From: Bacteroidota bacterium
GTDB lineage: Bacteria > Bacteroidota > Bacteroidia > Bacteroidales > Prolixibacteraceae
Assembly: GCA_030698405.1 (NCBI GenBank)
Contig: JAUYMU010000008.1
Span: 1 to 38,303, forward strand
DNA length: 38,303 bases
Reading direction: 5' to 3'
The notes below the pieces were generated by a model. The model ran no database searches and was not told where the DNA came from. It saw only the letters and a program-made list of their open reading frames with translations. Positions 1 to 38,303 of the stretch are shown here, piece after piece. The position numbers and the translations under genes were made by a program. Each line of letters opens with the position of its first letter. The stretch's first letter is position 1.

Positions 1-115
1 CGGCTGCCTTCAGATTCCCAGTCACCCGGGACACCCTTGCTTTCGGCTATAAGATTCCGGTCATTCGGCTCCTTCGGGACTTGCACCCTTTAGATTAACA
101 GCATGCCCGGCACAC
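1..115 (-). mobile_element. Group II intron, 5' end (domain I), truncated by window edge
   Basis: Read on the minus strand from position 115 leftward, the sequence starts GTGTGCCGGGCATGC and continues with AAGGGTGCAAGTCCCGAA, then GCAAGGGTGTCC and GGGAATCTGAAGGCAGCCG. These blocks match the 5' consensus (GUGYG) and the domain I landmarks of bacterial group II introns, including the AATCTGAAGG segment near EBS1. The rest, with any reverse transcriptase/maturase ORF, would lie left of the window. The upstream exon side (116-140) has a small hairpin, GGTGC-AGC-GCACC, ending about 10 bases before the insertion point. Group IIC introns insert after hairpins in a similar way, but the class is not assigned here. 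Confidence 0.72.
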
Positions 116-260
116 CAAATATTACGGTGCGCTGCACCTAAAAAAGGCCTGCTTTGTTTTACCCATACAAAACGTTGTTGAGCCTTTCATTTTTTCCTTA
201 AAACAAACTGCCCTATTGAAACTTTCCTAACTTTATCGATCTAAAATTCAAATCTCTGAT

Positions 261-1139
261 ATGAAAAATTTATTTTTTGTGCTGTTATTAATTCTTTTGA
301 TTGGCCAAAATATTTCATGCGCACAGTCCTCCAAAACTGACTGGATTATGCTTCCTGAAGACAAGCAAATCGCCGAAGAAAAATTGAAACTATTTTCTAT
401 AAAGTCAGATTTGTCCATTTCAGAACTTATAACCGAAATCGGGTTGTCATTTCTGGGTACTCCTTATGTTGTTGCTTCTCTTGAAAACGGGTTGGACGAA
501 AAGCTGGTCATCAATCTGCGTGAATTGGATTGCACCACTTTCGTCGAAAATTGTCTGGCACTGGCACGCACTGTCAAGCTCGGAAAAACTGATTTTGAGT
601 CGTTTGTGGCTGAGCTTGAAAAAATAAGGTACCGCGATGGAATCCGCAACCAATATCCTTCACGTTTGCATTATTTCAGCGAATGGATCCAAAACAACCA
701 TGAAAAAGGTATCATCAGCGAAAACCCTAACCTGAACGGAGAAAAGTCGGGTAAAACCATCAATTACATGAGTACCCATCCGGCACAATATCCTGTATTA
801 AAAGAACATCCGGAGTTGATTTCTCCAATTGCCGCACAGGAAAAAGAACTCAGAACTGCCGGGTTTATGTTTTTTCCGAAAGAAAACCTGCCCAATCTGT
901 ACAAATATCTGCAGCATGGCGATATCATTGCACTTACAAGCAGCATTGAAGGAGTGGATATCAATCATGTTGGAATTGCCATCAAAAAAAGCGATGGGTT
1001 TTATTTGCTTCACGCCCCGCTTAGTGGTAAAAAAGTGTTGGTTTCTGATGGGCATTTGTCTGATTTTCTGAAACCTGCATCAAAAAATAACGGCATCATG
1101 ATTGCCCGACCTGTTTTTCAGGATGAAGTAATCCAATAA
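261..1139 (+). CDS. Secreted DUF1460 family protein (N-acetylmuramoyl-L-alanine amidase-like, NlpC/P60-type fold)
   Basis: The 292-residue protein has an N-terminal hydrophobic signal (about residues 1-20) ending in NISCAQ, so it is exported and may be a lipoprotein, although the -3 residue (N) is not typical of a lipobox. The catalytic Cys is probably C91 in LDCTTFVEN and the partner His is H236 in NHVGIAI, the arrangement expected for the DUF1460 branch of the papain-like NlpC/P60 superfamily. Members are usually annotated as cell-wall amidases; the substrate here is inferred. The ATG at 261 is used because it gives a clean signal peptide. The gene appears to stand alone, with the acyltransferase gene 53 bp downstream behind its own -7 element. 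Confidence 0.8.
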   Translation: MKNLFFVLLLILLIGQNISCAQSSKTDWIMLPEDKQIAEEKLKLFSIKSDLSISELITEIGLSFLGTPYVVASLENGLDEKLVINLRELDCTTFVENCLALARTVKLGKTDFESFVAELEKIRYRDGIRNQYPSRLHYFSEWIQNNHEKGIISENPNLNGEKSGKTINYMSTHPAQYPVLKEHPELISPIAAQEKELRTAGFMFFPKENLPNLYKYLQHGDIIALTSSIEGVDINHVGIAIKKSDGFYLLHAPLSGKKVLVSDGHLSDFLKPASKNNGIMIARPVFQDEVIQ

Positions 1140-1165
1140 ATACTCGCCAAAAAGTTCGATTTTGT

Positions 1166-1173
1166 TAATTTTG
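1166..1173 (+). promoter_or_regulatory. Possible Bacteroidota -7 element for the first acyltransferase gene
   Basis: TAATTTTG matches the TAnnTTTG -7 consensus and lies 19 bp before the ATG at 1193. No good TTG -33 element is seen at the usual distance, so support is moderate. Confidence 0.35.
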
Positions 1174-1192
1174 CCGCTTTCAATTTAAAAAC

Positions 1193-2098
1193 ATGAATTC
1201 TATACTTGATCGTTTGGTAGTTGGTTTGTGCAAATTAACAGCAAGACTTCCGTTTTGGGTTATTTTCGGCCTGGCTGATATTTTTTACTTCCTGCTATAT
1301 TATGTAGCCAGATATCGCCGGAAAGTCGTTCACGAAAACCTTACCAGATCTTTTCCTGAAAAAAGTCCCGAAGAAATTCGCAGGATCACCAAAAAATTCT
1401 ACCATCATTTAAGCGATTTGGGTCTCGAAACAATCAAACTTAACCAAATGACCGAAAAGGAAATTGATGATCGGTTAAAGGTTCATAATCTGGATATTTT
1501 CGAGGAATACTATCAGCAGCACAAAAGTGTGATTTTGCTCGGAATGCACCACAATAACTGGGAATGGAGCGGAACGATGCAACGGTTCCTTAAAGCTGTT
1601 TTTCTGGTGGTATATAATCCGGTACGAAACAACAAAGCTTTGGAACGGTTTATTCTCGATACCCGTGAGCGGTTCGGCGCCAAATCGGTGGTTGTCAATC
1701 ATTCAGTGCGCACTGCTCTCGATCTGAATAAAGCTGAACGGCCGGGAATACTGGTACTTGCAGCCGACCAGACTCCACAGCCAAACTCGCTGTTCTGGAC
1801 GACCTTCCTGAATCAGGAAACAGCTTTTTTCCCCGGGCCAATGAAGATAGCGATAAAAACCAATCAGCCAGTCGTTCTTCACCACACCCGAAAAACCGGA
1901 CGGTCGAGGTATGAAGTTTTCTTTTATAAATTGTTTGAGAATCCGGCAGAGGTAAAACCTGAAGAAATTATGATGGCGTATGTCCGTAAAATAGAAGAAA
2001 TCATCAGGGCTGAACCTGAATACTGGCTATGGTCGCACCGTCGGTGGAAACACAAACGTCCGGCCAATATTGCATTGTATGAAAGTGATAGATATTAG
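1193..2098 (+). CDS. LpxL/HtrB-type lysophospholipid (lipid A) acyltransferase, copy 1
   Basis: The 301-residue protein belongs to the lipid A biosynthesis acyltransferase family, which adds a secondary acyl chain to lipid A precursors or acylates related lipids at the inner membrane. The HX4E catalytic motif is H119-HNNW-E124 in GMHHNNWEW, and ADQTP (about residues 190-195) is a second family block. The N-terminal 40 residues are hydrophobic and probably form the membrane anchor. Family members are usually close to 300 residues, so this is full length. It is followed after 193 bp by a close paralogue. Whether the two copies differ in acyl-chain choice cannot be read from the sequence. Confidence 0.87.
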   Translation: MNSILDRLVVGLCKLTARLPFWVIFGLADIFYFLLYYVARYRRKVVHENLTRSFPEKSPEEIRRITKKFYHHLSDLGLETIKLNQMTEKEIDDRLKVHNLDIFEEYYQQHKSVILLGMHHNNWEWSGTMQRFLKAVFLVVYNPVRNNKALERFILDTRERFGAKSVVVNHSVRTALDLNKAERPGILVLAADQTPQPNSLFWTTFLNQETAFFPGPMKIAIKTNQPVVLHHTRKTGRSRYEVFFYKLFENPAEVKPEEIMMAYVRKIEEIIRAEPEYWLWSHRRWKHKRPANIALYESDRY

Positions 2099-2291
2099 AT
2101 TGATTCCAGATTTTTAACCAATGAAACGAACATGCCGCTGAATTAATTCAATAAAGGCAGCGCAAAGAGAGGATGAATTGGAACGAAGTGGAAATCCGCG
2201 AAGCGAAAATTTAGTTCGAAGTGGACGCTTTCTGGCATGAGAGTTCCATCCGAACGCTCAAATAATCAACAAATTAATAAAATATTTTCGG

Positions 2292-3179
2292 ATGAAACGA
2301 CTGCTGGCCAACTTTGGTATTTTTATCCTGAAAGCACTTGGAAATACTCCATTTTGGCTGTTGTACATTTGTGCCGATCTGATTTATTTAATTAGCTATT
2401 ATCTCGTTGGTTACCGAAAAAAAACAGTTTTCATAAATCTGAAGAACTCATTCCCTGAAAAATCAGATCAGGAAATACATCGGATAGCCATCTCCTTTTA
2501 CCACCATTTTGCCGATTTGGTGGTTGAAACAATCAAATCGTTTCAGATTTCAGAAGAAACCTTAAAGAAGCGGATTCGTTATAAAAATCCGGAAGTTCTG
2601 AACGAATTGTATGTTCAGGGACGAAGTGTCGCTTTGCTTTCCGGTCATTACGGAAACTGGGAATGGACGATGGCAATACCAAAATTCATTCAGCATCAGC
2701 TCAATGTGATTTACCGCCCAATGCAGAATAAACAGATAGACACATTCATGAAAAAAGTACGGTCGCGATTCGGAATGTTATTAATACCAGCGCAAACTTC
2801 ATTGCGCACCATGCTCGAAATCGAAAAATCAGGACAATTATCGGCCACATACTATTTGGCCGATCAGACTGCCCTCTATGATACAAAATACTGGATGATG
2901 TTTCTGAATCAGGAAACCCCTGTTTTTTCCGGCCCTGAAAAGGTTGCTTCGCGGTTAAAACAGGCAGTGGTTTTTATGGACATTCAGAAAGTGCGACGTG
3001 GTTATTACGAAGTCGAATTCACGAAACTTTTCGACGACGCTTCGCAAACAAAGGAATTCGAAGTGACCAAAACGCACGTGAAATTTCTCGAAGAAATCAT
3101 CCGGAAACGACCTGAATTCTGGCTGTGGTCGCACAAAAGATGGAAGCATACCCGACCTGAGCACATTCCACTTCAATAG
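2292..3179 (+). CDS. LpxL/HtrB-type acyltransferase, copy 2 (tandem paralogue)
   Basis: The 295-residue paralogue aligns with copy 1 over its whole length, including the N-terminal membrane segment, the NSFPEKSDQEIHRI block, the catalytic H119-x4-E124 (SGHYGNWEW, at the same residue numbers) and the C-terminal block FWLWSHKRWKH. The motif is intact, so both copies should be active. The two residues after the catalytic His differ (HN in copy 1, YG in copy 2), as do the residues after DQT, which fits different acyl donors or acceptor positions. That specificity difference is inferred. Bacteroidota often carry more than one such gene. No hairpin is seen in the 193-bp gap, so co-transcription with copy 1 is possible. 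Confidence 0.87.
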   Translation: MKRLLANFGIFILKALGNTPFWLLYICADLIYLISYYLVGYRKKTVFINLKNSFPEKSDQEIHRIAISFYHHFADLVVETIKSFQISEETLKKRIRYKNPEVLNELYVQGRSVALLSGHYGNWEWTMAIPKFIQHQLNVIYRPMQNKQIDTFMKKVRSRFGMLLIPAQTSLRTMLEIEKSGQLSATYYLADQTALYDTKYWMMFLNQETPVFSGPEKVASRLKQAVVFMDIQKVRRGYYEVEFTKLFDDASQTKEFEVTKTHVKFLEEIIRKRPEFWLWSHKRWKHTRPEHIPLQ

Positions 3180-3200
3180 TTTTTTGATCACTACAAAAGA

Positions 3201-3233
3201 GAGACCATCCCGCGGAATATTTGGGATGGTCTC
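3201..3233. terminator. Hairpin between convergent acyltransferase gene and peroxiredoxin remnant
   Basis: GAGACCATCCC (3201-3211) pairs perfectly with GGGATGGTCTC (3223-3233) over 11 bp with an 11-nt loop. On the minus strand it is followed by TCTTTTG, so it may end transcription from the peroxiredoxin side. It lies in the gap between convergent genes. Confidence 0.5.
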
Positions 3234-3304
3234 AACCTGCTGTTTAAATTAAACTCTAAGGGGATTTTTATACAATAATTTATCATGCAAAATTGGTTCA
3301 ACAA

Positions 3305-3814
3305 TTATTCCTGAACTTTTTGAAACCACATTCGGTCACCAACATTGTAAAATTTATTTTTCAATTCGGGATTTTCGGAAAGTTGCTTACCGGTATATGG
3401 AAAGTGAGGAACCAATACATCATCTCCATTGTTCCAATTGGCCGGTGTGGAAACCTTTAATTCATCAGAAGTTTGCAGGGCGATTACGATTCTTTTAAGC
3501 TCATCAATGTTTCGGCCAATTGTCATCGGATAAAAATTAATTGACCGTACAATATTTTTTGAATCGATAATAAATACACCCCTTACATCTTCGGTAGTGC
3601 TTGTTGGAGTATGGAGCATTCCGTATTTTTTTGAAACAGATGCCTTGTTATCATCTATAATCGGGAATTCAATTTTTTGTGGGCCACGGTTTTTATAGTC
3701 CAATTCTTCGAGGTGGGCTTTCCACATCTTGTGTTGGTTGATATCATCAGTTGAAACAATGGCAATTTTCACTCCCAATTTCTCAAAATCTTTTTGGGAA
3801 TAAGCAAGTTCAAA
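3305..3814 (-). pseudogene. 1-Cys (Prx6-type) peroxiredoxin remnant lacking the N-terminal catalytic half
   Basis: The reading frame encodes the C-terminal two thirds of a Prx6/AhpC-TSA peroxiredoxin. It contains VKIAIVSTDD, PIIDDNKASVSKKYGML, RGVFIIDSKNIVRSINFYP and the C-terminal dimerisation region (about VSTPANWNNGDDVLVPHF). Homology starts at FELAYSQKDFEKLG (3814), immediately after an in-frame TAA at 3815-3817. In intact family members this stretch directly follows the P-x-C-T-T/S peroxidatic cysteine motif, which is missing, and the sequence beyond is AT-rich with no similarity. The only start codons inside the frame (TTG near 3778, then later Met) come after the active site. A peroxidase made from here would be inactive, so this is called a 5'-deleted pseudogene. 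Confidence 0.75.
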
Positions 3815-3993
3815 TTAGATATTAAATTTTAATTTGATATTTTTTACTAAATTTTAATATAATACTTAAAGGTCTTTTTCTATTTTTAAATACAATCTGT
3901 CGAATATTAGGTTTGAAAATTCCAATACTTCGGTAAATAGTGATTTAAGACGCACTGACTTTTTTTATGCTTTTTTATCTACCCGATTTACCA

Positions 3994-4001
3994 TACTTTT
4001 G
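3994..4001 (+). promoter_or_regulatory. Possible -7 element for the EamA/YkgJ gene pair
   Basis: TACTTTTG fits TAnnTTTG and lies 21 bp before the ATG at 4022. No clear -33 TTG is visible. The rest of the 207-bp gap back to the peroxiredoxin remnant is AT-rich and shows nothing else recognisable. Confidence 0.4.
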
Positions 4002-4021
4002 CGGCTCAGTAAAAACATAAA

Positions 4022-4939
4022 ATGAAGAACAAAGCATGGCTACCCATGGGGGCAGCTATTTTGTCGATGATATTCTGGAGCTTCTCGTTCGTGTGGATCA
4101 AAATTGTTTACGAAGCCTACGGCCCGCTCACCACTATTCTGTTCAGGTTGATAATTTCCACCGGATTATTGCTGGTCTTCACTATTCTTTCCCGTAAACT
4201 TCAAAAGATAAAAGTCGGCGACCTGAAGCTTTTCATCTTAATGGCATTCTTCGAACCATTCCTCTATTTCATGGGCGAAAGTTATGGTTTACTGTATGTT
4301 TCGTCAACCGTTGCGTCTGTAATTGTTGCAACGATTCCGCTGTTCTCGCCCATCGCCGCATGGTATCTTTACAAGGAAAAGCTTAGCAGGACTAACCTTT
4401 ATGGCCTGGTTATCACCTTTATGGGAGTCAGTTTGGTGGTGCTCGACAGCTCTTTCAATTTCACCGCTTCACCACTGGGCATTTCGCTCGAATTTCTGGC
4501 GGTTTTGGGCGCAATCGGGTATGCCAGCGTGCTGAAAGGACTTTCGCACCGCTACAATACTTTCACCATTATCACCTATCAAAACATGATTGGCGTATTG
4601 CTTTTTCTTCCCTTCTGGCTGGGTTTCGAGATGAAGGATTTCACTCAGGTACCGTTTCATGCCAAAGCATTCTGGGCAATCGTTAAACTTGCCATCTTTG
4701 CTTCAACCTTTGCGTTTATACTTTTCACTTACAGCGTGCGGAACATGGGTATCAACAAATCAAATATTTTCATCAACATTATCCCGGTTTTCGTGGCCGT
4801 TTTTGCATACATCATCTTAGGCGACGAGCTCAATTTTCATCAAATGATAGGAATTGCCATTGTAATTTCAGGATTATTTTTGGCCCAAATTAACTGGAAA
4901 CGCAAAAAAAATGGACCCAATCCAATATATCAGGCCTGA
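4022..4939 (+). CDS. EamA/DMT-family inner-membrane transporter
   Basis: The 305-residue protein is almost entirely hydrophobic, with about ten predicted transmembrane segments in two repeated halves, as in the drug/metabolite transporter (EamA) family. Family cues are the FWSFSFVWIKIV start, GESYGLLYVSSTVASVIVAT in the first half and GINKSNIFINIIPVFVAVFAY in the second. Such carriers export or import small metabolites; the substrate is unknown. The last 29 bases overlap the start of the next gene, so the two are very likely translated from one mRNA. Confidence 0.85.
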   Translation: MKNKAWLPMGAAILSMIFWSFSFVWIKIVYEAYGPLTTILFRLIISTGLLLVFTILSRKLQKIKVGDLKLFILMAFFEPFLYFMGESYGLLYVSSTVASVIVATIPLFSPIAAWYLYKEKLSRTNLYGLVITFMGVSLVVLDSSFNFTASPLGISLEFLAVLGAIGYASVLKGLSHRYNTFTIITYQNMIGVLLFLPFWLGFEMKDFTQVPFHAKAFWAIVKLAIFASTFAFILFTYSVRNMGINKSNIFINIIPVFVAVFAYIILGDELNFHQMIGIAIVISGLFLAQINWKRKKNGPNPIYQA

Positions 4940-5414
4940 AAAATTAAAAGAGCTGACTGCCAACCGGAAACAGGAATTTACCGCATTTTTCAAAAAGCTA
5001 AAGGCAAAAAAGCCAAAAAACCTGGACGATATGTTTCACGAACTTCACCATGAAGCTTTCGATCAGTTTGATTGCCTGAGCTGCGCGAATTGCTGTTCGT
5101 CTATCAGTCCGGTTATTACTGAAAAAGACATTGAAAAGCTGGCAAAACGGCTGAAAATGAAACCGGTTGAATTTGTTGCGCAATATCTTTACATCGACGA
5201 AGACAAGGATTACGTTTTTAAGCAAACGCCCTGCCCGTTTCTGATGGCTGACAATTACTGCATAGTTTATGAAGACCGACCGAAAGCCTGCCGCGAATAT
5301 CCGCATACCGACCGCAAACGCATGTACCAGATACTGAACCTGACGCACAAAAATTGTGAGGTTTGTCCGGTGGTTTATTGTATCACCAGCGAAATGGTCA
5401 AAAATCAGAAATAA
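4911..5414 (+). CDS. YkgJ-family cysteine cluster protein (zinc/iron-chelate binding)
   Basis: The 167-residue protein carries CLSCANCC (CxxCxxCC) near residues 53-60, then CPFL...C..Y..RP..CREYP and later CEVCPVVYC, the pattern of the YkgJ/Fe-S-cluster oxidoreductase-like family (zinc- or iron-chelating cysteine clusters). The biological role of this family is not settled. The N-terminal 40 residues are Lys-rich and probably helical. The ATG at 4911 lies inside the 3' end of the transporter gene (29-bp overlap), so expression is probably coupled. Confidence 0.8.
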   Translation: MDPIQYIRPEKLKELTANRKQEFTAFFKKLKAKKPKNLDDMFHELHHEAFDQFDCLSCANCCSSISPVITEKDIEKLAKRLKMKPVEFVAQYLYIDEDKDYVFKQTPCPFLMADNYCIVYEDRPKACREYPHTDRKRMYQILNLTHKNCEVCPVVYCITSEMVKNQK

Positions 5415-5504
5415 ATATTGCAATAAATTAACCCGACTGCAATAAATGTTGGCAAATAATTGCCGTAATTTCGGGCAGAAAACAGCATTCAATTAAATAG
5501 AAAA

Positions 5505-6926
5505 ATGGAACTAGGAGAACACATTATAATAGGTGGCGAAGAGTGGTGCGCATTCCCCGGATTGAACATTCCGGCCATCAAAGCACGGGTCGATTCGGGT
5601 GCAAAAACCTCTACGATTCATGCAAGCAACATCCACAAATTCATGCGGAAAGGTGAAAAATGGGTCAGTTTCGAAGTTCACCCTATTCAGGATTCACGGC
5701 GGATTACCCTCCATTGCAAAGCAAAAGTTGTCGATCACCGCAACATTAAAAGTTCGAGCGGAATTTCTGAAAAACGCTTTGTGATTCAATCGAACATGAA
5801 AATCGGAAATTTTCAGTGGAACATTGAACTGACACTTGCCAACCGCGATTCGATGGGGTTCCGAATGTTGCTTGGACGTGAAGCGATGGAAAACCGTGTA
5901 TTTGTCGATCCTGCAAATAGTTTCCTGCTGGGTGATTATTCCGGCGAAAAAATAAGTGAACTGTACCAGCATTTCAAGGATGTGCGCAGCGGATTGAGAA
6001 TTGGCGTACTGGCCAGCAATCCCGAATTGTACAGCAACAAACGAATCATCGAGGCCGGAGAAGAGCGCGGGCATGAAATGGTTTTCCTGAATGTGCAGCA
6101 ATGTTACATGAAGCTCGATGCCACCAACCCTGAAGTGCGTTTCCGCGGAGGACGCAGCCTGAACAATCTGGATGCGATCATTCCACGGTTAAGGCCAAAC
6201 CTGACCTTTTACGGTTGTGCTTTGATCAGGCAATTTGATTCACTCGGTATTTTTTGTGCCAACTCATGGGAATCAATTGGCCGGTCGCGCGACAAACTCT
6301 TTTCATCGCAGTTGTTTTCTCAGAACGGGATTCAAATTCCAATTACCGGTTTCGCCAAATCGCCACTCGACACCACCGACCTGATACAAATGGTGAACGG
6401 TGCGCCGCTGATCATTAAATTGCTGGAAGGAACTCAGGGTAAAGGAGTTGTTCTGGCAGAAAACGCGAAGGCTGCCGAAAGTGTGATCAATGCTTTTAAA
6501 AGTCTAAATGCCAATATTTTGGTTCAGGAATTTATTAAAGAAGCCGGTGGAAAAGACATCCGCTGCTTTGTGATCGACGGCAAAGTAGTTGCATCCATTC
6601 AGCGCGAAGCTGCAAAAGGCGAATTCAGGGCAAATCTTCACCAAGGGGGAACTGCTTCAGTAATAAAAATAACTGCTGAAGAAAAAAAGCTGGCAGTAAA
6701 AGCGGCCAAAGTACTTGGTTTGCAAATCGCCGGAGTCGATATTATTCGCTCGAACAAAGGCCCGCTGGTGCTCGAAGTAAACTCATCGCCCGGACTGGAA
6801 GGCATTGAAACCGCCACCGGAAAAGACATTGCAGGCATGATGATTTTGGCAATTGAGCGTCAATTGGGCTGGCAACCCGAAACAGTCTCGGATCTTCAAA
6901 ATCAAGAATTAGAGGTGATGGTTTGA
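5505..6926 (+). CDS. RimB-like retropepsin-type protease fused to RimK-type ATP-grasp ligase
   Basis: The 473-residue two-domain protein has residues about 8-145 matching the family annotated 'ATP-dependent zinc protease' (retropepsin-like), with the active-site motif [12 protein letters not shown] (D30) and LLGREAM near residue 125. Residues about 165-455 are a RimK ATP-grasp ligase: [57 protein letters not shown] and [13 protein letters not shown]. RimK adds glutamates to the C-terminus of ribosomal protein S6, and RimB-type proteases remove such tails, so one polypeptide could both write and erase the modification. That combined activity is inferred from the fusion. The ATG at 5505 follows a 90-bp gap, and a TAATTTCG box at 5466-5473 is a weak -7 candidate. 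Confidence 0.87.
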
Positions 6927-7031
6927 AAAGGAACGAAGAAGATTGAAAAAGATTGACGCTGAAAATTGTGAGAGGTTGGGGGTGAAAAATCATGAGGACG
7001 AGCATTTTATGTTCCGTGCTGTTTTTTGATG

Positions 7032-7115
7032 TGCCCCATGCCCTCTGCTCCATGCCTTCTGCCTTCTGCCCTTTGCCCCTTGCCCTCTGCCCCATGCCCC
7101 TTGTCCCATGCTCTT
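7032..7115. repeat. Tandem array of 12 degenerate heptamers (TGCCYYH)
   Basis: Twelve contiguous 7-base units in exact register (TGCCCCA, TGCCCTC, TGCTCCA, TGCCTTC and so on) fill 84 bp of the 295-bp gap between the rimK-type gene and tpiA. The rest of the gap (6927-7031 and 7116-7178) shows nothing recognisable apart from the tpiA -7 element. Such heptamer tracts tend to vary in copy number; no function is assigned. Confidence 0.8.
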
Positions 7116-7178
7116 TAAGCTAAAGTTAATAAAAGTGAATGCTTGCAGGGCTTGTTAGGTTGTTAAAAAGCCTTTTTC

Positions 7179-7186
7179 TACTTTTG
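7179..7186 (+). promoter_or_regulatory. Likely -7 element of the tpiA promoter
   Basis: TACTTTTG matches TAnnTTTG exactly and lies 36 bp before the tpiA ATG at 7222. A TTG at 7160-7162 is 16 bp upstream, slightly close for a -33 element. Confidence 0.48.
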
Positions 7187-7221
7187 ATAAAATTTTAAAA
7201 AACTATTAAAACCCATTGATA

Positions 7222-7980
7222 ATGAGAAAAAAGATCGTTGCCGGAAACTGGAAATGTAACACTACCGTTCAGGAAGGTGTTGAACTTGCAAAAGCAGTAA
7301 GTGAATTAGTAGCCAATTCAGGTGTGAAAAATGTAGTTGTAGTTCTTGGAACTCCTTTCACACACATTACCAGCGTTGTAAATGCAGTTGATACTAAACT
7401 TATTGACGTTGCTGCCCAGAACTGTGCTGCAGAAGCAAAAGGCGCCTTTACCGGCGAAGTTTCGGCTGCCATGGTTAAATCAACCGGTGCAACTCATGTA
7501 ATTTTAGGTCACTCTGAACGTCGCGAATATTATGGCGAAACAAGCGAAACGCTGAACAAAAAAGTGGAGCTAGCCCTTGCAAACGGCTTAACTCCAATTT
7601 ATTGCTGCGGCGAAGCGCTTTCAATCCGTGAAGCCAACGAACAAAATGCATACGTTAAAACTCAGCTTGACGAAACCATTTTCAACCTCAGCGCCGAAGA
7701 CTTTTCGAAACTTGCCATTGCTTACGAACCAATTTGGGCCATCGGAACAGGTGTAACTGCTTCTACTGCTCAGGCTCAGGAAATGCTGGCTTACATTCGT
7801 GGTTTGATTGCCGACAAATTCGGAAAAGCGGTTGCTGAAGAAACTTCTATTCTTTACGGTGGTAGCTGCAACGCTAAAAATGCTCCTGAATTGTTTTCAC
7901 AACCAGACATTGATGGTGGATTAATTGGTGGCGCATCGCTAAAAGCCGAAGATTTCCTGGGAATAATTACTGCGTACTAA
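7222..7980 (+). CDS. tpiA: Triosephosphate isomerase
   Basis: The 252-residue enzyme interconverts dihydroxyacetone phosphate and glyceraldehyde 3-phosphate in glycolysis and gluconeogenesis. It starts [13 protein letters not shown] (catalytic N11 and K13). It carries the electrophilic His in [10 protein letters not shown], the catalytic Glu in [11 protein letters not shown] (loop 6 follows), and the phosphate-binding LYGGSCN and GGLIGGASL. Length is normal. The ATG at 7222 is preferred over a TTG two codons upstream because homologues begin at MRK. In many Bacteroidota tpiA is adjacent to prmA; here an island separates them. Confidence 0.97.
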
Positions 7981-7992
7981 TTTAAGGCAGAA

Positions 7993-8180
7993 GCAACGTT
8001 CCCTGAGCGCGAAGCAGTCGAAGGGAAGACCGAAGCAGCGCTCCCTGAGCGTTGAACTGAGCTTTAGTCGAAGTTCGCGAAGCAGTCGAAGGGCGTTCCC
8101 TGAGTTGCGTGCTCCCTGAGCAGCGTAGCGTGTCGAAGGGAGTATCGAAGGGCGCTCCCTGAGCTTGTCGAAGGGCAATA
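7993..8180. repeat. Cluster of CCCTGAG...TCGAAGGG palindromic repeats
   Basis: Several copies of the inverted pair CCCTGAGC and GTCGAAGGG are packed together, for example CCCTGAGCTTGTCGAAGGG near 8157-8175 and CCCTGAGCGCGAAGCAGTCG near 8001. This palindromic family is widespread between genes in Bacteroidota. It lies downstream of tpiA, just before the terminator. Confidence 0.8.
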
Positions 8181-8191
8181 AAAAACACAAG

Positions 8192-8224
8192 GCCGGTTGG
8201 GAATTTATCCTGACCGGCTTTTTT
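8192..8224 (+). terminator. Rho-independent terminator of tpiA
   Basis: GCCGGTTGGG (8192-8201) pairs with CCTGACCGGC (8209-8218) through 10 bp, two of them G-U wobbles, with a 7-nt loop and a run of six Ts after it. It lies beyond the CCCTGAG repeats and ends the tpiA transcript. Confidence 0.8.
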
Positions 8225-8357
8225 ATGAAGCACTGCCCCGAAAAAAGCAAAAACAAATACGGTTTGGAACTACCCGCAAAATCAACTGGATACTACTTAT
8301 TTAATGAAACAATAAATTTATATTTGTAATCAAATAACCGTTACCACAAAAAATTAA

Positions 8358-8483
8358 ATGAACCCAGCCCACATTGCAGCACAACTTGTCCCGATTCGTC
8401 GGGATTTCCAAGCCCAAACGAGCCAACGCTCGAAACCAAAGGCTTGTGAAAGAGTTGCAATTTTGCCTACGCACCCCTGCTAA
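8358..8483 (+). other. Island left flank with a 41-codon ORF of doubtful coding status
   Basis: The 309-bp stretch 8225-8533 marks the change from core to island sequence. It holds a TATATTTG -7-like box at 8319-8326 and a 41-codon ORF (start MNPAHIAAQLVPIRR) at 8358-8483. There is also a short TCCCGA...TCGGGA palindrome near 8391-8405, which lies inside the ORF and argues for repeat-derived sequence rather than a gene. No direct repeat shared with the right end of the island was found by eye. Confidence 0.2.
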
Positions 8484-8496
8484 ATTATTACATTTG
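8462..8496 (+). promoter_or_regulatory. Probable promoter of the restriction-modification operon
   Basis: TACATTTG (8489-8496) fits the TAnnTTTG -7 consensus. TTTG at 8462-8465 is 23 bp upstream, at the long end for a -33 element. The hsdM ATG is 38 bp downstream of the -7 box. Confidence 0.45.
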
Positions 8497-8533
8497 TGCT
8501 ATGTTGATTGAATTTTAAAATAAAAAATATTAA

Positions 8534-10666
8534 ATGGCAAAGAAAAACGGAAACGGAACAGAAGAACCATTAGAAAAACAATTGTGGAAAACCGCTGACA
8601 AACTCCGCAAGAACATTGATGCGGCTGAATACAAACACATTGTGTTGGGGTTAATCTTCCTGAAATATATTTCTGATGCTTTTGAAGAATTATATGCAAC
8701 ACTAAAAGCAGACGAAGTAAACGGAGCAGACCCCGAAGACAAAGACGAATACAAAGCAGAAAATGTTTTCTTTGTTCCGATGGATGCCCGATGGACTTAT
8801 TTACAATCGAAAGCAAAACAACCAGAAATTGGGAAATTTGTGGACGATGCCATGGATGCCATTGAAAAAGAGAACGCTTCATTAAAAGGTGTTTTACCCA
8901 AAGTTTTTGCCCGACAAAACCTTGATCCAACAAGTTTGGGCGAACTAATTGACCTTGTAGGAAATATTGCCTTAGGTGATGCAAAAGCAAGAAGTGCCGA
9001 TGTGCTTGGACACGTTTTTGAATATTTCTTGGGTGAATTTGCACTGGCAGAAGGGAAGAAAGGCGGACAGTTCTATACGCCAAGAAGCGTTGTTGAATTA
9101 TTGGTTGAAATGTTGGAGCCATACAAAGGAAGAGTATTTGACCCTTGTTGTGGTTCGGGTGGTATGTTTGTGCATTCTGAAAAGTTTGTAACAGAACACC
9201 AAGGAAAAGTAAACGACATTTCAATTTATGGACAAGAAAGCAACCAAACTACTTGGCGACTGGCTAAAATGAATTTGGCAATTCGCGGCATTGACAGTTC
9301 ACAAGTGAAATGGAACAACGAAGGTTCCCTATTAAACAATGTTCACAAAGATTTAAAAGTAGACTTCATAATCGCAAATCCGCCTTTTAATGATAGTGAC
9401 TGGAGTGGTCAAGTACTAAAGAAGGATGGTCGCTGGCAATTTGGAATTCCGCCAATCTCAAATGCAAATTTCGCTTGGGTCCAACATTTTACATATCATT
9501 TAAGCACAAATGGAGTAGCTGCTTTTGTTCTTGCGGACACTTCTCTTTCAACAGTTTCATCTGATGAAGCAAATATTAGAAAAGGGCTAGTTAATTCAAA
9601 TCTTGTTGATTGTATTATTTCTTTACCTTCCCACCTTTTCTCAAATACTCAAATTGCAGCTTGTATATGGTTAATATCAAGAAAAAGATCTAATACTAAA
9701 TTGAGAGGTGAAAAAGATGTCTTATTCATTGATGCAAGTAGAAAAGGAAAATTGATTAACCGAAAAAATAGAATTTTAAGAGACTCAGAAATAAGGACTA
9801 TTTCCGATACATATCACAACTGGAAAGGAATGGATAATACAATCTATACTGATACCCCAGGGTTTTGTAAAAGTGTCAATATTAGTATAATTGAGGACAA
9901 TAATTTTGTTTTATCACCAAATAGATATATTGAACCTGCCGAACAAAAAATTGAATCAAATATTGAGATTGCAAATGAGGATATTGAAAGTGAATTGATT
10001 CGATTAACGGATAATATTAGCGAAATAAGTAGCGAGCTATTAAGCAATATAAGCGTAGGAGAAGAATTAAAAGTTGGTGCGATACGAAAATTAAATGTTC
10101 TATCTTCTGAATTGAATGGTTATACAACTGAATTGTATAAAGGAATAATAAAAAAGTATTTCTTGGATTATAATATAGAAAATTCAGAGATCAATACGCC
10201 ACCAAAGAATTGGATAGAAACTACTTTTGGAGAACTCTTTAAAGAACGAAATATTAAAGTTAAACAACTAGGGTTCTGTCCCCCGGTTTATAGCTTAACG
10301 AACAATGGCATTCAAAATAGAGAAGGAAATTTCAGTAAAGTTCTGTCTAAGAGTAACGATAATTACAAGGTTGCATTTGAAGGCGATATGGTATTTGGCC
10401 TTAGTAGAGAAATACCGAATCTTGATGTATTTAATGTAAAACAAGGTGCATTTAGTGGAGCATATCACATTTATTCCCCATATGATATTAGGCTTGGACT
10501 TCTCATCGGAGCAGTTATGAGACTCAAGTTAATGGAGCAGACGGATATTCTTAAAGGAGGAGCTAGAGAAGGCAGAGGATTAGATAAGCATAAATTATTA
10601 AGCAAAAAGTTTATAGTTCCTACAATAGGCGAACTCGACAAATATTGGGGAATCATTAATGGCTAA
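8534..10666 (+). CDS. hsdM: Type I restriction-modification HsdM methyltransferase fused to a single HsdS-type target-recognition domain
   Basis: The 710-residue N6-adenine methyltransferase has an HsdM N-terminal helical domain (about residues 10-150, DKLRKNIDAAEYKHIVLGLIF). The SAM-binding motif DPCCGSGG starts at D203 and the catalytic NPPF is N282-F285. Residues about 460-550 are Glu/Ile/Leu-rich and look coiled-coil. From about residue 555 (KNWIETTFGELFKERN) to the C-terminus (KKFIVPTIGELDKYWG) the sequence looks like one HsdS target-recognition domain. No separate hsdS lies in the locus, so specificity must come from this fused half-subunit, probably through dimerisation (inferred). Base composition shifts inside the gene: 25/60 G+C at 9001-9060, but 19/60 at 9841-9900 and 17/60 at 9961-10020. 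This suggests that the specificity-bearing 3' part was exchanged. Confidence 0.88.
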   Translation: MAKKNGNGTEEPLEKQLWKTADKLRKNIDAAEYKHIVLGLIFLKYISDAFEELYATLKADEVNGADPEDKDEYKAENVFFVPMDARWTYLQSKAKQPEIGKFVDDAMDAIEKENASLKGVLPKVFARQNLDPTSLGELIDLVGNIALGDAKARSADVLGHVFEYFLGEFALAEGKKGGQFYTPRSVVELLVEMLEPYKGRVFDPCCGSGGMFVHSEKFVTEHQGKVNDISIYGQESNQTTWRLAKMNLAIRGIDSSQVKWNNEGSLLNNVHKDLKVDFIIANPPFNDSDWSGQVLKKDGRWQFGIPPISNANFAWVQHFTYHLSTNGVAAFVLADTSLSTVSSDEANIRKGLVNSNLVDCIISLPSHLFSNTQIAACIWLISRKRSNTKLRGEKDVLFIDASRKGKLINRKNRILRDSEIRTISDTYHNWKGMDNTIYTDTPGFCKSVNISIIEDNNFVLSPNRYIEPAEQKIESNIEIANEDIESELIRLTDNISEISSELLSNISVGEELKVGAIRKLNVLSSELNGYTTELYKGIIKKYFLDYNIENSEINTPPKNWIETTFGELFKERNIKVKQLGFCPPVYSLTNNGIQNREGNFSKVLSKSNDNYKVAFEGDMVFGLSREIPNLDVFNVKQGAFSGAYHIYSPYDIRLGLLIGAVMRLKLMEQTDILKGGAREGRGLDKHKLLSKKFIVPTIGELDKYWGIING

Positions 10667-10681
10667 AATGATAATAGTGGA

Positions 10682-10714
10682 ATGACAAGAATTACAGAAA
10701 ATTTTATCTTATGA
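10682..10714 (+). pseudogene. Relic of the hsdR start codon region (11-codon ORF including stop)
   Basis: ATGACAAGAATTACAGAAAA at 10682-10701 matches the real hsdR start at 12274-12293 in 19 of 20 bases. It encodes MTRITENFIL and stops at TGA 10712-10714, overlapping the next gene's ATG (TTATGA). It lies 15 bp after the hsdM stop, where hsdR would be expected to begin in an uninterrupted hsdM-hsdR operon. It reads as the upstream copy of a duplication formed when the accessory gene entered. Confidence 0.7.
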
Positions 10715-12171
10715 ATAGAGAAGATTTTATTAAAGGTGAAAAGTATACTCGTGAGCAATACATGGAGCTTTCAATTTTGGAAATGTTGGAATCAAAGGGT
10801 GAGCATGCAGATAAAGCTGACCCAAAAGTAGGTGCTGTTTTGGTTGACAAAGATGGAGCTTACTTTGATAAAGCCCATCGAGGAGAATTGCGCATTGGAG
10901 ACCACGGAGAATTTACCATATTAGAAAGAAAGCATCTGGGAGAAGACCTGTCGGGCTTCACCTTATATTCAACTCTTGAACCCTGTGTAAAAAGGAATTT
11001 ACCAAAAAGGGGGTGCTACAAACGCTGCATTAATGCTCGCTTAGGTAAAGTATTTATAGGTCACTATGACCCAGACCCAACCGTTGCCTCTAATGGGTAC
11101 AAACTTTTAAAGAAAGCTGGTATTCAGGTAGAATTCTACGACAAGAAATACGAAGAGATTATAGCTGAAGCAAATGAACAGTTCTTTAAAGACGCCGCTA
11201 AGCGCGCAGAGGAAGAAAAAACGAAAGAAATCCAATCAGCTATTGACCCAATCGAGAACGAATTGATTGAATTTCAATTACAAGACCTATCTGAAGAAGC
11301 ACAAGGAACCATGATTGATAAAATGGGATTGTCCTACAAAATTGGTACAGATGCATGGAAAGGCTATTTAAGCAGAATGAAACTAATCAAAGTAGATGAA
11401 GAAAGTAAAACGGCAAGACCAACAGGACTAGGGTTGTTACTATTAGGACAAAAACCAGAACAACATTTTCCACAAGCAAGAATAAAATTTACGGTTCGCT
11501 CAGGTTTAGATAATCCTAAGATTGAGGATTTTAAAGGTCCATTAGTCCTCCTTCCAGAAAAAATAGAACAATATTTAGGTTTTGTATTCCCCAAGGGCTT
11601 TTCTTCTCGTACTTCTTTTGATAGAACAGAAAAAGTTGAAGCTTCCTACTCTGCTCTTTATGAAGTAATCATGAACGCCATGGTACATAGAGATTATAGC
11701 ATTGCTGGTGGACGAATAATGGTAGATGTTGATGATGAAAAGGTAGTGATATCTAGTCCTGGTGAACCGTTATGCTCCCTTGAACAATTGAATAGCTTCA
11801 CCGCACCTTCGTTCAGTCGAAATGCCAAAATTGCCCATATCTTCTTTGAAATGGGATTGGTTGAGGAAAGAGGTTTTGGTATGGAAGAGCTTGGAAAGGT
11901 GGAAGGCTTCGGTTTGCCAAAACCAAAATTTACCATGGAAAACAGCACTCTAAAAGTAACTCTTTTCAGGGTTGTGAATCCTGCAAAGCAAGTTGTAAAA
12001 ACTGAAGATTTACCGGGTATTGATATTTTGCGAAAACAAAAATCGTTGACTACAAAGCAATATGAGGACATTTCAGGATTGAAAGAACGACAAGCTAGAA
12101 ACCATTTAACCGCTTTAGTTGATAATGGCTATGCTAAAAAAGAGGGTACAAAATATGTTTGGATTGAATAA
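10711..12171 (+). CDS. Deaminase-like / GHKL ATPase (RecG-related HATPase_c_4) / winged-helix fusion inside the RM operon; putative defence protein
   Basis: The 486-residue three-part protein begins (residues about 10-150) like a CMP/dCMP-RibD type zinc deaminase: H65-G-E67 in DHGEFTILE, then EPC (C92) and a second Cys at C102 (or C106) in RGCYKRC. The usual H-A-E is H-G-E here. Residues about 205-410 resemble the ATP-binding region of Schlafen/RecG-related regulators (HATPase_c_4): GLLLLGQKPEQHFPQARIKF, E318VIMNAMVHRDYS with N322, SPGEPL at 349, SRNAKIAHIF and EERGFGMEEL. Residues about 430-486 form a winged helix. In related proteins an AlbA_2 domain usually precedes this ATPase; here a deaminase takes that place. 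The gene sits between hsdM and hsdR with its own terminator. Base or nucleotide deamination as a back-up defence is inferred. Confidence 0.75.
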   Translation: MNREDFIKGEKYTREQYMELSILEMLESKGEHADKADPKVGAVLVDKDGAYFDKAHRGELRIGDHGEFTILERKHLGEDLSGFTLYSTLEPCVKRNLPKRGCYKRCINARLGKVFIGHYDPDPTVASNGYKLLKKAGIQVEFYDKKYEEIIAEANEQFFKDAAKRAEEEKTKEIQSAIDPIENELIEFQLQDLSEEAQGTMIDKMGLSYKIGTDAWKGYLSRMKLIKVDEESKTARPTGLGLLLLGQKPEQHFPQARIKFTVRSGLDNPKIEDFKGPLVLLPEKIEQYLGFVFPKGFSSRTSFDRTEKVEASYSALYEVIMNAMVHRDYSIAGGRIMVDVDDEKVVISSPGEPLCSLEQLNSFTAPSFSRNAKIAHIFFEMGLVEERGFGMEELGKVEGFGLPKPKFTMENSTLKVTLFRVVNPAKQVVKTEDLPGIDILRKQKSLTTKQYEDISGLKERQARNHLTALVDNGYAKKEGTKYVWIE

Positions 12172-12176
12172 ATCGG

Positions 12177-12262
12177 CAATTTCGGCAATACCGATTGCCG
12201 TTTTTATTGCCGTTTTTCAATTTGAGGAAAAATCGGCATTGCCGATTACCGATAATAATGCC
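12177..12262. repeat. Cluster of CGGCAAT/ATTGCCG inverted motifs between the accessory gene and hsdR
   Basis: The 102-bp gap is packed with the motif CGGCAAT, its inverse ATTGCCG, or one-base variants, about eight in all. These include the terminator stem and a 17-nt near-perfect palindrome, AATCGGCA-T-TGCCGATT (12231-12247). The density and alternating orientation suggest either stacked RNA hairpins or a protein-binding operator array; neither can be decided by eye. Confidence 0.7.
12183..12205 (+). terminator. Terminator hairpin after the deaminase/ATPase gene
   Basis: CGGCAAT (12183-12189), loop ACCG, ATTGCCG (12194-12200) form a perfect 7-bp stem followed by five Ts. It lies 11 bp after the stop codon at 12169-12171. 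It could end transcription before hsdR, in which case hsdR would need read-through or its own promoter. Confidence 0.6.
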
Positions 12263-12273
12263 GAAAATTTGAA

Positions 12274-15200
12274 ATGACAAGAATTACTGAAAACATAATA
12301 GAAGCGTTTGCTATTGAGTTGCTCGATAAACTCGGTTATGAGTATATCTATGCCCCCGATATAGCATACGATAGCGAAAACCCTGAAAGAGATAGCTATG
12401 CACAAGTTTTGTTGTTGAACAGATTGCAAAATGCCGTTAAAAGAATAAACCAGAGTATTCCATCTGATGCACAGGCAGAAGCTATCAAAGAAATACAGCG
12501 TATTGCTTCACCCGAACTGCTATCCAATAATGAAACATTTCATCGTTTGCTTACGGAGGGTATCCCCGTTTCAAAACGTGTAGATGGAGACGACAGGGGC
12601 GACAGAGTTTGGCTGATTGATTTTAAGAATCCAAAAAACAACGATTTTGTTGTAGCCAACCAATTCACCATTATTGAAAACGGAAATAACAAACGCCCCG
12701 ATGTTATTCTTTTTGTAAATGGGATTCCGCTTGTAGTTATAGAACTGAAAAATGCAGCGGACGAAAACACAACTATCAATTCTGCTTTTAAACAAATAGA
12801 AACCTATAAAGCCATTATTCCAAGCCTGTTTACATACAACGGATTTGTTGTTATTTCTGATGGCTTAGAAGCCAAGTCAGGTTCTATTTCTTCGGGCTTT
12901 AGTCGCTTTATGTCTTGGAAATCGGCAGACGGAAAAGCCGAAGCATCCCATTTGGTAAGTCAGTTAGAAACGTTAATTCAAGGAATGTTGAACAAAGAAA
13001 CCTTGATTGACTTAATCAGACATTTCATTGTTTTTGAAAAATCAAAAAAGGAAGATGCCGAAACAGGCATCACCACCATTTCAACGGTTAAAAAATTAGC
13101 TGCTTATCATCAATACTATGCTGTAAATAGAGCAGTTGAATCAACTTTGAGAGCAACAGGATTTAAATTGGAACTTGAAACGCCTGTAAGCATGGTCATG
13201 GAATCTCCTGAAAGTTATGGAGTGCCCGGAGTAAAAAATCAACCCATTGGCGACAGAAAGGGCGGTGTAGTTTGGCATACGCAAGGAAGCGGGAAATCAT
13301 TGTCAATGGTTTTCTATACTGGTAAAATTGTATTGGCTTTGGACAATCCAACCATTCTTGTCATTACAGACCGAAATGATTTAGACGACCAATTATTTGA
13401 CACCTTCGCGGCTTCCAAGCAACTGCTAAGACAAGAACCAGTTCAGGCAGACGACCGCAACCAATTAAAAGACTTGTTGAAAGTTGCTTCTGGCGGTGTA
13501 GTATTTACCACAATTCAGAAGTTTCAACCTGAAGAAGGCAATATTTACGAAATGCTTTCCGACAGAAAGAACATAGTTGTAATTGCAGACGAGGCACACA
13601 GAACGCAATACGGGTTTAAAGCAAAGACCATTGATGCCAAGGACGGCCACGGAAATGTAGTTGGAAAGAAAATCGTTTATGGTTTTGCAAAATATATGCG
13701 GGACGCTTTGCCTAATGCAACATATTTAGGTTTTACAGGAACACCAATTGAAAACACAGATGTAAACACTCCCGCAGTTTTCGGAAACTATATTGACATC
13801 TACGATATAGCCCAAGCGGTTGAAGATGGCGCTACAGTTCGCATATATTACGAAAGCCGATTGTCTAAAGTCAATTTAAGTGAAGAAGGCAAAGAATTAA
13901 TAAAAGAATTAGATGATGAACTTGAACTGGATGATTTAACCAATACACAAAAGTCTAAGGCAAAACTGACACAATTGGAAGCTTTAGTAGGCAGTAAGAA
14001 ACGAATAAAAAATATTGCACAAGATATTATCACCCACTTTGAGGAAAGACAGTCGGTTTTTGAAGGCAAAGGAATCATAGTGACAATGAGCAGAAGAATT
14101 GCAGCAGACCTATACGCTGCAATAATTGCTATTAAACCGGATTGGCATTCGGACGACTTGAATAAAGGCGTTATTAAAGTAGTAATGACATCTGTATCTT
14201 CAGATGGCCCTAAAATAGCAAAACATCATACGTCAAAATTGCAAAGAAGAGTTCTGTCTGAAAGGATGAAAAATCCTGATGATGAAATGAATTTAGTTAT
14301 TGTTTGTGATATGTGGCTGACTGGTTTTGATGTTCCTTGTTTGCACACTATGTATATTGACAAGCCTATGAAGGGTCACAATTTGATGCAGGCAATTGCA
14401 AGAGTGAACCGGGTTTATAAAGATAAACCGGGCGGTTTAATTGTTGACTATTTGGGTATTGCTTCAGATTTGAAAAATGCGTTAGTTTTTTATTCGAATG
14501 CAGGTGGTAAAGGTGACCCAACCTTATTGCAAGAACAAGCTGTTCAATTGATGATTGAAAAATTGGAAATTGTTTCACAAATGTATCATGGCTTTGCCTA
14601 TGAAACCTATTTTGAAGCAGAAACTTCAAAAAAACTATACATGATTCTTGCAGCAGAAGAATTTATTTTAGGATTGGATGAAGGTAAAAAAAGATACATT
14701 AATGAAGTTACAGCATTGTCTAAGGCGTTTGCAATTGCCATTCCTCACGAAAAAGCGATGGATGTAAAAGACGTAGTTTCATTCTTTCAAGCGGTAAAAG
14801 CAAGATTAGCCAAATTTGATGGCACAGGTTCAGGCAGAACAAACGAAGAAATTGAAACTACAATTAGACAAGTCATTGACAAAGCTTTAGTTTCGGAACA
14901 AGTTATTGATGTTTTTGATGCAGCTGGTATTAAGAAACCAGATATTTCCATTCTGTCGGAGGATTTCTTAATGGAATTAAAAGGTATGGAGCATAAAAAT
15001 ATTGCATTGGAAGTATTAAAAAAACTTTTAAGTGATGAAATAAAATCAAGGTCCAAAAAGTATCTAGTCAGGAGCAAGACTTTAATGGAAATGCTTGAAA
15101 ATTCAATAAAGAAATATCATAACAAAATACTTACAGCAGCAGAAGTCATTGAAGAACTTATACATTTAAGTAAATCCATTGTTGAAATGGATAGCGAAGC

Positions 15201-15498
15201 TAAAGCAATGAATCTGACTGATTTTGAATATGCTTTTTACACTGCCGTTGCAAACAATGATAGTGCAAAAGAATTAATGGGAAAAGACAAGTTAAGAGAA
15301 CTGGCAGTGGTTCTGACAGAAACCATCAGACAAAACGCTTCCATCGATTGGACAATTAAAGAAAGCGTAAAAGCTAAATTGAAAGTTGCAGTAAAAAGAA
15401 TTTTAAGAAAGTACGGTTATCCCCCTGACATGCAAATGTTGGCGACAGAGACCGTTTTAAAACAAGCCGAAATGATTGCAAACGAAATAACGACATAG
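12274..15498 (+). CDS. hsdR: Type I restriction endonuclease subunit R (translocase/nuclease)
   Basis: The 1074-residue HsdR has a nuclease domain of the PD-(D/E)xK type (D143 in RPDVILFVNG, E157-L-K159 in VVIELKN). A superfamily 2 motor follows, with Walker A around K341 (HTQGSGKS), DEAH box D439EAH, GFTGTPIE (motif III) and QAIARVNRVYKDKPGG (motif VI). The C-terminal 300 residues match the helical region that binds the methyltransferase core. All catalytic motifs are intact and the length is normal. The ATG at 12274 is supported by its relic copy at 10682. Together with the HsdM/TRD fusion it would cut DNA lacking the cognate adenine methylation. Confidence 0.93.
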   Translation: MTRITENIIEAFAIELLDKLGYEYIYAPDIAYDSENPERDSYAQVLLLNRLQNAVKRINQSIPSDAQAEAIKEIQRIASPELLSNNETFHRLLTEGIPVSKRVDGDDRGDRVWLIDFKNPKNNDFVVANQFTIIENGNNKRPDVILFVNGIPLVVIELKNAADENTTINSAFKQIETYKAIIPSLFTYNGFVVISDGLEAKSGSISSGFSRFMSWKSADGKAEASHLVSQLETLIQGMLNKETLIDLIRHFIVFEKSKKEDAETGITTISTVKKLAAYHQYYAVNRAVESTLRATGFKLELETPVSMVMESPESYGVPGVKNQPIGDRKGGVVWHTQGSGKSLSMVFYTGKIVLALDNPTILVITDRNDLDDQLFDTFAASKQLLRQEPVQADDRNQLKDLLKVASGGVVFTTIQKFQPEEGNIYEMLSDRKNIVVIADEAHRTQYGFKAKTIDAKDGHGNVVGKKIVYGFAKYMRDALPNATYLGFTGTPIENTDVNTPAVFGNYIDIYDIAQAVEDGATVRIYYESRLSKVNLSEEGKELIKELDDELELDDLTNTQKSKAKLTQLEALVGSKKRIKNIAQDIITHFEERQSVFEGKGIIVTMSRRIAADLYAAIIAIKPDWHSDDLNKGVIKVVMTSVSSDGPKIAKHHTSKLQRRVLSERMKNPDDEMNLVIVCDMWLTGFDVPCLHTMYIDKPMKGHNLMQAIARVNRVYKDKPGGLIVDYLGIASDLKNALVFYSNAGGKGDPTLLQEQAVQLMIEKLEIVSQMYHGFAYETYFEAETSKKLYMILAAEEFILGLDEGKKRYINEVTALSKAFAIAIPHEKAMDVKDVVSFFQAVKARLAKFDGTGSGRTNEEIETTIRQVIDKALVSEQVIDVFDAAGIKKPDISILSEDFLMELKGMEHKNIALEVLKKLLSDEIKSRSKKYLVRSKTLMEMLENSIKKYHNKILTAAEVIEELIHLSKSIVEMDSEAKAMNLTDFEYAFYTAVANNDSAKELMGKDKLRELAVVLTETIRQNASIDWTIKESVKAKLKVAVKRILRKYGYPPDMQMLATETVLKQAEMIANEITT

Positions 15499-15511
15499 AA
15501 AGCCATCGCAC

Positions 15512-15560
15512 AGGTGGAAGCACATCCCGATGAAAAATCGGGATGTGCTTCCACCTTTTC
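15512..15560 (+). terminator. Strong terminator of hsdR (20-bp perfect stem)
   Basis: Bases 15512-15531 (AGGTGGAAGCACATCCCGAT) pair perfectly with 15537-15556 around a GAAAA loop, and TTTTC follows. It starts 13 bp after the hsdR stop. Confidence 0.8.
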
Positions 15561-15569
15561 AGCCCAGAG

Positions 15570-15592
15570 AACCGCCTTTCAGGGCGGTTTTA
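15570..15592 (+). terminator. Second hairpin downstream of hsdR
   Basis: AACCGCC (15570-15576) pairs with GGCGGTT (15583-15589) around TTTCAG, and Ts follow. It is a short back-up terminator 14 bp after the first. Confidence 0.6.
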
Positions 15593-16014
15593 GGATTGCC
15601 CCCGCACAAATAAAACAAAATAAATTTGTGCTTCGTTGATAGGTTGGTGCGGTTTGAAAATGACAAGAAAATAAAAGCGAAATAAATGACAAACAGACGG
15701 ATATGAATGAACACCAGTTGTTAATCGAGTTACGGCTCCGCCAGTAGTTAGCTGATGGAGTGCGCCTCTCACACAACATTTAGAACATCAGCTACCCGTC
15801 TAGTGCGGCCCCGAGTACTCGGGGTGGTTTTCGGTGGGCATTTTTCCGCTCAGTCCCGGTTAACCGGGATTGATCCCGATACATCAGGAAAAGCCGCATC
15901 TGCGTGTAAATTCCGACGTTGGGTCTAAGTGTAAGACCCTGCTATCTTGAAAGTTGCCAATAATAATGTACATTTACGACTTAAATAAGTAAAGACTTAG
16001 GACAAAATTTGAAA
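15593..16014. other. 422-bp intergenic region with two perfect 16-bp palindromes
   Basis: No gene is supported here. The stretch contains CCCCGAGTACTCGGGG (15809-15824) and TCCCGGTTAACCGGGA (15854-15869), both perfect palindromes. A stem-like GGGTCTAAGTGTAAGACCC lies near 15922. The composition is GC-richer than the genes on either side. It may hold a structured RNA or the scar of a mobile element joining the RM and toxin modules; neither could be assigned. Confidence 0.4.
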
Positions 16015-16455
16015 ATGGATAATTTTGAAGAATATTTACGACAAGGTGAACCCAATAAAGCAGAAAAAGCAAAAGTTTGGAAAATCGCTATCGGATTGCA
16101 ACAAGTTGATGGGTTAACACCTTCTGACTATTTGATAGCAACTGCTAAGCAGAACATTGAAGGCGACATTTCCATTGATGAGGTAAAACAACTAATAGAC
16201 AGTTATTACAAGCAACATCCTGACACTGTAAAAACGCAAAATGACACTGTAAAAATTGAAAATGACACTGATAATGACACTGTATTTTATTTAATAAAGC
16301 AAAATAACCAAATAACAGCAACCGAAATAGGCGAAAGATTAAAGATAAGTTTGAGCACAGTAAAACGGAAAATAAAAGAACTTAAACACAGCGGAAAAAT
16401 AGAACGCATAGGAAGTGATAAATCAGGCCATTGGAAAATAATGAATGATGAGTAA
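16015..16455 (+). CDS. VbhA-like Fic antitoxin with C-terminal winged helix
   Basis: The 146-residue protein has a VbhA-type antitoxin domain (about residues 15-65: [20 protein letters not shown], then [18 protein letters not shown]). A short linker with in-frame repeats of NDTVK/NDT (residues 70-90) follows. The C-terminal winged helix (about residues 95-143) contains [20 protein letters not shown]. At the expected inhibitory S/T-xxx-E-G position it reads LQQVDG, with Asp in place of Glu. The ATG at 16015 is preferred over an upstream TTG. It overlaps the Fic gene by 11 bp, the usual toxin-antitoxin arrangement. The winged helix suggests it also represses the operon (inferred). Confidence 0.78.
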
Positions 16456-17329
16456 TACAAAAATATCCATACGTTTTTTTGACGACCGCGAAGTGCGGGC
16501 CGTTTGGGACGAGCAAAACGCCAGGTGGTGGTTTAGTGTGTTGGATATTGTAGCTTTGCTTACCGACCAGGACGACTACGCCAAAACCCGCAACTATTGG
16601 AAATATCTTAAAGCGAAGTTGAAGAAAGAAAACAGCCAAGTGGTTAGTGCTACTACCCAGTTGAAATTTCTTGCACCGGATGGTAAGAAGCGTTTAGCCG
16701 ATATGTTGGATTACAATGGCATTATTGCCTTGGGCAAAGAATTTCCGGGCAAAAAGGCAAACCGGTTTATTGAATGGTTTACATACAGTGATGAAAGCAT
16801 AGACGGAAAAAGCAAAACAAAAGCGTATGCATTGTTTGAAAGTACTTTTATCAACAGCATAGAAGTTGGTACAACCAAAGGTTTGCAACAATTACACGCT
16901 TATTTGTTTGGCGGATTGTATGATTTTGCGGGACAAATCAGACAAAAAAATATTTCAAAAGGTGGCTTTCATTTTGCCGTATCGCGCTTTTTAGGCGATA
17001 CCTTAAAGCAAATAGAAGCAATGCCCGAAACTACTTTTGACGAAATCGTAAACAAATATGTAGAAATGAACATTGCACACCCTTTTATGGAAGGCAATGG
17101 CAGAAGCGCCCGAATATGGTTGGATTTGATACTGAAAAAACGCCTTAAAAAATGCGTTGATTGGAGTAAAATAAGCAAGCGGGATTACATGAACGCAATG
17201 ATGCTAAGTCCAACTAAAAGTAGCGTTCTGAAAACACTTTTGAAAAATGCACTCACCACCAAAATAAACGACCGCGAAATGTTTTTGAAAGGAATTGACT
17301 ACTCCTATTACTACGAAGAAAATGACTAA
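16445..17329 (+). CDS. Bro-N/Fic domain toxin (predicted AMP-transferase)
   Basis: The 294-residue protein has an N-terminal Bro-N-like domain (about residues 5-105: [20 protein letters not shown], then [12 protein letters not shown]) and a Fic domain (about residues 120-260). The flap is [11 protein letters not shown] and the catalytic loop is [12 protein letters not shown] with H212, complete for the HxFx(D/E)(G/A)NGRxxR signature. Fic enzymes of this class transfer AMP to target proteins; the target is unknown. It lacks its own inhibitory helix and should depend on the antitoxin encoded just upstream, with which it overlaps. ATG 16445 or 16448 could both serve as start. Confidence 0.85.
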
Positions 17330-17433
17330 TGAATAAAATGATCGAAATCTCATACAAAAGGTATCAGGCAACGGGAGGTCTTTCTTTTTGTGCTACATTT
17401 GGCCGCTGCGAAACATGTTTTTTTTTGAGCACA

Positions 17434-17635
17434 AACTTTGAACCTGAAACGTTAAACTTAAGTAAACTCCTAAAGTCAAAAAATAAACAAAATGCCACCA
17501 AGTCTCCAAGTCACCAAATTGCACAAAAGCTGAAATTCAGGTAATATTTATTGGTGCGTTTTGGTGATTTAGTGTTTTGGTGGCAAAAAGTAGTTTTAGG
17601 AGTAACTCAAACTTTGAACTTGAAACGTTAAACTT
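17434..17635. repeat. MITE-like element: imperfect hairpin between 26-bp direct repeats
   Basis: AACTTTGAACCTGAAACGTT (start of a 26-bp unit, 17434-17459) recurs with one change at 17610-17635. Between them lie inverted segments: ACTCCTAAA (from 17466) with TTTAGGAGT (17595-17603), GCCACCAA with TTGGTGGC (17577-17584), and TCACCAAA with TTTGGTGA (17560-17567). The 315-bp gap between the Fic gene and prmA contains no supported gene; a 71-codon ORF at 17329-17544 is repeat-derived and unlike any family. Confidence 0.6.
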
Positions 17636-17644
17636 TAAACTATA

Positions 17645-18478
17645 ATGAACTATACACAAATCACCTTTAAGCTAAATCCTGACAATCAGGAAAACCGCGA
17701 AATACTGGTCGCTTTACTTTCTGATCTTTCTTTTGAAAGTTTTGACGAGACCGAAGAACTGGTAATGGGATACATTCCCGGAGAAACTGTTGATCTGGAA
17801 CAGATCGGGGAAATTACCGCTTCCCTACCCTTTTCTGTTCAAACTGAAAATGAAATGATTCCGGATCAGAACTGGAATGAAGTTTGGGAAAAGAACTATT
17901 TCAAACCCTTGCTGATTGGCAATCGCTGTCTGGTTAGGGCGCCGTTTCACACTGAATTTGAGCCAGCCGAATTCGAACTGGTAATTGAACCCAAAATGGC
18001 GTTCGGTACCGGAAACCACGAAACCACCACATTGGTTGCCGAACAAATTCTGAACATGGATCTTTCAGGAAAAACAGTTTTGGACATGGGCTGCGGAACC
18101 GGAATTCTGGGAATGATGGCTTCGCTAAAAGGCGCCAAAAACGTGACAGCCATCGACATCGACACCTGGTCGTTTGAAAGTACGGTTGAAAATGCCCGTC
18201 TGAACAACATTTTCAATCTGGAAGCAAAATTGGGCGATGCCAGTTTACTTGGAGATGAAACTTACGAAATCATTTTTGCCAACATCCATAAAAATGTAAT
18301 CGTCAACGATTTGCCTGTTTATGAAAGTGTATTGCAATCAGGAGGAAAACTATACCTGAGCGGTTTTAACACCCACGACATGCCCGATGTAAAAGCAAAA
18401 GCCGAATCGCTTGGACTTCGGGAAACCGGATTTCAGGAAAAGAATAACTGGGTAGTTTATTCGTTTGAAAAACCCTGA
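17645..18478 (+). CDS. prmA: Ribosomal protein L11 methyltransferase
   Basis: The 277-residue SAM-dependent methyltransferase trimethylates ribosomal protein L11. It has the N-terminal substrate-binding domain (about residues 1-85), the PrmA block PKMAFGTGNHETT, and the Rossmann SAM site VLDMGCGTGILGMMASLKGA with acidic AIDID. The NIHKN motif replaces the NILA/NPPY-type motif near residue 215, as in many Bacteroidota homologues. Length is normal for the Bacteroidota branch. It forms the right flank of the island; tpiA is the left flank. No good promoter box was found, and the start is preceded directly by the TGAAACGTTAAACTT repeat. Confidence 0.93.
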   Translation: MNYTQITFKLNPDNQENREILVALLSDLSFESFDETEELVMGYIPGETVDLEQIGEITASLPFSVQTENEMIPDQNWNEVWEKNYFKPLLIGNRCLVRAPFHTEFEPAEFELVIEPKMAFGTGNHETTTLVAEQILNMDLSGKTVLDMGCGTGILGMMASLKGAKNVTAIDIDTWSFESTVENARLNNIFNLEAKLGDASLLGDETYEIIFANIHKNVIVNDLPVYESVLQSGGKLYLSGFNTHDMPDVKAKAESLGLRETGFQEKNNWVVYSFEKP

Positions 18479-18511
18479 AGAGAGTGATCAGTCTCAGTAG
18501 CCAGTGAGAAG

Positions 18512-18553
18512 CTATACTAAAAAAACCGCTAAAAGGCGGTTTTTTTAGTATAG
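18512..18553. terminator. Bidirectional terminator between prmA and the GH5 gene
   Basis: Bases 18512-18529 pair perfectly with 18536-18553 (18 bp; CTATACTAAAAAAACCGC and its complement), with a 6-nt loop. The A-tract and T-tract sit symmetrically inside the stem, so it can act on both strands between these convergent genes. Confidence 0.88.
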
Positions 18554-18561
18554 TAATGGGA

Positions 18562-19728
18562 CTAATACTTCTTCAATAAATCTAGCATTTTTCGGTCGAG
18601 TTTATGCCCGTACCAGTCCTCATACTGAACATCTTTTCTTCCTGAATCCAACACACCAAAGTCGCCCCTGAAATTCCAGAGTGCGTAACCAATCTGGTTT
18701 TCTGTCAGAACGTCCAGAACATCTTCAAACCAGGCCAAAAAGACTTCATGCGGTGTTTCGCGGTAACAGCCACATTCGCCACAATGCACACCAACACCTT
18801 GTTTCACCAGATCAATCCATGGCTGGTAAAATTCTACCAGATTTTTACGGCTAAAATTCTTGCCGTCAATAACTCCTGGCCAAACTACTTTAGGGGAATC
18901 ATCAGGATTTTTGAATACCCAGGAAGCACGGTAATGCGAAATATAGTGAGGAAAATATCCGCGACAGCTTTGTGCAATATTCAGGTCTGTAATTTCAGGA
19001 ATAACAGAGGAGCCCACATCATTTCCATCGGCAACCACCAAATGATTCGGATTCGATTTTCGTATGGCAGTTGAAGCAGCCAGTGCCACTTTCCGGTAAA
19101 CTGCGCCCGGAATGGTGGTACGTGCCCCAAACTGGTCGTTCATGTCTTCCCGCATACTTGGCTCGTTCACCAAATCGAAACTGATGTTTTTCGACGATGT
19201 ATTTTTAAACCGGTTGCCCCACATTTCCCAGTGAAAACAAAAAGCATCCAGCGCTTCCTGGTCTTTCCATAAATTGTAAGGTTCATTAAAACCCGCATTT
19301 ACACAATAACCCGGCGCCCGATGAAGATTTATACTCATGTGCAAACCCGCTTCGTTCGCCCGAAAGACCAATTCCTGAATTTCATCAACTACTTTTTCAT
19401 TGATGTTTAAAACATCAGCAGGAGTTACATCCTTTTGGCGGTCGAAATTAATGTAGCGTGGATAGGCCATGGGCAAACGAACAAAATCGAAACCCCAGTC
19501 GGCCATCCATTTCAAATCTTCTTTGGTCGTTTTCGAACGGCTATCATCACGTGGAGCAGATGGCCCAAAATAATCGAGCAGATTAAAACCTCTCCAGCGA
19601 GGAATGGCATTTTTCACTGAAGGACGCAAAGAAGATCCGAAAGCCATGTTTCCGGCCACGGCAGTTGCAGCAGTTGCAATTCCGGTTGTTCTGATAAAAG
19701 ATCTGCGGTTAATTGAGTTGTTTTCCAT
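18562..19728 (-). CDS. Glycoside hydrolase family 5 (cellulase-like) with Tat signal
   Basis: The 388-residue protein has a twin-arginine signal (RRSFIRT with R8-R9, then a hydrophobic stretch to about residue 28), so it should be exported folded. The TIM-barrel GH5 core has WGFDFVRLPMAYP, the acid/base E189 in FDLVNEPS and the nucleophile E318 in VHCGECG. The likely activity is endo-beta-1,4-glucanase or a related beta-glycan hydrolase; the exact substrate is unknown. It is transcribed towards prmA and has a TATCTTCG box on its upstream side (near 19796-19803) as a possible -7 element. The presence of Cys residues around the nucleophile is notable but not interpreted. Confidence 0.87.
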   Translation of the reverse strand: MENNSINRRSFIRTTGIATAATAVAGNMAFGSSLRPSVKNAIPRWRGFNLLDYFGPSAPRDDSRSKTTKEDLKWMADWGFDFVRLPMAYPRYINFDRQKDVTPADVLNINEKVVDEIQELVFRANEAGLHMSINLHRAPGYCVNAGFNEPYNLWKDQEALDAFCFHWEMWGNRFKNTSSKNISFDLVNEPSMREDMNDQFGARTTIPGAVYRKVALAASTAIRKSNPNHLVVADGNDVGSSVIPEITDLNIAQSCRGYFPHYISHYRASWVFKNPDDSPKVVWPGVIDGKNFSRKNLVEFYQPWIDLVKQGVGVHCGECGCYRETPHEVFLAWFEDVLDVLTENQIGYALWNFRGDFGVLDSGRKDVQYEDWYGHKLDRKMLDLLKKY

Positions 19729-19850
19729 TGGTTTAAAATTTTGGTTTAGGTAATTTTTCTTTAAGTTCAGTTATTTTGAATCGCACAAAAAGCGAAGATA
19801 ATTAAAACTATAAATTTCAATGGCACTTATCGAATTGTTTAATTGCAGGC

Positions 19851-19882
19851 TTGCCAAATTACTAATTCAAACTGTATCTTTG
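19851..19882 (+). promoter_or_regulatory. Canonical Bacteroidota promoter of the YhcH-family gene
   Basis: TTG at 19851-19853 and TATCTTTG at 19875-19882 are separated by 21 bp, which fits the -33/-7 pattern well. The predicted transcript would have a leader of about 55 bases. This is the best-matching promoter in the window. Confidence 0.62.
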
Positions 19883-19943
19883 CGCCATCAATTGCAATCG
19901 ATTTCTTTGATTTTGAAAATAATTTACCAATTAAAAACGCACC

Positions 19944-20399
19944 ATGATTCTTGATAAACTTGAAAATGCGGACATCTATACCTGCATCAGCGAAAACCTG
20001 AGAAAAGGTTTTGAGTTCCTGAAAAATACTGATTTACAGTCCATTGAAATTGGTCGTTATGAAATTGAAGGCAAGGATGTTTTTGCTTTGGTAAGCGAAT
20101 ATGACAGCAAAAAGCCTGAAGATTGCCGACTGGAAGCCCATCAAAACTATGCCGACATTCAGTACATTGTATCCGGAAAAGAAGCGATTGGATTTGTAAC
20201 TTTTAAAAATCAGGAGGTAACTGCAGCTTATATTCCTGAAAAAGACATTGTTTTCTATTCAGGAGAAACAACTCCGTTGATCATGGAAACTGGTATGTTC
20301 GCGGTTTTCTTCCCGCAGGATGTTCACCGGCCATGTATGCAGATTGATGGGCCGGAAAAAGTGAAGAAAGTGGTTGTAAAAGTGAGGGTACAGGATTAA
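19944..20399 (+). CDS. YhcH/YjgK/YiaL family protein (DUF386, cupin fold)
   Basis: The 151-residue protein of the DUF386 family contains LEAHQNYADIQYIVSGKEAIG, DIVFYSGE and FAVFFPQDVHRPCM, where the His and Glu residues would bind a metal in a double-stranded beta-helix. Family members occur in sugar (for example sialic acid and pentose) catabolic loci and are thought to act on sugar anomers or epimers. The specific substrate is not known here. It is monocistronic: a strong promoter precedes it and a hairpin follows directly. Confidence 0.83.
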   Translation: MILDKLENADIYTCISENLRKGFEFLKNTDLQSIEIGRYEIEGKDVFALVSEYDSKKPEDCRLEAHQNYADIQYIVSGKEAIGFVTFKNQEVTAAYIPEKDIVFYSGETTPLIMETGMFAVFFPQDVHRPCMQIDGPEKVKKVVVKVRVQD

Positions 20400-20407
20400 C
20401 GATTGAA

Positions 20408-20472
20408 GATTAACGATTAACGATCGATGATGGAAAAAAAAATCTGCAATCGTTGATCGTTAATCGTTAATC
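20408..20472. terminator. Perfect 18-bp inverted repeat after the YhcH-family gene
   Basis: GATTAACGATTAACGATC (20408-20425) pairs perfectly with GATCGTTAATCGTTAATC (20455-20472) around a 29-nt A-rich loop. There is no T-run, so it is a long hairpin of the repeat type that may act as an mRNA end or stabiliser. Confidence 0.55.
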
Positions 20473-20607
20473 ACAATTCAATTAGAAAAGCATTTCACAT
20501 TGGCAAAACTCCGTTTTGTTCCTGAAGGTGCTTTTGTCGGAATATTCCATTTTTTATATAGATTTAACCAGTTTTTCGATAAAAACATATACCACAAATT
20601 AACCTTC

Positions 20608-21576
20608 ATGAAGCATTTTTCATTTTTTCTGAAAGTCACTCTTCCCATTCTTTTTTTTAGCCTGAATATTTCCGCACAGGAACGTTACAAAGATGAAATT
20701 ACCGATTCTGTCAGGGTTGAAACTTATACGTATGCTTTCAAAGACGGACAGTCGCTCGATCTTGATGCTTACTTTCCGGCATTCGAAAATCAGGCAAACC
20801 GCCCGCTGATAATTTATGTGCATGGCGGAGGTTTTTCAGGAGGGAAACGCGATGAAAAAGGTACTCAGGAATTTTGCAGTAAGCTTGCCAGACGTGGCTA
20901 TGTGGCCGCTTCCATAACATACCGCTTAACCCGAAAAGGAACCGAAACCGGTTTTGGCTGCGATTGTCCAGCTGTTGACAAATTGAATACTTTCCACAAA
21001 GCAGTGGAAGACATTCAGGATGCCACTTTTTTCATGATTCAGCAACGAGATAAAATGGGAATCGATCCGCAAAAAATAATTCTTTCCGGTAGCAGCGCAG
21101 GCGCCGAAGCAGTGCTGAACGCCGCTTACCAACCTCCCTACTGCTATGGACTCGACAGCGGTCCGGTTTCGTATGCCGGAGTTATCTCGATGGCTGGTGC
21201 AATTCCGGATACATCTCGTATTTTTAAAGAATCTGCTGTTCCATCGATGCTTTTTCACGGAACCTGCGACAATTTGGTTCCTTACGCATCGGCATCGCAC
21301 CATTACTGCAAGGAAAATCAGCCCGGCTATTTGATTTTACACGGAGCAAATACCATTGCTGCAAAACTCAGAGAAACCGAAACTCCCTTCTGGCTTTATA
21401 CTTATTGCAATTCAGCGCATGAAATTGCCGGTAAACCAATGACAGCGAACTTCAATGAAATTGTTGATTTCTGCTACTCTTTTATCCTGAACAACGGAAC
21501 TGAACAACGGGTTACGGTTATAAAAACCGACAACAAACCCTGCAATTACCAAACCTATAATTTTTGTACCGAATGA
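20608..21576 (+). CDS. Secreted alpha/beta hydrolase (carboxylesterase/BD-FAE type)
   Basis: The 322-residue protein starts with a signal peptide of about 24 residues ending in ISAQ. The oxyanion motif HGGGFSGG is at about residues 72-79, the nucleophile elbow is G161-S-S163-A-G, the acid residue is probably in HGTCDNLVPY and the catalytic His in NSAHEIAG. This fits carbohydrate-esterase-like or general carboxylesterase families; the substrate is unknown. A TTG-initiated extension to 20500 is rejected because it would bury the signal peptide. The stop overlaps the ATG of the next gene (ATGA), so the two are translationally coupled. Confidence 0.85.
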   Translation: MKHFSFFLKVTLPILFFSLNISAQERYKDEITDSVRVETYTYAFKDGQSLDLDAYFPAFENQANRPLIIYVHGGGFSGGKRDEKGTQEFCSKLARRGYVAASITYRLTRKGTETGFGCDCPAVDKLNTFHKAVEDIQDATFFMIQQRDKMGIDPQKIILSGSSAGAEAVLNAAYQPPYCYGLDSGPVSYAGVISMAGAIPDTSRIFKESAVPSMLFHGTCDNLVPYASASHHYCKENQPGYLILHGANTIAAKLRETETPFWLYTYCNSAHEIAGKPMTANFNEIVDFCYSFILNNGTEQRVTVIKTDNKPCNYQTYNFCTE

Positions 21577-22418
21577 AACGTATTACCTTCATCTTATTAA
21601 TGTTAGCCTGTAATTTGGCAATGGCTCAAAACCTTCGTGTGATGACCTACAATATTCGTATGAACACTCCGTCTGACGGCGTAAATGCCTGGCCAAACCG
21701 GAGCAGTCAGGTGAGCGCTTTGCTTGATTTTCATCAGGCTGAAATATTTGGACTTCAGGAAGCCTTTATTGGTCAGATTGAAGATATTCAGGCAGATTTA
21801 CCAAAGATGAAATGGGTGGGCGTTGGTCGTGATGATGGTAAAAAAGCGGGTGAATACTCTCCTATTTTCTATGATTCCGAGAAATTCAAAGCGCTTAAAC
21901 AAGGTGGATTCTGGTTATCCGAAACGCCTGAAAAACCGGGAATGGGCTGGGATGCGGCATGTAATCGGGTATGCACCTGGATTATACTGAAAGAGCATAA
22001 AACCGGTGGTAAGTTCATGGTTTTAAATACACATTTCGATCATGTTGGCAACAAGGCAAGAAGCGAATCGGCCAAACTGATTCTACTAAAGATCAAGGAA
22101 TTAAACACGGATAAATTACCGGTAATTTTGATGGGCGACTTTAACCTGACGCCTGACAAAGAACCCATTTCGTTAATTACCGGAGAACTGAAAGATTCAC
22201 GTGAAATCAGCAAAAAACCACCTTACGGCCCGGTAGGAACTTTCAATGCGTTTAAGTTCGATGCTCCGATGAAAGACCGAATCGATTATGTTTTTGTAAG
22301 TGATAACATCGAAGTAAAACGTTACGCTGTGCTCACCGATTCGAAAGATCAACGATATCCTTCAGACCATCAACCGGTATTTGTAAGTCTGGAATTAAAA
22401 GCGGGAAAGAAGAAATAA
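21573..22418 (+). CDS. Secreted endonuclease/exonuclease/phosphatase (EEP) family protein
   Basis: The 281-residue protein has an N-terminal signal (MKRITFILLMLACNLAMAQ; C13 could be a lipobox Cys, otherwise cleavage is before Q19). The EEP motifs are MTYNIRMNT, GLQEA (metal-binding Glu), NTHFDHVG, MGDFNLTP, DRIDYVFVS and SDHQPVF. The family includes DNases, sphingomyelinases and inositol phosphatases; a secreted Bacteroidota member with this short form is probably a phosphodiesterase or phosphomonoesterase, substrate unknown. Start ATG 21573 overlaps the previous stop by 4 bp. It is the second gene of a three-gene operon. Confidence 0.87.
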   Translation: MKRITFILLMLACNLAMAQNLRVMTYNIRMNTPSDGVNAWPNRSSQVSALLDFHQAEIFGLQEAFIGQIEDIQADLPKMKWVGVGRDDGKKAGEYSPIFYDSEKFKALKQGGFWLSETPEKPGMGWDAACNRVCTWIILKEHKTGGKFMVLNTHFDHVGNKARSESAKLILLKIKELNTDKLPVILMGDFNLTPDKEPISLITGELKDSREISKKPPYGPVGTFNAFKFDAPMKDRIDYVFVSDNIEVKRYAVLTDSKDQRYPSDHQPVFVSLELKAGKKK

Positions 22419-22430
22419 GGTTTTTCAACT

Positions 22431-23510
22431 ATGACAGTTGACTTTATCATTGTCGGCCTGGGGCTAGCCGGAACGTTGCTTGCAAACGAACTTTTCAAGC
22501 AAGATAAAACAGTAATGGTTTTCGACGATCCGGAGGCATCCAAAGCTTCGTTGGTTGCAGCAGGAATAATTAACCCTGTTGTTTTTCGCCGGATGACAAA
22601 AAGCTGGCTGGTAGATGATGCTTTTCCGACGATGGAAAAAACCTACCATCAACTGGAAAATTTGCTGAAAGAAAAACTCTATTATCCGGGTCGGATGATA
22701 AAGTCTTTAAGCGAAGCTCAGTCTGTTCTCTGGAAAGAAAAAGTCTTCGCAAACCGATTGGAGGAATATATTGATCCTCAACCCGACTTTAATTTCAGGA
22801 ATAATAACATTACCAAACCTTACAGTTTCGGTTGCGTTAATAAATCCGGAAGACTTGATATACAAAAACTTATTTCAGTATTTTCTGAACTTTTAATTAC
22901 ACAAAATTCGATCAGGAAAGAGAAATTTGACTTAGGAAAGCTGGTATTAAAACCCGAACTGGTGACGTACAAAGATGTCAAAGCCGAAAAGATCATTTTT
23001 TGTGAAGGTTCTGGCGCTTCTCAAAATCCATATTTCAAAAATCTCAAATTCAAACATTCAAAAGGGGAAATACTTGAGCTGAAAATTCCGGAATTGCAAC
23101 TAAACGAAATTGTGAACGCTGAAGTATTTGTAATGCCAATGGGTGACGATTGCTACAAAGTTGGCGCAACATACAGCTGGGATGCACTTAACCAGGAGAC
23201 AACCGATTCTGCCCGTGATGAATTGCTGGTCAAAATAAAAAACTGCATTGCTGCATCCTTCGAACTTATTGAGCAAAAAGCCGGAATTCGCCCAACCATG
23301 CACGACCGTAAACCGGTAATTGGGCTTCATCCTGAATATCCGTCTATCGGAATTTTCAACGGATTGGGTTCAAAAGGAGTCGTGCTCTGTCCTTATTTTG
23401 CCCGGCAATTGGCCGATTATTTGGTTGGAACTTCAAATTGCATTCATCCTGAGGCTGATATAAAAAGATACTTTCCGTCATCGGATCAAGGCGCTGAAAA
23501 AAGGATTTAA
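22431..23510 (+). CDS. FAD-dependent oxidoreductase (DAO/glycine oxidase-like)
   Basis: The 359-residue protein starts with a dinucleotide-binding motif, DFIIVGLGLAGTLLANEL (GxGxxG). It has the DAO-family block ASLVAAGIINPVVFRRMTKSW near residues 40-60 and a C-terminal FAD-contact region, RPTMHDRKPVIG and NGLGSKGVVLCPYFA. It probably oxidises an amine or amino acid in the cytoplasm; the substrate is unknown. It follows the EEP gene after 12 bp and ends the operon. The last 12 codons (SSDQGAEKRI and neighbours) are encoded by the first copy of the palindromic tandem array, so the natural C-terminus has been replaced or extended by repeat sequence. Confidence 0.83.
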   Translation: MTVDFIIVGLGLAGTLLANELFKQDKTVMVFDDPEASKASLVAAGIINPVVFRRMTKSWLVDDAFPTMEKTYHQLENLLKEKLYYPGRMIKSLSEAQSVLWKEKVFANRLEEYIDPQPDFNFRNNNITKPYSFGCVNKSGRLDIQKLISVFSELLITQNSIRKEKFDLGKLVLKPELVTYKDVKAEKIIFCEGSGASQNPYFKNLKFKHSKGEILELKIPELQLNEIVNAEVFVMPMGDDCYKVGATYSWDALNQETTDSARDELLVKIKNCIAASFELIEQKAGIRPTMHDRKPVIGLHPEYPSIGIFNGLGSKGVVLCPYFARQLADYLVGTSNCIHPEADIKRYFPSSDQGAEKRI

Positions 23511-23964
23511 CGTTTGGGATTTGAAACGCTTTAATTTGAAAATTGATCCGATGACTTTCTCCGGACTCAATTCACCGTCATCGGATCAAGGCGCTGAAAC
23601 AAGGATTTAACGTTTCTGAATTGAAATGCTTTGATTTGAGAATTGATCCGATGACTTTCTCCTGTCGCATTCTCCGTCATCGGATCAAGGCGCTGAAACA
23701 AGGATTTAACGTTTTTGAATCGAAACGCTTTAATTTGAAAATTGATCCGATGACTTTCTCCGGACTCAATTTTCCGTCATCGGATCAAGGCGCTGAAACA
23801 AGGATTTAACGTTTTTGAATCGAAACGCTTTGAATTGAAAATTGATCCGATGACTTTCTCCGGACTCAATTCTCCGTCATCGGATCAAGGCGCTGAAAAA
23901 AAAGATTTAACGTTTTTGAATCGAAATGCTTTGATTTGAGTATTGATCCGATGACATTCTCCGT
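23475..23964. repeat. Five tandem ~100-bp palindromic units
   Basis: Units begin at 23475, 23575, 23674, 23774 and 23874 with CCGTCATCGGATCAAGGCGC. Each has TCATCGGATCAA near its start and the exact inverse TTGATCCGATGA near its end (first unit: 23478-23489 and 23543-23554), with a 53-nt loop. Because units are contiguous, TTGATCCGATGA of one unit is also only 23 nt from TCATCGGATCAA of the next, so two alternative hairpin registers exist. The array covers the stop codon of the FAD oxidoreductase and ends just before the GH2 promoter. The 505-bp gap 23511-24015 holds nothing else but the promoter box. Confidence 0.92.
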
Positions 23965-23975
23965 TTTATTTTTCA

Positions 23976-23983
23976 TATTTTTG
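23976..23983 (+). promoter_or_regulatory. Possible -7 element of the GH2 gene
   Basis: TATTTTTG fits TAnnTTTG and lies 32 bp before the ATG at 24016. The last half-site of the palindromic array (TTGATCCGATGA, 23943-23954) covers the -33 region of this promoter. Confidence 0.42.
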
Positions 23984-24015
23984 AGAAACCAAAACCAACA
24001 AAAAATCTTGAGGTC

Positions 24016-26772
24016 ATGAAACACTTCCTTTCAACATTTATTCTCCTATTCATTCTTGGCATTTCCTTCATTCAGGCTCAGAAAACCGAAATTCAGTTTT
24101 TATCAGGAACAGGTAGCGACAAAACTGTCGATTGGGACTTTTTCTGCACCGAAGGCCGCAATTCAGGAAATTGGACAAAGATTCCGGTTCCGTCGAACTG
24201 GGAACTTCAAGGTTTTGGTACCTACAATTACGGACACGATAAAGACGAAGACCGTGGCAAGGAAATGGGTTTGTACAAATATGAATTTCAGGTTCCCAAA
24301 GAGTGGAAAAACAAGCAGGTAAACATTGTTTTTGATGGTTCGATGACAGATACCAAAGTCAAAATTAATGGCGTATCTGCTGGAAAGTTGCATCAGGGAA
24401 GTTTTTACCGTTTTAAATACGACATCAGCGACTTGCTGAGATATGGCAGGGAAAATCTGCTTGAAGTTTCGGTTGCAAAACACTCGGAAAACGAAGGGGT
24501 AAACGAAGCCGAACGCCGCTGCGACTTTTGGATATTTGGCGGCATTTTCAGGCCTGTATTTCTGGAAGCCAGACCCAAAGCCAACATTGAGCGGATTGCG
24601 CTGGACGCAAAAGCCGATGGCACTTTTCGGGCTGATGTATATCTGAACAACATTCGCGAACGGATGGAATTAAAAGCCCAGATTAAAACACTTTCCGGAG
24701 AACCTGTCAGCTCGCCTTTTTCAGTCATTATTGACAAAACACAAACTGTTGCCAGTTTGCAAACATTTGCCGAAAATATAAAAACATGGTCGCCTGAATC
24801 GCCAAACCGCTACCGGGTTGATATTCTGCTAATCAGCTATTTGGATGTAATTCATGAAGTTTCTGAAACATTTGGGTTCAGAACTGTTGAACTGCGCGAA
24901 AGTGACGGTATTTACGTAAACGGCGAAAAAGTAATGTTCAAGGGAGTTTGCCGCCATTCGTTCCGCCCAAATACAGGCCGGGCATTGAATAAGCAAATCA
25001 GTATTGAAGATGTCAATACCATCAAGGACATGAATATGAATGCCGTACGCATGTCGCATTATCCGCCCGACGATCATTTTCTGGAGGCGTGCGATTCGCT
25101 CGGATTGTTTGTGCTCGACGAGCTGGCTGGCTGGCAATCGGCTTACGACACACGGGTTGGATCTCAGCTGGTTCAGCAAATGTTGTTCAAAGATGTCAAT
25201 CATCCCTCCATTGTGATCTGGGACAATGGCAACGAAGGTGGCTGGAATACCGATCTCGACCGTTATTTCGATGAACTCGATCCGCAAAAACGTCCGCTTA
25301 TCCATCCATGGGCCGAATTCAGGGGAACTGATACCCAACATTACAAAGATTACAATTATGGAGTTGGCACCCATCAGCATGGAAGGCTTGTCGTTTTTCC
25401 AACCGAATTCTTACATGGCCTGTACGATGGCGGACACGGTGCCGGGTTGGACGATTATTGGAACATGATGCTGAACAATCCATTATCTGCCGGAGGTTTT
25501 CTTTGGGATTATGCCGATGAGGCAGTTGTAAGAACCGATAAAGACGGAATCCTGGATACCAAAGCCAACAATGCGGCTGATGGGATTGTTGGTCCATACC
25601 TCGAAAAAGAAGGCAGTTATTACACCATTAAAGAAATATGGTCGCCTGTTTTTTTCGAAACGCGATACATCACCTCCACTTTTAACGGCGAGTTCCCGAT
25701 AGAAAACCGGTACATTTATACCAACCTGAAAGACTGTAAATTCAGCTACCGGCTGGCTGACTTGCCGAACCCCAGTGAAAGTGCAGAAAAAGGCAGTGAA
25801 ACCGGTACCATTGAATCGCCCAACCTTGCTCCCGGGCAAAAGGGAAAACTCAGGATGTTCCTGCCAGTGCATTTTTACGACTACGATGTACTTTACATTA
25901 CCGCCAACGATCCGAAAGGCCGCGAAATATATACCTGGAGCTGGCCAGTAAAAAAAGCAAAAGCCATTGCCGACGAAATTGTTTCAACTAATCAGGTTGG
26001 AAAAGTAAAAATCATTGAAGATTCAATGGGAATTTCTGCACAAATCAATGATCTTTCATTTAAATGGGATAAAGTTACAGGGTTTCTGGCCGGTGTCAGA
26101 AATAAAAATCAGCCAATCCGTTTTATTCACGGTCCGGTTCCGGCAACAGGATCGGCAGAATTTCAGGAGCTAAAAGAATACAGCGACAACGCCAACCATG
26201 TAATTGAATGTATTTACAAAGGCGACCTGAAAAAAGTAAAATGGACAATCATGCCATCCGGATGGCTCAAACTGGAAGTATTGTACAAAGCTCCCTATCA
26301 AAATAAATTCATGGGCATAAGTTTCGATTATCCTGAAGATCAGGTTGAAGGAGTGCGATGGATGGGTTACGGCCCCTACCGCGTATGGAAAAACCGCATG
26401 AAAGGGAATACCCTGAATGTTTGGGAAAAAGCCTACAACAATACCATTACCGGCGAAAGTTGGGACTATCCTGAATTCAAGGGATATCACCGCAATTTCA
26501 ATTGGGCAACCATACAGTCGAAAGAGCAGGATTTTACCATTGTTTGTCCCGATGAAGATGTTTTCCTGCGCCTTTTTACTCCTGAAAAGCCCAAAGGAGC
26601 CTACAATGACAATACTTCTCCTGAATTTCCGGCAGGAAATATTTCGTTTTTGCATGGTATCAATCCAATCGGTACCAAATTTACCAAAGCTGAAACATTG
26701 GGCTCAATGAGCCAGCCAAATATGTTTCTGTATGAGAAACACTTAACGCTCTATTTCAATTTCAACCAATAG
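24016..26772 (+). CDS. Secreted glycoside hydrolase family 2 (beta-galactosidase-like)
   Basis: The 918-residue protein has a signal peptide of about 21 residues. A jelly-roll sugar-binding domain (about 25-190; IPVPSNWELQGFGTYNYG) is followed by an immunoglobulin-like domain (to about 290). The catalytic TIM barrel (about 295-545) has GVCRHSFRPNTGRAL and NAVRMSHYPPDDHFLEACDS, the acid/base E407 in WDNGNEGGW and the predicted nucleophile E464 in FPTEFLHG. The C-terminal 280 residues resemble the beta-galactosidase small-chain domain. It likely removes terminal beta-galactosides or a related sugar from plant or algal polysaccharide in the periplasm; specificity is not readable. No SusC/SusD pair lies in the window. 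Confidence 0.9.
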   Translation: MKHFLSTFILLFILGISFIQAQKTEIQFLSGTGSDKTVDWDFFCTEGRNSGNWTKIPVPSNWELQGFGTYNYGHDKDEDRGKEMGLYKYEFQVPKEWKNKQVNIVFDGSMTDTKVKINGVSAGKLHQGSFYRFKYDISDLLRYGRENLLEVSVAKHSENEGVNEAERRCDFWIFGGIFRPVFLEARPKANIERIALDAKADGTFRADVYLNNIRERMELKAQIKTLSGEPVSSPFSVIIDKTQTVASLQTFAENIKTWSPESPNRYRVDILLISYLDVIHEVSETFGFRTVELRESDGIYVNGEKVMFKGVCRHSFRPNTGRALNKQISIEDVNTIKDMNMNAVRMSHYPPDDHFLEACDSLGLFVLDELAGWQSAYDTRVGSQLVQQMLFKDVNHPSIVIWDNGNEGGWNTDLDRYFDELDPQKRPLIHPWAEFRGTDTQHYKDYNYGVGTHQHGRLVVFPTEFLHGLYDGGHGAGLDDYWNMMLNNPLSAGGFLWDYADEAVVRTDKDGILDTKANNAADGIVGPYLEKEGSYYTIKEIWSPVFFETRYITSTFNGEFPIENRYIYTNLKDCKFSYRLADLPNPSESAEKGSETGTIESPNLAPGQKGKLRMFLPVHFYDYDVLYITANDPKGREIYTWSWPVKKAKAIADEIVSTNQVGKVKIIEDSMGISAQINDLSFKWDKVTGFLAGVRNKNQPIRFIHGPVPATGSAEFQELKEYSDNANHVIECIYKGDLKKVKWTIMPSGWLKLEVLYKAPYQNKFMGISFDYPEDQVEGVRWMGYGPYRVWKNRMKGNTLNVWEKAYNNTITGESWDYPEFKGYHRNFNWATIQSKEQDFTIVCPDEDVFLRLFTPEKPKGAYNDNTSPEFPAGNISFLHGINPIGTKFTKAETLGSMSQPNMFLYEKHLTLYFNFNQ

Positions 26773-26868
26773 AAATACGCACAAATACCTACGAAAAATA
26801 AGATTTTAGACTGAACAGGCTTAAAGTTTCAAGAATTACTTTTAGGTTGTAAAAACCTGAAACCAAAA

Positions 26869-27576
26869 ATGGAACTTTACCTGGAACTTACAAAAGATAT
26901 CCGGTTTGTAGAAGGCTTGAAATCATGCATGAATTGTGGTATTTGTACTGCAATTTGCCCCGCTGCCGAATTTTACGACTACGACCCGCGAATCATAGCC
27001 TGCACCGTACAATCAAAAGACAATAGAAAAATTGAAGATCTCCTGAAAAGCGAGACAATTTGGTATTGCGGCGAATGCATGTCGTGCAAAACCCGTTGCC
27101 CGCGCGGAAATACTCCCGGACTGATCATCATGGCTTTACGAAATTTATCGCAGGAACTGGGCTATTTCACCGAATCGGAGAAAGGCCGGCAGCAATTGGC
27201 TATCAAACGAACTGTTGGCGAAAATGTCGTTTACAAAGGTTATTGCGTGCTTCCTGAAAGTCTGATTCCTGAATTACACCCTGAACTTGGTCCGGTTGGC
27301 GAATGGATTTATGAAAACAGCGTGGAAGTTTACAAACGGGTTGGAGCCAATTACAAGGGCAATGGCGAAGGTGCCCTGCGCAAAATACCACAGGAATCGA
27401 TGGACGAAATTTACCGGATTTTTGAAATAACCGGTGGCTTCGATCGCTTCGACAAAATTGAGCATTTCTCAAAAATCAAAGCCGAAAGCATGGGTTTTCC
27501 TGAAGGAGGGGATGATTTTTCCGACTACGTAAATCACATTTTCACCACCAACAATGGCAAACACAACCGGCAATGA
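26869..27576 (+). CDS. HdrC-like 4Fe-4S ferredoxin-type subunit
   Basis: The 235-residue protein has two 4Fe-4S motifs: C20-x2-C23-x2-C26-x3-C30 (SCMNCGICTAIC) and C67-x2-C70-x2-C73-x3-C77 (WYCGECMSCKTRC). The spacing and the helical region after the clusters match heterodisulfide reductase subunit C, which passes electrons between HdrA and HdrB. It is longer at the C-terminus than methanogen HdrC. The stop overlaps the ATG of the HdrB-like gene (ATGA). It is the first gene of a soluble Hdr-like set; a TACTTTTA box at 26837-26844 is a weak promoter candidate. Confidence 0.86.
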   Translation: MELYLELTKDIRFVEGLKSCMNCGICTAICPAAEFYDYDPRIIACTVQSKDNRKIEDLLKSETIWYCGECMSCKTRCPRGNTPGLIIMALRNLSQELGYFTESEKGRQQLAIKRTVGENVVYKGYCVLPESLIPELHPELGPVGEWIYENSVEVYKRVGANYKGNGEGALRKIPQESMDEIYRIFEITGGFDRFDKIEHFSKIKAESMGFPEGGDDFSDYVNHIFTTNNGKHNRQ

Positions 27577-28637
27577 AACGAGAAGGTAAAATGCAGGTTT
27601 GGAAAGATTATCAGAAGGAAATAGCCGATGATCATTATTTTTATGTACGCAGTTGTATCCGGCAGAATTTTTTCCCCGGTGCAGAACAAACTTTTCTGAA
27701 GATTTTACGCGCTGAACTTGGCAAGGATATTTACGAAAACCCGCACCACACTTCGTGTTCAGGAATAGCTTATCATGCCGATGTTGTCCCCTTCGATACC
27801 ATTCAAACCATTGCAGCACGCCAGTTTGCATTGATGACCGAGGCGGGTTACCAAAACTTCGCCGTTTCGTGCATCACTTCGTTTGGTATTTACAGCGAAA
27901 TCATCGAAACCTGGAAAGAGTATCCTTCGGAACTTGAAAAAATACGGAATTACCTGAAACGAGCCACCGGACGCGAATTTGAAGTACCCCAAAACGTGGC
28001 CCATGCAAGCGACATTGTTTACAAATTCAGGGAAGAGATCGCAGATAAAAAGAAATTTCCGCTCATCAATCAGCAAACTGGCCAACCATTAAAAATTGTG
28101 GAACACATTGGTTGTCATTACTCCAAAATGTTTCCTGCTAAAGGAGTTGGCGGCGCCGAGTTTCCAAATGTTCTGGTCGGAATGATAGAATCCTGGGGCG
28201 GCGAAGTGGTCGATTATCCCGAACGTCGTCATTGCTGCGGATTCGGCTTCCGTCAATATCTGGTAATGTCGAACCGGGGCTATTCGGTGTCCAATTCCAG
28301 AAAGAAGTTTGAATCGATGGAACCTTACAAGCCGGATGCGATATTGTGCAACTGTCCGGGTTGCCCAATGTTCATGGATCGGTGGCAATATGTGATCGAA
28401 GAAATGGAAGGCAAAACCTATGGCGAAAACGGACAGGGAATCCCGGTGCTGACCTACGAAGAACTGGCCGGATTGGTGCTGGGCTATGATCCCTGGGATC
28501 TTGGACTGCAAATGCACCAAACCAATTGCGAACCGCTGCTCGATAAAATGGGAATTACCTACGATCCGGACTTAAAATACGCCGGAAAAGATGGAAAGCT
28601 GATCGGAAAACCGACGATGGTGGGATGCGGATGCTGA
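27573..28637 (+). CDS. HdrB-like subunit with one degenerate CCG domain
   Basis: The 354-residue protein resembles heterodisulfide reductase subunit B, whose two CCG domains each bind a non-cubane 4Fe-4S cluster. The C-terminal domain is intact: GCHYSK, H220-C221-C222-G and C259-x-C261-x2-C264. The N-terminal domain keeps only C28, C62 (TSCSG instead of CCG) and C100 (CITS instead of CxxC), so it has probably lost one cluster. The tail ends in VGCGC. It is coupled to the HdrC-like gene by a 4-bp overlap. In Hdr-like complexes outside methanogens the physiological disulfide is often unknown, and that is so here. Confidence 0.83.
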   Translation: MKREGKMQVWKDYQKEIADDHYFYVRSCIRQNFFPGAEQTFLKILRAELGKDIYENPHHTSCSGIAYHADVVPFDTIQTIAARQFALMTEAGYQNFAVSCITSFGIYSEIIETWKEYPSELEKIRNYLKRATGREFEVPQNVAHASDIVYKFREEIADKKKFPLINQQTGQPLKIVEHIGCHYSKMFPAKGVGGAEFPNVLVGMIESWGGEVVDYPERRHCCGFGFRQYLVMSNRGYSVSNSRKKFESMEPYKPDAILCNCPGCPMFMDRWQYVIEEMEGKTYGENGQGIPVLTYEELAGLVLGYDPWDLGLQMHQTNCEPLLDKMGITYDPDLKYAGKDGKLIGKPTMVGCGC

Positions 28638-28917
28638 GATTTGGCAATGTGGAGATGTGAAGATGTGATGATTTGAAAATATCCAATATAGAATATCGAA
28701 TATTGAACGAGAAATAAGAAATAAGAAATATCGAACGAGAAATAAGAAACAAACACTAAACCCGTCAACGTTCATTAGCGCAAAACTTGAAACCTGAAAC
28801 TTGAAACTTGGAACTTCAAATTTGGAACAACGAATATCCAAGGCAAAATATTCAATAACCAATAACCAAGTTCAAGGCCAACCTGGAACTTGAAACCTGA
28901 AACTTTAAACTGAATTT
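28638..28917. repeat. Low-complexity dispersed repeats between hdrB- and hdrA-like genes
   Basis: The 280-bp gap has tandem GAAATAAGAAATAAGAA-type units with ATATCGAACGAG (about 28700-28750) and repeated ACTTGAAACCTGAAACTT units (about 28785-28912). The latter family also flanks the element before prmA. No gene is supported. The hdrA-like start lies 5 bp after the last unit. Confidence 0.6.
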
Positions 28918-29940
28918 GTGAAACACATCGTAATCATAGGAGGCGGAATCGCCGGTATTGAAGCAGCCTGCGCGCTGACGGATGCGGGACATTGGGTAAC
29001 TGTGATCGAAAAAAATGAACAGTTGGGCGGGAAACTGAACAACTGGTCGTACCTTTTTCCTGATTTCACACCCACCGAAAAAATCACAGGCGCCCTTCAG
29101 GAGAAATGCCGCGAAAAGGACTTCTCCATCCTGAGCAAAACCGAAGTCAGTACCATTCAACGCAAGAATGGCAAGTTCAGTATAAAAACTTCAGGTGAAC
29201 GGCATCTGGAAGCTGATGCATTGGTAGTTGCTACCGGTTACGAAATTTTTGATGCCCGCCGGAAAGAAGAATATGGCTACAAAATTTACGATCATGTAAT
29301 CACCTCGGCCGATCTGGAACAATTGCTCCTTCCCGGAGGCGATCTCACGGTTGCAGCCGAAAATAATCCAAAACGGATTGCTTTTGTGCACTGTGTTGGC
29401 TCACGCGATGAAAAAACGGGCAACCACTATTGCTCCAAAGTATGCTGCATTACCGGCGTGAAACAGGCCATTGAGCTAAAAAAACGTTTACCTGAAGCCG
29501 AGATCTACTGCTTTTACATGGATTTGCGCATGTATGGCAAACACTTCGAAGAACTGTACCGCGAGGCACAGGAGAAATACGATATACAGTTTATCCGGGG
29601 AAGATTGTCGGAAGCTTCAGAAAAGATCGACAAAAGTTTGTTGATCAAGTCAGAAGACACACTTTCCGGTCGTCCACTCAAAATGAATGTTGATTTGCTG
29701 GTGTTGCTTGTGGGCATGGAAGCCGGGAAAGGAACCACAGCCGCTGCTGCAACCTGCGGTATTGGCTGTGAAGAATCAGGCTTCCTGAAAACAACCGATT
29801 CATTCCTGAAATCCAATTTTTCGGAACAGGAAGGAATATTTCTGGCCGGAAGCTGCACTGCACCGATGACTATTAACGATACCATTTCTCACGCACGATC
29901 GGCAGCGATGGAGGTGGATAATTGGTTGAAGAAAAAGTGA
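28918..29940 (+). CDS. Compact HdrA-like FAD/4Fe-4S oxidoreductase
   Basis: The 340-residue flavoprotein starts at GTG 28918 (no in-frame ATG before the FAD motif). It has IIGGGIAGIEAACALTDAG, VIEKNEQLGGKLNNW and ALVVATGYEIFD. The HdrA cluster site is C159 (CVGSRD), C172, C176 and C177 (YCSKVCC). The C-terminal FAD contact is GIFLAGSCTAPMTINDTISH. Methanogen HdrA is about twice as long; this form lacks the N-terminal Cys-rich extension and the C-terminal ferredoxin domains, so it may need a separate ferredoxin or NAD(P)H-linked partner. With the HdrC- and HdrB-like genes it would form a soluble HdrABC-type complex. Confidence 0.87.
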   Translation: MKHIVIIGGGIAGIEAACALTDAGHWVTVIEKNEQLGGKLNNWSYLFPDFTPTEKITGALQEKCREKDFSILSKTEVSTIQRKNGKFSIKTSGERHLEADALVVATGYEIFDARRKEEYGYKIYDHVITSADLEQLLLPGGDLTVAAENNPKRIAFVHCVGSRDEKTGNHYCSKVCCITGVKQAIELKKRLPEAEIYCFYMDLRMYGKHFEELYREAQEKYDIQFIRGRLSEASEKIDKSLLIKSEDTLSGRPLKMNVDLLVLLVGMEAGKGTTAAAATCGIGCEESGFLKTTDSFLKSNFSEQEGIFLAGSCTAPMTINDTISHARSAAMEVDNWLKKK

Positions 29941-30248
29941 TCAGTCCCAGTTTTCAGTCGCAGTCGCAGTGTTCAGAAAAAGACAGTTGGTGGTCGGTTT
30001 TACAGGTTATTCAGTTGTCAGTTGTCAATAAAAATGCTTTAGAGATAGGGCTTATAAGCGACAAAGCCGTTCAAAGCAATATCCTTTGCCGTTCGCTTCA
30101 GCGAACGGATTAAAGATTAACAATTTTTTCGTCCGCGGTAAAATGTTGAACAAAGCGGTTGCTTTCTTTCGGACGGAAAAGAATTCGCCTTTTTGATGAT
30201 GTGAGAATGAAAAAATAATAAGGCTGTTCCACTTTTATTTGTATTTGT

Positions 30249-30345
30249 ACTAAGGTTGAAAAATGCAAAAAAATAAGGTTTGAAAAAAAAAAAAAAAAAA
30301 ATGAATATTAAAAACCTTATTTTCTGACATTTAACCTTAGTAGCA
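30249..30345. repeat. Inverted repeat around a 19-base A tract
   Basis: ACTAAGGTT...AAAATAAGGTTT (30249-30281) is inverted as AAACCTTATTTT...AACCTTAGTA (about 30311-30342). Between the arms is a run of 19 As starting at 30283. The homopolymer may be length-variable. Confidence 0.65.
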
Positions 30346-30781
30346 AAAAAGATTAAAGAATAAAACCGTCCGCGGAAAAATGCTGAACAAAGCGGTTGCC
30401 TTCTTTCGGACGAAATGGCGTTCACCCATTTGAGAATGTGAAATATAAAATAATAAGGTTGTTTTCATATTGGTTCGTATTTCTCTACTAAGGTCGTAAA
30501 AATTTATGCTGAGACAGGAAGTCAAAACAAAAAATAAGGTTTGGAAAATGGGAAATAAAGCCGTTCAAAGCAATATCCTTTGCCGTTCGCTTCAGCGAAC
30601 GGATTAAAGATTAACAATTTTTTCGTCCGCGGAAAAATGCTAAACAAAGAGGTGGCCTTATTTCGGACGGAATGGAATTCGCCTTTTGAAAATGTGATAT
30701 ATAAAATAATAAGGTTTGTTTCCATGTTGGTTCGTATTTCTCTACTAAGGGTGCAAAATGAAAAAAAATAAGGTTTGAAAA

Positions 30782-30842
30782 GACTCTGAAGGAGTCAAAT
30801 TTGAATAACCGCGGGTAAGGAGGAACGACGAAACCCGTGGTA
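30782..30842. repeat. Two-hairpin dispersed repeat (GAATAACC family)
   Basis: GACTCTGAAGGAGTC, then AAATTTGAATAACC and a hairpin CGCGGGT...ACCCGTGG. The same layout (AGTCCGAAGGACT, AAATATGAATAACC, CTCCGG hairpin) recurs at 37085-37130, so this is one dispersed family. Confidence 0.6.
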
Positions 30843-30946
30843 AGCAACACAAAGGGAAAGTCGTCCGCGGGAAACGATGAACAAAGAGTGCATCTTCTTT
30901 CGGACGGAATTGAGACAACCTCTTTAGAAAAAAAACGAATAAGAAA

Positions 30947-31288
30947 ATGAAAAATTTTGGCTACTCAATAATCAAACAACGCACCATCGACTACGATCAA
31001 TTCGACGGGCGGCTGCTGAACGAAATACTCGAAATGGAATCATCGTTCAAAGTGTGCCTTTCTTGCGGAGGATGCACTGCCACTTGCAGCGCGGGCGATC
31101 TGGTAAGCTTCAATGTCAGGCGGATGAACCTATTGCTGCGTCGCGGTGAAACAATGGAACTAGAATCGGAGATTAAAAAATGTATGCTCTGCGGCAAATG
31201 TATGTTGGTTTGCCCGCGCGGAATCAACCTGCGAAATGTAATCATGCTCATTAAAAAAAGCATCCTAAAATACAAACTCAGCGGTTGA
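30947..31288 (+). CDS. Second HdrC-like two-cluster ferredoxin subunit
   Basis: The 113-residue protein has two 4Fe-4S motifs, CLSCGGCTATC (about residues 37-47) and CMLCGKCMLVCPRG (about residues 84-97). It is shorter than the first HdrC-like protein and close to the minimal HdrC form. It precedes the membrane-bound HdrD-like gene by 76 bp and is the likely electron-transfer partner of that protein. The ATG at 30947 is chosen because the sequence upstream is repeat array. Confidence 0.84.
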   Translation: MKNFGYSIIKQRTIDYDQFDGRLLNEILEMESSFKVCLSCGGCTATCSAGDLVSFNVRRMNLLLRRGETMELESEIKKCMLCGKCMLVCPRGINLRNVIMLIKKSILKYKLSG

Positions 31289-31364
31289 CTTTGAGTCACC
31301 CGCTGATTAGCAATCCTCAAAAGAAAGCATATTGAAATACAAACCCGTTAATGAATAACTAGTT

Positions 31365-33209
31365 ATGGACTTTCCCCCATCGTTTATACTGCCATTTACC
31401 ATCGGACTTTTATTCATCTCAGTTTTTCTGGTAATCATTACCGGTATCTGGATTTCAGGCCTGCCGCGAATAGATAAAAGCCGGATAATTAAAAGCATTT
31501 TTACCCGTAAAAGTCTGCAGGCCATTCGCGAAACCTTTATGGAAGCACTGCTCCACCGCAAGATATTCCGCAAAAACCCGGTATTGGGCTACATGCACAT
31601 GAGCCTTGCCTTCGGATGGTTTCTGCTCATCGTAGTTGGACACATCGATGCCGTCAATCATTATCAAACCTTTTCGGTTCCGGCATACAAAGCCATTTTT
31701 ATGCGCTATTTTGTTACCGAACCTGCTACCACGCTTTCAGGAAAAATGCTGGCAGCCAGCATGGATTTGCTGCTCCTTTTTGTGCTTTCAGGAGTTATGC
31801 TCGCTTATTTTAAACGACTGAACAGCCGGATGTTCGGAATGAAAAAAACTACAAAGCTCAAAATGGGTGACCGCATTGCACTCAGTGCCCTTTGGCTCAT
31901 CTTTCCGCTTCGATTTCTGGCCGAAGGTGTTTCTGCCGGAATCCATCACAACGGAAGCATCATCAGTCAGCCAACCGGACAATTGCTGGCTTCTGCCCTA
32001 CCTGTTCAATCCATCGAAATGCCTTTGTGGTGGGCATATTCAGGAGCATTGGGAATGTTTTTCCTTGCGCTGCCCGTTTCACGCTACATGCACATTCCGG
32101 TAGAGGTGGTCATGATTTTTCTTCGGAAATACGGAATCAAGGTACAAAAGCGTGTCAGTGGTTATTCGCGCATCCAGGTGTATTCGTGTTCGCGCTGCGG
32201 CATTTGCCTCGACAGTTGCCAGATGACCCATGCCGACATTAAAGATACACAGTCGGTTTATGTGCTGAAACACATCCGAAACAAGAACCTGACCGACGAA
32301 AAACTATTCAACTGCCTGCTTTGCGGACGATGCCAGCCCGACTGCCCTGTTGGACTGGAATTAAACAACTTACGCATGACGCAGCGCATTGAATCGACCA
32401 AAGAATACAACTCTTCGTACGAATACCTGAAGAACGGGCCGGTTGTTGTCAGCCCGCAAACGGAAGTGATTTATTTCGCCGGATGCATGACGCACCTCAC
32501 CCCTGCCATCATCAAATCAATGAAGGAAATATTTGCGGTGGCCGGTGTGAAATACTGGTTCATGGACGAAGACAAGACCGCTTGCTGCGGACGGCCTCTG
32601 ATGCAGGTAGGACAATACGAAGCGGCTAAAAAACTGATCGAACACAACCGCGAAAAGATAATGGCTTCAGGTGCTAAAAAACTGGTGGTCTCATGCCCCA
32701 TTTGTTACAAAGTTTTCAACGAAGATTACGCTTTGCCGGGTATTTCTGTTCAGCATCATTCTGAATATTTACTTGAACTGATGGCGGACAAACGCCTGCC
32801 AATAAATAAATTACCACTTCGGGTTGTTTATCATGATCCTTGTGAGCTGGGTCGCGGAAGTGGCATTTATCACCAACCCCGATTGCTGCTCGACGAATAT
32901 GCCGAAGTAATTCCAATTAAAAACGAAAAGGAAGCAGCATTCTGTTGTGGCGGAAGTTTAGCCAACATCAAGATTCAAATGGACGAGCGCAACCAGATAC
33001 GCGACAAAGCCATGGACGAATACCTCAGTTATCAGCCAGATGTATTGGCAACTGCCTGCCCGCTTTGCAAAAAAACCTTCGCCAAAAGCCGCGATTTGCC
33101 TGTACACGACATTGCCGAAATTGTGTGTATGGCGATCCGTCAGAAAAAGGACGCCTCATCTGATAAAATAAAATCAAAAAAGGAGCTGAAAATGGAGTTA
33201 TGGGGGTGA
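31365..33209 (+). CDS. Membrane-anchored HdrD/DsrK-like iron-sulfur oxidoreductase
   Basis: The 614-residue protein has an N-terminal membrane domain (about residues 1-265; hydrophobic segments near 5-28, 75-95, 135-150, 165-185 and 220-245, with several conserved-looking His). It is followed by two 4Fe-4S motifs (C275SRCGICLDSC and C317LLCGRCQPDC). Two complete CCG domains come next: AGCMTH, C407-C408-G, CPICY; then DPCELG, C527-C528-G, CPLCK. The membrane domain resembles NarI/HdrE-type cytochrome b subunits. Such HdrDE/DsrMK/HmeCD-type fusions exchange electrons between the quinone pool and cytoplasmic thiol or disulfide chemistry. The physiological substrate is unknown. Confidence 0.86.
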   Translation: MDFPPSFILPFTIGLLFISVFLVIITGIWISGLPRIDKSRIIKSIFTRKSLQAIRETFMEALLHRKIFRKNPVLGYMHMSLAFGWFLLIVVGHIDAVNHYQTFSVPAYKAIFMRYFVTEPATTLSGKMLAASMDLLLLFVLSGVMLAYFKRLNSRMFGMKKTTKLKMGDRIALSALWLIFPLRFLAEGVSAGIHHNGSIISQPTGQLLASALPVQSIEMPLWWAYSGALGMFFLALPVSRYMHIPVEVVMIFLRKYGIKVQKRVSGYSRIQVYSCSRCGICLDSCQMTHADIKDTQSVYVLKHIRNKNLTDEKLFNCLLCGRCQPDCPVGLELNNLRMTQRIESTKEYNSSYEYLKNGPVVVSPQTEVIYFAGCMTHLTPAIIKSMKEIFAVAGVKYWFMDEDKTACCGRPLMQVGQYEAAKKLIEHNREKIMASGAKKLVVSCPICYKVFNEDYALPGISVQHHSEYLLELMADKRLPINKLPLRVVYHDPCELGRGSGIYHQPRLLLDEYAEVIPIKNEKEAAFCCGGSLANIKIQMDERNQIRDKAMDEYLSYQPDVLATACPLCKKTFAKSRDLPVHDIAEIVCMAIRQKKDASSDKIKSKKELKMELWG

Positions 33210-33309
33210 AAAAGCAGTAATCAGTGTTCAGTCGCAGTCGCAGTGGACAGGTAACGCATTTAAAACCGGACAGGGTTAGTCGTTATATTCTTTACTGTCT
33301 TTATCAGCA

Positions 33310-34179
33310 TTATTTTTTCCCTACCACTCTTTTTCGATAATTTCTGGGTGAAATGCCCATTTTTTTCTGAAAATCTTTCGAGAAATAATACGGATCGGAA
33401 TAACCCATCAAAAAAGAAATCTCCTTAATTTTCACTTTGCTGAAATCGAGGTATTCGCAGGCTTTGGTGATTTTGAGGTGCGAAAAATAACTTGACGGGC
33501 TGTAACCTGTTTTTTTACGGAACAAAGTCGTGAGATACGACGGTGAATATCCGGCCTCTTCGGCAATTTCGTTGAGACTCAGTTTCTTTTCCAGGTTTTG
33601 CTCCATGTAGTGAATTGCCTTGCTAATTCCGGGATTTTGTTCTTCCATCAAATCGTCGCTGGTTCGGCTGGCATATATAAAAGTCGCCAGCAAATGGCCG
33701 AAACAAAGGTTGATGTATTGATAATTCGCGTTGTAAAAACCTTTGGTCAGATTACTGAACAACTCATCGAAAAGCATCATCCGGTTGGCTACCAAATTAT
33801 TAACCGATGGTATCAGGTCGCGCACCACTGTAAAATCCTTTTCCATGATTTTGCTTTTTTCACCGTTAAACTTGCAGGTAAAAAAAACAGACGGATCTGT
33901 TTCACCGGTTTGTATCTTGAATATAAATCCCTGAGGAATAACACAATACTGATTTTGACTGAAAGGAACCAGGTCACCTGAAATTTGGATGATCCCTCCA
34001 CCTTTCGCACAAAAAATAAGCTGGTGATCTTCCAGTTTGATCTGATCGGACCACAGTGTATCCCGTTTGACCAATATTTCGGCCAACTCGCATAAATACA
34101 AGTCTTTCGTAAGCGGATTATTTTTCTGCTCTTCAATGATAAACGTGGGTAGCTTGAAAAATCTTTTTTTAATGATCAT
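33310..34179 (-). CDS. AraC-family transcriptional regulator
   Basis: The 289-residue protein has an N-terminal cupin-like sensor region (about residues 25-160) and a C-terminal AraC double helix-turn-helix (about residues 183-285: LSLNEIAEEAGYSPSYLTTLFRKKTGYSP, with the second HTH containing KEISFLMGYSDPYYFSKDFQKKMG). It is divergent from the corrinoid/methyltransferase genes that start at 34597, and convergent with the HdrD-like gene. By position it most likely controls the methyltransferase genes in response to a small molecule (inferred). Confidence 0.88.
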   Translation of the reverse strand: MIIKKRFFKLPTFIIEEQKNNPLTKDLYLCELAEILVKRDTLWSDQIKLEDHQLIFCAKGGGIIQISGDLVPFSQNQYCVIPQGFIFKIQTGETDPSVFFTCKFNGEKSKIMEKDFTVVRDLIPSVNNLVANRMMLFDELFSNLTKGFYNANYQYINLCFGHLLATFIYASRTSDDLMEEQNPGISKAIHYMEQNLEKKLSLNEIAEEAGYSPSYLTTLFRKKTGYSPSSYFSHLKITKACEYLDFSKVKIKEISFLMGYSDPYYFSKDFQKKMGISPRNYRKRVVGKK

Positions 34180-34255
34180 GGGTTTGAAGATTGTTTTGTT
34201 ATTTTTTTCTTATAAGTATCAGGTTATTTGCCTATGCCGTTTATATGATGAAAAA

Positions 34256-34439
34256 ATATCCTTTGCCCCCGATTTTCATCGGGGCAGGCTGTTTGCCTTT
34301 AGGCAACGGGTTTTAGGAAACAGATAGTATGGGCTTTAGCCCAAAATAATGTGGCCAAAGCCATTGGAAGTACTCATTTCTATCCGTCGGACTTCGGCGT
34401 GAGCTCAGTCGAACGCTAAAGCCAGACGGCAAAGGATAT
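34256..34439. mobile_element. 184-bp MITE-like element with 12-bp terminal inverted repeats
   Basis: ATATCCTTTGCC (34256-34267) and its exact inverse GGCAAAGGATAT (34428-34439) bound a 184-bp stretch with internal hairpins, such as CCCCGAT-TTTC-ATCGGGG (34267-34284) and GGGCTTTAGCCC (34331-34342). The same AATATCCTTTGCCG head is found in the 76-bp duplicated block at 30063 and 30557. It fills much of the 417-bp gap between the AraC gene and the corrinoid gene; no gene or cobalamin riboswitch was seen there. Confidence 0.55.
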
Positions 34440-34540
34440 GCGGTTGCTAATACAAGAACGATAGACTATTGAAATTTTTCGGACACAATTTATTGAAAAA
34501 AAAGTAATATTTTACATCTTTATCAAAGAAAATACTATTT

Positions 34541-34568
34541 TTTGTTGATTTTGCAGCAACTACTTTTG
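34541..34568 (+). promoter_or_regulatory. Probable promoter of the corrinoid/methyltransferase operon
   Basis: TACTTTTG (34561-34568) fits the -7 consensus; TTTG at 34541-34544 is 16 bp upstream, slightly close for -33. The ATG of the corrinoid gene is 28 bp after the -7 box. An AraC site would be expected just upstream. Confidence 0.48.
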
Positions 34569-34596
34569 AATCGCTTAAAAATCTAAAACTCAAATC

Positions 34597-35265
34597 ATGA
34601 ACGAATTATTAATCAAACTGTCTGAGTGTATTGAATTTGGTAAGATAAACATGGCTTCTCCTTACCCACCGCAAATGAAAGGGCAGGAAGGCGCTGACGA
34701 AATAACCCGCCGTGCACTCGAAGAAGGAGTTCCACCTCAGGATATTTTAACCAATGGCTTGATGCCCGGAATGGAACGAATTGGTGTTAAGTTCCGCGAA
34801 AACAAAGTGTTTGTTCCGCAGGTACTTATGTCGGCAAAAGCCATGAGTACTGCCATGCTTCATCTGAAACCTCATTTTTTATCAGGAGCGGCCAAACAGA
34901 AAGGTACTTTTATCATTGGAACTGTTTTGGGCGATTTGCACGATATCGGCAAAAACCTGGTTGGAATGATGGTGGAAGGAAACGGATACAAGGTAATTGA
35001 TCTGGGCACCGATGTCGGTTCCGAAAAGTTCATTGAAGCGGTGAAGCAAAATCCGGAAGCAGTGGTTGGCTTGTCGGCATTGTTGACCACCACCATGGTA
35101 AGCATGGAAAAAATCACCAAAGAAATAAAGGACGCATTACCCGGAACGCTGGTTACCATTGGCGGAGCGCCTGTAAACAACGATTTCTGTTTAAAAATCG
35201 GCGCCGACAATTATTCACCCGATCCACAGGGCGTTGTAGAGTATCTAAACAGCAAAATTGCCTAA
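34597..35265 (+). CDS. Corrinoid (methyl-cobalamin) binding protein, MtaC/MtbC/MtgC-like
   Basis: The 222-residue protein has the N-terminal helical cap of methyltransferase corrinoid proteins (about residues 1-95; GLMPGMERIGVKFRENKVFVPQVLMSAKAM). A Rossmann-type B12-binding domain follows with D113-x-H115-x2-G118 (DLHDIGKNL; H115 is the lower axial cobalt ligand), GLSALLT and IGGAPV. The length matches stand-alone corrinoid shuttles of methanol, methylamine, betaine and O-demethylase systems and the B12 module of split MetH. It carries the methyl group between the two methyltransferases encoded next to it. Only 1 bp separates its stop from the next ATG. Confidence 0.93.
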   Translation: MNELLIKLSECIEFGKINMASPYPPQMKGQEGADEITRRALEEGVPPQDILTNGLMPGMERIGVKFRENKVFVPQVLMSAKAMSTAMLHLKPHFLSGAAKQKGTFIIGTVLGDLHDIGKNLVGMMVEGNGYKVIDLGTDVGSEKFIEAVKQNPEAVVGLSALLTTTMVSMEKITKEIKDALPGTLVTIGGAPVNNDFCLKIGADNYSPDPQGVVEYLNSKIA

Positions 35266-35266
35266 C

Positions 35267-36886
35267 ATGCACGGACTTTCATTGATCAAACAGGCAATCA
35301 GCCTCAAACCTGTTGCTCGCATTCCATGGGTTCCTTTTGTGGGCGTTCATGGCGGATATTTAATCGGAATGGATGCCGAAGAATACCTGAAATCATCCAA
35401 ATACATGATTGCCGGACTGAACAAGGCCATCGAATTGTATAAACCGGACGGGATTCCGGTCAGTTTTGATTTACAGCTTGAAGCCGAAATTCTTGGATGC
35501 AAGTTGAAATGGGCGAAGGAAAATCCCCCTGCTGTAATTTCGCATCCTTTGGTGGAAGGAACATTGCTAAGTTCGTTAAAACTTCCTGAAGCGCACGAAG
35601 GCCGTATTCCGCTTGTTCTGGAAACAACACGTGCATTGCGTGCCAACCATCCTGAAATTGCCTTATACGGCTTGATTACCGGCCCGTTTACACTTGCACT
35701 GCACCTGTTGGGCACCGATATTTTCATGAAGCTGTTTGACGATCCTGAATATGTGATGGAGGTGATGAATTTTTGCACCGATGTAGCCATCAAATATTCA
35801 GAAATGCTGATCGATGCAGGATGCGATGTAATCGCTGTGGTTGATCCGATGACCAGTCAGATTGACCCGCTGTCGTTCGAAACTTTCGTGACTCCTTTTG
35901 CAAGCCGTATTTTTGATTTTGTGCGCGAAAAACAGAAGCTGAGTTCATTCTTTGTTTGTGGCCATGCCCAGCAAAACATTGAAGCAATGTGCGATTGCCA
36001 TCCCGACAATATTTCGATCGATGAAAATATTCCACTCGAATTTGTGAAAGAAATTGCCTTGTCAAAAAATATCAGTTTCGGCGGAAACATGAAACTGACA
36101 GTGGTTTTACTGATGGGTGATCCCGACGATGCAAAGCACGATGCGCTGGCCTGCATGGATTCAGGAGGAAACCTGGGATTTATTCTGGCTCCGGGTTGCG
36201 ATTTGCCGATGCAAACACCCATAGAAAATATCCAGGCAGTTTCCGAACTTGTTTTCAGTCAGTATCTTCAGGATGTTGCACGAAATCTGGATAAAAAGGA
36301 AAGCAAACTGGACATCATGAACATGAAGGATTACGGGCAGTCGGACAAAGTGATTGTTGATATCATTACCCTTGATTCCGAATCCTGCGCACCGTGTCAA
36401 TACATGGTTGAAGCGGTAAAAAGAATTGCCCCTCATTTCGACGGTGTGGTCGAATGGCGCGAACATCCGATCAAAAAAATGGAAGCGGTATCGTTCATGT
36501 CTTCGATGATGGTAAAAAATATTCCAACCATTTGTATCGACGGAAAGATTGTCTTTGTATCGCAAATACCGCCGCAAAGCCAGTTAATTGAAGCCATTCA
36601 GAAACGCATCAACGAAAAGTTAAAACTTCGGATTAAATCGAAACGCAGCGAAATACTGATTCTTGGCGAAACCGAAAAGGAATGTGCCGAACTTGCCAAA
36701 AAGGTAAAAAGAGCCATTGCCGAACTGGGGAAAAACATTGCTGTGACTGTTGTTGCCGATAAAACCCAGATGAATTCCTACGGAATAAAAAAAGGCCCGG
36801 CAGTTGTAACGGTGAACTACAAGATGAAATCATCGGCAACAGTTCCTTCGCTCGATGTAATCAAAGAATGGGTGAAAGAGATTTAA
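35267..36886 (+). CDS. UroD-type cobalamin methyltransferase fused to two thioredoxin-like domains
   Basis: The 539-residue protein has residues about 1-345 in the uroporphyrinogen decarboxylase superfamily branch of MtaA, MtbA and CmuA, with metal-site residues C231 (in FVCGH) and C311 (in APGCDLPMQTP). The usual His of H-x-C is F229 here, with H233 nearby. Residues about 355-440 form a thioredoxin/glutaredoxin fold with C374-A-P-C377 and a probable cis-Pro in NIPTICIDG. Residues about 455-539 resemble the Thioredoxin_3 fold but keep only one Cys (in TEKEC). ATG 35267 is preferred over the earlier TTG because it follows the corrinoid stop directly. The fusion suggests methyl transfer to or from a thiol, with disulfide exchange (inferred). 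Confidence 0.86.
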   Translation: MHGLSLIKQAISLKPVARIPWVPFVGVHGGYLIGMDAEEYLKSSKYMIAGLNKAIELYKPDGIPVSFDLQLEAEILGCKLKWAKENPPAVISHPLVEGTLLSSLKLPEAHEGRIPLVLETTRALRANHPEIALYGLITGPFTLALHLLGTDIFMKLFDDPEYVMEVMNFCTDVAIKYSEMLIDAGCDVIAVVDPMTSQIDPLSFETFVTPFASRIFDFVREKQKLSSFFVCGHAQQNIEAMCDCHPDNISIDENIPLEFVKEIALSKNISFGGNMKLTVVLLMGDPDDAKHDALACMDSGGNLGFILAPGCDLPMQTPIENIQAVSELVFSQYLQDVARNLDKKESKLDIMNMKDYGQSDKVIVDIITLDSESCAPCQYMVEAVKRIAPHFDGVVEWREHPIKKMEAVSFMSSMMVKNIPTICIDGKIVFVSQIPPQSQLIEAIQKRINEKLKLRIKSKRSEILILGETEKECAELAKKVKRAIAELGKNIAVTVVADKTQMNSYGIKKGPAVVTVNYKMKSSATVPSLDVIKEWVKEI

Positions 36887-37227
36887 ACAGTGCCTAAAGT
36901 GAGCTAAAGTTCGAAGTGCCTAAAGTTGGAGTTCAACGTTATCGCCTAAAGAATTTATAAAGTAATTCTATTTATATAGTATTCAACCCTTTCAGGGTTG
37001 AGACCTCATTCGTCTCATTTTCCGTCCCGATAGATCGGGACGGTTATTCAAATTTAACCCTTTCAGGATTTTCAAGGAGCAAAAGTCCGAAGGACTTAAA
37101 TATGAATAACCTCCGGTAAAACCGGAGGTGTTGAAATACAATCAATTAGGAACCCCGAAGTGGGTTCAACTTAATTAATAACTACATTCGTATAACTTTA
37201 GCCACTCACTATTTAAAACATTTTTTT
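36887..37227. repeat. 341-bp gap of palindromic dispersed repeats
   Basis: The gap holds CAACCCTTTCAGGGTTG (about 36983-36999), CCGTCCCGAT-AG-ATCGGGACGG (about 37022-37043), AGTCCGAAGGACT (about 37086-37098) and a CCTCCGGT/ACCGGAGG hairpin (about 37111-37129), all Bacteroidota-type intergenic palindromes. No gene is seen. A TAACTTTA box near 37193-37200 is a weak -7 candidate for the next gene. Confidence 0.65.
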
Positions 37228-38112
37228 ATGAGCAACATAGTAAATGAAATACAAAAAGGCAAAGTCCTTGTTTCTGATGGCGCATGGGGAACCTTTCTTC
37301 AGCAAAAAGGATTGAAACCCTCTGAATGCCCCGAAGAATGGAATATTTCGCGGGCTGACGATGTTTTTGACATTGCCAAAAGCTACGTGGATGCAGGCGC
37401 CGATATGATTGAAACCAACAGTTTCGGCGGAAATTATTTCAAGCTGAAAAATTATGGTTTTGAAGGTCGTGTTTTCGAAATAAACAAAGCCGCCGCCGAA
37501 ATCAGCAGGAAAGCCGCCGGTTCCGATCGGTTTGTGCTGGGTTCGGTAGGTCCCACCGGCAAACTGCTGATGATGGAGGAAGTTACCGAAGCGGAACTTT
37601 ACGAAGCTTTTAAAGCGCAATCCATCGCCCTTGAAGCAGGAGGTGCGGATGCCATTGTGATTGAAACCATGACCGACCTTGAAGAAGCGCGGACTGCTGT
37701 GAAAGCCGCCAAAGAAAATACCGGGTGTGCTGTTTTTTGCACCATGACTTTCGATAAAATTATTGGCGGCGAATACCGCACCATGATGGGAATTTCGCCT
37801 ACAGAAATGACCGAAACGCTTGTTGGAGCAGGCGCTGCGGTGATTGGTGCGAATTGCGGAAACGGCATCGCCGATATGATTGGAATTGTAAAGGAAATCA
37901 GGCAGGCGAACGCGACCATTCCTATTTTGATTCATGCCAATGCCGGAATGCCGCATTATTGCGACGGAGAAACCACTTTTCCTGAATCGCCGGATGACAT
38001 GGCCGGAAATGTGAAGGAAATTGCCGAGGCAGGTGCCAACATTATTGGCGGATGCTGCGGAACAACTCCCGGTCACATTTGCAAAGTTCGCGAGGTGGTG
38101 AGAAGCTTGTAG
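37228..38112 (+). CDS. Homocysteine S-methyltransferase (MetH N-terminal-type module)
   Basis: The 294-residue TIM-barrel protein of the homocysteine methyltransferase family has DGAWGT near residue 17, ETNSFGGN near residue 58 and the zinc ligands C210 (GANCGNG), C276 and C277 (GGCCGTT). It matches domain 1 of cobalamin-dependent methionine synthase in length and motif order, but it stands alone. With the corrinoid protein it would move a methyl group from methyl-cobalamin to homocysteine (giving methionine) or to another thiol. The methyltetrahydrofolate-binding and reactivation domains of MetH are not in the window. The preceding gap makes a separate transcript possible. Confidence 0.88.
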   Translation: MSNIVNEIQKGKVLVSDGAWGTFLQQKGLKPSECPEEWNISRADDVFDIAKSYVDAGADMIETNSFGGNYFKLKNYGFEGRVFEINKAAAEISRKAAGSDRFVLGSVGPTGKLLMMEEVTEAELYEAFKAQSIALEAGGADAIVIETMTDLEEARTAVKAAKENTGCAVFCTMTFDKIIGGEYRTMMGISPTEMTETLVGAGAAVIGANCGNGIADMIGIVKEIRQANATIPILIHANAGMPHYCDGETTFPESPDDMAGNVKEIAEAGANIIGGCCGTTPGHICKVREVVRSL

Positions 38113-38119
38113 CTGCAAG

Positions 38120-38150
38120 TTGCCAGCAGCTAGCGGCTAGCTGCTGGCAA
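38120..38150. other. Hairpin downstream of the homocysteine methyltransferase gene
   Basis: TTGCCAGCAGCTAG (38120-38133), loop CGG and CTAGCTGCTGGCAA (38137-38150) form a perfect 14-bp stem. It is followed by As, not Ts, so it is not a standard terminator for the plus strand. It may stabilise the mRNA end or be another dispersed palindrome. Confidence 0.55.
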
Positions 38151-38190
38151 AAAAAAACAATACTTCAGTAGAATCAATACTTCAATCTAC

Positions 38191-38303
38191 ATGTCTTCAA
38201 TTCCCCTTCAATTGGTTACAGGTTTTCTGGGAAGTGGCAAAACTACTTTCCTGAAAAATTATCTTGAAAAATTTTCAGGAGGGAGAAAAATCGGGATCAT
38301 TCA
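38191..38303 (+). CDS. CobW/P47K-family GTPase, N-terminus only (cut by window edge)
   Basis: Only 37 complete codons are present, but they include the P-loop GFLGSGKTTFLKNYL of the CobW/COG0523 GTPases, metallochaperones for zinc or cobalt-containing enzymes. Its place after corrinoid-dependent methyltransferase genes fits a role in metal or cofactor loading of the zinc-dependent methyltransferases or the corrinoid protein (inferred). The gene continues beyond the window. Confidence 0.82.
   Translation, partial: MSSIPLQLVTGFLGSGKTTFLKNYLEKFSGGRKIGII

Follow-up and report, generated by a model that had tools for sequence, protein, structure and literature searches.

Schlafen RNases that are joined to a winged helix and a minimal histidine kinase serve as backup effectors in BREX loci, according to a 2026 review (PMC12839542). 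The anticodon nucleases PrrC and RloC have been proposed to form a second line of defence, prrC being embedded in the EcoprrI operon (portions of PMC2610378, PMC3874165 and PMC12707154). A second defence system can also be carried as cargo between hsd genes, as reported for TgvAB, a modification-dependent restriction system related to GmrSD (PMC11411939, in part), and the deaminase AvcD, which is inhibited by a noncoding RNA in the AvcID system, deaminates dCTP and dCMP in phage defence (sections of PMC10511110). There is thus precedent for Schlafen-type effectors of modular build, for accessory genes within hsd loci and for defence by nucleotide deaminases. A deaminase on a Schlafen-type chassis with a cognate downstream array was not found among the titles and opening abstract lines of the open-licence papers listed.

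Here we analysed a stretch of 38,303 nucleotides from a Bacteroidota bacterium (contig JAUYMU010000008.1, hereafter the window), in which a 486-aa protein combining a RibD-type deaminase, a GHKL ATPase and a winged helix is encoded between hsdM and hsdR (Table 1). Like PrrC/RloC, it is the product of an accessory gene in a type I restriction-modification (RM) operon, but PrrC/RloC carry an ABC-type ATPase and an anticodon-nuclease domain and are unrelated proteins; the 486-aa protein had no Pfam or PADLOC match to AAA_13 or PrrC. TgvAB is likewise cargo between hsd genes, but differs in being a GmrSD-related restriction system. With the dCTP deaminases and AvcD the window protein shares the deaminase superfamily and, by analogy, the defence role proposed here. 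Those enzymes carry an N-terminal P-loop kinase-like domain, whereas the window protein has no kinase domain, matches none of the PADLOC deaminase models and has a RibD-like zinc motif. The deaminase domain of RibD/RibG is the best sequence and fold relative of its N-terminal domain, but the reductase domain of RibD/RibG is missing. Also among the closest known systems are the Schlafen-HATPase_c_4-wHTH effectors, which share the HATPase_c_4 domain and the C-terminal winged helix and also occur in BREX and Hma loci (Hma: L115), but differ in their N-terminal RNase domain. Our favoured reading, to which we give about an even chance on the sequence evidence, is that the gene encodes a defence effector that is mobile and self-contained, comes with a cognate site array, is carried as cargo in the hsdS-hsdR slot and serves as a second line in restriction loci.

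Table 1. Features of the deaminase locus and its flanks in the window
Feature	Coordinates	Strand	Evidence
tpiA, left flank of the probable inserted island	7216..7980	+	Pfam TIM E 7e-90
hsdM fused to half hsdS (one target-recognition-like domain, ~residues 540-710)	8534..10666	+	N6_Mtase E 2e-105, HsdM_N
Left copy of 24-nt direct repeat (22/24 identical), duplicated hsdR start	10678..10701	+	Repeat search, shuffles
10-codon leader MTRITENFIL-stop, probable remnant of hsdR start	10682..10714	+	HsdR starts of relatives
Deaminase-GHKL ATPase-winged helix protein, 486 aa	10711..12171	+	ORF, Pfam, AlphaFold2, Foldseek, conservation
RibD-type zinc deaminase domain (H65, E67, C92, C102)	10711..11205	+	Pfam, profile searches, Foldseek, conservation
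Chassis common to Schlafen-HATPase-wHTH proteins (residues 182-486)	11254..12168	+	hhalign probability 100, E 2e-47, residues 182-485
GHKL-type ATPase domain (E318, N322, H326-R327, S349-P-G, R370-N371, E385, G390)	11638..11964	+	Pfam, conservation
C-terminal winged helix, swapped between relatives	12010..12168	+	Predicted secondary structure, profile alignment, covariation analysis
CGGCAAT-type site array, both orientations, 8 copies with variants, between gene and hsdR	12174..12263	.	Heptamer count
Right copy of 24-nt repeat, start of hsdR gene	12270..12293	+	Repeat search, shuffles
hsdR	12274..15498	+	HSDR_N, SWI2_SNF2, T1RH-like_C; TIGR00348
VbhA-like antitoxin with helix-turn-helix	16009..16455	+	Pfam HTH_11 above cut-off, VbhA below; PDC-S72
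Fic adenylyltransferase	16445..17329	+	NF046029 above cut-off
prmA, right flank of the probable inserted island	17645..18478	+	Pfam, comparison of same-family genomes

Residues 14-117 of the protein match Pfam dCMP_cyt_deam_1 (E 4e-9) and residues 333-418 match HATPase_c_4 (E 4e-14), both above the curated cut-offs; the winged helix, without a Pfam match, was assigned from secondary structure and profile alignment. In the AlphaFold2 model (mean pLDDT 83, pTM 0.50) the predicted domains are good and their mutual arrangement is uncertain. In Foldseek searches the N-terminal part matched RibD/RibG and dCMP deaminases, and the C-terminal part matched 3lmm (DIP2311). The zinc motif of the cytidine deaminase superfamily, H-x-E ... 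P-C ... C, is present together with the fold.

Relatives were collected as 77 members, comprising 71 distinct sequences from 75 loci and six of seven from a draw across the phylum (one being a duplicate). Three members cut by a contig end (L080, L089 and L091) were kept, while split or shorter copies (L094, L095, L097, L099-L101 and L103-L105) were excluded; ORFs came from a simple longest-ORF script, which makes their starts, and the calling of small genes, approximate. Counting the window's genome both times, full-length relatives (E up to 1e-30) are present in 15 of the 393 genomes from the order and in 8 of the 395 from the phylum. In the genome scan, the 80 best of 441 loci are spread over many phyla, mostly in metagenome-assembled genomes. 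At 80% coverage, full-length relatives were absent from the plasmid collection (0/107 matching records) and from the phage collection (0/26). Viral contigs gave no match to the single protein as query; with an alignment as query they yielded 30 loci, 29 of which match the chassis part and one (L117) the deaminase on a different N-terminal part.

Among the distinct relatives covering each position, H65 is kept in 75/75, E67 and C92 in 76/76, and C102, E318 and N322 in 77/77; R95, K99, H326, R327, S349, G351, N371, E385 and G390 are likewise kept in 77/77. These results uphold most of a sequence-only reading of this DNA, which had placed a deaminase, a GHKL ATPase and a winged helix in one ORF, read a zinc-deaminase signature in its N-terminal part and picked out N322 in the ATP-binding region. 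Its zinc signature stands for H65, E67, C92 and C102 and falls for C106, a position occupied by Ile in 61 of the 77 relatives and, on this alignment, no zinc ligand.

By profile searches the nearest enzyme to the N-terminal part is RibD (E 8e-15), ahead of the TadA tRNA deaminase 2b3j (E 1.4e-10). RibD acts on a riboflavin precursor, not on dCTP, a point that counts against our favoured reading. Identity with RibD itself was rejected: the protein scores 51.6 bits against the 156 required by the NCBIfam RibD cut-off and has no Pfam reductase match. The host genome holds five deaminase-domain genes in all, a RibD of its own among them, which argues that the 486-aa protein is not the riboflavin enzyme. 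The same deaminase recurs in L259, a guanylate-kinase-like protein with a deaminase relative (34% identity) that matches the PADLOC model named dCTPase (E 1e-14), a name we take to denote dCTP-deaminase defence. Since this kinase-like protein matches that model and AvcD deaminates dCTP and dCMP, nucleotides are slightly favoured by analogy as the substrate, and depletion of dCTP by the deaminase is plausible. A target in nucleic acid (tRNA, mRNA or DNA), in parallel to the tRNA-cutting Schlafen domain that was replaced, is a minority reading but the strongest of the alternatives considered here. It would account for the TadA enzymes among the profile matches and for the almost invariant basic residues R57, R61, R95 and K99 near the zinc motif, but the better score of RibD and the nucleotide-kinase-like domain in the other architecture of the same deaminase count against it.

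The remainder of the protein belongs to a chassis that has been described. In hhalign comparisons with eleven Schlafen-type (AlbA_2)-HATPase proteins, chosen by eye and including six from the window's own genome, only residues 182-485 aligned, to the end of the protein (probability 100, E 2e-47). A profile of the N-terminal parts of the eleven proteins matches L027, the one neighbour named SLFN_AlbA_2 by Pfam, and the 486-aa protein has no Pfam match to this domain. These comparisons indicate that the Schlafen RNase domain is replaced by a deaminase on a known HATPase-wHTH switch; with its C-terminal two thirds accounted for in this way, the domain combination can no longer be called unmatched to any named system, as it had been in the sequence-only reading. 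A quick tree of 120 chassis puts the 77 that bear a deaminase on one side of a branch (support 91), so that one fusion is enough to explain them. The same chassis carries a SIR2 domain in L146. A Schlafen-type ATPase-winged-helix chassis is thus seen with effectors other than the RNase, a deaminase here and SIR2 there.

Type I, III, IIG, Hma, GmrSD, LlaJI or Argonaute genes were found within 5 kb in 35 of the 77 members, compared with 0 of 12 RibD control loci from the same genomes (p 0.0014), and in 19 of the 40 members whose locus extends 5 kb or more to each side. The marker profiles were seeded from neighbours of the deaminase family, which favours the family over the control; hence linkage was recounted without the loci that had supplied seeds, giving 20/62 within 5 kb (p 0.016) and 14/62 versus 0/12 within 1 kb (p 0.06). 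Domain searches named the neighbours as Hma, Argonaute, type III Res and Mod, IIG, ISP, GmrSD and type I genes. On these counts we regard the linkage of the gene family to defence as real. The profile count of 35 becomes 36 in the tree mapping, where the hsdS of L075 was added by hand; cluster 45 (1038 aa; L073 and L075), hsdR-like by size, was ruled out as it had no Pfam match. On the quick family tree at least 23 changes are needed for RM/Argonaute linkage, indicating repeated recruitment or loss, and 11 for type I linkage. The members come from many phyla and sit in no fewer than six kinds of defence locus, so that a single assay could account for an accessory gene that is widespread.

Linkage to type I systems in particular was found in 19 members, counting three weak calls: L093 (an HsdR label on a 108-aa ORF), L187 (a 282-aa HsdR fragment) and L035 (HsdR at a distance of 3 kb, beyond a peptidase). 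In 10 of the 19, the window included, the gene immediately precedes hsdR, without an intervening ORF of at least 140 aa. In 42/77 members, among them the relative closest to the window (L037, 67% identity), no RM or Argonaute marker occurs within 5 kb, and some unlinked members adjoin housekeeping genes such as polA, folD and mraY. It is improbable, in our judgement, that the protein guards the RM system strictly as PrrC does, kept silent by binding to the HsdM/HsdR complex until a phage inhibitor of restriction releases it. Such a role would suit the slot, which is of the same kind as that of prrC in the EcoprrI operon, and the PrrC/RloC-like AAA_13 gene that shares the locus of a type I relative (L073), as another does in a GmrSD locus (L055). 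Against it stand the small type I-linked share of the family, the position of the window's tree neighbours (L037-L040 and L181) outside RM loci, and partner systems that vary in kind (I, III, IIG, Hma, GmrSD and Argonaute). PrrC-like coupling to an RM enzyme is possible; it cannot be the general rule, since more than half of the family has no such partner nearby. The sequence-only reading was borne out in placing the gene between hsdM and hsdR, and the linkage of homologues to defence loci, which it had proposed to count, is real; its prrC-like slot applies to those ten type I-linked members rather than to the family, in which only 19/77 are type I-linked. That the protein belongs to an RM complex is not supported, the majority of members being unlinked.

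In the window the hsdM product carries part of a specificity subunit. HsdM, of 710 aa, is full length (residues 1-512 align with a 515-aa HsdM) with about 190 extra residues, and its last 211 residues match five plasmid records, all annotated 'restriction endonuclease subunit S' under the match, at 25-29% identity. The C-terminal part had no Pfam match to Methylase_S, and a PDB sequence search with it returned nothing up to E 1; its predicted structure, computed with no alignment, reached pLDDT 35 and was set aside. These matches indicate that hsdS is not simply missing and that half an hsdS is fused to hsdM.

The deaminase gene itself is flanked by a duplication of the hsdR start. The 24-nt repeat scores 38, compared with at most 32 in 200 shuffles, the stop codon of the leader overlaps the start of the deaminase gene, and the HsdR proteins of several relatives begin with MTRITEN or similar. 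Because the hsdR start is duplicated around it, the gene is probably cargo inserted into the type I RM operon. A duplicated start of the next gene was sought in 15 other loci, 13 of them testable, and a scar of the window type was not seen: L068 beat all 200 shuffles, but its repeat lies further off, while L183 was reached by 1 of 200 shuffles, L090 by 11, L185 by 29 and the other nine by 49 or more. By this comparison the hsdR-start scar is special to the window.

Close HsdR proteins occur in 23 other genomes. Fifteen were examined, and in 13 of these HsdR is 70-84% identical; in seven of the 13 hsdM is on the same stretch and is separated from hsdR by at least two other ORFs, of which one is presumably hsdS. 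No deaminase relatives were among the ORFs between hsdM and hsdR in these seven loci. The slot of window-like HsdR loci holds an OLD-type gene in L292 and DUF1016-type genes in L294-L296. In two Chlorobium-type loci HsdM is 96%, the deaminase 96% and HsdR 93% identical, and between hsdS and the deaminase lie Lamassu in one and SIR2 with a short Argonaute in the other; a third such locus has a PrrC/RloC-like gene.

Directly behind the gene lies a site array, the most unusual feature of the locus and one that the sequence-only reading does not mention. Eight CGGCAAT-type heptamers fall within 101 bp, compared with at most three per 101 bp elsewhere in the window. The family shows such clusters too, spelt with other letters: at least four copies of one 7-mer within 180 bp were found downstream in 53/76 members and upstream in 1/75; the same criterion was reached in 15/482 cases downstream of other ORFs in the same loci, 4/38 Schlafen-type genes, 1/12 RibD genes and 0/380 shuffles. 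The unit of the array is two direct copies and one inverted copy, most commonly ATCNSGMCA-N3-ATCNSGMCA-N3-TGKCSNGAT, a consensus drawn from 83 of 106 units (4-5 nt spacing) that have an odd loop and a 5-nt spacer, set on their common dyad. Strict units, with exactly 5 nt between the direct 7-mers and within 400 nt, were present downstream in 53/77 members (absent in 24/77), upstream in 3/77, downstream of other ORFs in 10/508 and behind 3/38 Schlafen-type chassis genes, drawn from a set of 42 classed by our own profile built from the eleven reference proteins. Units with 4-5 nt spacing accompany 31/36 RM- or Argonaute-linked members and 31/41 others, and this similar frequency argues that the array belongs to the gene and not to the RM locus. 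With no unit behind L259 and two loose ones, with other spacings, at L117, the array is not tied to the deaminase as such. In the window one strand keeps the canonical spacing of 12 nt and the other has 9 nt, and the array follows the general layout without conserving all spacings or letters; the window's genome has the paired motif at four places, two of them within this array.

The array and the winged helix vary together. Over 1891 pairs of 62 members, motif similarity correlated with identity of the winged helix (Spearman 0.40) more than with that of the chassis (0.22) or the deaminase (0.21); the partial correlation was 0.35 for the winged helix given the chassis and 0.06 for the chassis given the winged helix, and in 300 permutations the winged-helix value, whether plain or partial, was never as high as observed. 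The 23 pairs with winged helices at least 60% and chassis less than 50% identical share a mean of 7.2 of 9 motif letters, as against 4.7 for the 150 pairs with winged helices below 40% and chassis at least 50% identical, and 4.8 for all pairs. L034 and L182, with winged helices 88% and chassis 33% identical, agree in all nine letters, and agreement is poor in other swap pairs such as L070 and L088 (3 of 9). By these correlations the motif tracks the winged helix more closely than it tracks the ATPase or the deaminase. The array starts at the 3' end of the gene, so that transfer of both on a single DNA piece can contribute to this covariation. The array appears, from these patterns, to travel with its own DNA-binding domain.

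Taken together, these results suggest a working scheme for the self-contained effector, in which we infer catalysis, substrate, array binding, trigger and phage protection from sequence. The RibD-type deaminase would be the effector and the GHKL ATPase with the winged helix its switch, on the same chassis that carries a Schlafen RNase elsewhere. The winged helix would bind the array directly behind the gene, gene and array forming one unit. At rest the protein would be kept inactive, probably in an assembly on DNA that is under ATP control, with the state of the ATPase deciding activity; candidate triggers are host DNA damage, loss of the array, or a restriction enzyme inhibited or busy after phage attack. 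Once released, the deaminase may act on a cytidine-type nucleotide and so starve phage replication. We know of no account, for the whole chassis, of how such effectors are kept off; array and winged helix offer a sequence-defined handle on how this may be done. An extended form, which we consider improbable, is that the protein sits on its cognate array and reads its integrity or copy number, so that destruction or titration of the array would free the ATPase and fire the deaminase, winged helix and sites being exchanged as a specificity cassette. If true, this would be a sequence-coded alarm for host-genome integrity that any restriction or Argonaute locus could adopt and, with the array as sensor, a new way of telling infection from health.

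Two further explanations fare less well. RNA from the downstream repeats might hold the deaminase off in a toxin-antitoxin-like manner, as AvcI does AvcD; the array does begin near the stop codon, each unit can fold as a hairpin, and the window's region folds with a z of -2.9. However, differences between the second and the inverted copy comprise 24 that are G-U compatible, 21 other transitions and 54 transversions, and with no G-U bias inside the units RNA pairing is not supported as an explanation of the array. The period also speaks for DNA: 28 of 45 intervals between successive units measure 61-63 bp and 25 of 45 measure 62 or 63 bp, about six DNA turns. A search of five array loci against Rfam gave one match, a tRNA outside the array, and we consider an RNA antitoxin rather unlikely. 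Least likely of all is an ordinary transcription regulator whose deaminase-like domain only senses a ligand. In its favour are the operator-like sites next to the gene and the annotation of chassis relatives as ATP-binding, RNA-binding or helix-turn-helix proteins. Against it, no zinc or catalytic residue has been lost, even between distant phyla, the sites lie downstream and hardly ever upstream, and they are followed by different genes in different loci.

The consensus unit also occurs in at least 120 stretches of viral contigs. In the 80 viral stretches listed, the first match lies between ORFs of at least 70 aa in 64 and inside one in 16; their flanking ORFs, one per side, gave no winged-helix, chassis, deaminase, Schlafen or Fic profile match at E 1e-3. 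On a larger scale, tpiA and prmA are 9.7 kb apart in the window, as against 11-331 bp in 7 of the 18 other same-family genomes having both, so that the whole block between them is probably an inserted island. A copy of its Fic gene, 77% identical, lies 399 bp downstream of the deaminase-gene relative in L032.

The Chlorobium-type hsd loci (L183, L185, L186 and L187) act as a carrier of varied genes. HsdM is more than 80% identical among these loci despite the differing contents of the interval between hsdS and the deaminase gene. This interval was seen to hold Lamassu, a PrrC/RloC-like gene, or SIR2 together with a short Argonaute, and it was also seen without any large insert. In the window, hsdM and a half hsdS form a single in-frame fusion; an unfused hsdM of 506–515 amino acids is present in six restriction–modification relatives, whose HsdR is 70–84% identical to that of the window. 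The coordinates of this fusion and of the other features are collected in the table.

Features of the window and of the compared loci
Feature	Locus	Coordinates	Strand	Setting
Clustered short direct repeats TCGAAGGG, TCCCTGAG	window	7984–8175		left edge of the island
hsdM + half hsdS, in-frame fusion	window	8534–10666		
VbhA-like antitoxin + Fic pair	window	16009–17329		
Relative of the deaminase gene, with its own array	L098	7409–8920	+	mur/mraY cell-wall gene cluster
Relative of the deaminase gene	L065	9784–12634		flanked by tRNA gene and phage-type integrase gene
Relative split by two ORFs between deaminase and chassis (ATPase and winged helix)	L101	8270–11038		
Guanylate-kinase-like domain fused to deaminase of the window-gene kind	L259	5343–6821	-	
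Deaminase signature as in the window gene, joined to unrelated N-terminal part	L117	4282–5316	+	viral contig

Core operons also receive insertions of the deaminase gene, as indicated by the relative located inside the mur/mraY cluster. The relative in L065 is positioned as if it were cargo of an integrating element, and the two ORFs interrupting the relative in L101 look like an IS3-type element, named by eye.

A Fic-type match was found within 5 kb in 8 of the 77 deaminase loci versus none of the 12 RibD control loci. The kinase-like/deaminase fusion of L259 matched the PADLOC model named dCTPase.

Within the downstream arrays of L034 and L027, two loci with relatives of the gene, unit letters differ from one unit to another yet are concordant inside each unit. 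The geometry of the array consensus was also observed in viral contigs (L304–L383; 80 listed of at least 120 stretches), where the sites are mostly intergenic. Among the viral contigs listed, none has a relative of the deaminase gene beside these sites, and four present a symmetric doubling of the array-type site.
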